From Bacteroidota bacterium (GTDB taxonomy: Bacteria > Bacteroidota > Bacteroidia > Bacteroidales > Lentimicrobiaceae), in the NCBI GenBank assembly GCA_009773515.1, contig WSXX01000008.1:62001-126000 (forward strand): a stretch of 64,000 nt of DNA, read 5' to 3'. Within the stretch, counting starts at the first letter, position 1. The number at the start of each line of letters is the position of its first letter. Of this stretch, positions 1 to 64,000 are shown in pieces. Under the pieces are notes generated by a model that saw nothing but the letters and a program-made list of their open reading frames with translations, was not told the origin of the DNA and ran no database searches. The translations under genes and the position numbers were made by a program.

Positions 1-1122
1 CTGTCCTTCCAGCGCCTGCTGGACTTTAATTCTTGCCGATTTCGCCTTAATACGCAACATGTCAGCGGTAAGCTGCATGGCATCAAAGCGATTCGGGCTT
101 GACTCAAGCACACTTTTAATCAGAGACTTACCTGATTCTGCCACCAAAACACCATTGATAAAAGTTCGCTGAATATTAAAATCTGTGAGATTATCAACAA
201 CAACAAAATCAGCACGATCGCCTTTTTGAAGCAAACCTGATTCAAGTTTATAATGTCTCACAGGGTTAAGTGTACAGGCCCTTAAAACATCCATAAAACC
301 ATATCCTTGTTTTAATGCTCTCTTTATCAGCAAATTAATATGACCATTCACCAGATCGTCGGGGTGTTTATCGTCGGAACAAAGCATAATCATTTCAGGA
401 TAATCAGAGATTAAACCGATCAATGCTTCAAAATTCCTGGCTGCACTTCCTTCACGAATCAACACCTTCATGCCGGCATTGATTTTATCAATGGCTTCTT
501 CAGCAGTAAAGCATTCGTGGTCGGTAGAAATTCCTGCCAAAGCATACTTTTTGGCATCTTCACCGAGCAAACCGGGTGCATGACCATCTACAGGTTTGTT
601 GTAATATTTAGCAAGCTCAAGCTTTTTCATTACTTCAGCCTCGCCATTAATTACGCCCGGAAAATTCATCATCTCAGACAAGTAATAAATCTCAGGCCAT
701 TTCAGCATTTCTTCCACTTCTTCGGGACCAAGGTTTGCCCCTGATGTTTCAAAAGGAGTTGCCGGCACACATGAAGGAGCTCCGAAATAAAATCCGAAAT
801 TTACCTTTCGTCCGTTTTCAATCATAAACTTAACACCATCCATCCCCAGCACATTGGCAATTTCGTGAGGATCGGAAACAGTGGCAGTTGTACCATGAAC
901 TACAGCCAGTCGGGCAAACTCCGAAGGTAGCAGCATAGAACTTTCAATATGCACATGTGCATCAATCAAACCGGGGATAATATATTGGTTTTCAGCTTCC
1001 GGAAAATGTTCAACTGCTGTAATTCTGCCTTTTGAAACAGTGATACGTCCCGGAAAAATTTTACCTGAAACAACATCTGCTATTTGTCCGCTGACCGAAA
1101 AATCTGATCTATCTGAAATCAT
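1..1122 (-). CDS. ade: Adenine deaminase, partial (C-terminal part outside window)
   Basis: The first 374 codons are visible and the gene continues past the left edge. The family deaminates adenine to hypoxanthine plus ammonia in the cytoplasm (purine salvage) using a metal-dependent amidohydrolase barrel. The N-terminus gives the small beta-sandwich domain (residues about 1-45), followed by the metal-binding motif PGLIDAHVHIESS near residue 50. Later family-typical blocks are DGHAPGL, STDHECFTAEEA, MKVLIREGSAARN and CSDDKHPDDL. The ATG at 1122 is chosen because it gives the usual short N-terminus and no earlier in-frame start is plausible. The gene stands alone, with the mevalonate operon ending about 230 bp upstream on the same strand and a terminator between them. 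Nothing looks broken in the visible part. Confidence 0.9.
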   Translation of the reverse strand, partial: MISDRSDFSVSGQIADVVSGKIFPGRITVSKGRITAVEHFPEAENQYIIPGLIDAHVHIESSMLLPSEFARLAVVHGTTATVSDPHEIANVLGMDGVKFMIENGRKVNFGFYFGAPSCVPATPFETSGANLGPEEVEEMLKWPEIYYLSEMMNFPGVINGEAEVMKKLELAKYYNKPVDGHAPGLLGEDAKKYALAGISTDHECFTAEEAIDKINAGMKVLIREGSAARNFEALIGLISDYPEMIMLCSDDKHPDDLVNGHINLLIKRALKQGYGFMDVLRACTLNPVRHYKLESGLLQKGDRADFVVVDNLTDFNIQRTFINGVLVAESGKSLIKSVLESSPNRFDAMQLTADMLRIKAKSARIKVQQALEGQ

Positions 1123-1180
1123 AAAATTGTGTTTTTTTGAAACAATAAAAGTAGGAATAATGAAAAAGCAACTGACGAAT

Positions 1181-1282
1181 TCATGTCGGTGATTCTTTGA
1201 AAGTCAGGATTTGAATTACACTTACCTTGTTTTGCAAAATTTTGTTTTCAATTGGTCAAACCCTGACTTATGGATTTCAGGA
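1181..1282. repeat. Dispersed palindromic repeat, family 2, copy 1
   Basis: About 100 bp that align with 20622-20725 at roughly three quarters identity by eye, with only one or two gaps. It has 14-bp inverted arms at 1201-1214 (AAGTCAGGATTTGA) and 1256-1269 (TCAAACCCTGACTT) with one mismatch, so the transcript could fold into a hairpin with a ~41-nt loop. It lies between the adenine deaminase start and the mevalonate operon terminator and has no convincing ORF. Function unknown; it resembles a REP/MITE-like intergenic element. Confidence 0.7.
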
Positions 1283-1288
1283 ATAATT

Positions 1289-1331
1289 AAAAAACCTTTC
1301 AGCGTAGTTCACAACTGAAAGGCTTTTTCTT
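1289..1331. terminator. Intrinsic terminator of the mevalonate operon
   Basis: Stem CCTTTCAG (1295-1302) pairs with CTGAAAGG (1315-1322). On the minus strand it is followed by a run of six Ts (complement of 1289-1294), just after the last mevalonate gene. A T-rich tract at 1323-1331 could let it also work on the plus strand. Confidence 0.75.
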
Positions 1332-1354
1332 AAAATCAGGAGATCTAAAATATA

Positions 1355-2335
1355 TTATTCTGCATCCTGAAGGTTTTTGTAAACAGGGATGATTTCAACA
1401 TCAAGCTTTTTCAGCTCAATTTTAGCTCTCTCAAAATCTTCGGTAAAACCAAGCAGAAAACCTCCGCCTCCTGAACCACATAGTTTCAGATAGAATGACT
1501 GCGACTCAAGACCATATCTCCATATTTTTTTGAAAGTCTCAGGAATCATAGGATCAAGATTGTCGTAAAGGAATTTCGACAACTCCTTTAAGGTTGCAAA
1601 AAAACGTTTGGTTTCACCTTTTATAAGGCTCTTAATACATGCATCGTTGAGCGGGATCATTTCATCTCTCACCCTGTCCATAAAATCATCAATCTTGCAC
1701 TTGTCGAGAAAAATGTTTACCAAAGGACCGGTTTTACCGGGACTTCCGGTATTGATAAGGAAAATTGCACCTTTTTTATCGTGTTTGTTTCTTGGAATGC
1801 CAACCATACAAACATCTCTCTTGTTGTGAATAAGCAATGGATGTTTGATGTAGCAGTTCAACGGATCCATTCCTGAACTGGTTCCATGGAAGTATGACTC
1901 CATCTGCGAGAAAATATCTTTGAGCTTCAGCACTTCTGCTTTGGGCAGTTTACGGTCGCCGGGCATATGGGCTGGCACATATTTTTCGTAAAGCGCTGCT
2001 ACCAGTGCGCCTGAACTTCCTATGCCATATCCCTGAGGAATGGTTGATTCAAAGTAAAGGCTATGCTCTATGTCTTTATCCAATTGATCAATGTCGAAAT
2101 CGCAGAGTAATTCGCCGCTTTCTTTTAACCCGCGGATATAAACTGCATATTCTTTCAACAACTTGTTCGAACTGACAGCAAAGTCGTAATCGGTATATTT
2201 ATCCTGATTGATAAAGCTGAGCTCACCCCTGAAATGTGTATAAGGAATGGTTAGCCCCATCGAATCGCAGAGAATACTATATTCCCCGAAAAGCAGAATT
2301 TTGGCGTAAAAAATTCCGGATTTATTCTTCATCAT
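1355..2335 (-). CDS. mvk: Mevalonate kinase (GHMP family)
   Basis: Phosphorylates mevalonate to 5-phosphomevalonate with ATP, a cytoplasmic step of isoprenoid precursor synthesis. The 326-aa product shows GHMP motif 1 (AKILLFGEYS, residues 11-20), the ATP-binding motif 2 PQGYGIGSSGA (100-110), a GTSSGMDPLN block (151-160) whose Asp157 is the expected catalytic base, and the glycine-rich motif 3 CGSGGGGFLLG near residue 290. It is the last gene of a four-gene minus-strand operon; its start overlaps the decarboxylase gene by 14 bp, which suggests translational coupling. Length is normal for the family. Assignment to mevalonate rather than another GHMP substrate rests on motif fit plus the operon. 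Confidence 0.85.
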   Translation of the reverse strand: MMKNKSGIFYAKILLFGEYSILCDSMGLTIPYTHFRGELSFINQDKYTDYDFAVSSNKLLKEYAVYIRGLKESGELLCDFDIDQLDKDIEHSLYFESTIPQGYGIGSSGALVAALYEKYVPAHMPGDRKLPKAEVLKLKDIFSQMESYFHGTSSGMDPLNCYIKHPLLIHNKRDVCMVGIPRNKHDKKGAIFLINTGSPGKTGPLVNIFLDKCKIDDFMDRVRDEMIPLNDACIKSLIKGETKRFFATLKELSKFLYDNLDPMIPETFKKIWRYGLESQSFYLKLCGSGGGGFLLGFTEDFERAKIELKKLDVEIIPVYKNLQDAE

Positions 2336-3407
2336 CGCTGTAATTTAAGTTTGCAGGGCCATTACCGATTTTATCATCTATAAAAGCCTTGTTAATACAA
2401 ATTTCCTGAATATCAGAAAGCAGTGGTTTAATAATTTCTGCTTCCGACTCAGGATACAGCAGGTGAACATTCGGACCGGCATCAAGCGTAAAACAAACTT
2501 TTACTCCGGATTGTTCCCTGAACTGTTTCATTTTATCAATAATAACCAAAGTATCCGGATGCATCAACATGTAACCAGGATCTGAACTCATCATCATGGC
2601 GTGAAGACTCATTGCTTCATTCTCGGTTATTCTTGTAAACTCATTCCAATTGCCGCTTTCAAGCACTTTCAACATTGCAGAAAGGTTATTTTTTGCCTGC
2701 TCAAAACGTGCTTCAGCAAAAGGATGTCCATTCATTAAATTATGACCAACACTGCTCGAAACCTTTTTGGCGCTTGCATCAACAATAAAAATGCTGTTGC
2801 GGATTTTAGCAAATATTTCATGTGGTTTAAAAGGCAAAGGTACTGCATATTCATCTGACGAACCATAAACATCTGGATGTTTGCCCCAAACTGAGTACCC
2901 GCCGTAAACCGATCGGGATGCACTTCCTGAGCCAAGTCGTGCAATGTTTGATGCCCTGAGTAAAAAAGCAGACCAATCTTCTTTTCTTTGAGCTAGCTTG
3001 TTATCGATATCGCAAAGGCAAAGAGCGAGTGCGCTCATGGCTGAAGCAGAGGAAGCAATTCCTGCAGAATGAGGAAAACTATTTTCGGTTTCAATCTCAA
3101 TAAAGCAGTTGGCAAGAAAAGGAAACTGCAGATTTAAGGATTTAAGAAAAGCTTCTGTTTTGGCTGCAAAAGCAGGCTTTTTTTCTCTGTTGAACTTAAA
3201 ATCCAGTTCTAAACCTTCAGCACCTTCATGAGGCGGACTGATTCTGACAAGGGTTCTGGTTATGGCGTTATTCAATGTAATGCTCAGGGATGCATTGCGC
3301 GGCAACTGATTGCCATGTTTGCCCCAATACTTGATAAGTGCAATGTTTGAAGGACTTTGCCAGCCTGATTTCAGTCCCTTTACGGGGATTATGATGTTGC
3401 TTTTCAT
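2322..3407 (-). CDS. mvaD: Diphosphomevalonate decarboxylase
   Basis: Catalyses ATP-dependent decarboxylation of mevalonate diphosphate to isopentenyl diphosphate. The 361-aa protein has the family signature SPSNIALIKYWGK (residues 18-30), the ATP loop PHSAGIASSASA (112-123), the block GSGSASRSVYGGY (159-171) and a late DAGPNVHLLYPES segment that should carry the catalytic Asp. It overlaps the upstream GHMP kinase by 4 bp (ATGA) and the downstream mevalonate kinase by 14 bp, so the three are almost certainly translated from one message. Slightly longer than typical bacterial enzymes (about 320-330 aa). No isopentenyl diphosphate isomerase gene is in the window. Confidence 0.92.
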   Translation of the reverse strand: MKSNIIIPVKGLKSGWQSPSNIALIKYWGKHGNQLPRNASLSITLNNAITRTLVRISPPHEGAEGLELDFKFNREKKPAFAAKTEAFLKSLNLQFPFLANCFIEIETENSFPHSAGIASSASAMSALALCLCDIDNKLAQRKEDWSAFLLRASNIARLGSGSASRSVYGGYSVWGKHPDVYGSSDEYAVPLPFKPHEIFAKIRNSIFIVDASAKKVSSSVGHNLMNGHPFAEARFEQAKNNLSAMLKVLESGNWNEFTRITENEAMSLHAMMMSSDPGYMLMHPDTLVIIDKMKQFREQSGVKVCFTLDAGPNVHLLYPESEAEIIKPLLSDIQEICINKAFIDDKIGNGPANLNYSDDEE

Positions 3408-4366
3408 AATAACGGAAGCTCTTTTAATGGGCGGCTGTGTTCTCTCAAAACAATTTCATCGTATGAAAATACAGTTGAAAAACCCTTCTGAGAAAAATAG
3501 CGGCTTGCATAATCTTTGCCATTGGTAGTTGAGGCAAGCACAAAATCGCCGCCCCAAGCGCCAAGAGATTTCACAGCACCCTGAAAATCAGAAAATAAAA
3601 TATCCTTCACAGCTTTTCTATTCAATACATCCGACATGATATTCTCATGTGCTGAAAGCAATTGGTTAAAATCTTCAATACTTCCGGCTGTCAGAATTTT
3701 ACGGGTAATTTCCGAAATCTCATCCACCGCTCCTGTATAATCTTCAGGATTCTTTTTCAAAAAAGTATTTACTTCAGTTGCACTGTTTTGCTTGGCTTCG
3801 AGGTAAACGAACAATAAATTATCAGAAAACGGAGGATAAAAATCAATTTTTTCTGCAGAAACTTTATCGCCGGTACGCTGAAACAATAACGGTTTTTCTG
3901 ACATGGCGCACACCACATCGTAACCTGAACCATTGGAAACCAATTGATGCAGCTGAAGTGCATCTACACCGGCAAACTCAGCCAAAAGAGCGATCAGCGA
4001 CGAACTGCTTCCCAGTCCCCATTTACGGTTAAACTCAAGATGCGTATTGATAACCAGGCCCTGAGAATCAGCGAGAAACTGAGGGCTCAGCTTGCGGATT
4101 GCAAGAAGAATTTCATGCAGACGCTCGCCGGCAGATTCATCGGTTGCTATAATCGGAAGCAGGGCAGGAAGTGAGAAAACACCATTAAACCAGACTCCGT
4201 TTACATCGCTGGCCTGCCATTCAAGCATTCCGTTTGATGAAGGAGATACCGACATCGACTGCCCTTTGTTTAAAGGCACCGACAAGGATAATGCACTTTG
4301 CATCACAAGATATTCTCCTGTAATCATCAATTTTCCGTGCGCATATCCTTGTGATGATAATTTCAT
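3404..4366 (-). CDS. GYDIA-type GHMP kinase, probable phosphomevalonate kinase
   Basis: A 320-aa GHMP-fold kinase. Seen: N-terminal AHGKLMITGEYLV (residues 9-21), ATP loop WGLGSSSS (116-123) and the block GSGYDVV (146-152), which corresponds to the GYDIA signature that names this Bacteroidota family. The operon supplies HMG-CoA reductase, mevalonate kinase and diphosphomevalonate decarboxylase but no canonical phosphomevalonate kinase, so by elimination this protein most likely converts phosphomevalonate to mevalonate diphosphate. That role is inferred from context. It starts 11 bp after the reductase stop and overlaps the decarboxylase start by 4 bp. The protein is shorter than eukaryotic phosphomevalonate kinases. 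Confidence 0.8.
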   Translation of the reverse strand: MKLSSQGYAHGKLMITGEYLVMQSALSLSVPLNKGQSMSVSPSSNGMLEWQASDVNGVWFNGVFSLPALLPIIATDESAGERLHEILLAIRKLSPQFLADSQGLVINTHLEFNRKWGLGSSSSLIALLAEFAGVDALQLHQLVSNGSGYDVVCAMSEKPLLFQRTGDKVSAEKIDFYPPFSDNLLFVYLEAKQNSATEVNTFLKKNPEDYTGAVDEISEITRKILTAGSIEDFNQLLSAHENIMSDVLNRKAVKDILFSDFQGAVKSLGAWGGDFVLASTTNGKDYASRYFSQKGFSTVFSYDEIVLREHSRPLKELPLL

Positions 4367-4377
4367 TGTATGCTATT

Positions 4378-5700
4378 TTAGTGTCCGTTTCTTATTGAAG
4401 CAAGAAATCCGGCGACAGCACTGTGCGAAACTTTGTGGTTCTTGAAAAATTCAACGGCAAGTGACTTCTCGTAATCATTAGCACTATAGGTATTGAGGAT
4501 ATTCAGCAAATGCATTTTCATGTGCCCGATCTGAATTCCTTTGGTGGTAAGTGATTTTATGGCTCCGAAATTATTGGCCAATCCAACAGCAGAAGCAATC
4601 TGCATCAATTCGGGAGCCTGAGGGTTACCCAGTAATTCCAGCGAGAATTTAGCCATTGGATGAAGTGAAGTCAATCCGCCAACTGTACCTATGGCAAGCG
4701 GAATTGTAAGGCTGTAGAAAAACCGCCCGTTTTCAATATTTACTTCTGTCAGGCTTTTATATTTTCCGCTTCTGGCGGCATATGCATGTCCGCAAGCCTC
4801 AATTGCCCTGAAGTCATTTCCGGTTGCAAGCGCAACTGCATCAATTCCGTTGAAAATTCCTTTGTTGTGGGTTGCAGCCCGATACACATCCACACTGGCA
4901 ATCTGCACAGCTTTTTCAAACTTCCAAACAAAATCTTCTGCACTCAGACTCTTATCAATATCAGCAAACTCTTTAACATCACATTCAACCCAGGTTTTAA
5001 CAAGGCACTCAGGGGTGTAATTTGACAAAATTGACATAATTACATGAAGTGGTTCACCTTCAAATAATCCCGATTCATTCACAAAGATTTTAAGACCGGC
5101 AGCAAATTCCTCAAGACAAGAATTAATAAAATTTGCTCCCATTGAATCGCGTGTATCAAACTTCACCGAAAGCTGGTAATAATCTTCAAGAGCATCGGTT
5201 TTATCGATAAGTTCCATCCCGAGAATACCACCTCCGCGCCTTTCCATGTTGGCGGTTATTGATGAAGTTCTTTCAAGCAAAAGCTGTATCAACTGCGGAA
5301 AGTACTCCTGCAGTCTTGCAAAATCACCTTTCCAGACAAAATGCACCTGCCCTACTTTAACGGTAGAGATCACCTCAGAATGAAATCCGCCTTTACCCGC
5401 CCAATATTTAGCTCCATTGGATGCTGCTGCAATTACCGAACTCTCCTCAATAACCATAGGCACCATATAAACTTTGCCATTGATCATTACGTTTGGAGCA
5501 ACTCCATATGGAAAAAAATAGTTGGTAAGGGTGTTTTCGCTGAACTCGTCCAGCATTTTCTGCATTTCAGGATCGCTGTGCCAGAATGACCTGAGCGAGG
5601 CAAGTGAAGTTTCGGAATGGTTTGTATAGCCTGATATAAGTTCAAGTTTTTGTTCCTTACTCAGCCGTGAAAAACCACTTATAATTTTTTCTTTAATCAT
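4378..5700 (-). CDS. mvaA: Hydroxymethylglutaryl-CoA reductase, class II type
   Basis: Reduces HMG-CoA to mevalonate, the committed step of the pathway. The 440-aa soluble protein lacks membrane segments and matches the bacterial class II layout: IEESSVIAAASNGAKYW (residues 84-100, catalytic Glu), DSMGANFINSCLE, a HNKGIFNGIDAVALATGND block carrying the catalytic Lys and Asp, TVGGLTSLHP, and a C-terminal GHMKMHL containing the catalytic His. It is the first gene of the mevalonate operon. A -7-like box precedes it at 5742-5749. Whether it uses NADH or NADPH cannot be read safely. Confidence 0.93.
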   Translation of the reverse strand: MIKEKIISGFSRLSKEQKLELISGYTNHSETSLASLRSFWHSDPEMQKMLDEFSENTLTNYFFPYGVAPNVMINGKVYMVPMVIEESSVIAAASNGAKYWAGKGGFHSEVISTVKVGQVHFVWKGDFARLQEYFPQLIQLLLERTSSITANMERRGGGILGMELIDKTDALEDYYQLSVKFDTRDSMGANFINSCLEEFAAGLKIFVNESGLFEGEPLHVIMSILSNYTPECLVKTWVECDVKEFADIDKSLSAEDFVWKFEKAVQIASVDVYRAATHNKGIFNGIDAVALATGNDFRAIEACGHAYAARSGKYKSLTEVNIENGRFFYSLTIPLAIGTVGGLTSLHPMAKFSLELLGNPQAPELMQIASAVGLANNFGAIKSLTTKGIQIGHMKMHLLNILNTYSANDYEKSLAVEFFKNHKVSHSAVAGFLASIRNGH

Positions 5701-5741
5701 TTTGTAACTATTATTTGGCAGAGTCTGCCTGAATCAAAACG

Positions 5742-5749
5742 CAAAATTA
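5742..5749 (-). promoter_or_regulatory. Bacteroidota -7 box before the mevalonate operon
   Basis: On the minus strand this reads TAATTTTG, an exact match to the TAnnTTTG -7 consensus of the Bacteroidota housekeeping sigma factor, about 42 bp before the HMG-CoA reductase ATG. No clear TTTG -33 element lies at the right distance, so this is a weak call. Confidence 0.4.
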
Positions 5750-5814
5750 ACAAATTGACGCCCCCTTAGTTAATCTAAGTAATTAAAAGTGTCAATAAAT
5801 CAGATGAATTTTAG

Positions 5815-5845
5815 TTTGTATCTAACCAAGTTCGTTATACTTTTG
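5815..5845 (+). promoter_or_regulatory. Promoter for the 6049-7708 operon
   Basis: TTTG (5815-5818), a 19-bp spacer, then TACTTTTG (5838-5845) match both elements of the Bacteroidota consensus. Transcription would begin near 5852, leaving a leader of about 195 nt before the small gene at 6049; I find no recognisable riboswitch in that leader. The 348-bp interval 5701-6048 holds this promoter and the divergent box at 5742-5749 and nothing else I can name. Confidence 0.6.
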
Positions 5846-6048
5846 TTCAATTTATACCATATATTTATTAAACAAAATAAAAATTAATCATTGCCGGAAT
5901 CTGACTGTCATTCATGAGTGAAAAAAATGAGATCAGGCATGAACCTTTTACTCAGCACATCGGTTAAGTTATTACTGATTACTTGCGGTCAGGCAACAGC
6001 AATTCGTGAAAATGTTGTAATATTGGCCAATAAAACTAAACAGCCCCG

Positions 6049-6282
6049 ATGACTGTCTTTGTAAACAATGTTGAGGTTAACCTATTTTCAGGAGCCAGGG
6101 TGATTGATGCCATCAGGACTTATTATACGAATATCCATCATAATCTGCCTGATGAAATTCCTGTTGCCCTCGACGATTTTGGAAATATTGTAGAGATGGA
6201 TGGCGAAATCTCTCATCTTCAGCGGCTCTACACCATTGACCACGAAGTATTACTTGAAACTGATCAATATGAAAATTTTTAG
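6049..6282 (+). CDS. Small protein of unknown function, possible beta-grasp fold
   Basis: A 77-aa acidic protein with no signal peptide or membrane segment. Its start, TVFVNNVEVNLFSGARV followed by a helix-like DAIRTYY, recalls the beta-hairpin plus helix opening of ThiS/ferredoxin-like beta-grasp proteins, but it lacks the C-terminal Gly-Gly of sulfur carriers and has no cysteines for a cluster. The next gene starts 14 bp inside it (ATG at 6269), so it is very likely co-translated with the 5'-nucleotidase, and an exact consensus promoter lies upstream. I do not recognise the family. Being real is supported by the overlap and ordinary codon use; function is open. Confidence 0.6.
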   Translation: MTVFVNNVEVNLFSGARVIDAIRTYYTNIHHNLPDEIPVALDDFGNIVEMDGEISHLQRLYTIDHEVLLETDQYENF

Positions 6283-7708
6283 ATTTTCTTTAAGCATTCT
6301 TGCACTTTCGTTTGCATTAACAGTAAATGCAGCCAACGACACCACAAAAATTGTAATATTATCGGTTAACGATATGCATGCAAAGATCGACAACTTTCCA
6401 AAGTTTAAATCTTTGGTTGACAGCATACGATCGGTACATAAACATGTGCTGCTTCTCTCGGCAGGTGATATTTTTACAGGAAACCCCATTGTTGACCAGT
6501 ACCCTGAACCTGGTTACCCCATTATTGAACTGATGAATCTCTCGGGCTTTAATGCAAGTGCATTGGGAAATCATGAATTTGATTACGGTCAGGATGTTCT
6601 GGCAAAAAGAGTTGATCAGGCAAATTTCCCGTTTCTGGTGGCAAACTTAAGTTTTGAAAGTCCGGAAGCTCCTGAAATCAAGCCATATATAATTCACCGG
6701 CTGGACAATGGTATCAAAATCGGGATACTGGGTTTAATACAAATCAATGAAGCCGGTTTACCGGATACTCATCCTGCGAAACTAACCGGCATTAAATTCG
6801 AACGAGGTATTGACAAAGCACTTCAATTCAAATGGCTTGCTGACAGCACTGATGTGTTGATCGGACTTTCTCACCTTGGTTTTGAAGATGATGTGCTGCT
6901 TGCCGGAAAAATGGGTGAATTTGATCTGATTACAGGAGGACATACTCACACCCTGGTAACTGCCCCTAAGGAGTACAATAATGTGATGGTCATGCAAGCC
7001 GGATCAAATCTGAAATATGTCAGCATGACAACCCTTACTTTATCCGGGAATAAAGTGATTAAAAAAGAGGCTCAGCTTCTGAGTGTTTCAAATCACAAGG
7101 GCAGTGACAGCGCAATGGAAGCAATGATTGCCGGCTATAACGACAATAAAGAACTGAATCAGGTGATCGGGGCTGCAATTTATACCCTCTCCGGCAAAAA
7201 TGAGCTGGGAAGCCTGATGACCGATGCAATGACTGCAATTTCACCACTCGAAATAGCTTTTCAGAACAATGGCGGCATCAGAATAGATATGATTCCGCAA
7301 GGCAACATCACCATAAAAGATGTTTATCAGCTTGATCCTTTTGGCAATGAAATCATACATTTCAAACTTTCAGCAGCTGAAATAAAATCGCTGATTTCGA
7401 ACTCATTCAACAGGGGTAAAGAAATTGACCTGCAGGTTTCGGGCATCAGTTATACTGTTATACAGGATAAAGACGGGCTGGCTTCAGACATTGTGATCAC
7501 ACTTCCTGATGGAACAAGCCCTGATGATAACAGGATTTTTAACACAGGACTCAGCAGCTATCTGGCAAGCAGCTATGAATTTGACCATAAAGATATGGGG
7601 CGTTCGCTTTACACCATCACAGCTGAGGCGCTGATCAATTTTATCAGAGCCAACAAAGAAATTAATTATCAGGGAGTTAATCGTACTTTCGTAAAAATGG
7701 CTGAATAA
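6269..7708 (+). CDS. UshA-like metallophosphatase / 5'-nucleotidase
   Basis: Expected to hydrolyse nucleotides or related phosphoesters in the periplasm. With the ATG at 6269 the protein is 479 aa and begins with a clean signal peptide (cleavage after about VNAA, residue 22). Metal motifs of the calcineurin-like domain are NDMHAKID (34-41; an Asp-Met-His version of the usual DxHG), GDIFTGN, GNHEFDYG (100-107) and GGHTHT (near 217). The C-terminal half (about 300-479) is the 5'-nucleotidase substrate-binding domain, with AFQNNGGIRIDM and DPFGNEI. Starts further upstream would place the signal peptide internally, so they are rejected. It overlaps the small gene at 6049 by 14 bp. Confidence 0.88.
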   Translation: MKIFRFSLSILALSFALTVNAANDTTKIVILSVNDMHAKIDNFPKFKSLVDSIRSVHKHVLLLSAGDIFTGNPIVDQYPEPGYPIIELMNLSGFNASALGNHEFDYGQDVLAKRVDQANFPFLVANLSFESPEAPEIKPYIIHRLDNGIKIGILGLIQINEAGLPDTHPAKLTGIKFERGIDKALQFKWLADSTDVLIGLSHLGFEDDVLLAGKMGEFDLITGGHTHTLVTAPKEYNNVMVMQAGSNLKYVSMTTLTLSGNKVIKKEAQLLSVSNHKGSDSAMEAMIAGYNDNKELNQVIGAAIYTLSGKNELGSLMTDAMTAISPLEIAFQNNGGIRIDMIPQGNITIKDVYQLDPFGNEIIHFKLSAAEIKSLISNSFNRGKEIDLQVSGISYTVIQDKDGLASDIVITLPDGTSPDDNRIFNTGLSSYLASSYEFDHKDMGRSLYTITAEALINFIRANKEINYQGVNRTFVKMAE

Positions 7709-7747
7709 TCCGGCTGAAATCTATTTGCATCAGATGTTTTGAAATCA

Positions 7748-7788
7748 TAAAAAAAACTGCCGGTCCAGATGACCGGCAGTTTTTTTTA
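7748..7788. terminator. Bidirectional terminator between convergent genes
   Basis: A perfect 10-bp stem ACTGCCGGTC (7756-7765)/GACCGGCAGT (7771-7780) with a 5-nt loop is flanked by an A run on the left and seven Ts on the right. It ends the 5'-nucleotidase message on the plus strand and the DUF4468-like message on the minus strand. Confidence 0.9.
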
Positions 7789-7827
7789 TACTGTATTAGG
7801 TAAAAGCAAAGCGTTTTAAAGAATGTC

Positions 7828-8379
7828 TTACCACTTTTCTTCCTGTTTTATTACAGGAGGTTCCATTCCTGCTTTAAGGCTGTTGATTAATTCGAGGGCA
7901 TGGGTGTTAATTTGCCTTAGATACGACTCATAAGTATTTGAATAATCTTTATCGGATTTATCCAGCCATTTCTCCACAGGAAAGCGTGAAGAGGACTGGC
8001 GCAGAAGATTCAGATCGCTGAGTGTGTAACGGTAACGTCCGGGTTTAAATTCGAGTTTAAGGGTGTAGTTGACTTTGGCAGTAACCCCTTTTGAGCCCTC
8101 TTCTTCATTCAGAAGCTCAAACCGGTGAAGGATTTCAATAACTCCGCTTTCACGGTTACGAATCCTGCAGGCATCAGCCGGATTTTTATATTGCACATTG
8201 ATCCATTCAATGCATCTTATGTATAATTCGTCAGCAGTACCTGCCTGCTGAATCACATCCTGATAGGTAATCAGTTGTGTATCCTTATCAATGGGAAGTT
8301 GTCCGGTGTCTTCCTGGCCAATGGCCTGAAAAGTTATCAAAACAAAAAAAGAGAGAACTGCGGAGATTTTATTGATCAT
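7828..8379 (-). CDS. Secreted DUF4468-like protein
   Basis: A 183-aa protein with a signal peptide (MINKISAVLSFFVLITFQAIGQ; cleavage near residue 21). The mature part opens LPIDKDTQLITYQDVI and continues with ELYIRCIEWI and a beta-rich central region, the pattern of Bacteroidota DUF4468 proteins, which adopt a TATA-box-binding-like fold and have no known biochemical role. No lipobox, no T9SS sorting domain. It stands alone, with its own -7-like box at 8426-8433 and a bidirectional terminator after it. Family assignment is from pattern only. Confidence 0.65.
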   Translation of the reverse strand: MINKISAVLSFFVLITFQAIGQEDTGQLPIDKDTQLITYQDVIQQAGTADELYIRCIEWINVQYKNPADACRIRNRESGVIEILHRFELLNEEEGSKGVTAKVNYTLKLEFKPGRYRYTLSDLNLLRQSSSRFPVEKWLDKSDKDYSNTYESYLRQINTHALELINSLKAGMEPPVIKQEEKW

Positions 8380-8425
8380 AATTCATGAATTTATTTAAAA
8401 CACGGTTCACTTGAAAAAACTATGC

Positions 8426-8433
8426 CAAAATTA
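8426..8433 (-). promoter_or_regulatory. -7 box before the DUF4468-like gene
   Basis: Reads TAATTTTG on the minus strand, matching TAnnTTTG, 47 bp before the ATG at 8379. No clear -33 TTTG; weak call. Confidence 0.35.
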
Positions 8434-8579
8434 AGCGTTTTTTTTATTCAATACCAGATTGGTGATTTCCGGCAGATAATCCAATACCTGAAAGCTTACC
8501 CTGACTAACCTCAGGAATGAAAAAAACATTCTGATTAAAGTGTCAAATTCTTAACAAGTATAACTGTATTTATCCGATT

Positions 8580-8597
8580 TTTACGGTTAACCGTAAA
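8580..8597. promoter_or_regulatory. 18-bp perfect palindrome, possible operator
   Basis: TTTACGGTTAACCGTAAA is its own reverse complement, centred between 8588 and 8589. It lies about 200 bp before the DUF4468-like gene and directly beside copy A of dispersed repeat family 1. A dimeric regulator could bind here; no nearby regulator gene points to which. Confidence 0.35.
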
Positions 8598-8621
8598 TTT
8601 TAGGTATGAATCAACAAAAAT

Positions 8622-8774
8622 ATCACTGCTGTCCGGTAAAAATCGAAAATTTTCTTGCCACCAAAACTCCAAAGCTCCAAATTACACAAAATGAATGAAT
8701 TAGATTGGTGACTTTTGGTGATTTAGTGCTTTGGTGGCAGATTTAAAAAAGTAAGTTACCGTTCTATAACTTTT
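8622..8774 (-). repeat. Dispersed palindromic repeat, family 1, copy A (reverse)
   Basis: About 150 bp, in inverted orientation relative to copies at 22451-22601 and 41061-41213, with long identical runs. The 11-bp arm TTGCCACCAAA (8655-8665) faces a near copy of its complement, TTTGGTGGCAG, around 8730-8740. Short ORFs crossing it are not conserved between copies. Together with the groEL terminator and the 18-bp palindrome it fills the 554-bp non-coding interval 8380-8933. Confidence 0.8.
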
Positions 8775-8882
8775 TTCAAAGAGCCACAATATCAGGCATT
8801 TGGAATAGTATTCGAAACTTTCCCCGGACAACAATGCAAAAATATATGTCCGTATTAAACTGATTGCTGCTTCTGTTAAAAA

Positions 8883-8914
8883 CAAAAAGCCCCGCCGATG
8901 GCAGGGCTTTTTTT
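8883..8914 (-). terminator. Intrinsic terminator after groEL
   Basis: AAAGCCC (8886-8892) pairs with GGGCTTT (904-910 of the same kilobase), with a further GCC/GGC pair inside one mismatch and a 3-nt loop; a T run follows on the minus strand, 24 bp after the groEL stop. Confidence 0.85.
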
Positions 8915-8933
8915 AATCCTGAAGTGGAGAATC

Positions 8934-10574
<1,641 letters not shown>

Positions 10575-10609
10575 TTAATTTTTTACTGTTCAACAAATCT
10601 TAATCAAAA

Positions 10610-10888
10610 TTAAATCACAGCAACGATGTCTGACTCGCGCATGATCAGATAGTCATTGCCATCGATTGTAATTTCAGTTCCGGAATACTTTCCGTAAAGC
10701 ACCAGATCGCCCACTTTAACAGTCATGGGTTCATCTTTTTTGCCAGGTCCAACGGCAACAACATTTCCACGTTGTGGCTTTTCCTTTGCAGTGTCAGGGA
10801 TTATAATTCCGCCGGCTGTTTTCAGTTCTGCTGCGGCAGGTTGTATCAATACACGGTCAGCCAATGGCTTTACATTCACTTGGGTCAT
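10610..10888 (-). CDS. groS: Co-chaperonin GroES
   Basis: The heptameric lid of the GroEL chamber. The 92-aa protein contains [12 protein letters not shown] near the N-terminus, the mobile-loop region [13 protein letters not shown] (residues 20-32) and the family block VVAVGPGKK, with the C-terminal strand [10 protein letters not shown]. First gene of groES-groEL. The secG terminator lies about 195 bp upstream, so it likely has its own promoter; I could not pick a convincing pair of promoter boxes in the AT-rich leader. Confidence 0.97.
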
Positions 10889-11077
10889 TGCTATTAAAGT
10901 TTAGGTTTTACAATTATAAAGTCTTTGTGCCCGCAATTGTCATAATTTATGCCAAAGTAATTATTTAAGCCTGGAAATAAAGTACAGCGCAGAGACAATT
11001 TAAGTCTTAATTACTGATTATAAATCACTTAGCATATCATAAATATCCTAAAAGCAATAAAAGAATGTAATTATAGG

Positions 11078-11116
11078 AAAAAAAAATGTCAGACTGTTGT
11101 GACAATCTGACATTTG
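11078..11116 (-). terminator. Intrinsic terminator after secG
   Basis: A perfect 10-bp stem AAATGTCAGA (11084-11093)/TCTGACATTT (11106-11115), with extra inner TTGT/ACAA pairing, is followed on the minus strand by nine Ts. It closes the sigma-54 activator-lptE-secG operon. Confidence 0.9.
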
Positions 11117-11135
11117 AGGTTATAACAGGAAAAGA

Positions 11136-11459
11136 CTATTCGGCAGGAGGAGCCTGAAAATCCTCAACAGGAGCAGCCTGCTCGTTGATAAGTTCACGAA
11201 GTTCAGTATCGGTAGAAACTTTTGCTACATTACGTGGAATTACGAAAATTGAGAATAAACTGAGCGCCAAAAGGATAATTGCCAGCGTCCATGTGGTTTT
11301 CTCGAGGAAATCGGCAGTTTTTCTGACACCCATAAATTGGTTTGATGAGGCAAAGTTTGAGGCCAGGCCACCACCTTTTGAATTCTGGACTAAAACAACC
11401 AGACTCAGTAAGACACATGCGATCAGTATAAGTACTGAAACTAAGATATAAGCTCCCAT
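11136..11459 (-). CDS. secG: Protein-export translocase subunit SecG
   Basis: Accessory inner-membrane subunit of the SecYEG channel. The 107-aa protein has two hydrophobic helices (residues about 2-23 and 55-74) separated by the diagnostic loop QNSKGGGLASNFASSNQFMG. The acidic, proline-rich tail is typical of Bacteroidota SecG. Last gene of a minus-strand operon, 26 bp after the preceding 368-aa protein and followed by a strong terminator. Confidence 0.95.
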   Translation of the reverse strand: MGAYILVSVLILIACVLLSLVVLVQNSKGGGLASNFASSNQFMGVRKTADFLEKTTWTLAIILLALSLFSIFVIPRNVAKVSTDTELRELINEQAAPVEDFQAPPAE

Positions 11460-11485
11460 TGTAATGTTTTGTTATTGAGGTTAAT

Positions 11486-12592
11486 TCAAGCGTTTAACAG
11501 ATCGTCCTGTATTTTCGCAATTTGGGCTGCAAAGTAAGTACTTTTTTCCGGATTATTCAAACTTAATCGGTGATAAATTTTTAATGCTTTTTCATGATTG
11601 CCCTGAGCCAGGTAAATCTTTGCAAGTGTTTCAGTTACAATATTATCCTGATCAACTGAACTTTTAACTGCTTTGTCAACCGGATTGAAAAATTCTTTTT
11701 TGGGTTTGCTGATGCGAGGTTCTGCTTCAATAAACCGGTCGATTATTGCTTTATTTGAAGCTTCAATCCCCGAGATTTTTCCGGTTTCAGTTTCTTCTGA
11801 TACCTGATCTGCAGCATTTTCATTGCCTTCTTTCTCAAGTGATTTTTCAAGACTATAAACACTGAGTTGCAGACCTTCAAGCAGCAAATCATCTGAAAAT
11901 GCTGTTTCGTCATCAAAATGAGAAATTACCGGCAGGCGCTTCTTTTCTATTTGAGTTTCCGACTCATCTTCAATTAAGGTTTTTTCTTTTGCAGTAATCA
12001 CAGATTGATCAGCCGCTGTATCTTGAGGATGCTCTGTTTCTGACTCATGAGCAATCTCTGCCAGTCTCCGGTTTACAATATCACGCAGGTGCATCAGGTG
12101 GGCTTCCTCATCGCGGACATCCGGCAAATGAATTTCAGCTGCTGTAATTTCGTGGCTGAGTGTATCAGGGTGAATTGCAGCAATTTCTTCGGCTATTACC
12201 TCATCGGATTGAATGCCTTGCTCTGCTTTCTCAATTTGCGGGGTAAGTAACTCAATTTCGGGTTTTTCAACAATTATTTCTTCTTCAGTTTTTACTTCCC
12301 CGGCAGAAACAATGGTTTCGGAGGTAATTTCTTCAGCAGGCAATATTCCGGAAGTTTCAGAAAGCCGCTCAATATGGCGCCTAAGTAAACCTCTGTCGCC
12401 CGCATATGCGGCAGCAATTTTCAAACGGCTGCTGTAACGTATATGATTTACATTCCGCGAGTTAAGCGCAAGTAGAATGTGCGCAATCTGACAATATGGA
12501 AATTCGTGGGCCAGATGCTCAAGTTCAGGCAAGGTAATATTATCCAGCAAAGCAGGATTGGACATATATTTTTCAAGTCGTGTCCTGTTCAT
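11486..12592 (-). CDS. Conserved hypothetical protein with C-terminal TPR-like repeat
   Basis: A 368-aa protein without signal peptide or membrane helix. Residues 1-80 form a compact domain (LPELEHLAHEFPYCQIAHILLALNS). Residues about 90-310 are low complexity, very rich in Glu, Ile and Ala, and probably disordered. Residues about 315-365 (VTETLAKIYLAQGNHEKAL) form one TPR-like helical hairpin. It starts 3 bp after the lptE stop and precedes secG by 26 bp, so it is firmly within the operon. Its place between LPS transport and Sec genes suggests a role at the envelope, but no activity can be assigned. Gene reality is secure from the tight packing. Confidence 0.75.
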   Translation of the reverse strand: MNRTRLEKYMSNPALLDNITLPELEHLAHEFPYCQIAHILLALNSRNVNHIRYSSRLKIAAAYAGDRGLLRRHIERLSETSGILPAEEITSETIVSAGEVKTEEEIIVEKPEIELLTPQIEKAEQGIQSDEVIAEEIAAIHPDTLSHEITAAEIHLPDVRDEEAHLMHLRDIVNRRLAEIAHESETEHPQDTAADQSVITAKEKTLIEDESETQIEKKRLPVISHFDDETAFSDDLLLEGLQLSVYSLEKSLEKEGNENAADQVSEETETGKISGIEASNKAIIDRFIEAEPRISKPKKEFFNPVDKAVKSSVDQDNIVTETLAKIYLAQGNHEKALKIYHRLSLNNPEKSTYFAAQIAKIQDDLLNA

Positions 12593-12595
12593 TGG

Positions 12596-13108
12596 TTACC
12601 AGTTAACTACTGCTTTATTGAAGATATCTTCAACCAGCTCTTCGGTTATTTTTGTAATGAGATCAGCTTCTACAGCACTCAGGTTAAGATTACTGCTATA
12701 ATCCTGAAAGCGGCTGAATGAGGTTTCAAAGTTGTCCTTCGGGCTGAATTTATTGGTATATCTTACATTGACCGTAATCTTCAAACGGATCAAAGCAGCT
12801 GTTTGCTGACCGGTTATAGCCACTGGCTCAGTAGAGTAGCCGGTGATTTCACCTTCGAAATGCAAATCGCCATTGCGGGGTATATTGGCAAGACTTGTTT
12901 GTGATGAAAATTTATCGCGAAGCGCATCTGAAAATGTCTGACTCAATGATGGCTGAACAAGTTCGGCTTTGTTAGGGAATGTGATTACTGAAACCGTTTT
13001 GGCTTCGGGAGGTATAGATGCGCCGGTAAAAGAATAAACACCACAACTACTTGGAATAACCGAAAATCCTAAAAACAGCAGGATAACTGACAAATGCTTC
13101 ATTGTCAT
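12596..13108 (-). CDS. lptE: LptE-like LPS assembly lipoprotein
   Basis: Outer-membrane lipoprotein that in characterised systems plugs the LptD beta-barrel and helps place LPS on the cell surface. The start at 13108 (MTMKHLSV; 13102 is an equally good ATG) gives a signal sequence ending in a lipobox-like SSCGVYSF, so the cysteine near residue 21 should be lipidated. The mature part matches the Bacteroidota LptE pattern: IPPEAKTVSVITFPN, then LSQTFSDALRDKF and a late FNKAVVNW. A longer reading frame upstream overlaps the sigma-54 activator and would bury the signal peptide, so it is rejected. It sits 20 bp after the activator stop. Confidence 0.85.
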   Translation of the reverse strand: MTMKHLSVILLFLGFSVIPSSCGVYSFTGASIPPEAKTVSVITFPNKAELVQPSLSQTFSDALRDKFSSQTSLANIPRNGDLHFEGEITGYSTEPVAITGQQTAALIRLKITVNVRYTNKFSPKDNFETSFSRFQDYSSNLNLSAVEADLITKITEELVEDIFNKAVVNW

Positions 13109-13127
13109 TTTAAAAACACCGGCATTT

Positions 13128-14354
13128 TTAATGGATGTCATATTCTTTGATTTTTCGGTAAAGTGTTCGCTCAGAAATGCCCAATTCATTTGCAGCATTT
13201 TTTCGCTTGCCTCCATGCTTTTCAATGGCTCGTTTTATCAGTTCAATTTCACGTTTCTCCAACGAAAGAGACTCATCCATAACTTCATGGGTATAGAAGG
13301 AATCAAGCACTATAGGCTCGGAAGAAGTGTTATGATAGGGTGAATGTTCTTCGGTTTCAGGATTTTCAACATCTTTGAAGAGTTGCGAAATAATAGGGTG
13401 ATGATCTCGGTTGAGGTCTTGACTGATTCCGCCCTGCTCGAGAATATCAATCACAAGTTTTTTCATTTCGTTTATGTCGCGCTTCATGTCAAACAGAACT
13501 TTATACAGCAGTTCTCTTTCTGAAAAATCGCTGGTAACATGTTCTTTGTTGTACAATACAGGCAAATCGCGGTTTTCATTTGGCAGGTATCGTTGCAGAA
13601 TAGTTGCTGTTATCATTCTGCTTTGCTCGATAATAGAAATCTGCTCAGTGATATTTTTAAGTTGACGGATATTTCCCTGCCAACGATAATTCATCAGCAT
13701 CTGTTTACCTGATTCATCAAGTTCCAGAGCCGGCATACGGTATTTTTCGGCAAAATCGATGGCAAATTTCCTGAAAAGAAGTACAATATCATCCTTTCTT
13801 TCGCGCAAAGGCGGCATGTAAATGGGGACAGTATTTAACCGATAGAACAAGTCCTGCCTGAATTTCCCTTTATGAATGGCATCAGGAATATCCAAATTTG
13901 TAGCAGCAACTACACGCGCATCGGTTTTAATGACTTTGGATGAACCAACTTTGAAAAATTCGCCGGTTTCTAGCACACGAAGCAACCTTACCTGAGTTGA
14001 CAGCGGGAGTTCAGCCACCTCATCAAGAAAAATTGTTCCTCCGTTAACCACTTCAAAATATCCTTTTCGTGCTTCGTGAGCGCCTGTAAATGAGCCTTTT
14101 TCGTGGCCAAAAAGCTCAGAATCAATAGTTCCTTCAGGGATTGCACCGCAGTTTACAGCAATGTAAGGCCCATGTTTGCGGGCACTCAGGTTATGAATAA
14201 TCTGAGGGAAAACTTCTTTACCAACACCGCTTTCACCGGTTATCAGTACCGTTATATCGGTGGGGGCAACCTGTCGGGCTATATCAATCGCCCTGTCGAG
14301 CAGATTTGAATGGCCGATGATTCCAAAACGTTGTTTTATTGATTGAATATCCAT
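13128..14354 (-). CDS. Sigma-54-dependent transcriptional activator without receiver domain
   Basis: An enhancer-binding protein that remodels sigma-54 RNA polymerase with ATP. The 408-aa protein starts directly with the AAA+ domain: Walker A GESGVGKE (residues 40-47), sigma-54 contact loop GSFTGA (87-92), Walker B GGTIFLDE (105-112) and a DLFYRLN block. A linker (about 260-365) leads to a Fis-type HTH at 380-406 (KRKNAANELGISERTLYRK). There is no N-terminal receiver, PAS or GAF domain, so control of activity must come another way. First gene of the operon with lptE and secG; this order recurs in Bacteroidota as far as I recall. Confidence 0.92.
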   Translation of the reverse strand: MDIQSIKQRFGIIGHSNLLDRAIDIARQVAPTDITVLITGESGVGKEVFPQIIHNLSARKHGPYIAVNCGAIPEGTIDSELFGHEKGSFTGAHEARKGYFEVVNGGTIFLDEVAELPLSTQVRLLRVLETGEFFKVGSSKVIKTDARVVAATNLDIPDAIHKGKFRQDLFYRLNTVPIYMPPLRERKDDIVLLFRKFAIDFAEKYRMPALELDESGKQMLMNYRWQGNIRQLKNITEQISIIEQSRMITATILQRYLPNENRDLPVLYNKEHVTSDFSERELLYKVLFDMKRDINEMKKLVIDILEQGGISQDLNRDHHPIISQLFKDVENPETEEHSPYHNTSSEPIVLDSFYTHEVMDESLSLEKREIELIKRAIEKHGGKRKNAANELGISERTLYRKIKEYDIH

Positions 14355-14509
14355 TATTGACTGATAAATAAATCCATTGCAAAGTTACTACATCGATACA
14401 AAAAAAGGGCAAAATCATAGAAAAAACTGACAATTTGTCAATATCCGATCAATCCTTGTCATATGAACGCATCTTTACCTTAAGTTATTACTCGATTGAT
14501 CAACAAATT

Positions 14510-14545
14510 AAAAGCAGAAATGCTGTTTAGAACATTTCTGCTTTT
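14510..14545. terminator. Bidirectional hairpin after the amidase gene
   Basis: A perfect 13-bp inverted repeat AAAAGCAGAAATG (14510-14522)/CATTTCTGCTTTT (14533-14545) with a 10-nt loop. On the minus strand it ends in a T run and lies about 100 bp after the amidase stop, upstream of the sigma-54 activator gene. Confidence 0.75.
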
Positions 14546-14641
14546 GGCGATCATAAAAATTATCATCAGGGCAGGAAATAAAACGACCATCGCATGTAAA
14601 TTGCGGATAAATCGATTTCAGGATTCACAAAAATCTCACAA

Positions 14642-15637
14642 TCAGAAGAAATGCAGAAATTTGGCAGCAACCCATTTTTCATTGATATCAATTCTGCTCC
14701 AATCTCCTTTTTTCTCATAAATCACAACTTCAGAATCTTTGGCAAGAGAACCAAGACCTGCAAACTCAGGGCCAGGCCCGGAACGGATGTTAAGCTTATT
14801 AGCGGTAACTCTGGCTTTGGCTACACGGGTAATTAGCTTCTCTGAAACCCATTCGTTGTTTGTGCCGATTCGCAACCAACCCGGCGAACTTTCGTAAATA
14901 TCCACAACAGAACCGGCACTCAGGACCGATACAACAGGAAAATTGGTACCAGCTCCTTTTCTTACATTTACTTTTGAGGACATAACAATGCCAGATTCCA
15001 ATGATGCTTCCGGTACAGAAACAGCAATTCCGGCTGGCTTTCCACTTAAAGCAGTGAGTTCTGCCTGTATAAGAGGAATAAAGGTTGCTTTGGCATTTTC
15101 TACCTTATTTCCACCGAAAAATGCGGTTCCCGGACAACTCTTAGTAGATCCTTTTCCATTAAGCCTGAGCCCGTTGTTAAGATCATACCAATGATGGTAA
15201 ACTATGTGATCAGTATCGACGGGCAATGAAAATTTGTGGCAGAGCATTGCATTCAGTTTAATAATCGTATCAGCATGGGCACTGCTCGGGATATCCTTTC
15301 CTATATCGAAATTGCCGAAATGCTCAATGCAGATTCCCTTAGAATTATGACCCTTGATCCCAATCGGCACATCATTCAACGGCCTGCAAACAGCAACTTT
15401 TCCATCGGGGAAGGTTGTAAGGGTTTGTGCTATGTTGCTCCAATTGTTGGTAACCATGTGATAATTCTTCATGGATTTAAGACGTTCAAAATGATTACTT
15501 CCGGTAAAATGCTTGTAATCGGGAAGGTAGGTATGGTGATTCTGAATGAGTTTTACTACCCTGCTGACATGCTGAGCAGCTAACCAATCGCCAAATTCAG
15601 TAATATCCATCAGGTGAAATCCGTATTTAGTTTCCAT
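14642..15637 (-). CDS. N-acetylmuramoyl-L-alanine amidase with two SH3b domains
   Basis: Expected to cut the amide bond between MurNAc and the peptide stem. Residues about 25-190 form an Amidase_2/PGRP domain: LIQNHHTYLPD holds one zinc histidine, HHWYDLNNG a second and KSCPGTAFFGG the cysteine ligand. Two SH3b domains follow (about 215-270 and 278-331), each with the NVRKGAGTNFP or NIRSGPGPEF signature and a WVSEKL/WVAAKF strand, probable wall-binding modules. No signal peptide is evident at this start or at the next ATG (MDITEFGDW, residue 10), which is odd for a wall enzyme and typical of phage-type lysins or proteins exported another way. Stands alone on its strand. Confidence 0.85.
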   Translation of the reverse strand: METKYGFHLMDITEFGDWLAAQHVSRVVKLIQNHHTYLPDYKHFTGSNHFERLKSMKNYHMVTNNWSNIAQTLTTFPDGKVAVCRPLNDVPIGIKGHNSKGICIEHFGNFDIGKDIPSSAHADTIIKLNAMLCHKFSLPVDTDHIVYHHWYDLNNGLRLNGKGSTKSCPGTAFFGGNKVENAKATFIPLIQAELTALSGKPAGIAVSVPEASLESGIVMSSKVNVRKGAGTNFPVVSVLSAGSVVDIYESSPGWLRIGTNNEWVSEKLITRVAKARVTANKLNIRSGPGPEFAGLGSLAKDSEVVIYEKKGDWSRIDINEKWVAAKFLHFF

Positions 15638-15908
15638 AAATGTGATGCTTAGGGTTAGTAACTGAAATTATGTGACAATCAGTTAATAACAATCATATTG
15701 ATTAAAAGGTTTACTGATAATCTCAGGGTTCAAACAATTGCATTTTCAAGGGTTACCAGCAGGTATGCTGAAAAGAGAAAAAATCTTCCGGTCAGAATTT
15801 TGGATGAAATGCCATACGTCAACATCAGCATCATTGCTTTTTAAAAAACATGTATTTAATTTAAAAGATTTCCTGCCCGATTAAGTAGAAACATGCACTC
15901 AGGTGTAT

Positions 15909-15948
15909 TTATATTCAAAATTAAAACTGTTCCTAATTTTGAATATAA
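15909..15948. promoter_or_regulatory. 14-bp-arm inverted repeat just before susC-like start
   Basis: TTATATTCAAAATT (15909-15922) and its exact complement AATTTTGAATATAA (15935-15948) flank a 12-nt spacer. The right arm ends 4 bp before the ATG at 15953, and the left edge of the right arm makes a TAATTTTG (15934-15941) that matches the -7 consensus. It could be an operator or a hairpin in the leader that hides the start codon. The rest of the 315-bp interval 15638-15952 shows nothing I can name. Confidence 0.5.
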
Positions 15949-15952
15949 GCCT

Positions 15953-18900
15953 ATGAGAAAGATCTTACCACTTATCATGCTGTTGCTGATAATTTCGTTT
16001 GCTGGATTGGCACAACAAACCATAACAGGCCGGGTTACTGATGCTGCTACAAGAGAAACCCTGCCCAGCGCAACTGTGAGAATTTTCGGAACCACAACCG
16101 GAACAGTTACTGACATTGAAGGTAATTATTCAATAAGGACAACAAGTGCAGATGATTTTCTGGAATTCAGTTATGTTGGATACACAACACAAAAGGTAAA
16201 AGCAGGCTTACTTAATGTTATCAATATATCGCTGACTCAGGATGCCAAAACTATTGAAGGCGTTATTGTAACAGCCATTGGTATTAAAGCCGAAAAGAAA
16301 TCGCTTGGGTATGCGGCGCAGGAAGTCGGCGGATCTGAACTTGGCAATTCAAAAACCGGCAATATTGTAAATGCACTGAGTTCAAAAGTTGCCGGACTTG
16401 AAGTCATCAGTTCGGCCGGAACACCCGGTGCCTCGGCAAGTATAACAATACGTGGCCGTTCATCGCTCAGGGCTTCGGGCAACTCCCCGCTGTTTGTGGT
16501 TGATGGTGTACCCATCGACAACAGCTACGATGGTAGTTATGTTTACGACTACTCAAACCGCGCCATTGACCTGAACTCCGATGATATTGAATCGGTTTCA
16601 GTACTCAAAGGAGCAGCGGCAGCAGCACTTTACGGCATCAGGGCTGCAAACGGAGCTATTCTGGTTACTACAAAATCAGGAAAAGCAAAAGGTGGAGCGA
16701 GCAAAAGTATAACCTTCAAAACCTCTGTCGGTTTTGACCAGGTAAACAAATTGCCTGAGAGACAGTCCATGTATTCTCAGGGATCCGGAGGCATATACTC
16801 TTCGACATCCAATGCCAGCTGGGGCGCACTCATAGACACGTTGCGCTTTGACGGATCGACCAATGACCTGAAAGACCGAAACGGCCGCATCGTAGGAATG
16901 AGCGACCCTACAGCTACCGATATGCGCGTGAATGCTTATCCTGTTGATAACTTTTTCCAGACTGCCATGACCAGTAATACATACCTGAGCATGTCGGGAA
17001 ATAACGATAACGGCAGCTATATTTTTTCACTGGGACATCTGGACCAATCCGGAATTGTGCCTTTCAGCCATTTCTGGCGGACCAATGTAAAAATTGCCGG
17101 CGACTCAAAATTATCCAATAAACTCAGGATTTCAGGTTCAGCCAATTATTCCAACTCTCTGAATAACCTCACGCAAAAGGGCAGTAATCTTTCAGCGGTA
17201 ATGGTGGGTTTGATGCGAAACACACCAACATTTGACCTGACCAATGGATCTGATGATCCGGCCAACGATCCATCTGCTTATATGTATCCTGACGGAACTC
17301 AGCGAAATTATTACTCACAGTACGACAATCCCTATTGGTCAATCAACCGGAACAAAGCACGGGCCGAAGTCAACCGCATTATTGGAAATACTCAGGTTGA
17401 TTACAATATACTTCCCTGGCTAAACGCTATGTACCGTGTAGGAATTGATTATTACGGAGAAAAACGCAATTCCTTCTTCGATAATAACTCCAGTGATACG
17501 CCCAACGGATATGTAACAGCCAATACTTACTTCTTTACAGGAATAAACTCAGACCTGCTGCTCAGTGCAGAAAAAAAACTGACCGATGATCTGAAGTTAA
17601 ATGTTTCTGTAGGACACAACTATTATGTCAAGGAAACTTATTACAACTATCAAAGAGGAGATTCACTGATTCTTCCCAATTTTTACGACCTCAGCAACAC
17701 AGCAGTTACTTCGGGCGACGATAGCAAGTCAGCTTACAAAATTGCCGGGGCTTTTTATGATATTAAACTAAGTTACAAAGGAGTTCTATATTTCAATACT
17801 ACTGGCCGCAACGATTGGTCGTCAACCCTGGCCAAAGGAAACAATTCCTTTTTCTATCCATCATTCAACGCCAGTTTTATTTTTTCGGAAGCCCTGAATA
17901 TAGATCGCGGGAAAGTTTTCAATTATGGAAAGATCCGGGCATCATGGGCTGAAGTTGGCAATGATGCTGATCCTTACTCTCTGCGCAATTATTTTGCAGC
18001 TATAACCGGCGGCATTAACGGCCAGACAGCCTTTGCCACTGAACGCACTGTTGGCAACGAAAATCTTATGCCCGAAACCACACGCTCTTCAGAATTTGGA
18101 TTTGATCTTCGGTTTTTCAACAATAAAATTGGTCTTGACTTTGCCGTTTATCAGTCGAAAAGTATAGGTCAGATTGTACCTGTTCCGGTAGCTTATTCAA
18201 CCGGGTACGAGTACATGATTCTTAATGCCGGTGTAATTACCAACAAAGGCATTGAGGCCCAACTCTTTATAACGCCTGTTGCGCAAAAGGGCTTTAATTG
18301 GGATATGATGTTCAACTTCACAAAAAACAGGAACATGGTGGAAAGCCTTCCTGAAGGCGTTCCTTTGCTTGATTTCCAGACTACCGGCGTTTCAAGCACC
18401 CGCTCAGTTGCTATTGAGGGTCAGCCTTATGGTGTGCTTTACGGATCGAGATACCTCAGGAATGAAAGTGGAGATATACTGGTTGGTGATAACGGTTATC
18501 CACTGGTTGATGTAACAGCCGGAGTAATAGGCGATCCCAATCCCGATTTTATGCTTGGATTCCGGAATACATTCAGCTACAAAGGGATACAACTTACATT
18601 TCTCTTCGACATCAGGCAGGGAGGAGATGTTTACAACGGAACCAAAAATGTTATGACCTCTCTGGGAACCAGTAAAAACACAGAAAACCGTGATGAGGAT
18701 TTCATTTTTCCGGGGAAAAATATAAATACCGGATTACCGAATGACGTTGTGGTAAAACGGGATGCCAGATACTATTCAGCTCAGGGCGGACTTGCAGGTC
18801 TTTCAGAAGCTGCAATTGAAGATGGTTCATATGTCAGACTGCGCGAACTGAGCCTTTCGTATAGTTTGCCACCCAAATGGATGGGCAAAACACCATTTAA

Positions 18901-19066
18901 GGGTATAAATCTTGGCATTAATACCCGAAACTTATTGCTTTGGACAAAATACTCAGGCATTGATCCGGAAACGAATCTTTCGGGAGTTTCCAACAGTCTG
19001 GGCCGCGATTACTTCAACATGCCCAATACCAAAAGTGTGGAGTTCAGTCTTCAATTGTCGTTATAA
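15953..19066 (+). CDS. SusC/RagA-type TonB-dependent outer-membrane transporter
   Basis: Outer-membrane barrel that imports an oligomeric nutrient with its SusD partner, driven by TonB. The start at 15953 gives 1037 aa with signal peptide MRKILPLIMLLLIISFAGLAQQ; the longer frame runs into the upstream inverted repeat. A carboxypeptidase-D-like domain follows (ITGRVTDAATRETLPSATV, about 22-100), then the TonB-dependent plug with the SusC block VVDGVPIDNS and SVLKGAAAAALYG, and the barrel (about 230-1037) ending in a C-terminal aromatic strand EFSLQLSL. It has no STN domain, unlike the second SusC at 22693. The SusD gene follows 21 bp later. Substrate unknown: no glycosidase or peptidase is in the same unit. 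Confidence 0.93.
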   Translation: MRKILPLIMLLLIISFAGLAQQTITGRVTDAATRETLPSATVRIFGTTTGTVTDIEGNYSIRTTSADDFLEFSYVGYTTQKVKAGLLNVINISLTQDAKTIEGVIVTAIGIKAEKKSLGYAAQEVGGSELGNSKTGNIVNALSSKVAGLEVISSAGTPGASASITIRGRSSLRASGNSPLFVVDGVPIDNSYDGSYVYDYSNRAIDLNSDDIESVSVLKGAAAAALYGIRAANGAILVTTKSGKAKGGASKSITFKTSVGFDQVNKLPERQSMYSQGSGGIYSSTSNASWGALIDTLRFDGSTNDLKDRNGRIVGMSDPTATDMRVNAYPVDNFFQTAMTSNTYLSMSGNNDNGSYIFSLGHLDQSGIVPFSHFWRTNVKIAGDSKLSNKLRISGSANYSNSLNNLTQKGSNLSAVMVGLMRNTPTFDLTNGSDDPANDPSAYMYPDGTQRNYYSQYDNPYWSINRNKARAEVNRIIGNTQVDYNILPWLNAMYRVGIDYYGEKRNSFFDNNSSDTPNGYVTANTYFFTGINSDLLLSAEKKLTDDLKLNVSVGHNYYVKETYYNYQRGDSLILPNFYDLSNTAVTSGDDSKSAYKIAGAFYDIKLSYKGVLYFNTTGRNDWSSTLAKGNNSFFYPSFNASFIFSEALNIDRGKVFNYGKIRASWAEVGNDADPYSLRNYFAAITGGINGQTAFATERTVGNENLMPETTRSSEFGFDLRFFNNKIGLDFAVYQSKSIGQIVPVPVAYSTGYEYMILNAGVITNKGIEAQLFITPVAQKGFNWDMMFNFTKNRNMVESLPEGVPLLDFQTTGVSSTRSVAIEGQPYGVLYGSRYLRNESGDILVGDNGYPLVDVTAGVIGDPNPDFMLGFRNTFSYKGIQLTFLFDIRQGGDVYNGTKNVMTSLGTSKNTENRDEDFIFPGKNINTGLPNDVVVKRDARYYSAQGGLAGLSEAAIEDGSYVRLRELSLSYSLPPKWMGKTPFKGINLGINTRNLLLWTKYSGIDPETNLSGVSNSLGRDYFNMPNTKSVEFSLQLSL

Positions 19067-19087
19067 TCAACATCAATACACTGATTT

Positions 19088-20470
19088 ATGAATTCAAAAT
19101 CTTTCAAAATAAAGTTGCCGCTGCTGCTTATGGGAATCATGCTATTCACCGGGTGCGAGCTTGAAGATACAAATGTAAATCCCAACCGACCGACCGAAGT
19201 GCCTCCATCGGTGATGCTGCCATATAATCAGGAGCGTCTGGCCCGCCTGAATATCGGAACAACTCAGGTAATGGCAGGTATATTTATGCAATACTACGAA
19301 GGCGTGGATAACCACCCGGTGCAGGTGCAGCAATATATTCTGAATGAAGCCCTGTATGTGGATTGGAACTGGAATGACTACTATGATGGTCCGATGGTAA
19401 ACCTAAAAGTAATGATAGAACTGGCCGAAAAAGAAGGCTCCTTTCATTACGCGGGAATAGGCAAGGTTTTGCTGGCCAACTGCCTGGGAAATGTTACATC
19501 TCTGTATGGCGATGTACCCTTCAAGGAAGCACTGGTTGGCCCGGAAAACCGGAATCCCGTTTTTGATTCACAAAAAGAAATATATGAAGCCATTCAACAA
19601 TTACTTGATGATGGTATTCAGGATCTTGAAACGGAGTATGCCGGAAAAAAGCCAAACTCTGATGATATAATTTACGGAGGAGATGCAAGTAAATGGATAA
19701 AAGCAGCATGGGCACTGAAAGCACGTTATTACATGCACCTGAGTAAAAAAACCGGAGAACTTGATTACAATCCAGCCGAAAAAGCGCTGGAAGCCGCAGC
19801 CAATGCAATGACTTCGGGAGATGGTGATCTGATGCTGCAATACGGATATTCTGCGTCGGAGTACAATCCATTCTATTCCTATACGCTGCTTAACTATATT
19901 TTGCCTCATACTAACTTTACAAATTTATTGCTGCTGACAAACGATCCGCGCAAGAATTTCTACTACAAAAAAAAGTTCGGAGAGTCAACCCTCAATGGAT
20001 TGTATTATACTTCAACTGCATCGCCTTCGCTGATGATGACCTATCATGAGGTAAAATTTATTGAGGCAGAAGCCCGCATCAGGATAAATCCGGGAGACCC
20101 TCTGGCTCAAAACGCATTGAATGATGCTGTAAAAGCAAACATCGATAAAATTACCGGCGCCACAACAAGTGAAGATGTAATCCTAAACTTTCAGGAGGCT
20201 TATTGTGTGCTGAACGGAAACTTTGATCAGGATCTTCAAACAATCATAAAGCAAAAATACATTGCACTGTTCTGCAATATTGAATCATGGACTGATTACC
20301 GGCGAACAGGATTTCCTGAACTCACCCCCAACACCGGTGGCGACCACAATCAAAATCCGGGAGGTGCTATTCCCCGCAGATTTGCGTATCCGCAAACAGA
20401 ACGTTTATACAACAGCAACTTCCCGGCAACATTGCCAACCCTGCAGGACAGGTTTTGGTGGGATATGTGA
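19088..20470 (+). CDS. SusD/RagB-type surface lipoprotein (SusD-like_2)
   Basis: Substrate-capturing lid over the SusC barrel. A 460-aa lipoprotein: signal sequence to the lipobox LFTGCELED (cysteine near residue 23, followed by acidic residues as in Bacteroidota surface-export signals). TPR-like helices carry the family pattern, with NCLGNVTSLYGDVPFKEAL, KARYYMHLS and, near the end, IESWTDYRRTGFPEL. The pattern fits the SusD-like_2 subgroup (Bacteroidota SusD/RagB family) rather than classic SusD. Directly downstream of its SusC and ended by a strong terminator at 20542. Confidence 0.9.
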   Translation: MNSKSFKIKLPLLLMGIMLFTGCELEDTNVNPNRPTEVPPSVMLPYNQERLARLNIGTTQVMAGIFMQYYEGVDNHPVQVQQYILNEALYVDWNWNDYYDGPMVNLKVMIELAEKEGSFHYAGIGKVLLANCLGNVTSLYGDVPFKEALVGPENRNPVFDSQKEIYEAIQQLLDDGIQDLETEYAGKKPNSDDIIYGGDASKWIKAAWALKARYYMHLSKKTGELDYNPAEKALEAAANAMTSGDGDLMLQYGYSASEYNPFYSYTLLNYILPHTNFTNLLLLTNDPRKNFYYKKKFGESTLNGLYYTSTASPSLMMTYHEVKFIEAEARIRINPGDPLAQNALNDAVKANIDKITGATTSEDVILNFQEAYCVLNGNFDQDLQTIIKQKYIALFCNIESWTDYRRTGFPELTPNTGGDHNQNPGGAIPRRFAYPQTERLYNSNFPATLPTLQDRFWWDM

Positions 20471-20541
20471 GCAATCGGAACATCGGGTGAATTGAGAAAA
20501 CATCCATGATGATTATCTATTGATAGAAATCCAAGCTACAT

Positions 20542-20581
20542 TAACCCTGACAGTCAAATTAAACTGTCAGGGTTTTTTTTT
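20542..20581 (+). terminator. Intrinsic terminator after SusC/SusD pair one
   Basis: A perfect 12-bp stem AACCCTGACAGT (20543-20554)/ACTGTCAGGGTT (20563-20574) with an 8-nt loop is followed by an unbroken run of Ts to 20581. Confidence 0.95.
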
Positions 20582-20621
20582 GAGTTTAAGCAAGCCCGAA
20601 AGGATTTCCTTAAATCCGCAA

Positions 20622-20725
20622 TCATGTCGATGATTCGCTGATAGTCAGGGCTTGACTTGAATTTATCTTGTTTTTGTAAAATGCTTGTTTTCAAATAGTC
20701 AAACCCTGACTTGCGGATATTAGGG
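20622..20725. repeat. Dispersed palindromic repeat, family 2, copy 2
   Basis: Second copy of the element at 1181-1282. It has 15-bp arms AGTCAGGGCTTGACT (20643-20657) and AGTCAAACCCTGACT (20697-20711) with one mismatch, plus outer 7-bp arms ATCCGCA (20614-20620)/TGCGGAT (20712-20718). With the preceding terminator and the following promoter it accounts for most of the 357-bp gap 20471-20827. Confidence 0.7.
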
Positions 20726-20767
20726 ATTTTAAGAAGGGTTTAAATCGCAAAAACTTATTTCAACAGT

Positions 20768-20800
20768 TTTTCATGAATAGCTGCTGAAATCTTACCTTTG
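20768..20800 (+). promoter_or_regulatory. Promoter of the ECF sigma factor gene
   Basis: TACCTTTG (20793-20800) matches the -7 consensus, with TTTT (20768-20771) as a one-mismatch -33 element 21 bp upstream. Transcription from about 20807 supports the ATG at 20828 and argues against the in-frame TTG at 20798. Confidence 0.5.
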
Positions 20801-20827
20801 CCGGTTACCAGGAACAGGTTAAAAAAA

Positions 20828-21376
20828 ATGAAGGAAGAATCTGATGATAAACCGTTGGTAAGCAGACTCAAGCGGGGAGATAAAAAAGCTTTTGAGGAGA
20901 TTTTCCGGAAATACCGGGAAAAGGTTTACTATTTTGCCATCAGGTATTACAATTCACCCGAAGATGCCGAAAATGTGGTTCAGGATGTTTTTATTAAAAT
21001 ATGGGATGAGCGGGCAGGGCTCAAAGAAGAACTCTCCCTGAACAATTACATTTACACCATCACCAAAAACCACCTTTTCAATATTCAGCGGAAGAAGATC
21101 AACGAAAAGGCTTACCGGGAATACATAACCGGACATCTGACACAATCAACAAATCTTGAAAATGAGCTGATTTACTCCGACCTTAAAGAAAAAATCGACA
21201 AGGTAATTGATGATCTTCCGGCTCAACGCCGAAAAGTTTTTCAACTTGGAAACATTGAAGGGTTCTCAAATAAAGAGGTTGCTGCCTTACTCAGCCTTTC
21301 GGTAAGAACCATAGAAGTGCACAAAAGCCTTGCAATCAAGACGGTTAAAACTGCTCTGAAAAAAATATTAAACTGA
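20828..21376 (+). CDS. ECF-family RNA polymerase sigma factor
   Basis: A 182-aa sigma-70 family factor of the Bacteroidota ECF group that works with FecR and TonB-dependent transducers. Region 2 is seen as FEEIFRKYREKVYYFAIRYY and DAENVVQDVFIKIWD (residues about 24-70), region 4 as IDDLPAQRRKVFQLGNIEG followed by the helix-turn-helix SNKEVAALLSLSVRTIEVHK (about 125-170). Held by FecR in the resting state, it should switch on the downstream SusC/SusD genes when the STN domain signals ligand. FecR starts 51 bp downstream. Confidence 0.93.
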   Translation: MKEESDDKPLVSRLKRGDKKAFEEIFRKYREKVYYFAIRYYNSPEDAENVVQDVFIKIWDERAGLKEELSLNNYIYTITKNHLFNIQRKKINEKAYREYITGHLTQSTNLENELIYSDLKEKIDKVIDDLPAQRRKVFQLGNIEGFSNKEVAALLSLSVRTIEVHKSLAIKTVKTALKKILN

Positions 21377-21427
21377 TCGCTTAAGTAAAACACCTTCACC
21401 AGGTGTATAAAATACAGAACCAATAAA

Positions 21428-22384
21428 ATGAAAAAGAAACTTAGTCCAAATATATTTGCCCGTTTCTACGCCGGATTAATTAATCCGAAGGAAGAGCAGG
21501 AACTGATTTCATCAGAGGAGATTGATACCCTGATGAAGAAACAATGGGATAACCCGAAAGAAATGAAGTCAGCAGACCGCAAACCGGACTTCGATGCCCT
21601 GTTTCACAAAATTGACCATCATACCTCAAAACAAAAACCTTTAATAAAGCTGACCTTCCTGAAAATTGCTGCCGGTCTGGCTATATTGACAGGTTTGACT
21701 GCAGTGCTTTACTTTGCATTCAATCAAACAATTTCCCCCGCACAAATGCAGGTAACTTCTGCGAAAGGACAAGTTGTTGATTTTACCTTGCCCGATGGTT
21801 CCAAAGTATGGCTGACAGGCGAAAGCAGCATCACTTATGAGAAAACATTCGTTAAAAACCGTTTGGTTGATCTTCAGGGACATGCATATTTTGATGTAAT
21901 AAACAACAACACTCCATTTAAGATTCTTACCGGCGATATAGATGTTGAGGTTACCGGAACATCTTTCAGCGTGATGAATTTTTCAGGTTCATCTGAAGCT
22001 GAAGTCATTCTGGTTGAAGGAAGTGTAAATGTTTCAGGAACTCAGAATAATCTGATTGCCGGAATGATTCCTAACGAAAAGCTGATCTTTAACAAAACCA
22101 GTGGACTTTTCATTATTGAAAAAGTCAATGCCAAAGAGCTCACGCTTTGGAAAGAAGAAAAACTATACTTCAGCAACACTCCTTTACCTGAAATTGCAAT
22201 AGCCCTGAACCAGCGCTATGGAAAATCATTCAGGGTTGAAAATAATGCAGCAACATACAATTTCACTTTCAGCCTTTCAGGAGAGACCTTAAAGGAAACC
22301 TTGGAACTGATCATAACCCTGGCACCTGTTACCTACAGAATTGAAGGTGAAACCATTGTATTTGAAAAAGCGGAATTAAAGTAA
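21428..22384 (+). CDS. FecR-family anti-sigma / sigma regulator
   Basis: A 318-aa inner-membrane protein: a cytoplasmic N-terminus (residues 1-70) expected to bind the ECF factor, one transmembrane helix (about 75-95, FLKIAAGLAILTGLTAVLYF), and a periplasmic FecR domain whose first block is VTSAKGQVVDFTLPDGSKVWL and continues with YFDVINNNTPFKI and VTGTSFSV. The C-terminal domain (about 240-318, LPEIAIALNQRYGKSF) is the usual FecR_C/DUF4974. It relays the signal from the STN domain of the SusC at 22693. Gene order sigma, FecR, STN-SusC, SusD is the standard arrangement. Confidence 0.92.
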   Translation: MKKKLSPNIFARFYAGLINPKEEQELISSEEIDTLMKKQWDNPKEMKSADRKPDFDALFHKIDHHTSKQKPLIKLTFLKIAAGLAILTGLTAVLYFAFNQTISPAQMQVTSAKGQVVDFTLPDGSKVWLTGESSITYEKTFVKNRLVDLQGHAYFDVINNNTPFKILTGDIDVEVTGTSFSVMNFSGSSEAEVILVEGSVNVSGTQNNLIAGMIPNEKLIFNKTSGLFIIEKVNAKELTLWKEEKLYFSNTPLPEIAIALNQRYGKSFRVENNAATYNFTFSLSGETLKETLELIITLAPVTYRIEGETIVFEKAELK

Positions 22385-22450
22385 GATCCATTTTATCTCT
22401 TCGTCAGGTTGTCAGTTTGCTGATGCACTTGTTTCTCCATCCCATAATCA

Positions 22451-22601
22451 AAAGTTGTATAACAGTACCTTACTTTATTAAAATTGCCACCAAAGCACTA
22501 AAACACCAAAAATCACCAATTTAATACATTCATTTTGTGTAATTTGGAGTCTTGGAGATTTGGTGGCAAGAATTTTTTGATTTTTGCCGGACAATAGTGT
22601 T
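22451..22601 (+). repeat. Dispersed palindromic repeat, family 1, copy B
   Basis: Lies between FecR and the STN-SusC gene. Perfect 11-bp inner arms TTGCCACCAAA (22484-22494)/TTTGGTGGCAA (22559-22569) flank a 64-bp centre that holds ATTCATTTTGTGTAATTTGG, shared with both other copies; the outer flank GGACAATAGTGTT is shared with copy C. The 308-bp interval 22385-22692 also has a CATGTT/AACATG hairpin (22618-22633) before a T run, too short to call a terminator. Confidence 0.8.
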
Positions 22602-22692
22602 ATTCAACATAAATTTTCATGTTTTATAACATGTATTATTTTTTTTGAAAAACTGGCTTATCTTTAGAGGCTAAACCGGAATAAAATTTAAG

Positions 22693-25600
22693 GTGATTTA
22701 CAGCAGAGACAACTGTTTGCTTTATCTGTCAATAAAACAATTGCAAAGCTTTATGCTTCTGCTTTTGCTTATCCTTTCCTCTGTAACTTATGCCCAGCAA
22801 ACCGAAAGATACAACCTCAGGTTTGAAAACAGACCACTTAAAGAAGTTCTAAGCGAAATCACAATTCTTACCGGTTATGAATTTGCCTATAGCGATACTG
22901 AGGTTCGGAGCAGCCGTAAAATATCTGTATCGGCAAGACAAAAAACAGCGGAGGAACTTATACTTAATGTGGCTGGCAATGCAGGTCTGGAGGCACTGTT
23001 TACAGAAAAAAAAGTCATCCTCAAACTGCTAAATGACAAACATTTCTATATAATCAATGGCATTGTAACTGAAGCGTTAAATGATTTGCCCATTCCCGGG
23101 GCACATGTTTTTATTACCTGCAAAACCAGTGGAACCTTTACCGATGAAGAAGGCCGATATAGCCTTAAAGTACCGAAGGATTGCAATACTGTCAGGTTTT
23201 CATGTATGGGTTTTACTGAACAGGAACAGATCATCAGGACAGATACACTGCTTAATGTCAGGCTTCAGGCAGATATTAAAACTTTGAGCGAAACAGTTGT
23301 TGTTGCTTTTGGCGAAGAGCCGGAAGACCTTTTAACCGGAGCAGTTTCATTTTTGAGAATGGACCTTTACGATCAGACCAACTCCTCATCCTTAAATGCA
23401 GCAATGCAATCTGAGATTTCGGGTTTGCTGATTCAGGCTAATGGAGGCACCCCTGCTTCAGGTTTTAACATCAACATTCGTGGAATAAGTTCGATCAATG
23501 CCGGCAACCGCCCACTTTTTGTCGTTGACGGCATCCCCATTATAACAGGAGATTATTCACAGCTCGATTTCAGCGGACAATCCATTGACGCCATCAGCGA
23601 TCTGAGCATTAACGATATAGAATCCATATCAGTATTAAAAGATGCTGCGGCAAGTTCTTTGTTTGGTTCCAACTCATCAAACGGCGTTATTCTAATAAAT
23701 ACAAAGCGCGGTGTTTCGGGCCGAAACAGGATTGACTTATACAGCTATTTCGGACTTCAACAAACCGTCGGCAGGCTTGATATGCTTGATTCAAGGCAAT
23801 GGATGAACCTGATGAACGAACAAGCTTTGGCTGAGGGCAGAACTCCTGAATACAGTCAGGAAACCATTCAAAACTATTCAATCAATACAGACTGGCAGCA
23901 GGAAGTATTCCGGACTGCGCCAACCCGCGATATCGGGCTTTCGCTCAGCGGTGGAAACGACAAATCGCAACATTACATCAGTGGTAACTTTTTCGATCAG
24001 GAAGGTATCATAATAGGCTCAGACTTTAAGCGCTATAATCTGAGAATGAATTACGATTACAAGATTAGCGACAAGCTGAAAATTGAATCAGGAAACAGCT
24101 TTGCCTACTCTGTAAATAACCGCGTTGAGGGCGATCAGACCCTTAACGGACCTTTGCCCAATGCTATATCGCTGGCACCTGTATTTCCTGTTTACAACAG
24201 TGATGGAAGTTTCAATAACGATGGATCATATGCCAATCCGGTTGCAATAGCAACGCTTGAAAAAAACCTGACCTATACCTACCGGAACACCTTTCATTTC
24301 AAGGCCAACTACGCCCTGGCAGACAATTTTACGCTACGAAGCCTGACAGGACTGGATTTCTACAACCTCCGCGAGCAGGCATTTGCACCTAAAACAACCC
24401 GACAAGGAGCCAAGTACAACGGATTGGGCATTGAAGCAACCAGCAATGCACTCAGGTTTTACCACACCACTTACCTTGATTATTCGTTGGTTCGATCGCT
24501 CAACCGGCTATCAGTTACAGCAGGTTTAAGCCTTGAGAGCAACCGCCAGCACGATACTTTTTTACGTGCTCAGAACTTTGCAGGTACCAGTTTTGAATTT
24601 CTTCAGGATGCGGCAACTCCGGTTTCCACGCAATCCTATGAAACCGAAGCTAATGCCAACTCACTCTTTTCGCGTATTCAGTATGGTTATGATGAACGAT
24701 ACATTTTTACTTTGAATCTGCGACGCGATGGTTCATCAAAATTTGGCAAGAACAATCGTTTCGGATTATTCCCTTCAGTCTCAGGATTATGGTATGCTTC
24801 GAAGGAGGAGTTCTTCAAAGTCAGCGCAATTTCCAGACTTATACTATCGGTCAGCTATGGCATTACGGGCAACGATCAGATCGGCGACTTTTTATCGCTT
24901 GATCTTTATTCAGCCGGCAATAATTATGGCGGCGATGGGGGTATAAGTCCTTCTCAGCTGGCCAATCCAAATCTGCGCTGGGAATCGACCAGCCATTTTA
25001 ATCTGGGTACACAGATCGAATTATATAGCAAAATCAACATCAGAGCAGATTACTACAACAAGCAAACCAAAGACCTTCTGCTTCAAAAACCAATGCCAAC
25101 ATCCACCGGGCATGCTTTCATCATGTCGAACATTGGTAAAATTGAGAATCAAGGAGTTGAAATCTCTGCAATCATTCCCATTATCGAAGGGCCTTTCAGA
25201 TGGGATGCAATGCTGAATTTTACAAGCAACCGCAACAAAGTACTTGAACTTTATGAAGATCAACCAATTCGTAATATTGGCAGAGCAAGCAGCAGCATTG
25301 AGGTAGGCGAACCAGTATCATTTTTTTATGGATTTAATTCACTGGGGGTCAACCCTGATGATGGAAATCTGATTTACGAAGACCTCAACCGGGACGGAAA
25401 AATCAATGACCTTGACCGAAAAAAGATCGGCAGTCCGCATCCGGTTTTCTATGGAGGCGTTGGAAGCAACTTATCATGGAAAAATTTTAGCTTTGATTTC
25501 AGATTTTCATTCTCATATGGCAACAGTATTTTCAATTCAACCCGCATCTACACCGAAACCATCTCACTCAGCAATCAGACAACTGCCATTTTGCGCCGCT

Positions 25601-25926
25601 GGCAAAATCCGGGCGACATAACTGATGTGCCAAAAGCTTCGGTTTATAACCAGCGGTTTTCCTCCCGTTTCGTTGAAGATGGATCTTTTCTGAGGCTGAA
25701 AAACGTCAGGTTCAGTTATGAACTTCCCGAAAAGCTAATATCCAGAGCCGGGATCAGCCGTTTAGAAGTATTCGTGGCCGGGAAAAACCTTCTGACATTT
25801 ACAAGATATTCGGGCATGGACCCGGAAATAAATTACAATGGATTGAATCCGATTGCATTGGGCACCGATTTCTTTACCTGCCCGCAACCTAAAAGTTTAA
25901 TGATTGGCCTATGCGCAAGATTCTGA
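22693..25926 (+). CDS. SusC-type TonB-dependent transducer with STN domain
   Basis: A 1077-aa outer-membrane transporter that also signals. I use the GTG at 22693, which gives a signal peptide with a charged n-region ending VTYAQQ (about residue 36); the first in-frame ATG (22753) would leave a signal without positive charge. STN domain about 38-95 (LRFENRPLKEVLSEI), carboxypeptidase-like domain about 105-185 (INGIVTEALNDLPIPGAHV), plug with VVDGIPIITGD and SVLKDAAASSLFG, then the barrel to the C-terminal aromatic strand. The STN domain and the adjacent sigma/FecR pair mark a ligand-inducible system. The SusD gene overlaps its 3' end by 16 bp. Substrate not readable. Confidence 0.9.
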   Translation: MIYSRDNCLLYLSIKQLQSFMLLLLLILSSVTYAQQTERYNLRFENRPLKEVLSEITILTGYEFAYSDTEVRSSRKISVSARQKTAEELILNVAGNAGLEALFTEKKVILKLLNDKHFYIINGIVTEALNDLPIPGAHVFITCKTSGTFTDEEGRYSLKVPKDCNTVRFSCMGFTEQEQIIRTDTLLNVRLQADIKTLSETVVVAFGEEPEDLLTGAVSFLRMDLYDQTNSSSLNAAMQSEISGLLIQANGGTPASGFNINIRGISSINAGNRPLFVVDGIPIITGDYSQLDFSGQSIDAISDLSINDIESISVLKDAAASSLFGSNSSNGVILINTKRGVSGRNRIDLYSYFGLQQTVGRLDMLDSRQWMNLMNEQALAEGRTPEYSQETIQNYSINTDWQQEVFRTAPTRDIGLSLSGGNDKSQHYISGNFFDQEGIIIGSDFKRYNLRMNYDYKISDKLKIESGNSFAYSVNNRVEGDQTLNGPLPNAISLAPVFPVYNSDGSFNNDGSYANPVAIATLEKNLTYTYRNTFHFKANYALADNFTLRSLTGLDFYNLREQAFAPKTTRQGAKYNGLGIEATSNALRFYHTTYLDYSLVRSLNRLSVTAGLSLESNRQHDTFLRAQNFAGTSFEFLQDAATPVSTQSYETEANANSLFSRIQYGYDERYIFTLNLRRDGSSKFGKNNRFGLFPSVSGLWYASKEEFFKVSAISRLILSVSYGITGNDQIGDFLSLDLYSAGNNYGGDGGISPSQLANPNLRWESTSHFNLGTQIELYSKINIRADYYNKQTKDLLLQKPMPTSTGHAFIMSNIGKIENQGVEISAIIPIIEGPFRWDAMLNFTSNRNKVLELYEDQPIRNIGRASSSIEVGEPVSFFYGFNSLGVNPDDGNLIYEDLNRDGKINDLDRKKIGSPHPVFYGGVGSNLSWKNFSFDFRFSFSYGNSIFNSTRIYTETISLSNQTTAILRRWQNPGDITDVPKASVYNQRFSSRFVEDGSFLRLKNVRFSYELPEKLISRAGISRLEVFVAGKNLLTFTRYSGMDPEINYNGLNPIALGTDFFTCPQPKSLMIGLCARF

Positions 25927-27236
25927 TATTCGTGTTACTGCTTTTTGCATCCTGCGAAACTGACCTTGATCTGAGGCCAAAAATGCAGATATCGACTGAA
26001 GAAGCATTCAGCAACCGCGAGAATGTGCAGGCTGCGCTTACCGGATGTTATGATGCGCTGCAGCTGCAGCATTATTACGGGCGAAATCTGGTGATTGTGG
26101 GTGATCTGGCATCAGACAACAGCATTGCCAACGGCACCAAGGTTGAGTATTACGATGTGGACAAAAACAGCCTTCTGGCCAATAATATTCTGGTTGAGGG
26201 AATATGGGCGGATATATATGTAGCTATTAACCGCGTAAATTTCATGCTTTTTAAGCTCAGGGATGTAACTTTCCTTACGGAGGATGAAATGAAAAGTTAC
26301 AAAGGTGAACTGCATTTTCTGCGGGCGCTTCATTATTACAATCTGGTAAGACTTTATGGCGGCGTTCCTCTTAAATTATTGCCAACACTTAACGATTCGC
26401 ATGAAAACTCCCTGCCACGCAGTTCAGCAGAAGATGTTTATAATCAGATTTTAGCCGATCTGGAATCGGCCCGTCTCAATATTTCGAATACCCTTTCAGA
26501 AAGAGCTACTGTTGAAGCAGCTACTGCATTGCTTGCAAGCATTACCCTTACCAGAGGAAATGCTGAAAACGCCATTCAGTATGCCAATCAGGTTTTGCAG
26601 TCCTTTCCAATGCTTGAAACCTCTTACGAAGCTCTTTTTTCAAGCAATACAGCGCCCGGACGCGAAATATTGTTTTATGTGCCCTTCAGTGCCACCGACA
26701 AGAACAGGCTTGCTGAATATAATTTTCCAAATACACTTGGAGGCAGGCATGAAAATGCGCCTTCATCAGTACTTATAAATATTGATTCTTCTGACAAAAG
26801 AAAAACGCTGATTGCTGCATCTCACGGAGATAAATATTACACAAAAAAGTATGCTGACCTCACCACAGGCAGCGACAGGGTAATCGTTCTGAGAACCGCC
26901 GAAATGTACCTGATCAGGGCAGAAGCACATTACCTGATTGATTCTGTCGGGAATCTTGCTGTGATTCTGTCAGATATCAATACCATACGCAATCGTGCGG
27001 GCTTGTCTCCGGTTATTGCTGACACCATTACCTCTCTTCGAAACATCATTGAAAGAGAAAAACAGATTGAATTTGCTTTTGAAGGCAAAAGATGGTTCGA
27101 TCTTATCCGCACCGGCAGGGCTGTTGACCTTGTCCCCACAGTTACGCAGGAGTGGCAGATGCTTTTCCCGATTCCCTTGAGCGAACTTCTGACCAACAAC
27201 AAGATAAGCGTTGAAGATCAGAATGAGGGATACTGA
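25911..27236 (+). CDS. SusD/RagB-type surface lipoprotein
   Basis: A 441-aa lipoprotein partner of the preceding SusC, with lipobox LLFASCETDLDL (cysteine at residue 15) and the classic SusD pattern: FSNRENVQAALTGCYDALQ, FLRALHYYNLVRLYGGVPL (TPR region) and the C-terminal EREKQIEFAFEGKRWFDLIRT. Its start lies inside the SusC reading frame (16-bp overlap). No terminator is obvious after it. With the STN-SusC it makes a nutrient-uptake pair induced through the sigma/FecR module. Confidence 0.93.
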   Translation: MRKILIFVLLLFASCETDLDLRPKMQISTEEAFSNRENVQAALTGCYDALQLQHYYGRNLVIVGDLASDNSIANGTKVEYYDVDKNSLLANNILVEGIWADIYVAINRVNFMLFKLRDVTFLTEDEMKSYKGELHFLRALHYYNLVRLYGGVPLKLLPTLNDSHENSLPRSSAEDVYNQILADLESARLNISNTLSERATVEAATALLASITLTRGNAENAIQYANQVLQSFPMLETSYEALFSSNTAPGREILFYVPFSATDKNRLAEYNFPNTLGGRHENAPSSVLINIDSSDKRKTLIAASHGDKYYTKKYADLTTGSDRVIVLRTAEMYLIRAEAHYLIDSVGNLAVILSDINTIRNRAGLSPVIADTITSLRNIIEREKQIEFAFEGKRWFDLIRTGRAVDLVPTVTQEWQMLFPIPLSELLTNNKISVEDQNEGY

Positions 27237-27366
27237 TTATGATCGGGCACTATTCAGCAACATTTTATTGCAAACTGTGATTATCTGACAACTTTAAAAA
27301 TCAGTCTGACCCGACTGATATCAGCCCTACTTCTGTATCTGCAAAATTCAGCACATGAACACAATC

Positions 27367-27398
27367 ATTGACTTTGATGTTGATATGGTGTAATTTTG
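27367..27398 (+). promoter_or_regulatory. Promoter of the 204-aa orphan gene
   Basis: TAATTTTG (27391-27398) matches the -7 consensus, with ATTG (27367-27370) as a one-mismatch -33 element 20 bp upstream. The start would be about 22 nt before the ATG at 27427, so this gene is probably transcribed on its own and not with SusC/SusD. Confidence 0.45.
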
Positions 27399-27426
27399 AA
27401 TTACTCAACCAAAAACCAACAAGATC

Positions 27427-28041
27427 ATGGCAAACCTTCCGTTTCCTCAATTTTTGCAACGTTATGGCATAACATTGCTTTTCAGTTCAGACCCCGGTGT
27501 GATTCCAGGAGCCATTATTGAGAAAAGAAAACAAGGATATTTCTGTGTGGGCACACTGGAGCAGGTTTTCAAAGATCCGCCACCAGCCTGGAATACAATT
27601 CTTCAACCTGCAAATCTGGTGTATGGAACGGTACAGCGAAGCCTGAGTCTGACCGGAAAAGCAAGCCTGAATGAATTTGGTATTGGAATCAATGGAGGAC
27701 TTTCAAAAGCCCGTTCGGTTGATTTCTTTATTTCCGGGGTAAAATGCAGGGTTTTCGAAAATCAGTCCAAAATTACCTTGATTCCCAGACTTCAGGAACT
27801 CAGAAAGTCAAATAAAACCTTGTGGAAACTGGTTAACAATAACCGGATTGCCGATTACACTTATTATGCAACTGAAGTTACCGCCGATTTTGCCGTTGAA
27901 GGTAATGTTGACCTCAGGGCAGAGATTGAGAACAAGATTACTCTAGGTGGAGGAGCATCAGTTGATTGGAAATCGAAATCAAAATTTGTGATTTCGCAGA
28001 ATGATGCCATTCCTTTTGGGTTTTCAGGCTGGGCCATTTAA
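27427..28041 (+). CDS. Unrecognised 204-aa protein, weakly gasdermin-like layout
   Basis: I do not recognise this family with confidence. Seen: no signal peptide, lipobox or transmembrane helix; a start FPQFLQRYGITLLF, then SDPGVIPGAII, a GTLEQVFKDPPPA turn, alternating beta-type stretches from 60 on, a charged helix LIPRLQELRKSNKTL (about 119-133), a YYATEVTADFAVE strand, and an end IPFGFSGWAI. This order (N-terminal GxxPxxIL-like turn, lone charged helix, YxxTxV strand, terminal PFGF strand) weakly recalls bacterial gasdermin pore domains, but it is shorter, has no N-terminal cysteine for acylation, no evident C-terminal inhibitory tail, and no protease gene beside it. It has its own promoter and lies convergent to the GH18 gene. 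Confidence 0.7.
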   Translation: MANLPFPQFLQRYGITLLFSSDPGVIPGAIIEKRKQGYFCVGTLEQVFKDPPPAWNTILQPANLVYGTVQRSLSLTGKASLNEFGIGINGGLSKARSVDFFISGVKCRVFENQSKITLIPRLQELRKSNKTLWKLVNNNRIADYTYYATEVTADFAVEGNVDLRAEIENKITLGGGASVDWKSKSKFVISQNDAIPFGFSGWAI

Positions 28042-28078
28042 TGTTCATAACAAACACCAGATCCTGAACTCATAAGGA

Positions 28079-29839
28079 TTAATCCTGCATAATTATTATC
28101 TTTCTTCGGTGCAATTTGCCGTCAATTTCGCAAACCAGCACATAAACTCCCGGTGCCATATTACCGACGGGCAAAGTTACCAAGCCTGACTGCGTCAACG
28201 ACGCTCTGTAAACTATGCTTCCGTTTAAACTGGTCAGTGAAATCTTTACAGGATTTTTTACGGGCTCATTAAACCGGATATTCAGGATTTCTTTTGCAGG
28301 AACCGGGAAAACTTCAATACCCGCAGGTGTTTCATAATGCTCAATTGATGTTGTCGGACAACTCCACACCAATTCATAACCTGCACGTGTGGTAAGATTA
28401 TCTGATGAAAATTTAAGGGTAAATGCATTGCCTGTAGTTGAAACCGGAGAAGGAATTTCATTGCCTGAAAGTGATGCAATCAGAGGTGCACCAGTATCAA
28501 TTCCATCATAAATCCATAATGAATCAAAAATTGCTTCGAGGCTCAGGTTATTGAAAGTGAGGGTTAATGGCCCTTCCCATGCCGATTGTATGGTTTCGGT
28601 GTATGTTTCACTGTTTTCATAACTCCACCATGGCCCGCCTGAATCATAAATGGTATCGGTACACAGATCAGCCGGATTTTCACCAAACTTCTCCCCGATC
28701 AGGTTCCAGAGTTCGGGGTATCCATTGTCGTAGCCAAGCGCCCAGATGCCAATGCCGGCAATTCCGCGCCTGTTTACCAAATCATACTTGGCACCGAGGC
28801 TTCGTTCGTCATCGAAAAAGCATTGCCGCCATTGTGAAGTAAAATAGCTGTAGTAAGGATTATAACTCCGGTAATCCCAATAAAGATTTTCCGGGGTATA
28901 ATGGGTTGTGTTTGCCCTGATATTTCGATAGGTAACTGCAACTCCACTGCCGGTGGTGGATGCTGGAAGTGTATTCGAGTTTACCGGCCATTCGCGTCCA
29001 TAATACGGGAGACCAAGCAAGAGTTTCGATTCAGGAACTCCCTGTGACTGATAATAGGAAAGAGAGCGGTTTACTCCGTAGTTGAAAGATGAAGTGAGCG
29101 GCCAGAAACCCGAAACCGGTCCGGCAAGTGCGCTGCTGTTCCAATAATAGTCGTAAGCCATAATCATAATAAGATCGAGCCATGGGGTAATGGCAGGCAG
29201 ATCAAATGTATTGCTCCAGTTTACAGCTGGTGCTGCAATACTGAGTTCGGCATCCGGCAAGGCTGCATGCAAGGCAGTTGACAATTGAATGATGTAATTC
29301 GTAAGTCCGGATTGCTGAGATGAAGGAACCGCTTCAATATCCAGATTAATGCCATGAGCACCACGCGATGCAACAAGAGCAATCAGATTTTCAGTGAGCG
29401 TTTGCTGTGCCTGCGGATTTCCAAAAAAGCTTGCATGCCCCGAAAACAGGGTAACACACAAATGAACTTTTACGCCGCGCGAAATGGCGGTATCAATTAC
29501 GGCGGCAGTATTCCAATCGTGAATGGTAACCGCTTCACCGTTAGCCGGATTGACCTCATAAGAAAAATAACAAAGATCACTCAGCAAATCCCATTGATAA
29601 TTCTGCCAGGCATTACCGCTCCAGTAGGGATGATATCCAAAAACCCTTTTCTGAAGGGCTGAGGAAGTCCTGTGGAAAGTTTCGCGACCTGAAAATCCAT
29701 TTATACTGTCGTATTGATGATCCGTCAGAAATCCGGCTGCGCTGTACTTTTCTGATTGTTCCTGATGCGCCGACATTTGCTGTCCGAAAGCGAAGAATGC
29801 AAAAAAGGAAAGTATGATGGTGAAAATGGTTTTGCTCAT
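28079..29839 (-). CDS. T9SS-exported GH18 glycoside hydrolase-like protein
   Basis: A 586-aa secreted protein. Signal peptide to about residue 19 (FFAFFAFGQ). Residues about 65-385 form a GH18 barrel: VFGYHPYWSG, then the catalytic strand GINLDIEA (163-170), MIMAYDYYW and LLLGLPYYGREW. In the usual DxxDxDxE motif the last Asp (167) and the acid Glu (169) are kept, but the first two Asp are replaced by a non-acidic residue and Asn165, as in some spore-type GH18 enzymes. Residues about 395-490 look like a CUB-type beta-sandwich, and 505-586 (VFPVPAKEILNI) are a T9SS type A sorting domain. Likely acts on chitin, peptidoglycan or related glycans at the surface. Stands alone before trmH. Confidence 0.85.
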   Translation of the reverse strand: MSKTIFTIILSFFAFFAFGQQMSAHQEQSEKYSAAGFLTDHQYDSINGFSGRETFHRTSSALQKRVFGYHPYWSGNAWQNYQWDLLSDLCYFSYEVNPANGEAVTIHDWNTAAVIDTAISRGVKVHLCVTLFSGHASFFGNPQAQQTLTENLIALVASRGAHGINLDIEAVPSSQQSGLTNYIIQLSTALHAALPDAELSIAAPAVNWSNTFDLPAITPWLDLIMIMAYDYYWNSSALAGPVSGFWPLTSSFNYGVNRSLSYYQSQGVPESKLLLGLPYYGREWPVNSNTLPASTTGSGVAVTYRNIRANTTHYTPENLYWDYRSYNPYYSYFTSQWRQCFFDDERSLGAKYDLVNRRGIAGIGIWALGYDNGYPELWNLIGEKFGENPADLCTDTIYDSGGPWWSYENSETYTETIQSAWEGPLTLTFNNLSLEAIFDSLWIYDGIDTGAPLIASLSGNEIPSPVSTTGNAFTLKFSSDNLTTRAGYELVWSCPTTSIEHYETPAGIEVFPVPAKEILNIRFNEPVKNPVKISLTSLNGSIVYRASLTQSGLVTLPVGNMAPGVYVLVCEIDGKLHRRKIIIMQD

Positions 29840-29881
29840 AATAGCGAAGAAAGAGTAGAAAAAAGAATGAAACAGATGGTC

Positions 29882-30676
29882 TCAAAGAGAAAATCCGCGT
29901 TGCCTCATGGCTTCAAAAACCAGAACTGCAGTAGAAACTGATACATTGAGCGAATCTATGCTGCCAAGCATGGGGATGATAATGCGTTCATCACAAAATT
30001 CCAGCCAGGCCGGAGTAAGTCCATCGGCTTCTGTTCCCATCACAAAAGCAACTGCACCACGATAATCGTGGGTATGATAGTGTGTTGAAGCCTTCAGCTC
30101 AGCAGCAAACGACCTGACTCCATTCTCTATCAGCCATTGCTGAGCTTCAAGGGTTGAGCAGGCAACCACCTGACGAGAGAAAACACAACCCACACCACTT
30201 CTGATCACATTGGGGTTGTAAATATCCGTTAAAGGATCGCAAACAATCACAGCATCGGCATTTACAGCATCGGCAGTGCGAAGGATTGCACCCAGATTGC
30301 CTGGTTTTTCAACCGATTCAAGCACAATTACCAATGGCTTATTGCGCAGCTTTACATCTGTAATCTTAAGCCAGCGGGGAATCAGCAAAGCAATAAAGCC
30401 ATCGGAGCCTTCGCGGTAAGCCAGTTTTTCAAAAACCGGTCGGCTTACAAATGTAATTTTCGCATCAGCAGCGATACTTTTGTAATCTGATTCATGTGCA
30501 ATCTCCTGACAAACAAAAAGTTCAGCAACCACAAACCCGTTGGAAACAGCAATCCCGGTTTCGCGGAGGCCTTCAACCACCACAAGGTTCTGCTTGCGGC
30601 GTTCACGTGATTTCTGCTGAAGCAAAATAAGATTTTTAATCTTCGGATTTTGTGGACTGGTAATTAGGTCGGACAT
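29882..30676 (-). CDS. TrmH/SpoU-family RNA 2'-O-methyltransferase
   Basis: Transfers a methyl group from SAM to a ribose 2'-OH of tRNA or rRNA. With the ATG at 30676 the protein is 264 aa; a longer frame to 30748 would run through the promoter. An N-terminal substrate-binding domain (residues 1-85, ITSPQNPKIKNLILLQ and VVVEGLRETG) precedes the knotted SPOUT domain with LESVEKPGNLGAILRTADA (motif 1), VIRSGVGCVFSR, FVMGTEADGLT (motif 2) and a C-terminal IPMLGSIDSLNVSVSTAVL (motif 3). All three motifs are intact. The exact nucleotide target cannot be read. Confidence 0.92.
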   Translation of the reverse strand: MSDLITSPQNPKIKNLILLQQKSRERRKQNLVVVEGLRETGIAVSNGFVVAELFVCQEIAHESDYKSIAADAKITFVSRPVFEKLAYREGSDGFIALLIPRWLKITDVKLRNKPLVIVLESVEKPGNLGAILRTADAVNADAVIVCDPLTDIYNPNVIRSGVGCVFSRQVVACSTLEAQQWLIENGVRSFAAELKASTHYHTHDYRGAVAFVMGTEADGLTPAWLEFCDERIIIPMLGSIDSLNVSVSTAVLVFEAMRQRGFSL

Positions 30677-30698
30677 AAGCTGCAGTATGACGAAATGC

Positions 30699-30737
30699 TT
30701 TGAGAGCAAAATTAGAGAAAATTCGCATCTTTGCACA
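30699..30737. promoter_or_regulatory. Divergent promoter region between trmH-like and methyltransferase genes
   Basis: On the minus strand TAATTTTG (30707-30714) lies 19 bp from TGTG (30734-30737, one mismatch to TTTG) and points to trmH. On the plus strand CATCTTTG (30726-30733, one mismatch) lies downstream of TTTG (30699-30702) and points to the gene at 30768. The two promoters interleave. Confidence 0.45.
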
Positions 30738-30767
30738 TTATAATGCATCCCATCTAATCACCTTACC

Positions 30768-31643
30768 ATGATAAAACTGCTGACCCCCATCCATTGGAAA
30801 GATTACGAGCTGATTGACTCCGGCAATTTTGAAAAGCTGGAGCGTTTCGGCACTCAGGTACTTACCCGTCCGGAACCTCAGGCTGTTTGGGATAAATCGA
30901 TGAGTGAGCAGGAGTGGCAGCAGAGGTCGCAGGCTATATTCCGCAAGGAGAAAAACGATCCCGAAAAGGGCAGATGGGTGTTGAATAAAGGTTGCAAAGA
31001 ACAATGGCAGATTGACTATAATTACAAATCAATCAGCTTGAAAATGCGTTTGGGATTGACCAGTTTCAGGCATATCGGTGTTTTCCCGGAACAGGGCGAC
31101 AACTGGGATTTCATCTTTGATAAAATCAAAGAAATGAAAACGCCCCGCCCAAAAGTACTGAATCTTTTTGCCTACACTGGCGGAGCTTCACTTGCTGCTT
31201 GTGCAGCAGGCGCTGAAGTGGTGCATGTGGATTCGGTAAAACCGGTAATCAGCTGGGCCCGCGAGAATATGGAAATCAGCGGTTTGGATGGGATTCGCTG
31301 GATTGTGGAAGATGCACTGAAGTTTGTAAAACGCGAAGTGCGGCGTGGCACCCGGTACAATGGTATTATTCTTGATCCGCCCGCCTATGGTCGTGGTGCA
31401 GATGGAGAAAAATGGGTACTTGAAGAAAATATCAATGAAATGATCAAGCTCTGCAGCGAACTCCTTGACGACAAGGAAAATTTCTTTATAATGAGCCTTT
31501 ATTCAATGGGATTTTCATCGCTGATTGGGGAAAACCTGATTAAGTCCGCATTCGGCAAGAGAGAGAATATGGAATCCGGCGAACTTTTTCTGGAGGATGG
31601 GTTCGGGAAAAAATTGCCGTTGGGAACTGTGGTGAGGTTTTGA
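30768..31643 (+). CDS. Class I SAM-dependent RNA methyltransferase (RlmK/RlmI-like fold)
   Basis: A 291-aa methyltransferase matching the Methyltrans_SAM group related to 23S rRNA enzymes. Residues about 135-200 carry the SAM site: VLNLFAYTGGASLAACAAGA, then HVDSVKPVISWARENMEISGL; the catalytic-type motif LDPPAYGRG follows near 205. The N-terminal part (1-110) is a small domain found in this family. No PUA domain, unlike RlmI. Divergent from trmH, sharing a short promoter region. Probably modifies large-subunit rRNA; the base is not known. Confidence 0.85.
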   Translation: MIKLLTPIHWKDYELIDSGNFEKLERFGTQVLTRPEPQAVWDKSMSEQEWQQRSQAIFRKEKNDPEKGRWVLNKGCKEQWQIDYNYKSISLKMRLGLTSFRHIGVFPEQGDNWDFIFDKIKEMKTPRPKVLNLFAYTGGASLAACAAGAEVVHVDSVKPVISWARENMEISGLDGIRWIVEDALKFVKREVRRGTRYNGIILDPPAYGRGADGEKWVLEENINEMIKLCSELLDDKENFFIMSLYSMGFSSLIGENLIKSAFGKRENMESGELFLEDGFGKKLPLGTVVRF

Positions 31644-31680
31644 AATGTGAGGTTCAAGACTTAGCACCAAAATTATTTCC

Positions 31681-32211
31681 TCAGGCAAGCTTCATCAAAA
31701 TGGCATAAACCACCGGACAAATCTCTGCATTTTTCAATGACAGGTTCAGTATCTGATAAAAACGGCTACGGTCAGTATGCGGATATTCACGGCAGGCTTT
31801 GGGACGATGGCTGTAAATGTGGCAATAATTATCGTCGTCAATAAACGGGCAGGGCGCAGTGTGAAAAACAAAATCGCCTTCTTCGTCCAGCTTAAGGTGT
31901 TTTCCAACAAGATCAGAAGGCCTGACCTTTAGCTTTTTAGCCATAGCTTCCACATCGTTGTGGCTGATGGCCGGGCTGATGCTGCGACAGCAGTTGCTGC
32001 AATCAAGACAATCGTAAAACCCGAAAGCTTCATGGTGAAGTTTGTGAACAATGTCATCAAGTTGGCGCTGATTGAACTTTGCCAGCTTTTGCACGGTTTT
32101 TTGTAATAGTCCGCGATTTGTGGCAAACAGTGCTTCTAATTTATCAGGAGCCGGAACATCATTCCTGCTCAAAGAAATACTACTTAAAGCCCCGTTGCTG
32201 TTTGATTTCAT
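31681..32211 (-). CDS. YkgJ-family cysteine-cluster protein
   Basis: A 176-aa cytoplasmic protein with the eight-cysteine-type pattern of the YkgJ/CxxCxxCC family: CLDCSNCC (residues about 72-79), then a CPF segment, [15 protein letters not shown] and a late CPVVY. Members bind zinc or an iron-sulfur cluster; their substrates are unknown. Its start lies 31 bp inside the end of the upstream TerB-DnaJ gene, so the two are likely translated together. No other Met gives the whole cysteine domain with a natural N-terminus, so the overlapping start is kept. Confidence 0.82.
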
Positions 32212-32911
32212 TGTAAGCCTGATTCAACTGCTGAAACTTTTCATGGGCAGCTTTCTGTACATCTTCACCCAGGTGGGTAACCTTATCGGGATGATATTTA
32301 AGCGCCATTTTACGGTAAGCTTTTTTTACCTCTTCGTCTGTGGCACTTGCCGAAATCTCAAGTATGCGGTATGCGCTGTCTGAATCCTTGACAAACATGG
32401 CTTTAACAGATTCAAAGTCCAGAGGACGGATACCCATGTGCAGACAAACACGACGCAAAACATCAGCTTCGGCAGCATGTGGTTCTCCATCAGCCGATGC
32501 CACTCCAAACAGAAAATGAACCAGCTGGAGGCGTGATGGATACTCCATGTTTTCCTGAATCTGCTCGCAAATTTCATCCACATCAAGATCCTGACGGATA
32601 ATTTCACGCAGAAGCAGCAACAAACGCTCGGCTTCTGTTTCTCCGAATTGTTTTACCAGAAAAAGTTTTACATAGCCCAACTCGGACTTAAGGATTTTAC
32701 CATCGGCCTTCATAATGGCTGCTATCAAAACCAAAAGGCTGACCTTAAAGTCTCCCTCCTGCGTCGGGGTAAAACCTTTTTGCTCATTACTGTCACCATT
32801 CATACTATCGAAAAGCGATCCGAAAACAAAACCAAGTATACCGCCAATCGGACCACCCAAAGCCCAACCCAGACTGCCACCTATCCATTTACCAAAAGAA
32901 GTGAAAGACAT
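32180..32911 (-). CDS. TerB-like / DnaJ-domain protein (DjlA-like)
   Basis: A 243-aa co-chaperone-type protein. N-terminal glycine-rich hydrophobic stretch (residues about 8-34, [21 protein letters not shown]) could associate with the membrane. Residues about 50-165 form a TerB/DjlA-type helical domain ([27 protein letters not shown]). The C-terminal J domain (about 175-243) has the intact KYHPDK loop that stimulates Hsp70/DnaK. The layout is that of DjlA, with the J domain at the C-terminus. It ends inside the start of the YkgJ gene. Confidence 0.88.
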
Positions 32912-33260
32912 AAGATGTGAAATAATAATTTACAATTTAAAACTGATTCTGTATTTGCAGGCTTCTGATACTTTATTACCAGTGAATGGCTTTCAAAAGA
33001 AATTACTTTTGCTGAAATCAGACTTTTCTGATGCTCAGCTCAATTGCATGCAAAGGTATTAAAAGAATTTGCTGATTAAAGGCGTCACCCGGAAAAAGCA
33101 TTAATAATTCAATAACTATGTATCCTGCTTATTGTCAGCACATTACAAAATTCACACTTTTTTATAATGTAGATTTTCTGATCCTGTAGTTTCTTCATTC
33201 CATATAAGATTAAGTAATTCAGCCGGTTCAATTGTATATACTGATGTAAGATTACAAATT
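32912..33260. other. Non-coding interval between divergent genes, no clear element
   Basis: The 349 bp hold the promoters that must exist for the DnaJ-type gene (minus) and the cyanophycinase (plus), but I find no full TTTG/TAnnTTTG pair, RNA gene or strong hairpin. A short ORF reaching into it from the DnaJ gene's antisense strand is not credible. Confidence 0.5.
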
Positions 33261-35231
33261 ATGAGAAAAATCCTGTTACATTGTTTTCTGGTTCTTCAAT
33301 GTCTGATTTCTCAGACTTCCTCTGCTCAGGGCTACTTAATGCTAGCCGGGGGCGGAGGTGAAACTGACGGAGGCTGGAGTGACACGCCTTACCGCTGGGT
33401 AGTGGATAATGCACAAAACAAAAGGATAGCAGTAATCAGCTATAGTCAGGGCACAGAATGGATTCCGAACTACTTTAAAAGCCTTGGGGCGATATCATCA
33501 AAAAACTTTTATATTCCAAACTATACTGTAGCCAATAGCCAATCCACCTACGACTCATTAATAACTTATGATGGCGTATTTATAAAAGGCGGAGACCAAT
33601 CGGTTTATTACGAAAACTACCTCAACTCAAAAACGCAGCAAGCTTTGCAGGAGATTTACAATCGTGGCGGAGTACTTTCAGGAACATCAGCAGGTATGGC
33701 TATTTTGTCGCCAGTTGCTTATACAGCGCAAGGAGCAACTATTTATCCGGCTTCAGCAATGGCAAACCCATATACTTCTCAGATTACCCTGAAAGATGAT
33801 TTTCTGACAACCCTTGCGCACCCCTATATTTTTGATACACATTTTATTGAAAGGGGGCGATTAGGAAGGCTTACCTCTTTTATGGCAAACTGGTTCAGAC
33901 TGCGGAAAGAGCTAGCCATTGGTATAGGAGTGGATGACCGAACCGCATTCTGTATCGCACCCAATGGCATTGGAACAGTATGGGGCACTGCAGCGGCAAA
34001 TCTGTATTTCCCCTCAAATGACGCATTGCCTTACGATACAAACCAAACGATGCTCCGAACCGGAACAATGAGGGCAATTCAATTGATACACGGCTGTTCT
34101 ATAAACCTGGAAACATTAGCTGTTAATGGATTCGAACACCATATTCAACCTCCGCTTTCCAAAGAATCAGGTTATTACACCATCATGTTAAGTGGATCTG
34201 ATCAGCTTTCAGAGCAAGCCTGTAATCACCTGATTAATAATGAAGGAACACCAGCCGATACCATTGTGATTATTACCGGCAGCACCCTGAATCAGGCAAA
34301 TTCGCTTAAAGCTGTTTTACAAACACAAGGAGCAATAAATGTATTAATTGCTCAGGCACTTTCAATTAATCAGCACGACAATGAAACAGGTAAAATCATA
34401 AATAGCGGGAAGAAATTTATCTTTCTTGCAAATGAATACAACAATCTTATGTCATTTTTTGCAGGACAGATAAATGGAACCAAATTGAATCAAAAAATAA
34501 GATCAGGGAATGTTGTTAGCTTTTTTGCCGGCGACAATGCACGTTTTGCCGGTAAAACAGTAGTAAACAACTATATGGCGTCAGTATCAGCATCTTATAA
34601 CGGATTACTAGAGTTCGATCAGGGATTATCTTTGCTCAGCACAACTGCCATAATGCCAAATACTTATCTGAATGCTGACATCTATGAAAATACCGTTTCG
34701 GGATTGCCATATGCAATGATTACAGACTCACTCTCTTTTGGATTGTACCTTACGGGGAACACATTTGTACGCTATAAACATGATCAGGAAAACAAAACAT
34801 ACATTGAGTGCATTGGCGGAACTGTTCCACTTATGATGCTTCACAATACAGGCACTTTTGCAGGCATTGCTGATCAGGGGCCGGGCGCTCTGTCGAGAAA
34901 TGTAGCTGGGTTTGAAAAAATGCATTTAAGATTTTTATCGCCCGGTGACACCGTGAGGGTTGGCTCTATTAGTCCGGGTTCAATACATAATGCTGATGAG
35001 TCTGGTTTGAATATCTATCCGAATCCTGCCCGGGGAATGCTTAATATTCAACTTAAACCGGGAAAATACCAACTCATCCTCAACGATTTATCAGGCAGGA
35101 TTGTCTATTCGGCCTATGTTACAGGCAACAAAGGAATTAGCCTGAAAGACTACAAGAAAGGACTATATTTTCTGAAAATTACGGAAACCAGTAAAAAGAG
35201 GATGCAGGTCAGGAAGGTAGTAATTGATTAG
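33261..35231 (+). CDS. T9SS-exported cyanophycinase-like peptidase (S51)
   Basis: A 656-aa secreted protein. Signal peptide ends about residue 22 (SQTSSAQG). Residues about 25-290 match cyanophycinase: LMLAGGGGETDGG, VFIKGGDQSVYY, the nucleophile elbow GTSAGM (141-146; Ser143) and DTHFIERGRLGRL (192-204), which supplies the acidic and basic residues of the active site. These enzymes cut multi-L-arginyl-poly-L-aspartate into beta-Asp-Arg. Residues about 290-585 are a second large region, possibly a further S51-related or beta domain, that I cannot assign. Residues 590-656 (LNIYPNPARGML) are a T9SS type A sorting domain, so the enzyme acts at or outside the surface. It converges on the YfcC/M14 operon. 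Confidence 0.85.
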   Translation: MRKILLHCFLVLQCLISQTSSAQGYLMLAGGGGETDGGWSDTPYRWVVDNAQNKRIAVISYSQGTEWIPNYFKSLGAISSKNFYIPNYTVANSQSTYDSLITYDGVFIKGGDQSVYYENYLNSKTQQALQEIYNRGGVLSGTSAGMAILSPVAYTAQGATIYPASAMANPYTSQITLKDDFLTTLAHPYIFDTHFIERGRLGRLTSFMANWFRLRKELAIGIGVDDRTAFCIAPNGIGTVWGTAAANLYFPSNDALPYDTNQTMLRTGTMRAIQLIHGCSINLETLAVNGFEHHIQPPLSKESGYYTIMLSGSDQLSEQACNHLINNEGTPADTIVIITGSTLNQANSLKAVLQTQGAINVLIAQALSINQHDNETGKIINSGKKFIFLANEYNNLMSFFAGQINGTKLNQKIRSGNVVSFFAGDNARFAGKTVVNNYMASVSASYNGLLEFDQGLSLLSTTAIMPNTYLNADIYENTVSGLPYAMITDSLSFGLYLTGNTFVRYKHDQENKTYIECIGGTVPLMMLHNTGTFAGIADQGPGALSRNVAGFEKMHLRFLSPGDTVRVGSISPGSIHNADESGLNIYPNPARGMLNIQLKPGKYQLILNDLSGRIVYSAYVTGNKGISLKDYKKGLYFLKITETSKKRMQVRKVVID

Positions 35232-35294
35232 ATCACAGTTATAAACCGGAATTATCAACAAGAAAATAACACGCATTACCGGATACTGAGTTCT

Positions 35295-36677
35295 TTAATA
35301 GGCAAACAATACAACGGGTGGAATAAGCAATAACATGGCTAGTATTGTCATAATAAGGATTAAAGGAAACAGCCATTTAGCCCATTTATTGTATGGAACT
35401 CCGGCAATTGAAAGCGCTCCCATAGTAACACCACTGGTAGGAATAATCATATTGAAAATACCATCACCAAACTGAAAACACAATACTGCTGTTTGCCGGC
35501 TGACACCAACCAGATCGCTCAGCGGAGCCATAATGGGCATTGTGAGCGCAGCCTGACCTGAGCCACTGGGTACAAAAAAGTTCAGAAACCCTTGAAAAAT
35601 AAACATCATTTCCACAGCCAACACCGTATGAAACTGGTTTGCGTACTGCGAAATATGATAAAGCATTGTTCCGATAATCTTGCCATCTTCAGCAATTACG
35701 AGCAACCCGCGAGCCAGTCCGATTATTAGTGCAGCCATAACCATATCCTTTGCTCCGTTTACAAAAGCCTGAATAGCTTCTGAGGTCCTGAGGCGAGATA
35801 TCAAAGCACTGGCAATTCCCAGACCAACAAATACTGCAGCAATTTCATTTATATACCAGCTCCACTTATTCGAGCCGTAAATAATCAATCCCAGCACACA
35901 GAAAAGCAATATCAGCACAATCTTACGACCCAAAGTAAAAGGAACATCATCAGAAGCAACAATCAGTTTCTTACTTTCTTTATCAATTTCATACACCGGG
36001 CTCCTTTCCGGATTTTTCTCAATTTTCCGGATATAAATCAAAACAAAAGCAATGACTGCAACAGTAAATATCAGCCACACCAGCAAACGATACTCCCATC
36101 CGCTGAAAAGTGGCAATTCAGCAATGCCCTGAGCTATACCAATCGTAAATGGATTGGTGAGCGCTCCGGCAAAACCTACACCAGCTGCCAGAAACGAAAC
36201 AGAAAGACCTGTGATGGAATCATAACCCATTGCACGGGCCATTGGTATGGTAAGCATAATAAAAACCAACACCGATTCACTCATTCCGAAAGTAGCTCCG
36301 CAAATAGAAAACATCACCATCAGCAGAACAATTACCAGCTTTTTTGAACGACGGTTATTTTCGGTTCTTCTGATCAAATAAAACAACCCGGCATCAATGG
36401 CACCGGTTTTATTAAGCACTCCGAATGCTCCACCAACCAGAAAACAGAATCCGATAATCAGCGATGCCTGAACAAATCCCTTGATCGGTGCAGTAAGAAA
36501 TTCAAAGAAGCCCTGAGCGTTTTGATCAACCAGACGATAACTGCCTGGAATCAGGTAGTTTCGTCCATTTTTCAATTCATAGGCAAATTCCCCGGCCGGT
36601 ATAATCCAGGTCAATGCAATGAATATTATCATGATAAACATAATGATAGCAATGGCGTCCGGAAATTTTCTTTTCAT
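35295..36677 (-). CDS. YfcC-family carboxylate / amino-acid transporter
   Basis: A 460-aa inner-membrane protein with about 11-12 hydrophobic helices, starting MKRKFPDAIAIIMFIMIIFI and containing WIIPAGEF, GAFGVLNKTGAIDAGL and FVPSGSGQAALTMPIMAPL, the latter a hallmark of the YfcC/DcuC-like ion transporter superfamily. Annotated relatives are called C4-dicarboxylate or basic amino-acid (arginine/ornithine) carriers; substrate cannot be read. It follows the M14 peptidase by 46 bp on the same strand, suggesting it imports the amino acids that peptidase releases. Confidence 0.85.
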   Translation of the reverse strand: MKRKFPDAIAIIMFIMIIFIALTWIIPAGEFAYELKNGRNYLIPGSYRLVDQNAQGFFEFLTAPIKGFVQASLIIGFCFLVGGAFGVLNKTGAIDAGLFYLIRRTENNRRSKKLVIVLLMVMFSICGATFGMSESVLVFIMLTIPMARAMGYDSITGLSVSFLAAGVGFAGALTNPFTIGIAQGIAELPLFSGWEYRLLVWLIFTVAVIAFVLIYIRKIEKNPERSPVYEIDKESKKLIVASDDVPFTLGRKIVLILLFCVLGLIIYGSNKWSWYINEIAAVFVGLGIASALISRLRTSEAIQAFVNGAKDMVMAALIIGLARGLLVIAEDGKIIGTMLYHISQYANQFHTVLAVEMMFIFQGFLNFFVPSGSGQAALTMPIMAPLSDLVGVSRQTAVLCFQFGDGIFNMIIPTSGVTMGALSIAGVPYNKWAKWLFPLILIMTILAMLLLIPPVVLFAY

Positions 36678-36723
36678 GTGTTTAATGTTATACTTGTTAC
36701 ATCTTCATGTTTTTCTTCCACAG

Positions 36724-38199
36724 CTATTCTACCCGTAAAACAGGAAATCTTTCCTGCCTGAGCAGGTAATCAAATTCCGGATAAGAAGCGACTCCAAACA
36801 TGGACTGAGGCTCAAGTGCAATTATGATTTTCTGACTGTAAATACCTTCAACCGGAACATAAAAATATGACTCAGGCTGTATGACAGTTACCGTTTCTCT
36901 ATACACTTCCGGATCTGGCCCTTCAATACCTTCCAGCAAAGAAGAATTAATCATTCCCATCCGATAGGCAATAAACGCTACTCCTTCCGGGATTACTCTG
37001 CTGTGCACAAAACCAGATCGCTTTAACCAGGACATGAGTAAGGTATCTGCCGCAGGTATAAGATATCCCTTAGGAGCATAAACGCCGAGCAGTGATTTTA
37101 CCACCGGATGATACACTTCAACTTTGAAAACCGTATCCTTCATAGTTTTAAGAGAAAGCAAGGGATAGTCCAATACAACATCTTCCTTGAAATGATCCTG
37201 TCGGATTGAAACCATGCCTGCCGGATTATTTAGCTTTTTTCTGGCTTTTGAACTCATCTGCTGAATCAGGACTGCATTTGCAGCTGCGTATTTCAGAAGA
37301 AGCAGTGCGGTCTCATACTGACTTTGTGATCGTCTTTCAAGTCGTTCAGTGGAATCAAGTCCATTCATACCTTCAACAATCAGCGACAAAGCACCGGCAA
37401 TACCAAAGCTTTGACGACCATCGTTCACATCTGTAGTGCTGTGCCTTAGTCTTTCGCCTGAAGAAAAATCACCCAGTGTATATTCAAAAAATGAGTAGCC
37501 CTTATTAACTAGTCCTGCTTCAACCCATGGCAATATCTCCGCTTTAAAAATATTGCGCATCGCATGATCTGTATTTGGATTTGTTAAGCCGCCGAGTTGA
37601 ATATCGAAATTACGCCTGTATCCAAATTCCTTCCAGCCGTTTCCAAATGGGTAATATTCATGGAAATCGACAGTGAATTGAGGACGATAATTATCAAATA
37701 TCTGCTGGATAATGGTAGTTTCTTCTGCACGCATGAGCAGGTGGTCTCTGTTCATGTCAATACTTTTAGCATTCCGGCGCTGATTAAAATCATTCCCATA
37801 AGGATTACATTGAGGAAGAATGATCAGGTTTAAATCAGCCACAATGTCTTTATGCAAGCCATTGGCCAGGTCGCGTATCAACAGCGAGAGCCCTTCCATT
37901 CCTGAAGGTTCATTGCCATGCTGCTGCGCAAGAAACAACACAGTAAGTTTATTTGTAGTTGTGTCATTGCTGTGAAAAATCACTTCAGGAAACATCCTGC
38001 TTTCACTAAGTGGATAAAAGTTTACCGAAATTTGCTCACTTTGCAGATCGCACAATTTCAAAAAATCCACCAATTGTTTATTCGTCGTCAGTTTACTGTA
38101 TCCGGCAGTTTCCCCCGGTGTCAGAATTATCTGCTGAGCGGTTGCTGATATATTGCCCATCAGCATCAGGGAGAGGAAAAACTGTAAATAATTTTTCAT
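36724..38199 (-). CDS. Secreted M14-family zinc carboxypeptidase
   Basis: A 491-aa exported metallopeptidase. Signal peptide to about residue 21 (SATAQQ). Zinc ligands are seen in HGNEPSG (His94, Glu97) and DFHEYY (His180); CNPYGNDFNQRR and DMNRDH (148-153) supply the substrate-binding Asn-Arg pair. The M14 domain spans about 80-330; the C-terminal 150 residues are a beta-type region I cannot name. No T9SS sorting domain, so it probably works in the periplasm. Promoter-proximal to yfcC in a two-gene operon that faces the cyanophycinase gene. Confidence 0.87.
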   Translation of the reverse strand: MKNYLQFFLSLMLMGNISATAQQIILTPGETAGYSKLTTNKQLVDFLKLCDLQSEQISVNFYPLSESRMFPEVIFHSNDTTTNKLTVLFLAQQHGNEPSGMEGLSLLIRDLANGLHKDIVADLNLIILPQCNPYGNDFNQRRNAKSIDMNRDHLLMRAEETTIIQQIFDNYRPQFTVDFHEYYPFGNGWKEFGYRRNFDIQLGGLTNPNTDHAMRNIFKAEILPWVEAGLVNKGYSFFEYTLGDFSSGERLRHSTTDVNDGRQSFGIAGALSLIVEGMNGLDSTERLERRSQSQYETALLLLKYAAANAVLIQQMSSKARKKLNNPAGMVSIRQDHFKEDVVLDYPLLSLKTMKDTVFKVEVYHPVVKSLLGVYAPKGYLIPAADTLLMSWLKRSGFVHSRVIPEGVAFIAYRMGMINSSLLEGIEGPDPEVYRETVTVIQPESYFYVPVEGIYSQKIIIALEPQSMFGVASYPEFDYLLRQERFPVLRVE

Positions 38200-38222
38200 A
38201 ATTCGCCAAAATGAAGAAATAG

Positions 38223-38325
38223 AAAGAGGCTGTTGTTAAACTGCCGGGCAAAGGTCCGGGAATTCCATCCGTAAGGTTTTGAATTCCCGGAACACATGGC
38301 CGGCTGCTATCGATACAGCCTCTTT
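38223..38325. repeat. 103-bp nested palindrome
   Basis: Two perfect 11-bp stems are nested: outer AAAGAGGCTGT (38223-38233)/ACAGCCTCTTT (38315-38325) and inner TCCGGGAATTC (38255-38265)/GAATTCCCGGA (38281-38291), the latter with a 15-nt loop. Between them GCCGG (38243-38247) can pair with CCGGC (38300-38304). The RNA would be a long rod. It lies in the 152-bp gap between two minus-strand genes; it could be a terminator for the adhesin-like gene, a processed small RNA or a REP-like element. Confidence 0.7.
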
Positions 38326-38351
38326 ACCGCTAACCAAACAACTACTTTTTG

Positions 38352-40835
38352 TTAGTGGATCATTAATTTTGTTACATTCAGACTGTTGTTTACCAGAGTG
38401 CGCACTACATAAACACCAGGGGCAAGGCCCGAAACATTTGCTGAAATTTTATTGACACCTGAAAAAACACTTTTGTTCAGGTTGCTGACTTCACGTCCGG
38501 TAATGTCGATGATGCTGATATTTGCAGTTCCGTTACCCTGAATGTTAAAAGTAATATTTATGCTTTCATTGGCAGGGTTAGGAAACACGGTTGCATTCAG
38601 ATTAACCAGATCATTTTCATTAATTCCGATTGTTCCTTCCACCACCTTGATGTTGTCAACTGCAAGGTTTGAACCTCCGGCAGTTGAGTTGCCCGGGGTA
38701 AGGTCGGTAGTAAGCACAAAAGCAATCCAAACATCCTGATTTAGAAAACCTTTCTCCTTCAGATTAACACTACGCTGCGAAAGACCCTGGCCTGGATTTC
38801 CAACAAATGCCGACCAGTTTTCAGGCATGATATTGGCAAGAATCAATGCATTTTCTTCAAAGTAGGGAATGTTTGGTGTTGCACCCTGAACTGCAGGAGC
38901 ACAAAGTACCATATAGTCATCGGGATAGTTACCCGAAGAAGTGGTTGACATCGCACTCCAGCTCAAGGTTGAATTTTGTCCGATGCTGATTGCAGGAAGT
39001 ATCATCCAGTCATCAGCCTTGCCTTCCAAAGGCATGTTCGAACAATATGATGAGGCCATCGCCAGCTTTGTTCCCTGAAGTTCTATGCGATTTGATGTTG
39101 TGACTAACCATGCACTGTCCTGCCACCTTTCTTCGCCGGATGCCTGAATATAACCATCATTATTTATTACAATCCAACCCGATGGCAAAGTCATCAATGT
39201 TTCAAAATCTTCATAAAACAAAGTAGTAATACCCTGCTGTTCAGTGGTAACAGTCACCACCCATACCTGAGTAGATCCATCCTGAGCTGTAACTGTATAG
39301 TTTACAGGTGCGGTAAAATTCTGAGCAACACCACTGCCGGGACTTACAGAAGCATATTCTGAAACTGCAATGGTAGGAACAAGTGCCGTAAGATCAGTTC
39401 CAAAGGGAACTTCAAGTGCAACTGTGCCAGCCGTGCTGTTTATTACTCCGTTCACCGCAGGGGTAAGGCTTTCAAACCTGAAGGAATAAATATCCTTTGC
39501 AGTGCTGGCCGGAAGTTTGGCAACTGCTACTGTCCACTCTTCGGTTGCGGAACCCTGGCTAAGGGAATAAACCAAAGGATTGGTAAAATCATTGGCCGTT
39601 GTTCCGCTTATTTGTTCAACATCACCCACTTTGGCAACAGAGCCCGGAGTTACCTCAAATGTAGCAACAAGTGCAGTTACGTCAACCTGAAAAGGAACGG
39701 AAAGATCAATTGTATTTGAAACGATGTTGATGTCGCCATTAGCAACCGGATCCAGACCCAAAAATCCATAATTCAAAAATACAGGTTTGGCAATCCAATC
39801 TTCAAAACTAAAGTTTGGAACCAGATTGGGGCTTATGCCATCACTATAAATACAATTGTCAAACCAAACAGTAGAAGCACCTGTCCAACCCGCTGCAACA
39901 TCGTGCAACCTGATGGCAATGTATGCCTTAGCTGAATTTTCCGGTGCTTCTCCGGTGATGGTTATTGATTGAAAATCAGGATTATCAAGCGAAAAATCAG
40001 ATTGAACACGATTGATGTAAATCCCATCAATGTCATGAAATAAAATTCTCACGCTGTATTCTGCTCCCGGATCATTGTCAAAAACATCAATAGAAAAATT
40101 GAAGTTTAACGAAGCAATATCAAACATATCAGAGATAAAATAAGGCGTACCAGTTTCGGTAAAAGTAATTTTAACGGAGTTACTTCCTTCGGTAACCTTG
40201 GCAGGGTTGGTTTCTTTGGCAATGGTAAGGGGCACCCAACCAGCAGGAGAATCCTCTTTCCAATGTGCAACAAATTCAGTAATTACCGGCCATTCTTCAA
40301 AACCCGGATTAGGAGCAAGATTAGGAGTTATGCCGTCGCTATAGATACATTTGTCGAGCCAGAAAGTCGACGAACCTGTCCAGCTGGCTGCTACATCCAG
40401 TGCCCTGAATGCAATAACAACTCTTGCCGAATTTTCGGGAGCTGTTCCTGAAAGAGAAATTGTCTGAAAATCGGGACTATCGAGGGTAAAGTCGGTAGAT
40501 TCGCGATTAATGTAGACGCCGTTAATGTCATGATACAGCAATCTTACATTGTACTCAGCCCCCGGATCATTGTCAAACACATCAATTGAAAATGAGAAAT
40601 CGAGCGCTGCTATATCAAAAGTATCCGAAACAAAATATGGTGTTCCGGTTTCGGTAAAAGTAATTTTTACCGACTTGCTGCCTTCAGTAACTTTGGCCGG
40701 ATCGGTCTCTTCCTCAAACACCAGAGGAGCCCAACCTGCCGGTGAGTCCTCGGACCAATGTAATGGCTGTGCTTTCAACGAAACACTTATAAGAGCCAAT
40801 GCCAATAAAACAAACGTAAAGATTCCTGATTTCAT
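38352..40835 (-). CDS. T9SS-exported multidomain adhesin-like protein with internal duplication
   Basis: With the ATG at 40835 the product is 827 aa with signal peptide MKSGIFTFVLLALALISVSL and cleavage near residue 23. Two tandem 165-aa modules (residues 26-190 and 191-355, both opening HW-EDSPAGW and carrying KITFTETGTPYF) are close copies and look like carbohydrate-binding-type beta-sandwiches. Two Ig-like modules follow (about 385-555, with a repeated WTVAV/WVVTV ending), then a cleaved-adhesin-type domain (about 560-750, DDWMILPAISIG) and a T9SS type A sorting domain (about 755-827, VFPNPANESINI). A surface binding role is likely. Longer upstream starts would hide the signal peptide. Confidence 0.82.
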   Translation of the reverse strand: MKSGIFTFVLLALALISVSLKAQPLHWSEDSPAGWAPLVFEEETDPAKVTEGSKSVKITFTETGTPYFVSDTFDIAALDFSFSIDVFDNDPGAEYNVRLLYHDINGVYINRESTDFTLDSPDFQTISLSGTAPENSARVVIAFRALDVAASWTGSSTFWLDKCIYSDGITPNLAPNPGFEEWPVITEFVAHWKEDSPAGWVPLTIAKETNPAKVTEGSNSVKITFTETGTPYFISDMFDIASLNFNFSIDVFDNDPGAEYSVRILFHDIDGIYINRVQSDFSLDNPDFQSITITGEAPENSAKAYIAIRLHDVAAGWTGASTVWFDNCIYSDGISPNLVPNFSFEDWIAKPVFLNYGFLGLDPVANGDINIVSNTIDLSVPFQVDVTALVATFEVTPGSVAKVGDVEQISGTTANDFTNPLVYSLSQGSATEEWTVAVAKLPASTAKDIYSFRFESLTPAVNGVINSTAGTVALEVPFGTDLTALVPTIAVSEYASVSPGSGVAQNFTAPVNYTVTAQDGSTQVWVVTVTTEQQGITTLFYEDFETLMTLPSGWIVINNDGYIQASGEERWQDSAWLVTTSNRIELQGTKLAMASSYCSNMPLEGKADDWMILPAISIGQNSTLSWSAMSTTSSGNYPDDYMVLCAPAVQGATPNIPYFEENALILANIMPENWSAFVGNPGQGLSQRSVNLKEKGFLNQDVWIAFVLTTDLTPGNSTAGGSNLAVDNIKVVEGTIGINENDLVNLNATVFPNPANESINITFNIQGNGTANISIIDITGREVSNLNKSVFSGVNKISANVSGLAPGVYVVRTLVNNSLNVTKLMIH
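39771..40760 (-). repeat. Intragenic 495-bp tandem duplication
   Basis: The units 40760-40266 and 40265-39771 encode the two N-terminal modules of the adhesin-like protein and are alike at the DNA level as well (roughly 75-80 percent by eye), with an exact in-frame period of 495 bp. Confidence 0.75.
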
Positions 40836-41060
40836 AAGCTGGGGTTTTAATGAGTAATTAATCTTGGTGGATTTTAAACCCCTATACACTTGTTTATTGC
40901 AATCCCCTTAATGAGTTTTGAAAAAATATCCGGGAATTCCTGAAATCAGTCAAATAACCGGTAAAACTTCGCTGTGTGTGCAAAATTTGTTTTACAAACA
41001 TTGTTGTCATGGGAAAGTTTCGAATATTATTACAAATGATTGATATTGAATTTTATAGAC

Positions 41061-41213
41061 AAAAGTTGAGGAACAATACCTTACTTTATAAAATTTGCCA
41101 CTAAAACACGAAATCACCAAATTTCACCAATTTAATTCATTCATTTTGTGTAATTTGGAGTTTTGGAGATTTGGTGGCAAGGAAATTTTTGATTTTCACC
41201 GGACAATAGTGTT
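41061..41213 (+). repeat. Dispersed palindromic repeat, family 1, copy C
   Basis: Third copy, same orientation as copy B. Arms TTGCCACTAAA and TTTGGTGGCAA (one mismatch) flank the shared centre, and the flank GGACAATAGTGTT is identical to copy B. With the pheT terminator it accounts for most of the 582-bp gap 40836-41417; the remainder shows nothing I can name. Confidence 0.8.
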
Positions 41214-41324
41214 TTACAAATAAGTTATTATGTGATTACGGGAATTTATAGCAATAAATTGGTTGTATATATCCTATAAGCAAATGAATCAACCTGCCGT
41301 TCACGAAGGTGAAAGTCTTTTATA

Positions 41325-41351
41325 GAAAAAGGCGCCAGATTTTCTGACGCC
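41325..41351 (-). terminator. Intrinsic terminator after pheT
   Basis: On the minus strand GGCGTCAGA pairs with TCTGGCGCC (complements of 41343-41351 and 41331-41339; one G-U pair) and is followed by TTTTT, 67 bp after the pheT stop. Confidence 0.85.
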
Positions 41352-41417
41352 CATTTTGTTGGTAAAAATATTATTCTTGTCGGGATTTCTCCCGCCTGCA
41401 ATCCTTAAGAATTTGTT

Positions 41418-43883
41418 CTATCTCCTTACCTTCGCCGAAGCTTCTTTCTCAAGCACCTCAGCCATCCTGTCCATAAATTTATCGATCTCTTTATCTGTCA
41501 GGGTTTTATTTTCATCCTGAAGGATAAAACTGATGGCATAGGATTTCTTGCCAGCTTCAATTTTATCGCCTTCATAAACATCGAACAAATTTACTTTTTT
41601 CAGAAGCTGTTTTCCTGCTCTAAATGCAATGGCTTCAAGATCGGCGTATTTGACAGATTTGTCGAGTACAAGGGCCAGATCTCGGCGAACCTCCGGGAAT
41701 TTTGAAACGTCCGTATAAGTAACGGTATGATTGCTGATTGCCTTCACAAGATTATCCCAATGAATTCCGGCATAAAAAACCGGCTGACTTATTCCAAACT
41801 GTTTCAGCAATTTATCGTGCAAACGACCAATACAATATATCGCTTTGCCATTCATTGTGTGAACCTCTCCACTTGCAAAAAACGGAGGAATGCTTTCTGA
41901 CCGCTGCAGCTTTTGTTGATCAATGCCGGTTTTTCGGAGGGCTGCTGCTACAAATGATCGCAACTGATAGAAATCAGTTTTTGTGTCATCATTATTCCAG
42001 CTTTCCGGTGCAGATTGACCGGTCAGATACAAAGCAAGAAGTTTCTGTTCCCTGTAACTCTTTTCAACACTGCCTTTTATCTGAGCACCGGTAAGTTCGT
42101 AAACAAATCCGAATTCATAGAATTTCAGGCTCAGCTGCCGGCGGTTCAGGTTATAAGCAACCGATTCCAGTCCGCTGAAAAGCAAAGTCTGGCGCATGGT
42201 GTCCAGTTCACGCGAAAGCGGATTCAGAATTTTTACATTTTTTTCGGGATCAAACCAGGTTCCGCCTTCATAATATGCCGAACTGCTCAGCGAATTGGTT
42301 AGAATCTCGTTGAAACCGTTGCTGCTGAAAAAATCTGCCACCAGGTTCTGGAGTTTTTCGCGGTCAGGCCGCTGATGATAGGATATACTGGAGTTAAGCT
42401 TATCGCCTGCATTAATTTTATTATAACCGTATATGCGCAAAATTTCTTCAATAACATCGGCAATTCCGGTTACATCCACTTTAAAAGGAGGTATATCAAG
42501 TGTAAGACCTTCGATCGTTTCCTCATCAATGCCAATGCCCAGCCCATTGAGAATTACTTTGATGTCGTCGGATGGAATATCCTGACCCACAAAACGATTT
42601 ACATAGGCATAGGAAAGACTGATTTTTTTATGTTCAACAGGATTTGGATAAACATCAACCACATCTGATGATATTTCACCTCCGCAGATTTCTTTGATCA
42701 GCATAGCAGCCCGTTTGAGCGCAACAACAGTAATCTCAGGATCGGTACCACGCTCAAATCTGAAAGAAGCATCAGTCTTTAACGCATGTAATTTTGATGT
42801 TTTTCGAACCGAAACAGGGTTGAAATATGCGCTTTCAAGAAAAACGGCAGTTGTGGATTCATTTACTCCTGATTTTGTGCCGCCAAACACACCTGCAATG
42901 CACATAGGTTCTTCTGCATTGCAGATCATCAGATCGCCTGAGCCAAGTTTGCGTTCAACTTCATCAAGAGTGACAAAAGGAGTTCCTTCAGCCATTTTCT
43001 TCACCACAACACCATTGCCTGAAACAGCAGATGCATCAAAAGCATGAAGAGGTTGTCCGTATTCAAACAAAACATAATTGGTGATATCGACCACATTATT
43101 GATCGGGCGCACTCCAATAGCTTTAAGTCTGTCGGCCAGCCAGGAGGGAGAAGGGCCAACTTTTATTCCTGAAACCGTAATTCCTGAATATCGCGGGCAA
43201 GCTTCAGTATCTTCAACTTTAACTTCAATTTGCAGGCTTTTGTTGTCAGATTTAAAGGTGCTGACCTCAGGCACCCTGACTTTTAATGGTTTATTCTCGA
43301 GTCCGCGGGCAGTGATGGCAGCCGACAGGTCGCGAGCCACACCAAGGTGTGAGGCGGCATCGGCACGGTTAGGGGTAAGTCCGATTTCAAAAACAACATC
43401 ATTCGTAATGCCAAAGTAGTCAGCAGCAGGTATTCCTGGAGTGACATCTGCAGGCAAAACCATAATTCCGTCATGTGAGCTGCCAATTCCAAGTTCGTCT
43501 TCGGCGCAGATCATTCCTTCGGAAAGTTCTCCGCGTATTTTTGATTTTTTGATTTCAAAAGACTCATCACCCTTATAAATCATGGTGCCGATGGTTGCCA
43601 CCACAACTTTTTGTCCGGCAGCCACATTGGGAGCACCACAAACAATATGCAGCAAATCAGGCGCACCAACGTCAACTGTGGTAATGCTGAGTTTATCGGC
43701 GTTTGGATGACGCTCACACGATTTCACTTCGCCGGTAACCACGCCCTTGAGTCCGCCTTTCAGCGATTCAAATGATTCAATGGCTTCAACTTCAAGTCCG
43801 ATATCGGTGAGCACATGCGATAACTCTTCAACACTCAAACGGGTATCAAGGTATTCTTTAAGCCAATTGCATGAAATCTTCAT
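41418..43883 (-). CDS. pheT: Phenylalanyl-tRNA synthetase beta subunit
   Basis: Charges tRNA-Phe as an alpha2-beta2 complex; the alpha gene is not in the window. The start at 43883 (MKISCNWLKEYLD) gives 821 aa, the normal length; the longer frame adds a non-family leader. The tRNA-binding EMAP-like domain (residues about 40-150, CERHPNADKLSITTVD) is followed by B3/B4 (about 210-400, CPRYSGITVSGI, NNVVDITNYVLFEYGQPLHAFD), B5 (about 405-475), the catalytic-like core (ILNPLSRELDTMRQTLL) and the C-terminal FDX-ACB anticodon-binding domain (about 725-821, KFPEVRRDLALVLDK). A -7 box lies just upstream. Confidence 0.97.
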   Translation of the reverse strand: MKISCNWLKEYLDTRLSVEELSHVLTDIGLEVEAIESFESLKGGLKGVVTGEVKSCERHPNADKLSITTVDVGAPDLLHIVCGAPNVAAGQKVVVATIGTMIYKGDESFEIKKSKIRGELSEGMICAEDELGIGSSHDGIMVLPADVTPGIPAADYFGITNDVVFEIGLTPNRADAASHLGVARDLSAAITARGLENKPLKVRVPEVSTFKSDNKSLQIEVKVEDTEACPRYSGITVSGIKVGPSPSWLADRLKAIGVRPINNVVDITNYVLFEYGQPLHAFDASAVSGNGVVVKKMAEGTPFVTLDEVERKLGSGDLMICNAEEPMCIAGVFGGTKSGVNESTTAVFLESAYFNPVSVRKTSKLHALKTDASFRFERGTDPEITVVALKRAAMLIKEICGGEISSDVVDVYPNPVEHKKISLSYAYVNRFVGQDIPSDDIKVILNGLGIGIDEETIEGLTLDIPPFKVDVTGIADVIEEILRIYGYNKINAGDKLNSSISYHQRPDREKLQNLVADFFSSNGFNEILTNSLSSSAYYEGGTWFDPEKNVKILNPLSRELDTMRQTLLFSGLESVAYNLNRRQLSLKFYEFGFVYELTGAQIKGSVEKSYREQKLLALYLTGQSAPESWNNDDTKTDFYQLRSFVAAALRKTGIDQQKLQRSESIPPFFASGEVHTMNGKAIYCIGRLHDKLLKQFGISQPVFYAGIHWDNLVKAISNHTVTYTDVSKFPEVRRDLALVLDKSVKYADLEAIAFRAGKQLLKKVNLFDVYEGDKIEAGKKSYAISFILQDENKTLTDKEIDKFMDRMAEVLEKEASAKVRR

Positions 43884-43904
43884 AATACAGAATTTACAAA
43901 GGGG

Positions 43905-43912
43905 CAAATTTA
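43905..43912 (-). promoter_or_regulatory. -7 box before pheT
   Basis: TAAATTTG on the minus strand matches TAnnTTTG and lies 21 bp before the ATG at 43883, supporting that start over the frame's upstream Met at 43907. No clear -33 element. Confidence 0.4.
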
Positions 43913-44051
43913 GGGATAATTAAGGAATGCAGGGAAGGAAGAATAAGGTTTAAGGAAATTTCCCGGTTACCTTGATAATATTGACAATTACTTTGTCGGA
44001 AACATCATTGAGCCTGTTCGATTCTGAGGGTCGCCAGACTGGTGATCGGTG

Positions 44052-46148
44052 TTAACTGATTCTTCCCCAATCAAATTCACTTCTTTGCAGATGTTTTACC
44101 ATGGGTTGGTTTTCAGGCTTTTCTAGTCGGGGATCTTCATCAAGTGTGCGATAAGCAAATTCTCTGGCCAATTTAAGTATTTTCTCATCCTTCACCAGGC
44201 TAGCAAGCTTTAATCCTACCAGTCCGCTTTGCTGAGTACCTTGCAGGTCGCCGGGTCCGCGCAGATGCAGATCAACTTCAGCAATTTCAAAACCATCGGT
44301 GGTCCTGACCATTGTTTCCAGGCGTTTTCGGCCATCAGATGTCAGTTTGTAACTGCTCATCAGAATACAGTGCGACTGATCAGCACCCCGCCCTACCCTG
44401 CCGCGCAACTGATGAAGCTGAGACAGCCCGAACCGTTCAGCATTTTCAATCACCATAACCGAGGCATTTGGCACATCCACTCCTACCTCAATAACTGTGG
44501 TTGCCACCATGATTTGTGTCTTTTTTTCAACAAAGCGCTTCATTTCGCTTTCCTTTTCACCTGACTTCAACTGTCCGTGAACTATGCTGATGTGATATTG
44601 CGGAATGGGGAATTCCCGCATTACAATATCAATTCCTTCCTTCAGCGCCTGCAGTTCCAGTTTATCTGATTCGTTTATCAAAGGATAAACCATATAAACC
44701 TGTCGTCCCTGTGCAATCTGTTCCTTCATGAAACGAAAAACCTTTATGCGGTCTTTTTCATAAAAGTGGTAAGTTTTTACTGGTTTCCTTCCCGGAGGAA
44801 GTTCATCAATAACAGAAGTATCAAGATCCCCATACAAAGTCATGGCAAGTGTGCGCGGAATGGGTGTGGCAGTCATTACCAGAATATGTGGCGGCACGCT
44901 GCTTTTTTCCCATAATCTGGCCCGCTGAGCTACTCCAAAGCGATGCTGTTCATCAATTACCACCAACCCAAGATTCTGAAACTGCACCTGCTGTTCAATA
45001 AGCGCATGAGTGCCGACAAGAATCTGCAATCTACCGTCCTGAAGCTTGCTGTGTAATTCTGTGCGGGCAGCTTTTCGGGTAGATCCTGTGAGTAAGGCAA
45101 TTTCAATTGGTAAACCCTGCAGCATTTTTACAATGGTTTTATAATGCTGATTGGCAAGTATTTCTGTGGGAGCCATTAGACAAGCCTGACATCCATTATC
45201 AAGTGCAATCAGCATCGACATCAGCGCTACCAATGTTTTTCCGCTTCCTACATCACCTTGTAATAATCGGTTCATCTGCTTCCCGCTTCCAAGATCTGCT
45301 CTTATTTCTTTAATTACCTTTTTCTGTGCTCCTGTTAATTCAAAAGGTAGGTTGATGCTGTAAAAATTATTGAAATAATCGCCAATATGTCCGAAAACCC
45401 TGCTTCGTACTTTCTCCATCCGCACATATTTAAGTCGGAGCAACTGAAGTTGTATAAAGAAGAGTTCATCGAACTTAAGTCTTTCCTGTGCTTTTGTAAG
45501 TGATTGCGTATCACGCGGAAAGTGAATGTTTATAATTGCTTCAGCGCGGGGCATTAGTCCGGCAGATTTAATCAGCTCTGGACTAAGCGTTTCAGGAATA
45601 TACTTTTGGACCTGAGAAATTAAAGTCCGCATTACACGAACAAAGTTCTTTGGGGTAAACCCTCTGCTTTTCAGCTTTTCGGAGGTAGAATAATATGGCT
45701 GAAGAGGCTCGTTCTGAATCAAAGCTTCTTCATCAGCCGGTTCAATATCAGGATGGGTAAAATTAAAGCGGCCATTGAACAGATTGGGTTTTCCGAAAAT
45801 AATGTACTCCTTGCCAATCTGAACTTTTTCCCGCACCCATTTGGCTCCCTGAAACCAGATCAGATCAATGGTTCCGGACGGGTCTTTAAATGTCAGAACC
45901 AACCGTGATGCACGACCTGCGCCAATGGTCTGCATTGAAATGATTTTGCCTTTCAGCTGCAGCCATGCAGTATCGGAATCAATTTCACTGATTGTATAGA
46001 ATTTACTTCTGTCAACATATCGAAACGGGTAATAATGCAGCATTTCACCAAAGGTACCCACTTCAATTTCTTTGCGCAGCAACTCAGCCCTGGAAGGCCC
46101 AATGCCTTTCAGATATTCTATTGGCGTATCGAGTATGTGTTGCGTCAT
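44052..46148 (-). CDS. recG: ATP-dependent DNA helicase RecG
   Basis: Remodels stalled replication forks and Holliday junctions. Start at 46148 (MTQHILDTPIEYLKGIG) gives 698 aa; the reading frame runs further upstream but crosses a promoter. The N-terminal wedge/OB domain spans about 60-180 (LQLKGKIISMQTIG); the helicase core holds Walker A GDVGSGKT (near 297), the DEQH box VVIDEQHRFGVAQR, ATPIPRTLAMT and the C-terminal helicase lobe with TTVIEVGVDVPNASV and QLRGRVGRG. The TRG-type C-terminal region is complete. Between pheT and the T9SS operon on the same strand. Confidence 0.97.
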   Translation of the reverse strand: MTQHILDTPIEYLKGIGPSRAELLRKEIEVGTFGEMLHYYPFRYVDRSKFYTISEIDSDTAWLQLKGKIISMQTIGAGRASRLVLTFKDPSGTIDLIWFQGAKWVREKVQIGKEYIIFGKPNLFNGRFNFTHPDIEPADEEALIQNEPLQPYYSTSEKLKSRGFTPKNFVRVMRTLISQVQKYIPETLSPELIKSAGLMPRAEAIINIHFPRDTQSLTKAQERLKFDELFFIQLQLLRLKYVRMEKVRSRVFGHIGDYFNNFYSINLPFELTGAQKKVIKEIRADLGSGKQMNRLLQGDVGSGKTLVALMSMLIALDNGCQACLMAPTEILANQHYKTIVKMLQGLPIEIALLTGSTRKAARTELHSKLQDGRLQILVGTHALIEQQVQFQNLGLVVIDEQHRFGVAQRARLWEKSSVPPHILVMTATPIPRTLAMTLYGDLDTSVIDELPPGRKPVKTYHFYEKDRIKVFRFMKEQIAQGRQVYMVYPLINESDKLELQALKEGIDIVMREFPIPQYHISIVHGQLKSGEKESEMKRFVEKKTQIMVATTVIEVGVDVPNASVMVIENAERFGLSQLHQLRGRVGRGADQSHCILMSSYKLTSDGRKRLETMVRTTDGFEIAEVDLHLRGPGDLQGTQQSGLVGLKLASLVKDEKILKLAREFAYRTLDEDPRLEKPENQPMVKHLQRSEFDWGRIS

Positions 46149-46174
46149 TACATTTGCGTTGCTGCGGGATTCAA

Positions 46175-46203
46175 CAAAGATACAATTAAGCATAAAATAC
46201 AAA
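46175..46203 (-). promoter_or_regulatory. Promoter of recG
   Basis: On the minus strand TTTG (46200-46203) and TATCTTTG (46175-46182) are 17 bp apart, both exact. The transcript would begin near 46168, 20 nt before the ATG at 46148, which excludes the longer start at 46202. Confidence 0.55.
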
Positions 46204-46235
46204 AAACAAAACGCCTTGTCGTATTTGACAAGGCG
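46201..46235 (-). terminator. Intrinsic terminator of the T9SS operon
   Basis: A perfect 9-bp stem CGCCTTGTC (46212-46220)/GACAAGGCG (46227-46235) with a 6-nt loop, followed on the minus strand by TTTTGTTTTTT, 28 bp after the gldN stop. Confidence 0.92.
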
Positions 46236-46262
46236 CTGATAAATTATCAGGTTAAACCTGTA

Positions 46263-47120
46263 TTAGAATTCCCACAGGTTATTCTCGAAGTTGAAAAGAT
46301 CTTCCTTAATACGTTCTGCTTCCATCAGGGCATCAATGCCGGTTGCATAATCAGAAATCCTGCGGTCGTAAACGTTATCTTCCTTGTAGATGTAACTGGT
46401 GAACATCCGTTTCCAGAAGATATCATCATAGGTTTTACGCGCTGCGCTGTTATTTCTGTTAAAAACCTCAGCTTTGGCAAAAACCGGACGCGCTTCGGGG
46501 AAATAAATCCAGAAAAGGGGGTCATAAGCTCTGAAGATTCCATTCTCATCAAAGTTATCGCGAACAGGGCAAATTCCCAGAATTCTGACTTCCATGACTG
46601 AGCGTTGTTTATCAAAAAACCAGTCCTCTTTTATTCTGAAACGCTTAACATCAGAAGGGTTAAACTTTACTGAGATAACGGTATCATACCAATCGTATGG
46701 CGGATAAGGCCTTTGGATGGTGGCTGAATCGTTTTTCTCAAGACGGTTCATAATTTCCTGATAAGTAAGCGGAACCAGAAACTCATCTGTTGTGCTGGAA
46801 GCATCGTAGGCTGTGATGGCGCCTTCTTTCAATGCATCAAGAACAACCTGGGTAAGACTTCTGAGGTCGTTATGAGGAACTTCGGGATAATAGAAAGGCT
46901 GATTCAACTTCTCACGAAGATCGATCACTCTCCATATCCTTTTGCGCCACACCACATCAGCTTCACGCACCCATGGATAGGTAATAGGCTTTTTCTCGAT
47001 GGTAACTTTCTTATCGTAAATCCCGTCGCGCGGAGGGCTATCGAGCACCTGTGCATCAGCAGTTTTTGCAATACCGACCATTACCACGGCCAGCAATAGA
47101 TAACCAAATACTTTTTTCAT
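46263..47120 (-). CDS. gldN: T9SS ring protein GldN/PorN
   Basis: Periplasmic protein that builds the GldK-GldN ring of the type IX secretion system. A 285-aa protein with signal peptide to about residue 23 (KTADAQV) and the family core IYDKKVTIEKKPITYPWVRE, DVVWRKRIWRVIDLREK and QPFYYPEVPHNDLRSL. Last gene of the gldKLMN operon, 142 bp after gldM, and followed by a strong terminator. Confidence 0.95.
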   Translation of the reverse strand: MKKVFGYLLLAVVMVGIAKTADAQVLDSPPRDGIYDKKVTIEKKPITYPWVREADVVWRKRIWRVIDLREKLNQPFYYPEVPHNDLRSLTQVVLDALKEGAITAYDASSTTDEFLVPLTYQEIMNRLEKNDSATIQRPYPPYDWYDTVISVKFNPSDVKRFRIKEDWFFDKQRSVMEVRILGICPVRDNFDENGIFRAYDPLFWIYFPEARPVFAKAEVFNRNNSAARKTYDDIFWKRMFTSYIYKEDNVYDRRISDYATGIDALMEAERIKEDLFNFENNLWEF

Positions 47121-47262
47121 CCGTTGATTGCTTTGTTTTACAGGATTCAGATGATTTCACCTGAAAATCCCGGATTCCAATTTCATTATTTCTGAAACAG
47201 CTTTTGTTTCAAGCTACCCGAAGACCATAAGTCTTCAGAAAAAGAACGTTAAATTTAGAATG

Positions 47263-48819
47263 TTATTGCACTGTAAGACTGATGGTACCCAGTTTACGGT
47301 TTCCATCAGGACCACGGGCAATAATATTTTCTATCCAGATTCTCTCACCTCTTTTGCAATTAGAGATAAAAGTCTGCATTTCCTGGGTCAGCATATTTCC
47401 GGTTGCTGCGCGTTCCCACATATCACCACCTCTAACGCCGGCGAAATTATAGGAAACGATTTCAAATTGGAGGTCAAAATCAAAATCTTCAGGCATGCGC
47501 GGTATAATAGCTCTTGCAGCCAGAAGCATATTTTTTTGAACAGGTCCGCCATCGGTATTTGCAATATATGCTTTGGGGTCCGGAACACGTTTGATACGGA
47601 AATCAGCAGCACCCATTTTCCTTTGGGTTTTACCATCGTTATGAACAACAGAAATGGTTGCTTTTTGTCCTAGAGGAACCCTGACCACCCATTCTTTACC
47701 ATCGCGACGAATTGTACCGCTGGTAATCGTAGGTTGAATCTGTGACTCAGGAATACCTGAAGCAGAGATTGAAATAGGGTTATCTACGTTGGCATAGAGA
47801 ACATTCATTTTGGTTGGGGCAACAGTGAGTGACGGAGTCATTACAAAGTAGCTTTCTTCAAAAGAATAATCTTTAGGTTCCCCATCAGGGCCCTGCACTT
47901 TGATTGTACCTCTATACGTTTGCAGGCCAGTAGCACCGGCACTTACTGTATATTTAGCAATACCGCCGGAAGCAGGAATCTGCCTTCCACCAATAAATAC
48001 TTCAGGATTCTGTTTTGAGTCAAGCGCAGCAACCATAATTTCAGCCTCGTAAGTATCTCCCTGGAAAACAAGTTTTGAGCTTGGGATTACTTTAGGTGCA
48101 ACCTGGTCAAATTTGTAATCATCAGCCGAAATAGAACTGTAAAGTGAAGAAACAATATCACTTTCAACATTTCTGATGTCAGCAATAAGTTTATTCAGAA
48201 AAGTAACATTGGCAGCAAGAATAACATGATAGAAATTGTGTTGCTCCCAGTTTTGTTTTTTACCGCTGGCATCATAAAAGGGACCTTCGGTGTCCATTCC
48301 GAATTTCAGATTAGCACGTTTATTCTCATCTACAAGATTGAGAATTTTGGTTTTAAAATCTTCGATCTCAATTTTTAATTCGCCTGCTTTCCCTTTAGAA
48401 CCATCCTGTGATCCGCCAAAGAAATAGTTGGTAGAAACATCATATTTATCACGGGTAGAAATTTTTCCAAGCGGTGTTGCACGGGCTTCATCGATGGTAA
48501 TTTTCTCCGATTTGGAAATGACTTCGTATTTAGTCTCATCAATAAATTTGATAAGATCATCAGAAAGTTGTCTAGCCTCTTTGGCTTTATCCCAGAAAGG
48601 ACCAACTTTGGCTTCATTAAGCAGGTGTTGTTGTTCAAATCTTGCGTATGTTTCTTCAATTTTCGATTTGAGGTTTTCGTTTGTATTTTCAATACTATGA
48701 TTTACAGACACGAAAGCTTCAATAATCTCAACCGAAACGTTGAGGGCAAGCAGCGCAGTCAACACCAGGTACATCATCGCGATCATTTTTTGCCGCGGTG
48801 TCTCCTTGTATCCAGCCAT
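47263..48819 (-). CDS. gldM: T9SS inner-membrane motor protein GldM/PorM
   Basis: Spans the periplasm and couples the GldL motor to the outer-membrane ring. 518 aa with a short cytoplasmic N-terminus AGYKETPRQKMIAMMYL, one transmembrane helix (about 13-32) and a long periplasmic part. The N-terminal coiled region (about 35-220) is followed by the stacked beta domains D2-D4 typical of GldM (VAPKVIPSSKLVFQGD, MTPSLTVAPTKMNVLYANVDNPI). Tail RKLGTISLTVQ matches the family. 46 bp after gldL. Confidence 0.96.
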   Translation of the reverse strand: MAGYKETPRQKMIAMMYLVLTALLALNVSVEIIEAFVSVNHSIENTNENLKSKIEETYARFEQQHLLNEAKVGPFWDKAKEARQLSDDLIKFIDETKYEVISKSEKITIDEARATPLGKISTRDKYDVSTNYFFGGSQDGSKGKAGELKIEIEDFKTKILNLVDENKRANLKFGMDTEGPFYDASGKKQNWEQHNFYHVILAANVTFLNKLIADIRNVESDIVSSLYSSISADDYKFDQVAPKVIPSSKLVFQGDTYEAEIMVAALDSKQNPEVFIGGRQIPASGGIAKYTVSAGATGLQTYRGTIKVQGPDGEPKDYSFEESYFVMTPSLTVAPTKMNVLYANVDNPISISASGIPESQIQPTITSGTIRRDGKEWVVRVPLGQKATISVVHNDGKTQRKMGAADFRIKRVPDPKAYIANTDGGPVQKNMLLAARAIIPRMPEDFDFDLQFEIVSYNFAGVRGGDMWERAATGNMLTQEMQTFISNCKRGERIWIENIIARGPDGNRKLGTISLTVQ

Positions 48820-48865
48820 ATTATTTTTTTAATGTAATTGTTAGAAAATCAGTTAAAGTGGGTGC

Positions 48866-49714
48866 TTATTTTACGTTCATTGCAGCAAGCATGTTGCCGT
48901 AAACGTTATTGAGCGCTGCAACCTTTTTGGTAAGTGCATCAAGTTCCAACCTGTATTTACCCATATCTTCACTTGAACCGGTGAGGGTTGAAAGATATTG
49001 ATTGATACTGGTATGCAGTTTGCTGGTATCTTCAAGATGAGCATTTGAATTTTTCAACTGAAGTTCATAAACGGCATTGAGTGCAGAGAGATTGTTACCG
49101 ATTTTCTGTAATTGCTCACTGTAAGTTCTATTATCGAGCCCTGAGAAGTCAAATTTCTCAACAGTTTTCGCAAGAGATTGTGCGGTTAACTGATAAGCAG
49201 AGGCAAGCTGACCTGATGATTCGTTTGCTTTGGCAACACTAAGCGAAAGCTCATTGACTGATTTTGATGCGTTGCTAAGGTTACGTGTGTAATCGTTTGT
49301 AGCAACTGCGGCACCTGATAAGTCAGACATTTTGCTGGCGTTTTCGCTCAGGCTTCGCAAACCATTGCCCAGGCTTTGTATCAATTCAGGGCCTATTTTG
49401 GCTTTTTCAAGCATATTGTCTAATTCCTGAGTAGGGGTTTTTCCGCCTTTGGTGATTTCAGCTCCACCATGATACATTCCGGCGAGTTCAGGATATACAA
49501 GACTCCAGTCAGGTTCTACGTGAGGAGGTTCAAACGCAGAGAAAAAGAAGATGATTGCTTCGGTACCTAAGCCTAAAATGAGCATTTCGTTGGCATAGGG
49601 GTAGTGGTTAATTTTAAAGAGTGCTCCTAGAATAACTACTGCCGCTCCGATTCCATAGAGCTTTGACATGAAGTTTCTGAATCCCTTTCCTCTGACTAAA
49701 TTATTCAATCCCAT
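48866..49714 (-). CDS. gldL: T9SS inner-membrane motor protein GldL/PorL
   Basis: Proton-driven partner of GldM. The 282-aa protein has two N-terminal transmembrane helices (about 17-36 and 44-62) separated by KINHYPYANEML, with the conserved Glu in the second helix (LGTEAIIFFFSAFEPP) thought to carry protons, then a long cytoplasmic helical region rich in Ser/Asn. Sits 74 bp after gldK and before gldM, in the standard order. Confidence 0.95.
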   Translation of the reverse strand: MGLNNLVRGKGFRNFMSKLYGIGAAVVILGALFKINHYPYANEMLILGLGTEAIIFFFSAFEPPHVEPDWSLVYPELAGMYHGGAEITKGGKTPTQELDNMLEKAKIGPELIQSLGNGLRSLSENASKMSDLSGAAVATNDYTRNLSNASKSVNELSLSVAKANESSGQLASAYQLTAQSLAKTVEKFDFSGLDNRTYSEQLQKIGNNLSALNAVYELQLKNSNAHLEDTSKLHTSINQYLSTLTGSSEDMGKYRLELDALTKKVAALNNVYGNMLAAMNVK

Positions 49715-49788
49715 GATCGTTGAGTGTTAATTGTTTTGGATTTAGTTAAATTTACTTTTGATCTTGATTCCCTGAAAAGGTAATACCT

Positions 49789-51144
49789 TTAGTTGTAAAT
49801 TTTTGACGCACGTGCAGGATTATCATCTTTCTGGCGGCCCATATAATTCTGAACACAACGGAATCCAATGTAAGATTTTGCAGTATCCTGAAATTCATAG
49901 GCACGTGAGTTAACCTGAAGATAATAAGAGATATCCTTCCAAGAACCTCCGCGTACAACTTTTCTCTTCAGTGCCGGAGGATCGCTGTCCTTTGCATTGT
50001 AGCTGTAAGCCGGGTTCATGTCCCATGTGAAGTGATATGCACTTTCGTCGTATGCATCATTGGTCCATTCTGCAACGTTGCCGGCCATATCATAAAGACC
50101 GAAATCGTTGGCAGGATAGTGAGCTACAATAACCGGAGTGAGTCCACCGTCGTCAACATAATTACCGCGCAGAGGTTTAAAGTTGGCAAGGAAACATCCT
50201 TTTTCGTTGCGTGTATAAGGGCCTCCCCATGGATATGGACTAAAGGAGTTTCCTCCGCGAGCTGCCCATTCCCATTCAGCTTCGGTGGGAAGCCTGAACT
50301 CATTAACTACGGCATTGCCTTTGCTGTTAAGATATGCACGAAGCAATTCTGTGCGCCAGATGCTGAAAGCTTTTGCCTGTTTCCAGTTAACACCAACTAC
50401 TGGATAGTTATCGTAGGCCGGGTGCCAGAAATAACGCTCGGTCATAGGATCGTTGTATGAATATGCATAATCATGAATCCATGCGAGTGTATCAGGATAT
50501 ACATTAATTATTTCTTTGCGAACGTAAAGCGAACGATCTTTCAAACCCTGAGGACGGTTGGCAAGACCTGCATTTACAGGATCTCCGGCAGAAAAGTCTT
50601 TTCCAGCTGCAGCTTTAAAATCTACCCAGTAATACTCATAAAAAAGTTTACGGGTGTCAATTTCTTTGCGACGGAAATAACGCTCATGCTCAGGCAGGAA
50701 CATATCCTCGAGTGCATCGCGCTCTTCTTCACCAGCCCATTCTATGTCGGCTTTCCAGTTAAGGAAAGGAGGATCATAAGTTTCTCCGGTTTTTTTGTTT
50801 TCTTCAATAAGATAGGTCTCAGGATTGATTTCACCCAGCTTCTGACGGGCAATTGAATCCCTCACCCAGAAAACAAACTGGCGGTATTCATTATTGGTAA
50901 TTTCAGTTTCATCCATATAGAATGCACTTACTGATACCGTTCTTGGATCATTTATATGTGCGTAAGGCACATCCTGATCTCCGACACCCATGGTGAAACT
51001 GCCCATCGGAATGTAAGCCATCCCAAAAGGATCGGGCTGATAAAATTTCTCACGCTTAGATACACCAACGAGTTCACCGTTTCCTGAATTTCCACAGCTA
51101 CTCAGGATTAAGGCAGCAATGATGTAGTTGAAGAGTTTTTTCAT
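49789..51144 (-). CDS. gldK: T9SS ring lipoprotein GldK/PorK
   Basis: Outer-membrane-anchored lipoprotein that forms the periplasmic ring with GldN. 451 aa with lipobox ILSSCGNSG (cysteine at residue 17). The rest is a formylglycine-generating-enzyme/SUMF1-type fold: MGSFTMGVGDQD, WKQAKAFSIWRTELL, FRLPTEAEWEWAARGG, YPWGGPYTRNEKGCF, YDMAGNVAEWTND and VRGGSWKD. In GldK this fold is structural; it is not expected to oxidise cysteine. First gene of gldKLMN with its own promoter upstream. Confidence 0.95.
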   Translation of the reverse strand: MKKLFNYIIAALILSSCGNSGNGELVGVSKREKFYQPDPFGMAYIPMGSFTMGVGDQDVPYAHINDPRTVSVSAFYMDETEITNNEYRQFVFWVRDSIARQKLGEINPETYLIEENKKTGETYDPPFLNWKADIEWAGEEERDALEDMFLPEHERYFRRKEIDTRKLFYEYYWVDFKAAAGKDFSAGDPVNAGLANRPQGLKDRSLYVRKEIINVYPDTLAWIHDYAYSYNDPMTERYFWHPAYDNYPVVGVNWKQAKAFSIWRTELLRAYLNSKGNAVVNEFRLPTEAEWEWAARGGNSFSPYPWGGPYTRNEKGCFLANFKPLRGNYVDDGGLTPVIVAHYPANDFGLYDMAGNVAEWTNDAYDESAYHFTWDMNPAYSYNAKDSDPPALKRKVVRGGSWKDISYYLQVNSRAYEFQDTAKSYIGFRCVQNYMGRQKDDNPARASKIYN

Positions 51145-51218
51145 GTTTGTTCCTGATTTTAATGCAAATAACGGGTTAAGTCTTCAATTATTATCCCTGA
51201 CCCCGTTTTTTAGACCGA

Positions 51219-51249
51219 CAAAAATAGCAATATAATTATTCAAACCAAC
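51219..51249 (-). promoter_or_regulatory. Promoter of gldKLMN
   Basis: On the minus strand TATTTTTG (51219-51226) matches the -7 consensus and lies 19 bp from GTTG (51246-51249, one mismatch to TTTG). It falls in the 114-bp gap between porP and gldK, so the ring/motor genes can be transcribed apart from porP. Confidence 0.5.
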
Positions 51250-51258
51250 TTTTTTATG

Positions 51259-52251
51259 TTAAAGGAATCGTGTATTCCTGAAACTTTTTCTTGTTTTCTC
51301 CAATTCCAGCTTGAAACTGTAGCGAACCATGATTTCATGACTTCCTGCTCCTCCTATCCGCGAAAGCGGGATATCGTAAGCATAACCGAAGCTCAAATCC
51401 TTGACACTCATCCCAATCATTACTGCTGCTGTTTCCTGAAAACGGTAAGTTAATCCGCCCCAGAATTTTTCATTGTACTGCAATCGGGCATTCAGATCAA
51501 TTTGAGCGGTGGTGCCATCATATTTCACAAAAACTCCTGGAATCAGCACATAAGCAGGATTTCTGATCCATGATATCTGATATCCGGCAGCTGCGTAATA
51601 ATGACGCCTGAGCTTAAATTCTGAACCTCCGGAGCCCAACTGCCTCGAACCTTCGAGTAATTGTGTTGTAGATAATCCCATGTATAAACCACCGGGCTGA
51701 ATAAAAAAAGCGCCGAATGAAAGGTCGGTAAACATGGTACTTTCTGTGCCCCCTTTAATTATCGGGTCATCGTCAACTGGTTTTAATTTTCCGTAATCAA
51801 GTGATTTATTCAGGAAACCAACATTAAAGCCGATTCCAAGTTTTCCATCACCCAAAGGACGTTGGTAAGCGTAGCCCAATCGAACGTAAATATCCTTGAA
51901 ATATCCGATTTTATCCTGCATAACCGTTGCGGAAACACCACCTCTGAGCAATCTGATCGGTGAATCACCTGATATAACAAAACTTTCCGGCGATACCTTA
52001 TTGCCATCAGTATCTTCTATGCCTATCCATTGCTGGCGCATTATCCCCGTAACATTTATAGCATCATGTAAGCCGGCATAACCAGGATTTACAGCCATAT
52101 GATTAAACATATTAAGCGTAAACTGAGGCTCCTGCTGCGAATAAACATTACTGAAAGAAATTGCAAGGATAAAAGCAGCAAATAACCTGACGGAAATCAG
52201 CGTGCGGATATTAACAGAACTTATCATGCTGAAACGCAATTTCAAATTCAT
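51259..52251 (-). CDS. T9SS-associated outer-membrane protein, PorP/SprF family
   Basis: A 330-aa beta-barrel protein with a signal peptide whose core is FAAFILAISFSNVYSQ (ending near residue 39) and the family opening QEPQFTLNMFNHMAVNPGYAG, INVTGIMRQQWIGI, plus barrel strands such as KLGIGFNVGFLN and YAYDIPLSRIGGAGSHEIMVRY. Members are needed for secretion and surface anchoring of T9SS cargo and often serve a particular substrate. It heads the gldKLMN genes on the same strand, the usual Bacteroidota order. Confidence 0.92.
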   Translation of the reverse strand: MNLKLRFSMISSVNIRTLISVRLFAAFILAISFSNVYSQQEPQFTLNMFNHMAVNPGYAGLHDAINVTGIMRQQWIGIEDTDGNKVSPESFVISGDSPIRLLRGGVSATVMQDKIGYFKDIYVRLGYAYQRPLGDGKLGIGFNVGFLNKSLDYGKLKPVDDDPIIKGGTESTMFTDLSFGAFFIQPGGLYMGLSTTQLLEGSRQLGSGGSEFKLRRHYYAAAGYQISWIRNPAYVLIPGVFVKYDGTTAQIDLNARLQYNEKFWGGLTYRFQETAAVMIGMSVKDLSFGYAYDIPLSRIGGAGSHEIMVRYSFKLELEKTRKSFRNTRFL

Positions 52252-52540
52252 TTAACTGTGCGATTGTCACTTCCTGAAACAAATATTCAACCTGATGCAT
52301 TAATGAATTTCAAACATTAAAGCCGGTTAAAAACTATAAACACCAATCCTTCTTTTTAGTTAAAACCAAGAAGAATTATAATAACAACAAAAGATGCTGA
52401 TTATTATACCCGAACCGACATATATGATCATTCAATTCCACAAAAGTAATACATTCCTTTTAAATTTTAATACTTGTTAAAAAAAATCAAAATCAGAATG
52501 CGGAAAATAGTCCTGAAAATCCTAAAAATTACTCAGGTTG

Positions 52541-52573
52541 TTTGATATTCTGGCAAAAAACGCTTTAGCTTTG
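52541..52573 (+). promoter_or_regulatory. Promoter of the tandem YitT genes
   Basis: TTTG (52541-52544), 21-bp spacer, TAGCTTTG (52566-52573): both elements exact. Transcription would begin about 40 nt before the ATG at 52620. The remainder of the 368-bp gap 52252-52619 shows no other clear element. Confidence 0.6.
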
Positions 52574-52619
52574 CAAAAAAATTTGCGAACTGTATTTTAC
52601 TAATAAACAATAACTTAAC

Positions 52620-53546
52620 ATGGCTTTTGTACAAAATGAGAAGGTTTTCTCGAAGAAATGGTTCATTGCTTACACCTTGACTGTGATCGGTTCGTTTATT
52701 CTTGCGGCTGGTTTTGTCTTTTTTATAAATCCTTACAACATTGTTCCGGGCGGTGTTTATGGCATCGGAATCGTAGTGCATCACCTCACCGAAGGCATGT
52801 TTTCGTTCTGGCCTACAGGCATTCCCATCGGGCTTTTTGGTTTGGTGCTGAATGTTCCGCTTACCATTATCGGAATTAAGATTTTAGGACCCAGATTTGG
52901 CATCAAAACCGTTATTGGCTTTGTTCTGACTTCTGTTTTTATGGATATGCTGACCATGATTGTCGGTGAAAATGATCCGCTTGGTCTTGTTGATGATATC
53001 CTGATGGCATGTGTTTTTGGTGGTGTTCTGATAGGTTTCGGACTGGGGTTGATTTTTAAATCGAAAGCTACCTCGGGAGGCTCTGATATTGTGGCCATGA
53101 TTATTGCAAAATATACACGCCTGCCTCTTGGTCAATTGATGATTTATGTTGACTCTGTGATTGTTTTATTCGGACTTGCTGTATTTCAGGACTGGAAAAT
53201 TCCACTTTACTCATGGATTGTAATATTTATAACCGGGAAAGTTATTGATATAACCATGCAGGGAGTGAGTTACGATAAAACCTTATTTATTGTTTCAAAA
53301 GAATTTGAGCTGATCCGCGACAAAATCATCAATGACCTGAATCGCGGAGGTACCTTTATTCCCGGCAAGGGCATGTTTAATAATTCCGATAAAACAATAA
53401 TCTTTACAGTGCTGAATCGCCGCGAGCTGGCTATCCTTGAAGAATATATTCACGAGATTGACCCAAAAGCATTTGTGACAGTCGTGGATGCCAACGAAAT
53501 TCTCGGTGAAGGATTCAAGTCATTGCGCGACAAGGTTTCTGAATAA
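52620..53546 (+). CDS. YitT-family membrane protein, first of a tandem pair
   Basis: A 308-aa inner-membrane protein with six hydrophobic helices (DUF161; residues about 14-220), the signature FINPYNIVPGGVYGIGIV, GFGLGLIFKSKATSGGSDI and a cytoplasmic DUF2179 domain at the C-terminus (about 225-308, KIINDLNRGGTFIPGKG, FTVLNRRELAILEEYI). Function unknown; some homologues have been linked to transport or to sensing. It is followed 50 bp later by a close paralogue and driven by an exact consensus promoter. Confidence 0.9.
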   Translation: MAFVQNEKVFSKKWFIAYTLTVIGSFILAAGFVFFINPYNIVPGGVYGIGIVVHHLTEGMFSFWPTGIPIGLFGLVLNVPLTIIGIKILGPRFGIKTVIGFVLTSVFMDMLTMIVGENDPLGLVDDILMACVFGGVLIGFGLGLIFKSKATSGGSDIVAMIIAKYTRLPLGQLMIYVDSVIVLFGLAVFQDWKIPLYSWIVIFITGKVIDITMQGVSYDKTLFIVSKEFELIRDKIINDLNRGGTFIPGKGMFNNSDKTIIFTVLNRRELAILEEYIHEIDPKAFVTVVDANEILGEGFKSLRDKVSE

Positions 53547-53596
53547 AATCATCATCACTGAAACCAATAACATCCGACTCCTAACTTTTTCAGAAA

Positions 53597-54490
53597 ATGG
53601 CATTTCTTCAGAAAGATAAGTTATTTACCCGAAAGTGGTTCATATCGTATGGGCTGATCGTTGCCGGTACTTTGCTGGTATCGCTGGGATATGTCTATTT
53701 TATTACACCTTATAAAATAGTTCCCGGAGGTATATATGGTATTTCAATTGTGCTTCATCACACTTTCGGGCTTCCGGTTGGCTTAACTGCACTGGCTTTC
53801 AACATACCCCTGACCATAATTGGCACCAGGGTTCTCGGCCCGAGGTTCGGTGCAAAAACTGTGGTTGGCTTTGTACTTACTTCGGTTTTTGTGGATGTGC
53901 TTTCATACTTTTCGGAGTTTAAGCCGCTGGTTGATGGTGATCCGCTGCTTTCATCCATCTTTGGTGGCGCTATAATAGGTGTCGGTGTCGGGTTGATTTT
54001 TAAATCTAAAGCTACTTCGGGAGGATCAGATGTAATTGCAATGATTATTTCAAGATACACCCGCCTGTCTCTTGGGCTTATGATGATGGCTGTAGATTCT
54101 GTTATAGTACTTGTAGGTTTTGTGGCTTTTGGCGACTGGCATATACCTTTATATTCATGGATCACCATTTTTGTAATGGGAAAGGTAATCGACGCAGTGC
54201 TTCAAGGTGTATCGTATGAGAAGACAATATTTATAGTTTCAGATCAGCATCAGGCTATCCGCGATAAAATCATCAATGACCTGCATCGAGGAGGAACTTA
54301 TCTGAATGCGGAAGGAATGTATAACGGCAATCAGAAAAAGGTGATTTTTACAGTTGTAAATCGCAGGGAGCTGGCCATGCTTGAGGAGTTTATCAATCAG
54401 ATAGATCCGAAAGCATTTCTTACGGTGATGGATGCCAACGAAATACTTGGTAAGGGATTTAAATCGTTGAGGGATAAGCTGGAAGAGTAA
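53597..54490 (+). CDS. YitT-family membrane protein, second of a tandem pair
   Basis: 297 aa, similar along its whole length to the preceding protein (roughly 60 percent by eye): opening MAFLQKDKLFTRKWFISY, YFITPYKIVPGGIYGISIV, VGVGLIFKSKATSGGSDV, and C-terminal DUF2179 KIINDLHRGGTYLNAEG. The pair arose by gene duplication and probably forms a hetero-oligomer or has diverged in ligand. It ends just before the heptanucleotide tandem repeat. Confidence 0.9.
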   Translation: MAFLQKDKLFTRKWFISYGLIVAGTLLVSLGYVYFITPYKIVPGGIYGISIVLHHTFGLPVGLTALAFNIPLTIIGTRVLGPRFGAKTVVGFVLTSVFVDVLSYFSEFKPLVDGDPLLSSIFGGAIIGVGVGLIFKSKATSGGSDVIAMIISRYTRLSLGLMMMAVDSVIVLVGFVAFGDWHIPLYSWITIFVMGKVIDAVLQGVSYEKTIFIVSDQHQAIRDKIINDLHRGGTYLNAEGMYNGNQKKVIFTVVNRRELAMLEEFINQIDPKAFLTVMDANEILGKGFKSLRDKLEE

Positions 54491-54501
54491 GGAAGGTTAA
54501 T

Positions 54502-54564
54502 AATTTCTAATTTCTAATTTCTAATTTCTGATATCTGATATCTGATTTCTGATTTCTGATTTCT
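54502..54564. repeat. Heptanucleotide tandem repeat, nine units
   Basis: Four AATTTCT (54502-54529), two GATATCT (54530-54543) and three GATTTCT (54544-54564), exactly in register at 7 bp. It starts 11 bp after the second YitT stop and lies 62 bp before the -33 element of the B12 operon. Confidence 0.9.
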
Positions 54565-54625
54565 ATCCTTACCCTCAACCTTTTCATATTGTTGAAAAGT
54601 ACCTTGAAAAACTTAATACATTTTT

Positions 54626-54658
54626 TTTGCATTCCTCTTTTTTATCTTAGTACTTTTG
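54626..54658 (+). promoter_or_regulatory. Promoter of the B12 operon
   Basis: TTTG (54626-54629), 21-bp spacer, TACTTTTG (54651-54658): both elements exact. Transcription would start right at the 5' edge of the cobalamin aptamer. Confidence 0.65.
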
Positions 54659-54659
54659 C

Positions 54660-54826
54660 AGCGCAATGGTTCCGGAAACGGATAATAGGGAATGCCGTGC
54701 AATCCGGCAACAGTTCCCGCTGCTGTAAGCTCTTGAAAGGTTCAACAAAAAGCCACTGTTCATCCCAAAACGAACGGGAAGGCGTTGAAAATAAACGGAG
54801 TGAGTCAGAAGACCTGCCAATGCCTT
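54660..54826 (+). promoter_or_regulatory. Cobalamin (adenosylcobalamin-class) riboswitch
   Basis: Conserved aptamer blocks are in order: AATAGGGAATGCCGTGCAA followed by CCGGCAACAGTTCCCGCTG and CTGTAAGC, a variable arm holding GCCACTG, then GGGAAGGCG, and the closing GAGTCAGAAGACCTGCC. The ends GCAATGG (54663-54669) and CCAATGC (54818-54824) can form the P1 stem with one mismatch. These match the B12-box consensus. It sits between the promoter and a terminator, ahead of a B12 uptake operon, so bound cobalamin should shut expression off. Confidence 0.95.
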
Positions 54827-54872
54827 GTGGATTTTGTAGTTTACGGTGAATGAACTGCAAATCGGAAAGCCT

Positions 54873-54903
54873 GGCCTGTTTCCCTTTTTCACGGCCTTTT
54901 TTT
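54873..54903 (+). terminator. Leader terminator of the riboswitch (expression platform)
   Basis: GGCCTG (54873-54878) pairs with CACGGCC (54890-54896; one bulged C), then seven Ts. A competing hairpin GGAAA (54864-54868)/TTTCC (54879-54883) overlaps the left arm and could act as antiterminator. Together with the aptamer, promoter and heptad repeat this explains the 475-bp interval 54491-54965. Confidence 0.65.
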
Positions 54904-54965
54904 ATCAGGTTTTTCACTTTTGCTGCAGAATCCGCGCATTTATTCATCAAAAAAACGCAGCAATC

Positions 54966-55517
54966 ATGAAAAACAAAAAGATCATCCTTCCATTTGTTGT
55001 TATCACAATTATTATCTCTGCACTTGCCATAAGCCGGCTTTTGCCACACCCATTCAACTTTTCACCCATTGCAGCTCTGGCTTTGTTCGGCGGGGCACAC
55101 TACCGAAACCGATTTGCTGCCTATCTTATACCGCTGGCAGCATTGTGGGTAAGCGATATTTTTCTGAATTTTGCCTTCTTCGGAAGTTTTGTTCCCTTTT
55201 ATGAAGGTGCATTTTTTACATATGCAGCTTTCGCTTTGATTGTTTTGCTGGGATCAAAGGCACTGCAGAAGTTCTCGGCCAGAAACCTGTTGTTTTCAAG
55301 CCTTGCAGCTTCAGTAATTTTCTTTGTGGTTTCAAACTTCGGTGTCTGGGTTTCAGGAACACTTTACCCACTGAACGCAACCGGATTTGCAGCCTGTTAT
55401 GCCGCAGCCATCCCCTTTTTCAGGAACACCCTTTCCGGCGACCTTATTTATTCTTTTGCAATATTTTACGGCTATGCATTCGCACAGTCAAGAATTTCGA
55501 TCCTGAAAACCGCCTGA
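54966..55517 (+). CDS. DUF6580-type membrane protein, putative B12-linked transporter component
   Basis: A 183-aa protein with about five hydrophobic helices (MKNKKIILPFVVITIIISAL; FSPIAALALFGGAHYRNRF; LAALWVSDIFLNF; FAALIVLLGSKAL region; AAIPFFRNTLSGDLIYSF). The N-terminal PHPFNFSPIAALALFGGA pattern resembles ECF-type substrate-binding (S) components and fits the Bacteroidota family DUF6580, often found behind cobalamin riboswitches. The start at 54966 is chosen because the open frame upstream would place the leader terminator inside the gene. It is first in the operon, which suggests a role in moving cobalamin or a corrinoid precursor across the inner membrane; that is inference. Confidence 0.8.
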   Translation: MKNKKIILPFVVITIIISALAISRLLPHPFNFSPIAALALFGGAHYRNRFAAYLIPLAALWVSDIFLNFAFFGSFVPFYEGAFFTYAAFALIVLLGSKALQKFSARNLLFSSLAASVIFFVVSNFGVWVSGTLYPLNATGFAACYAAAIPFFRNTLSGDLIYSFAIFYGYAFAQSRISILKTA

Positions 55518-55572
55518 TTTTCAAATTCTTTCCTGCAATCAATATTTTCTGAAGCTCCAAAACAATTGAATC

Positions 55573-57528
55573 ATGATCAAAAGTCTACTCACCTTTCTAC
55601 TTTTAACCTCATTCCCTGCACTATTTGCACAGGGTCAGTTTCCACCGGCAGCCGGTCAGACAGGATCATCAGCCATCGCTAAAGATTCTGCTATTATTCA
55701 TTTATGGGCAAGTGGCATTGAGCTGGTGCGCGGATATATTCAAATCAGCGATACAAGCATTTATAGTTCAGGTTCAAACAAAGCAACTTTCGGGCATTCA
55801 TCAAACGCATTGGGTGTTGCTGAAGGTAATTCAACTGAAGTAGTCAGCCTTGGAGATGGAGGAATGGCAACGCTTACCTTCGATCGACTGATTGTAGATG
55901 GACCCGGAGCAGATTTTGCAGTGTATGAGAATTCATTCGGTGATACTTTTCTTGAACTTGCTTTTGTTGAAGTGAGCTCCGACGGAATCAACTTCAGCCG
56001 GTTCCCGTCTGTTTCACTCACACAATCAGAGACTCAGATCGGGGCATGGGATGAAATTGATCCTACCAATATTCACAATCTTGCCGGAAAATACCGTCAG
56101 GGTTTCGGAACGCCTTTCGACCTGAGCGAACTGGAATACAATCCCCTTGTTGATGTAAATGCAATTCGATTTGTGCGGATTCTTGATGTAACCGGTAGCA
56201 TCGATGCTGAATTCGCCAGCCTTGATTCACAGGGAAATATCATCAACGACCCCTACCCTACTCCATTCAATTCGGGAGGTTTTGATCTTGACGGAGTTGC
56301 TGTAATAAACTGCAATGTTCCAAATACGGTTCTGAATTTCTCTGAACTTCCACTAACGCACAATTCATTTTTCCTGCCCGAAGAAAATGGCATGTTTTCA
56401 TCGGGGCCATTAGACTTCATTTATGAAGCCGGATTTGGTTCATGGTCAGGGTTTTCTTATTCAAACAGGGTAAGCATCACCGGCGAATATACCAACGATC
56501 AGTTTGTGGCGGCAACCCTTGGCGGAATGGACGGAGATACTACAAATTTTGCAATTTCTTACGTTTCTTCCGATTGGATGTCAGGCACCTACGATCCGAT
56601 TCCCAGCGTAATAAATACAGCCGACGGACAAACAGCAGTTTTCAGTGGATTTTATACCACCAACAGCCACATGGCTTTCATTACTTTGCGTGATGGCACA
56701 ATGTTTAATAAGAAATTCGGAGGTGAAACCGGCAACGATCCCGATTGGTTCAGGCTGAAAGTGTGGGGCGTTCGTGCTGATAATTCACTCACCGACATTG
56801 TGGAGCATTACCTTGCTGATTTTCGTTTTGAAGACAATGGCCTTGACTACATCCAGAACGATTGGCGCTGGGTTGACCTGAGCACACTCGGCGAAGTTAA
56901 ATCGCTGAACTTTATTCTTGAATCGAGTGATTCGGGCGATTTCGGAATGAATACACCGGCTTATTTCTGTATGGACAACCTTACAGTGATGGGGATTCAG
57001 GCGCCTTTTATTGCTAACCCGTTGCCCGACATGGTCGTGAATATGAATACCGAACCTATTGACATCAATCTGGACAACCATTTTGCAGCATCCGGAGTAA
57101 ATCCGACCTATGAAATTTCGCAAAACAGCAACAGCAGTCTGGTTATGGCAAACCTTGCCGGTTCGCTGCTTGAACTGACTTTTGCACTGAATCAGACCGG
57201 AATATCAGAAATAGAAATCACTTCAACAGCCAATGGATTGACGGTAACTGATACTTTCTCAGTAACAGTGAGCTCAAATGTTGGCATTGAGGAAGTCAGG
57301 GGAATCAGGTTAAAATCCTATCCGAATCCTGTGATTGACAATCTTACATTGGAAGGCGCAAAAGACAGTGAAATCCGCATTTTCAACTCAAATGGAAGTC
57401 TGGTTTTTGCCGGGAAAGCTCAAGACGAAAAAACCATTGTTCCAATGGATGTTTATCCTACAGGAATTTATCTGATTCAGGTTTCAGGCATTAATGGAAA
57501 TTCAACCATCAAGGTCAGCAGGAAATAA
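55573..57528 (+). CDS. T9SS-exported DUF4465 surface protein of the B12 operon
   Basis: A 651-aa protein with signal peptide ending near ALFAQ (residue 19). Residues about 30-250 are a cell-surface domain of the type found in Bacteroidota B12 loci (ALGVAEGNSTEVVSLGDGG, FAVYENSFGDTFLELAFVEV, GGFDLDGVAV). Residues about 255-475 match DUF4465 (FYTTNSHMAFITLRDG, DWRWVDLSTLGEVKSLNF, MNTPAYFCMDNLTV). An Ig-like linker (about 480-570) and a T9SS type A sorting domain (about 578-651, SYPNPVIDNLTL) follow. In Bacteroides surface proteins from such loci bind cobalamin; direct B12 binding here is inferred from the operon. Two proteins that I recall as often separate are joined here. Confidence 0.82.
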   Translation: MIKSLLTFLLLTSFPALFAQGQFPPAAGQTGSSAIAKDSAIIHLWASGIELVRGYIQISDTSIYSSGSNKATFGHSSNALGVAEGNSTEVVSLGDGGMATLTFDRLIVDGPGADFAVYENSFGDTFLELAFVEVSSDGINFSRFPSVSLTQSETQIGAWDEIDPTNIHNLAGKYRQGFGTPFDLSELEYNPLVDVNAIRFVRILDVTGSIDAEFASLDSQGNIINDPYPTPFNSGGFDLDGVAVINCNVPNTVLNFSELPLTHNSFFLPEENGMFSSGPLDFIYEAGFGSWSGFSYSNRVSITGEYTNDQFVAATLGGMDGDTTNFAISYVSSDWMSGTYDPIPSVINTADGQTAVFSGFYTTNSHMAFITLRDGTMFNKKFGGETGNDPDWFRLKVWGVRADNSLTDIVEHYLADFRFEDNGLDYIQNDWRWVDLSTLGEVKSLNFILESSDSGDFGMNTPAYFCMDNLTVMGIQAPFIANPLPDMVVNMNTEPIDINLDNHFAASGVNPTYEISQNSNSSLVMANLAGSLLELTFALNQTGISEIEITSTANGLTVTDTFSVTVSSNVGIEEVRGIRLKSYPNPVIDNLTLEGAKDSEIRIFNSNGSLVFAGKAQDEKTIVPMDVYPTGIYLIQVSGINGNSTIKVSRK

Positions 57529-57565
57529 TCCCCTAAGGCAAAAACCCACAATCTTCAACTTCTGA

Positions 57566-59554
57566 ATGAAATCACTTGCGATAACCGGCTTATTAATTTG
57601 CTTCTGCTTTTTAGAGGTTATTGCCCAACAGCCGCTTACCGATACCATTAATATAAAAGGTGTGGAGGTGAAAACCCGCAAGATTCATGAGAAAGAGAAG
57701 TCAGCTTACCCGATACAAAGTCTTACGGTAAAAGGGATTGAGTCCGTCGCGGGTACTTCGGTTGCCGAAGCCGTAAAGACTTTTTCGGGAGTAACCCTTC
57801 GCGATTACGGTGGCACAGGCGGGCTGAAAACAATTATGGTACGAAGCCTGGGCGCAAATCACACCGGCGTTTTTATTGATGGTGTCGCTGTTACTGACAT
57901 AGCTTCCGGTCAGATCGATCTGAGTAAACTTCCGCTGGAGGGGCTTGAAGAAGTTTCGCTCGAACTTGGCAATGCTTCACAACAATGCATTACTGCACGT
58001 GCTCATGCATCTGCAAGCCTGATCAACCTCAGAAGTAAAATTCCTGATTTCGGAAAATATAAATCCAACGGCAGTCTTTCGTTGAAAGCAGGATCATTCG
58101 GACTAATCAATCCCGCTATTTCACTGAATCAGAAAACCGGCAAAAAATCATGGTTTGGATTGAACCTGAACTACCTGCAGGCCAAAGGAGACTATCCCTA
58201 TCTTGTTGACAATGGCCCGGCAGGCACCCATCATCAAATACGAAGCAATTCAGATATTACTGCACTTTCGGCAAACGCAGTTTACAATTTCAGTCCATCG
58301 GACAGCTCCGGGTTTCAGGCAAGACTCAGAATTTATGAATCGGAACGGGGTTTGCCGGGAGCAGTTATTTTTTATAATCCACATTCATCGCAACGTTTGA
58401 CCAACAAAGACCTGAGCCTGAACCTGCAATACCGGTCTGATAAAAAGAAAATCTCAACGCTGAGCAATGCGGGCTGGTCCAGGGCATGGCTTCGCTATGC
58501 GGACCCGGATTATCTGGGATATACGAGCAGTCTCGACAACAAATACCTTCAGCAGGAATACTATCTTTCGCAGGCATTAAGCGTTAAAACCGGGAAACAT
58601 TTTACGGCATCAGCAGCTACAGATCTTATTATAAATTCATTTTCATCAAACCTTTACAACAATAGCAATCCCGTGCGTTACAGTCTGCTGATTTCCGGCG
58701 GAGTAAGTCATCAAACCCGAACCACTGAAACTTCAGCCGGTTTGCTGCTTAGTTTGATTGGCGATAAAAAAGATGGCGATGAAAAGATGAAAGACTTTTC
58801 ACGGGTTTCGCCATGGGCAAATTTCACGCTTCGCATTTTTGATGATCCGGCGATAAGACTCAGATTAATGTATAAGAAGATTTTCAGGTTGCCGAGCTTC
58901 AACGATTTGTATTACAATCTGGTTGGCAATCCGGGCCTGAAACCCGAAAATGCCGGGCAAATCAATGCAGGTCTGCTTTTTTCGAAAAAAGTGATGGGTT
59001 CGACAGATGTCAACCTGAGAATTGATGCTTTTGGAAATCGTGTAAGCAACAAAATAATCGCAATACCTTCACAAAACCTGTTTGTTTGGTCGATGCGAAA
59101 CATCGGGAAGGTGAGCACACAGGGCATTGAATTACAGATAGAAACTGAGAGCACAATCAATTCTGTGATAAGCATGAGTGTCAGCATGAACTACACTTAT
59201 CAGCAAGCGCTTGATATGACTGATCAAAATTCCGCAAGCTACAAACATCAGATTCCATACATTCCTTTCGAAACATTTTCGGGCATGTACCTGATTAATT
59301 ATCGTTCATTTGCAGTAAATTACAATCTGTTGTTCAACGGATTCCGTTATTCAGCCGGTGAAAATATGCATGAAAACCTGCTTCCGGGCTGGTGGATCAG
59401 CGATGCCGGACTATCATGGAAAATCGAAACAAATAGAATCACCTACAGAATAAAAGGAGAAATAAGCAATCTCTTTAACAGGGAGTATGTTGTAATCAGA
59501 AGTTTTCCAATGCCCGGCAGAAGTTTTGCATTAACAGCCACCTTACAATTTTGA
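57566..59554 (+). CDS. btuB: TonB-dependent receptor, probable BtuB-type cobalamin transporter
   Basis: A 662-aa outer-membrane receptor with signal peptide to about residue 20 (FLEVIAQQ). The plug (about 28-145) holds VAEAVKTFSGVTLRDYGG, KTIMVRSLGANHTGVFIDG and LSKLPLEGLEEVSLELG; the barrel (about 160-662) ends in a C-terminal aromatic strand FALTATLQF. It is much smaller than SusC proteins and lacks their N-terminal carboxypeptidase-like domain, fitting the BtuB size class. Riboswitch control and the adjoining beta-propeller gene support cobalamin as substrate. The next gene starts 3 bp after its stop. Confidence 0.85.
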   Translation: MKSLAITGLLICFCFLEVIAQQPLTDTINIKGVEVKTRKIHEKEKSAYPIQSLTVKGIESVAGTSVAEAVKTFSGVTLRDYGGTGGLKTIMVRSLGANHTGVFIDGVAVTDIASGQIDLSKLPLEGLEEVSLELGNASQQCITARAHASASLINLRSKIPDFGKYKSNGSLSLKAGSFGLINPAISLNQKTGKKSWFGLNLNYLQAKGDYPYLVDNGPAGTHHQIRSNSDITALSANAVYNFSPSDSSGFQARLRIYESERGLPGAVIFYNPHSSQRLTNKDLSLNLQYRSDKKKISTLSNAGWSRAWLRYADPDYLGYTSSLDNKYLQQEYYLSQALSVKTGKHFTASAATDLIINSFSSNLYNNSNPVRYSLLISGGVSHQTRTTETSAGLLLSLIGDKKDGDEKMKDFSRVSPWANFTLRIFDDPAIRLRLMYKKIFRLPSFNDLYYNLVGNPGLKPENAGQINAGLLFSKKVMGSTDVNLRIDAFGNRVSNKIIAIPSQNLFVWSMRNIGKVSTQGIELQIETESTINSVISMSVSMNYTYQQALDMTDQNSASYKHQIPYIPFETFSGMYLINYRSFAVNYNLLFNGFRYSAGENMHENLLPGWWISDAGLSWKIETNRITYRIKGEISNLFNREYVVIRSFPMPGRSFALTATLQF

Positions 59555-59556
59555 AA

Positions 59557-60705
59557 ATGAATCATCCGAAAATATATCAGGTTGCTTTCGCAAAAAGCAT
59601 ATTTCAGTCACTTCAACATATGATGTGGATATTACTTTTCGGAGCAACACTTTTTACAACTTCCTGCAAAAAAGAGCCTTCAACACCTGAAGTAAAACCA
59701 ACCGATTCAACAATGCGGACAACAGGCATTTTTGTGTTGAATGAAGGAGTTTTCAATGCCAACAATGCATCGCTTACCCGATTCAGATTCAGCGATTCTA
59801 CAGCAGAAACCGATTGTTTCTTCAATAAAAACGGGCGAAAACTGGGTGATACCGGTAGCGACCTGGGAATTTACGGATCCAAAATGTATATAGTTGTAAA
59901 TGTTTCAAGTCAGGTAGAGGTCGTGGATGCACTCACTTGCCTGAGCCTGAAACAGATACCCATGTTTGATGGCAACAAGCCAAGGCAGCCGCGAAAAATT
60001 GCTTTTTTCGGGAATCATGCCTTTGTATGCAATTTTGATGGAACTGTTGCTGTAATTGATACAACCACGCTCGAAACTGTGAAATTTATTCAGGCAGGCC
60101 GGAATCCGGATGGCATAACTGCTGCATATGGAAAGATATGGGTAACCAATTCCGGCGGGCTTGGCTTTCCGGACTACGACCACACCATTTCGGTAATTGA
60201 TCCGGAAACTTTATCTGAAATGCATAAGTCGGAAACCGGTATTAATCCCTTTACCGTGCATCCTGATGGACATGGCAACCTCTACCTGATTGCACGTGGA
60301 AACTACAGCGACATCAAGAGCAGGCTGCAGGTAATGGAAGCCGCAACCGGAGAAATCAAGCATACATTTACCGGTTTTGAAGCACTCAACTTTACAATAT
60401 CAGGAGATTCGGCCTTTGTGTATAATTACGACTGGAACTCAGGAATAAGCAGCATCATGGTAATTAATACAGCTACACTTGAAGTGGTAAATAACTCATT
60501 TATAAGCGATGGTACAATGATTGAATCTGTTTATGGAATAGCTGCTGATCCCTTTACAGGAATAATCTACATCACAGATGCCGGAAATTTCACCGGCAGA
60601 GGAACAGTGCATGCCTTTACCAGAAGCGGGAAAAAGCTGTATTCGTTTGATGCAGGGATCAATCCGGCGGGAATTGCTTTTGCGGAAACCCCCGAAAACA
60701 TTTAA
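59557..60705 (+). CDS. YncE/DUF5074-type beta-propeller lipoprotein, BtuG-like
   Basis: A 382-aa surface lipoprotein: hydrophobic segment MMWILLFGATLFTTSCKKE with lipobox cysteine at about residue 36, then a propeller of YncE-type repeats (GIFVLNEGVFNANNASL, YGSKMYIVVNVSSQVEVVD, HAFVCNFDGTVAVIDTTTL, GKIWVTNSGG, HTISVIDPETL, GIIYITDAG, VHAFTRSGKKLYSFDAG), about seven blades. This is the layout of Bacteroides BtuG, a very tight cobalamin-binding protein that caps BtuB. A later ATG (near residue 22) would give a shorter lipoprotein signal. Last gene of the riboswitch-controlled operon. Cobalamin binding is inferred from layout and context. Confidence 0.82.
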   Translation: MNHPKIYQVAFAKSIFQSLQHMMWILLFGATLFTTSCKKEPSTPEVKPTDSTMRTTGIFVLNEGVFNANNASLTRFRFSDSTAETDCFFNKNGRKLGDTGSDLGIYGSKMYIVVNVSSQVEVVDALTCLSLKQIPMFDGNKPRQPRKIAFFGNHAFVCNFDGTVAVIDTTTLETVKFIQAGRNPDGITAAYGKIWVTNSGGLGFPDYDHTISVIDPETLSEMHKSETGINPFTVHPDGHGNLYLIARGNYSDIKSRLQVMEAATGEIKHTFTGFEALNFTISGDSAFVYNYDWNSGISSIMVINTATLEVVNNSFISDGTMIESVYGIAADPFTGIIYITDAGNFTGRGTVHAFTRSGKKLYSFDAGINPAGIAFAETPENI

Positions 60706-60940
60706 AATTCCTGACGAAGAAGGCAACATCATTTTTGCATCAAACACAATTCATTGAATCACTTTATCATATGCGGGATTTTTAAGTTTTACCGTTTCAA
60801 TCTTTAAAATAAATAATTTACATTTAGCCGGTTACAAAATTTACTATCAGTTATTAAAGATAGATCAAGCTATATCGATCTTAGCTAATTAAACAAACAG
60901 TTAAACCAAAAACCACAGGAAAATCTTCTTACATTTAATT

Positions 60941-60975
60941 GTTGTCTGCCCATAAATACTTTCTGCATATCTTTG
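60941..60975 (+). promoter_or_regulatory. Promoter of the multi-PAS sensor gene
   Basis: TATCTTTG (60968-60975) is an exact -7 match; GTTG (60941-60944) is a one-mismatch -33 at a rather long 23-bp spacing. It lies 90 bp before the ATG at 61066. The rest of the 360-bp gap 60706-61065 has only a weak imperfect inverted repeat near 60855-60882. Confidence 0.45.
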
Positions 60976-61065
60976 CGCAATCAGCATTTGAATGTGGCTC
61001 AGGAGATTGTTGTAAAAAGGTTTAATTAAGTAATTCCTCAGGAAGGGGATAATTTTTATTTAATC

Positions 61066-64000
61066 ATGAAATCCGGGCCACATACCTTAACTGTTGATTT
61101 AACCGAAAGCATGGCAGTTCTTGATCAGAATCCCATGCCAATCATTTTGGTTGAAGAAAAAGAGCAAATAATCGTATTTGCCAACAAAGGCACTCTGGCT
61201 TTAACCGGCTTCAGCCGAAATGAACTGACCGGGAGACTGATTGATGAATTGATTGATTCAGAAATCATCAAAAAAAATGAAGATGACCATCTGAACAGGA
61301 CATCCGGAATAATTGGTGGTTTAGCTGAAATCAGCATCAAAAATAAAAACCGGTCTCAACAGCGTCTGCAGATTCAACCAATTCAGATATCCTCAGCCCG
61401 TTTTTTGCAACTCACATTAATTCCATTGACAACTGAGCCAAATGCTCTGGCAGAAAGTAATTCTGTTCTGGCAGAGCGATTAGCCAGCATAGTCAACACG
61501 CAACCTGAAATAATTTTCAGGTTTTTGCCTGACACAACGCTCACCTTTGTTAATGATTCATATTGCCGGACATTCAACCTGAGTAAATCCGAAGCTATTG
61601 GCCGAAAATTTCTTGATTTTGTTCAGAAACAAGAACGCGACAGAATTAAAAATCACATTAATCAAATTTTAAGAAACCCTAAACCTGTTATTTATGAATA
61701 TCTTGAGACTTTCCCTGACGGCAAGCAGGTTTGGTGGGAATGGTCAGATTTCCCGATTCTGAATGCTGAGGGAATTGTTACCGAAATTCAAACTTCAGGA
61801 AAAGAAATAACAGACAGAAAGCTCACCGAAGAAATGCTGATTAAAAGTGAGCAGGAGAAAACAGCTTTTCTGGCTTCAATTCCTGATATTATCTTCTGGT
61901 TAGATCGTAATGGCAAATACCTTAAAACTGCATCGAAAGACAAATCACTGCTTATAAAGCCCGAAGCGGAATTTATTGGCAGAAACATTACTGACATTCT
62001 TCCTGAAAAACATGGCAGACAAGCAATTGAAATGCTGAATATGGCTTTTGAAAGCCGTAAATTAGTTACTTACGAGTATGAGATTCAAACCGATGAAGGC
62101 TTAAAGGCTTTTGAAAACCGCATTATAGCATTTACAGACAATGAAGCAGTTTCAATTGTAAGAGATATTACAGGAAAATGCAAAACCGAAGAATTCCTTA
62201 AATGGAACATCACATTATTATCAGCCATTTCGGGAGCCTCTCCGCTGGCTTATTATGTAACTGACAAAGATGGTGATGAAGTGCTCTATCATAATTCAAG
62301 ATTTATTGAACTGTGGAAGCTGGAATCACATGAATCAGACCTGCAAAACGGCAAACTCAGGAACAGAGACATCACAGAATTTTGTCTGAATAGTATCCAA
62401 AACCGTGAAAAGTACACAGACTTATACAATGACACCCGAAGCCTCAACTATGCAGAAAAGACTGAAGGCCAGATTAAGTTAAACGACAATCGTATAATAA
62501 AACGCTTCACAACCCCACTGGGTGATGATTCGGGGCATATAATAGGGAGGCTTTATACATTTGAAGATATTACAGAAAGCATTAACAGCCGCGATGCGCT
62601 GGCAGAAAGCGAATTAAGATGGAAATTTGCTATTCACGGAAATGGAGACGGATTATGGGACTGGAATGTAAAAACAGGTGAAGTTTATTTTTCAGACAAC
62701 TGGAAAAGTATGCTTGGGTTTAAACCTGAAGAACTGAAAAACAATCTTGACACCTGGGAAAGCCGCGTACATCCTGAGGAAATTGACTGGGTTACAGAAA
62801 AGATTCAGGAATATTTTGATGGGAAAACACCGAATTATGAAACAGAACACAGGGTAAAATGCAAAGACGGAAAATATAAATGGATACTAGACAGAGGCAT
62901 AGCGCTGGAATATGATGCAGATGGGAAACCCATCAGATTGATTGGCACCCATCATGATATTACCGGGAAGAAGGTGGCAGAAGAAGAAATCCGGAGGAAA
63001 AACAAAACACTGGATGCCAATAACCGATTTCTTAATGACATTCTCGGCATGATCCCATTAAGGTTGTTCTGGAAAGATAAAAACCTGAAATACACTGGCT
63101 GCAATAAGCTGTTTGCCCTTGATGCCGGGCTTTCAGAAACAGAAGAAATCATCGGACAAAGTGATAATGATCTTGTATGGAAAGACCATGCAGAATTATA
63201 CCAGAATGATGACAAAAAAGTTATTGAAACAGGAGTATCTCTGCTTGGATATGAGGAACAGCAAACCAACCCCAAAGGTGAAATCATCTGGCTGAAAACC
63301 TACAAAATACCCATACACGATGAACATGGCCTTGTAACTGGAATTTTTGGGGCTTATGACGATATAACCCAACGCAAACTCGACGAAGAGAACATCAAAA
63401 GAAACGAACACTTTTTATCGGAATTGCTGAAGCTCTCCAGTGAGCTGTTCTCCCTGAACAACAGCAACGAACTGCTTGAAAAACTGAGGGTACGGCTTCC
63501 TTTGCTGTTTAATGCTGATAACTGTTACATTACGGCATGGGACGAAAAACAAGAAGAAACCATACCTCTTGCAAGCTCAGGAAACTGCAATGAATACATA
63601 GCCTCAGCCAGCTTACCAAGCGAAAAAACCCTTACCGGATCGCTAATGTCATCCGGAAAAGTCATTCCTGTTGAAGATGTTTTTAATTCAGAATGGCTTA
63701 GCAATGATATAGCTGCTGGCTTCCCCGATAAATCATTACTTGGAATACCTGTTATTTCAGGAAGTAAAAAAATCGGTGCATTACTGGTGGGGTTTAACAT
63801 TGCCCGGCATTTTACTCCGATTGAAATCAGACAGACCTGCCTTGCCAAAGATATGTTCTCACTCATTATTGCCCGCAATCAATACCTGAACGACCTGAAC
63901 GAAAGTGAAAAGCTGATGCGTTCGTTCATCGAAAACGCACCAATTGGAATACTTGCTGCCAATTCGCAAGGGAAATATGTAATCGGAAATCACGCTTCGG
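61066..64000 (+). CDS. Multi-PAS/GAF sensor protein, partial (C-terminus outside window)
   Basis: At least 978 codons, open to the right edge. No signal peptide or membrane helix. PAS-type domains run in series: about 15-125 (VFANKGTLALTGFSRNEL), 140-250 (TFVNDSYCRTFNLSKSEA), 265-375 (IFWLDRNGKYLKTASKD), 385-505 (AYYVTDKDGDEVLYHNSRF), 520-640 (GDGLWDWNVKTGEVYFSD, then GTHHDITGKK, a classic PAS_3 with PAC), 650-775 (RLFWKDKNLKYTGCNKLFA), then a GAF domain (about 795-945) and the start of another PAS (FIENAPIGILAANSQGKY). Output domain is beyond the window; a hybrid histidine kinase is the commonest fit, a diguanylate cyclase unlikely in this phylum. Confidence 0.85.
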   Translation, partial: MKSGPHTLTVDLTESMAVLDQNPMPIILVEEKEQIIVFANKGTLALTGFSRNELTGRLIDELIDSEIIKKNEDDHLNRTSGIIGGLAEISIKNKNRSQQRLQIQPIQISSARFLQLTLIPLTTEPNALAESNSVLAERLASIVNTQPEIIFRFLPDTTLTFVNDSYCRTFNLSKSEAIGRKFLDFVQKQERDRIKNHINQILRNPKPVIYEYLETFPDGKQVWWEWSDFPILNAEGIVTEIQTSGKEITDRKLTEEMLIKSEQEKTAFLASIPDIIFWLDRNGKYLKTASKDKSLLIKPEAEFIGRNITDILPEKHGRQAIEMLNMAFESRKLVTYEYEIQTDEGLKAFENRIIAFTDNEAVSIVRDITGKCKTEEFLKWNITLLSAISGASPLAYYVTDKDGDEVLYHNSRFIELWKLESHESDLQNGKLRNRDITEFCLNSIQNREKYTDLYNDTRSLNYAEKTEGQIKLNDNRIIKRFTTPLGDDSGHIIGRLYTFEDITESINSRDALAESELRWKFAIHGNGDGLWDWNVKTGEVYFSDNWKSMLGFKPEELKNNLDTWESRVHPEEIDWVTEKIQEYFDGKTPNYETEHRVKCKDGKYKWILDRGIALEYDADGKPIRLIGTHHDITGKKVAEEEIRRKNKTLDANNRFLNDILGMIPLRLFWKDKNLKYTGCNKLFALDAGLSETEEIIGQSDNDLVWKDHAELYQNDDKKVIETGVSLLGYEEQQTNPKGEIIWLKTYKIPIHDEHGLVTGIFGAYDDITQRKLDEENIKRNEHFLSELLKLSSELFSLNNSNELLEKLRVRLPLLFNADNCYITAWDEKQEETIPLASSGNCNEYIASASLPSEKTLTGSLMSSGKVIPVEDVFNSEWLSNDIAAGFPDKSLLGIPVISGSKKIGALLVGFNIARHFTPIEIRQTCLAKDMFSLIIARNQYLNDLNESEKLMRSFIENAPIGILAANSQGKYVIGNHAS

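Follow-up and report, generated by a model that had tools for sequence, protein, structure and literature searches.

The window, meaning the whole 64,000-nucleotide stretch of DNA that was analysed, holds three copies of one dispersed element, two of them intact and one truncated on the left (Table 1). The truncated copy sits in an ORF neighbourhood at 20798–25926, between what we take to be an anti-sigma-like gene on its left (21428–22384) and what is presumably a TonB-dependent receptor-like gene on its right (22693–25926), both named from the look of the sequence; its right terminal repeat is kept, its left end is lost, and no duplication was found around it. These are the three copies of the preliminary description, all of which were found again; a 42-nt right-end pattern recovered two of the three (0 expected from 100 shuffles), and two were also recovered as a direct-repeat family. 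Two further direct-repeat pairs occur in the window, at 70% and 74% identity: 39795–40094/40290–40589, which lies within one ORF (38352–40889) and looks like a duplicated protein domain, and 53391–53534/54335–54478.

Table 1. Copies of the element in the window, with their target duplications and internal hairpins
Feature	Position in window	Strand	Locus
Intact MITE copy, 213 bp, both terminal repeats	40999..41211	+	L007
9-bp target duplication TTTTACAAA, left of L007	40990..40998	.	
9-bp target duplication TTTTACAAA, right of L007	41212..41220	.	
Intact MITE copy, 213 bp	8624..8836	-	L014
9-bp target duplication of L014, CAAAAATAT on + strand	8837..8845	.	
9-bp target duplication of L014, CAAAAATAT on + strand	8615..8623	.	
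Left-truncated MITE copy (22451-22601 in the preliminary description)	about 22449..22599	+	
Internal 82-nt hairpin, four imperfect CnCnAA words per arm	41097..41178	+	
Internal 82-nt hairpin	8657..8738	-	
Internal 82-nt hairpin	22486..22567	+	

The outline of the element was redrawn from an alignment of 30 loci with their flanks, in which similarity extends leftward past the arms noted earlier and has abrupt limits, CATTGTTGTCCGGGGAAA at one end and TTTCACCGGACAATAGTG at the opposite end. Intact copies measure 213 bp and carry 18-bp terminal inverted repeats, CATTGTTGTCCGGGGAAA ... TTTCACCGGACAATAGTG, which read CATTGTTGTCCGG..AAA / TTT..CCGGACAATAGTG. The repeat of ~150 bp described before is real, but its outline was short, missing ~60 bp on the left; the 11-bp arms assigned to it, TTGCCACCAAA/TTTGGTGGCAA, form the base of the internal 82-nt hairpin, and GGACAATAGTG, to which conservation was seen to extend beyond them, is part of the true terminal repeat. 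Two-ended copies are 212–213 bp long, or 227–229 bp with a palindrome insert and 237 bp with a different palindrome, and internally deleted two-ended copies span 152–183 bp. The absence of a conserved ORF was borne out: the longest ATG frame in the 12 copies checked has 5–31 codons, leaving no coding capacity.

The hairpin at the centre of the element is a genuine inverted repeat, with 77% of positions paired as against 38–46% when the arms are slid. Among the 13 hairpins of exactly 82 nt on which pairs were counted, out of 23 collected, 18 of 34 pairs are invariant and follow the pattern of CnCnAA words, and other positions mismatch freely.

Copy number, target duplications and distribution

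A repeat search of the own genome, 67 contigs totalling 5.03 Mb, produced 65 rows, among them at least 32 strong places (E < 1e-29), a lower bound because 40 of 70 candidates were scored. The remaining rows comprise fragments, weak relatives that match in the hairpin only, and hits to the same hairpins on the opposite strand. One extra full-length copy, diverged to 62.7% identity (L095), brings the total to at least 33. The element is thus far from confined to the three copies of the window; the extrapolation to hundreds per genome likewise gave way to at least 32 strong places plus the diverged one, the 64-kb window being locally dense. Four loci in which the core of the end is present (L094, L096–L098) gave no BLAST match to the MITE consensus.

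Target-site duplications, which the preliminary description proposed to look for, are 9 bp long. With ends placed automatically and flanking 9-mers compared, 19 of 34 rows show an exact duplication and 25 show one with no more than a single mismatch, compared with 2 and 7, respectively, among 1122 left/right cross-pairs between copies. The 34 rows include copies with missing or misplaced ends (L001, L002, L010, L012, L027 and L106), none of which was dropped, as well as L104, which is the same damaged locus as L027; L100–L102, identical to earlier rows, had been removed beforehand. At L010, a copy seems to lie next to the end of a second one.

Insertion sites are AT-rich. All but one of 25 two-ended copies are intergenic (nine rows left out: L001, L002, L010, L012, L027, L106, L104, L107 and L095), so that the element does not prove to be part of an unannotated gene; the exception is L008, at an ORF of 495 codons. 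By comparison, points drawn at random within these loci fall inside ORFs of at least 120 codons in 78% of cases. One copy of the own genome lies next to groEL. Among the groEL loci of relatives (12 from the same genus and one from the same order), 11 of 13 keep the next ORF, with no MITE ends at up to 3 mismatches in between; the next ORF was not found in L259 and L270.

When 22 copies of 205–240 bp were compared, they fell into three groups with a mean within-group identity of 0.89–0.92. Beyond the own genome, the search of relatives that had been suggested earlier located the element in at least seven other members of the genus; overall, a match was present in 16 of 99 genomes surveyed, own included, scoring being capped at 8 candidates in each. 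Eleven two-ended MITEs were collected from seven same-genus genomes (G001, G004, G005, G010, G012, G013 and G017), seven of them 211–214 bp long and four 233–239 bp with an insert, each with a central imperfect hairpin of 82–83 nt, or 102–108 nt with an insert. Exact 9-bp duplications flank 8 of the 11, a number that rises to 10 if one mismatch is allowed. A pair among these copies (L118 and L121) carry an identical duplication and may represent one ancestral insertion.

IS4-family elements with matching ends

Among 25 genomes searched, insertion sequences with ends of the MITE type came to light in a genus-mate and in a genome of the same order. The one from the same genus (L150, in G012) is 1400 bp long, with the end CACTGTTGTCCGGTAAAA present twice, two mismatches from the MITE end, and the duplication ATTGAATAT; G012 also bears the MITE itself, in two copies with exact duplications (L116 and L130). 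The 399-aa protein of L150 matches the IS4 model NF033592 at 207 bits (cut-off 115) and PF01609 (DDE_Tnp_1), and the YREK motif of the IS4 family, Y-x2-R-x3-E-x6-K, can be read from its sequence. The second element, in the same-order genome G022, has ends CATTGTTGTCCGGTAAAC / CATTAGTGTCCGGTAAAA and the duplication ATTTGGGTT. The two transposases share 45% identity, score 207 and 199 bits with NF033592, and match PF01609 and PF14294. L148, like L150, has MITE-type ends with a 9-bp duplication. By eye, the MITE and L150 agree in the terminal repeat only.

A wider scan of species genomes yielded 52 loci, mostly Bacteroidota by title, of which 33 were examined for ends. Fourteen have an exact 9-bp duplication and ends that differ from the MITE end at no more than 4 positions, in a search that takes the pair with the fewest mismatches and was run without a shuffled control; they comprise L192 (the place of L150 again), all six listed loci of Draconibacterium orientale, and seven others. 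Ten have both ends without any duplication of 6–13 bp (L194, L197, L200, L201, L205, L207, L217, L219, L223 and L225), and the 9-bp duplication is therefore not universal among these relatives. The search gave no credible ends at the remaining nine, some of which are on contigs that break off early.

In the own genome, a relict of 40 aa resembles an IS4 transposase (48% identity, a weak match at E 0.004) and sits 33 bp from a MITE-type end, CAATGTTGTCCGGCAAAA (L320, 1500–1675). An intact partner was not found in this genome, a draft that is 97.2% complete and could hide one. Its single full DDE_Tnp_1 gene (L142) is ruled out as the partner, with ends that differ from those of the MITE and read ACTAGTGATGCGTTAA. 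Viral contigs gave one distant transposase only (31% identity) and zero matches to the left-end pattern of the MITE. Two kinds of gene were also considered and rejected as movers of the 213-bp unit: GxxExxY genes, whose flanks share only hairpin arms with it (L031 and L032), and IVP genes, whose flanks are other word arrays.

As tabulated in the available part of its description, the IS4Sa subgroup has ends of the form CA------T, duplications of 8–10 bp, a size of 1150–1750 bp and the YREK motif (PMC2266710). L150 resembles it in beginning with CA, with T at position 9, in its 9-bp duplication, its size of 1400 bp, within that range, and YREK; on these tabulated traits, rather than by a tree, it fits the subgroup. 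The duplication is 9 bp in L150, L148 and 14 of the 33 examined loci, and none is seen in the 10 loci that have ends without it. The element studied here differs from the tabulated subgroup (PMC2266710) in being 213 bp long and lacking a transposase, and 10 relatives have no duplication.

Probable mobilisation in trans and alternative explanations

The element is an IS4 (IS4Sa-like) MITE, ordinary in kind. It is short and non-coding, with terminal inverted repeats, target duplications and copies dispersed through intergenic DNA, and it shares its ends with the autonomous elements L150 and L148 and with relatives in the phylum, the own genome contributing a relict only. We consider it very probable that this non-autonomous MITE was moved in trans by an IS4-family DDE transposase into AT-rich intergenic DNA, because the IS4 elements of relatives share its ends and the own genome keeps a relict; an IS4Sa-like transposase is the most likely mover. 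The reading draws on what the DNA itself displays, namely the ends, duplications, copy number and intergenic placement, the relict beside such an end, and IS4-family elements of the same genus and phylum that agree with it in ends and duplication length. In the proposed mechanism, an IS4-family DDE transposase supplied by another element would bind the 18-bp terminal repeats and insert the 213-bp element into AT-rich intergenic DNA, producing 9-bp target duplications; such mobilisation in trans would presumably proceed by cut-and-paste. The inner 82-nt hairpin would be a passenger, unnecessary for explaining transposition. As no intact partner was found, we infer that movement has stopped or become rare in the own genome.

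Comparable arrangements are BrickBuilt and MITEPgRS of Porphyromonas gingivalis, which are likewise MITEs with an internal repeat as passenger, at ~10–20 copies per genome (PMC4596501). In the available part of that account, they differ in having IS5-type ends and internal tandem repeats of 23 or 41 bp, where the present element has a hairpin; BrickBuilt keeps both ends in only 4 of 19 copies, and its duplications vary in length (PMC4596501).

The preliminary description had left open whether the repeat was a MITE, a REP-type element or a structured RNA. That the host keeps it as a structured RNA or a regulatory element strikes us as highly unlikely. The plus strand of 40999–41211 does fold better than its shuffles (z = –4.6, with –1.1 for the minus strand), and in 13 of 17 whole elements it is the plus strand that has the greater stability; however, these 17 are of common descent, and a strand bias among them does not amount to 17 observations. 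Plus-strand stability is therefore not read as RNA evidence. Moreover, the hairpins alone fold on both strands, and covarying base pairs, sought in the 13 hairpins of 82 nt, did not rise above shuffles (pairing 77.4% versus 78.1%; covariation 0.087 versus 0.084). The insertion beside groEL is missing from relatives, and an Rfam search of the window returned no family at the place of the MITE; its sole match in the window is a cobalamin riboswitch at 54650–54835 (112.8 bits). Still less credible is mobilisation of a REP-type palindrome by a single-strand transposase of the RAYT (TnpA-REP) type; in its favour one might cite seven Y1_Tnp matches in the own genome and the palindromic hairpin inside the element. 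REP elements resemble it as palindromic repeats in many copies, but are 20–40 bp long in the part of the literature account available, whereas the element has IS-type terminal repeats and duplications (PMC3733652). Nor does it lie beside or match a RAYT gene: the seven Y1_Tnp loci, each with ~1.5 kb of flank, contain zero exact copies of TTGTCCGG, and 5 of the 6 scored (L049 not among them) are flanked by inverted repeats of other sequence. The ends, the 9-bp duplications and these flanks together refute a RAYT/REP origin of the 213-bp unit. Among the RAYT-like Y1_Tnp genes, L044–L048 have flanking inverted palindromes, e.g. GGGCTTTAGCCC (L044) and CCCTGAAAGGGC (L045 and L046).

A further alternative, which we regard as improbable if less so than these two, is that the inner hairpin is the mobile unit and the IS4-like shell merely one of its hosts. 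In its favour, a second shell, ending in TTGAGTCCACTCCGAA / GCTC, contains a similar hairpin; L110 and L103 have one with neither shell, and at L031 such a hairpin supplies the arms on both sides of a GxxExxY gene. Against this, it is the shell whose ends carry duplications, and the 11 MITEs compared from other genus members all keep hairpin and shell co-linear. The three-way guess is settled in favour of a MITE family of IS4 type, of which one lineage has at least 33 copies. Its outline is now exact, its duplication length is known and a partner transposase is named, which makes trans-mobilisation testable.

The hairpin in other settings and nested small palindromes

The second MITE-like family measures 145–168 bp, with ends TTGAGTCCACTCCGAA / GGAGCAAGCTC (L105, L108, L109, L111 and L085); with boundaries chosen by eye, exact 4-bp duplications flank 3 of 5 copies. 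GxxExxY (PF13366) genes lie between hairpin arms of CACCAAA or CACTAAG type at two loci (L031 1200–2150 and L032 1200–2150), and a third such gene (L033) has no hairpin arms. The own genome also has 11 matches to 23S-IVP (PF05635) genes. Most of the nine IVP loci scored (L034–L042) are flanked by inverted arrays of locus-specific short words, such as AATTTCT (L042), AGGGACG (L040) and AAGGTT (L034). The rule is not general, with no inverted flanks at L033 and L039 and weak ones at L041, and its control is unclean because equally high scores come from the insertion sequence L142 and from the RAYT loci; some cross-locus pairs are high too. The intervening sequences of 23S rRNA with the S23 protein, where inverted-repeat arms surround a small ORF, resemble some of the IVP loci; in the available part of their description, the resemblance is confined to those loci and does not extend to the MITE (PMC4990558).

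The hairpins in turn contain smaller repeats. An 18-bp palindrome, TCCCGATAGCTATCGGGA, has 12 copies in the own genome (L081–L092), and its reversed control has 0. Eight lie in this MITE (six at one left-arm site and two at a right-arm site), where the palindrome substitutes for the 3-nt AAT spacer between words; three lie in other CnCnAA-type hairpins, which makes 11 of the 12 in hairpins of this type, and one in a CTAATTTC word array. A search of 60 genomes, the own one among them, found the palindrome in 15, with 0–25 copies per genome. Out of all sites located, a subset of 66 distinct ones was read, 12 from the own genome and 54 from relatives (L244–L317). At least two CACnA words occur in the flanks of 11 of the 12 own sites, 15 of the 54 relatives' sites and 64 of 1000 random positions. 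In repeated 5-mers, the flanks surpass 95% of shuffles at 9 of 12, 16 of 54 and ~5% of these, in the same order. These counts indicate a strong preference for word hairpins in the own genome and a moderate one elsewhere, most sites of relatives lying outside CACnA-type words. The MITE copies that carry the palindrome may descend from one another, and the 12 sites are thus not 12 independent events.

One possible, although on balance doubtful, reading of these layers is a nested hierarchy of mobile DNA, in which hairpins built of repeated words (four ~9-nt CnCnAA words per arm here, other words elsewhere) would circulate between unrelated MITE shells, carry genes (GxxExxY between arms, or IVP with other words) and attract palindromes of 18–26 bp. 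The smallest parasite would then target a hairpin that is itself inside a larger mobile shell. This layer of hairpin and palindrome, the part that a specialist might not expect, is presented as description and no more. We came across no account of the MITE, the palindrome or the nesting in the literature covered, a weak indication given that subscription journals lay mostly outside it. Each of the two arm sites of TCCCGATAGCTATCGGGA appears in two sequence groups of the MITE (L020 versus L021, L024, L026 and L028; L019 versus L023), the palindrome of L021 having one changed base. Other small palindromes are present in the same MITE arms, of the CACTTCGGCAGGCTCAGTGCATCG type in L025, L134 and L135, and as CCTGTCTGCCGACAGGCAG in L114 and CCTGCCTGTTTGCACAGGCAGACAGG in L125.
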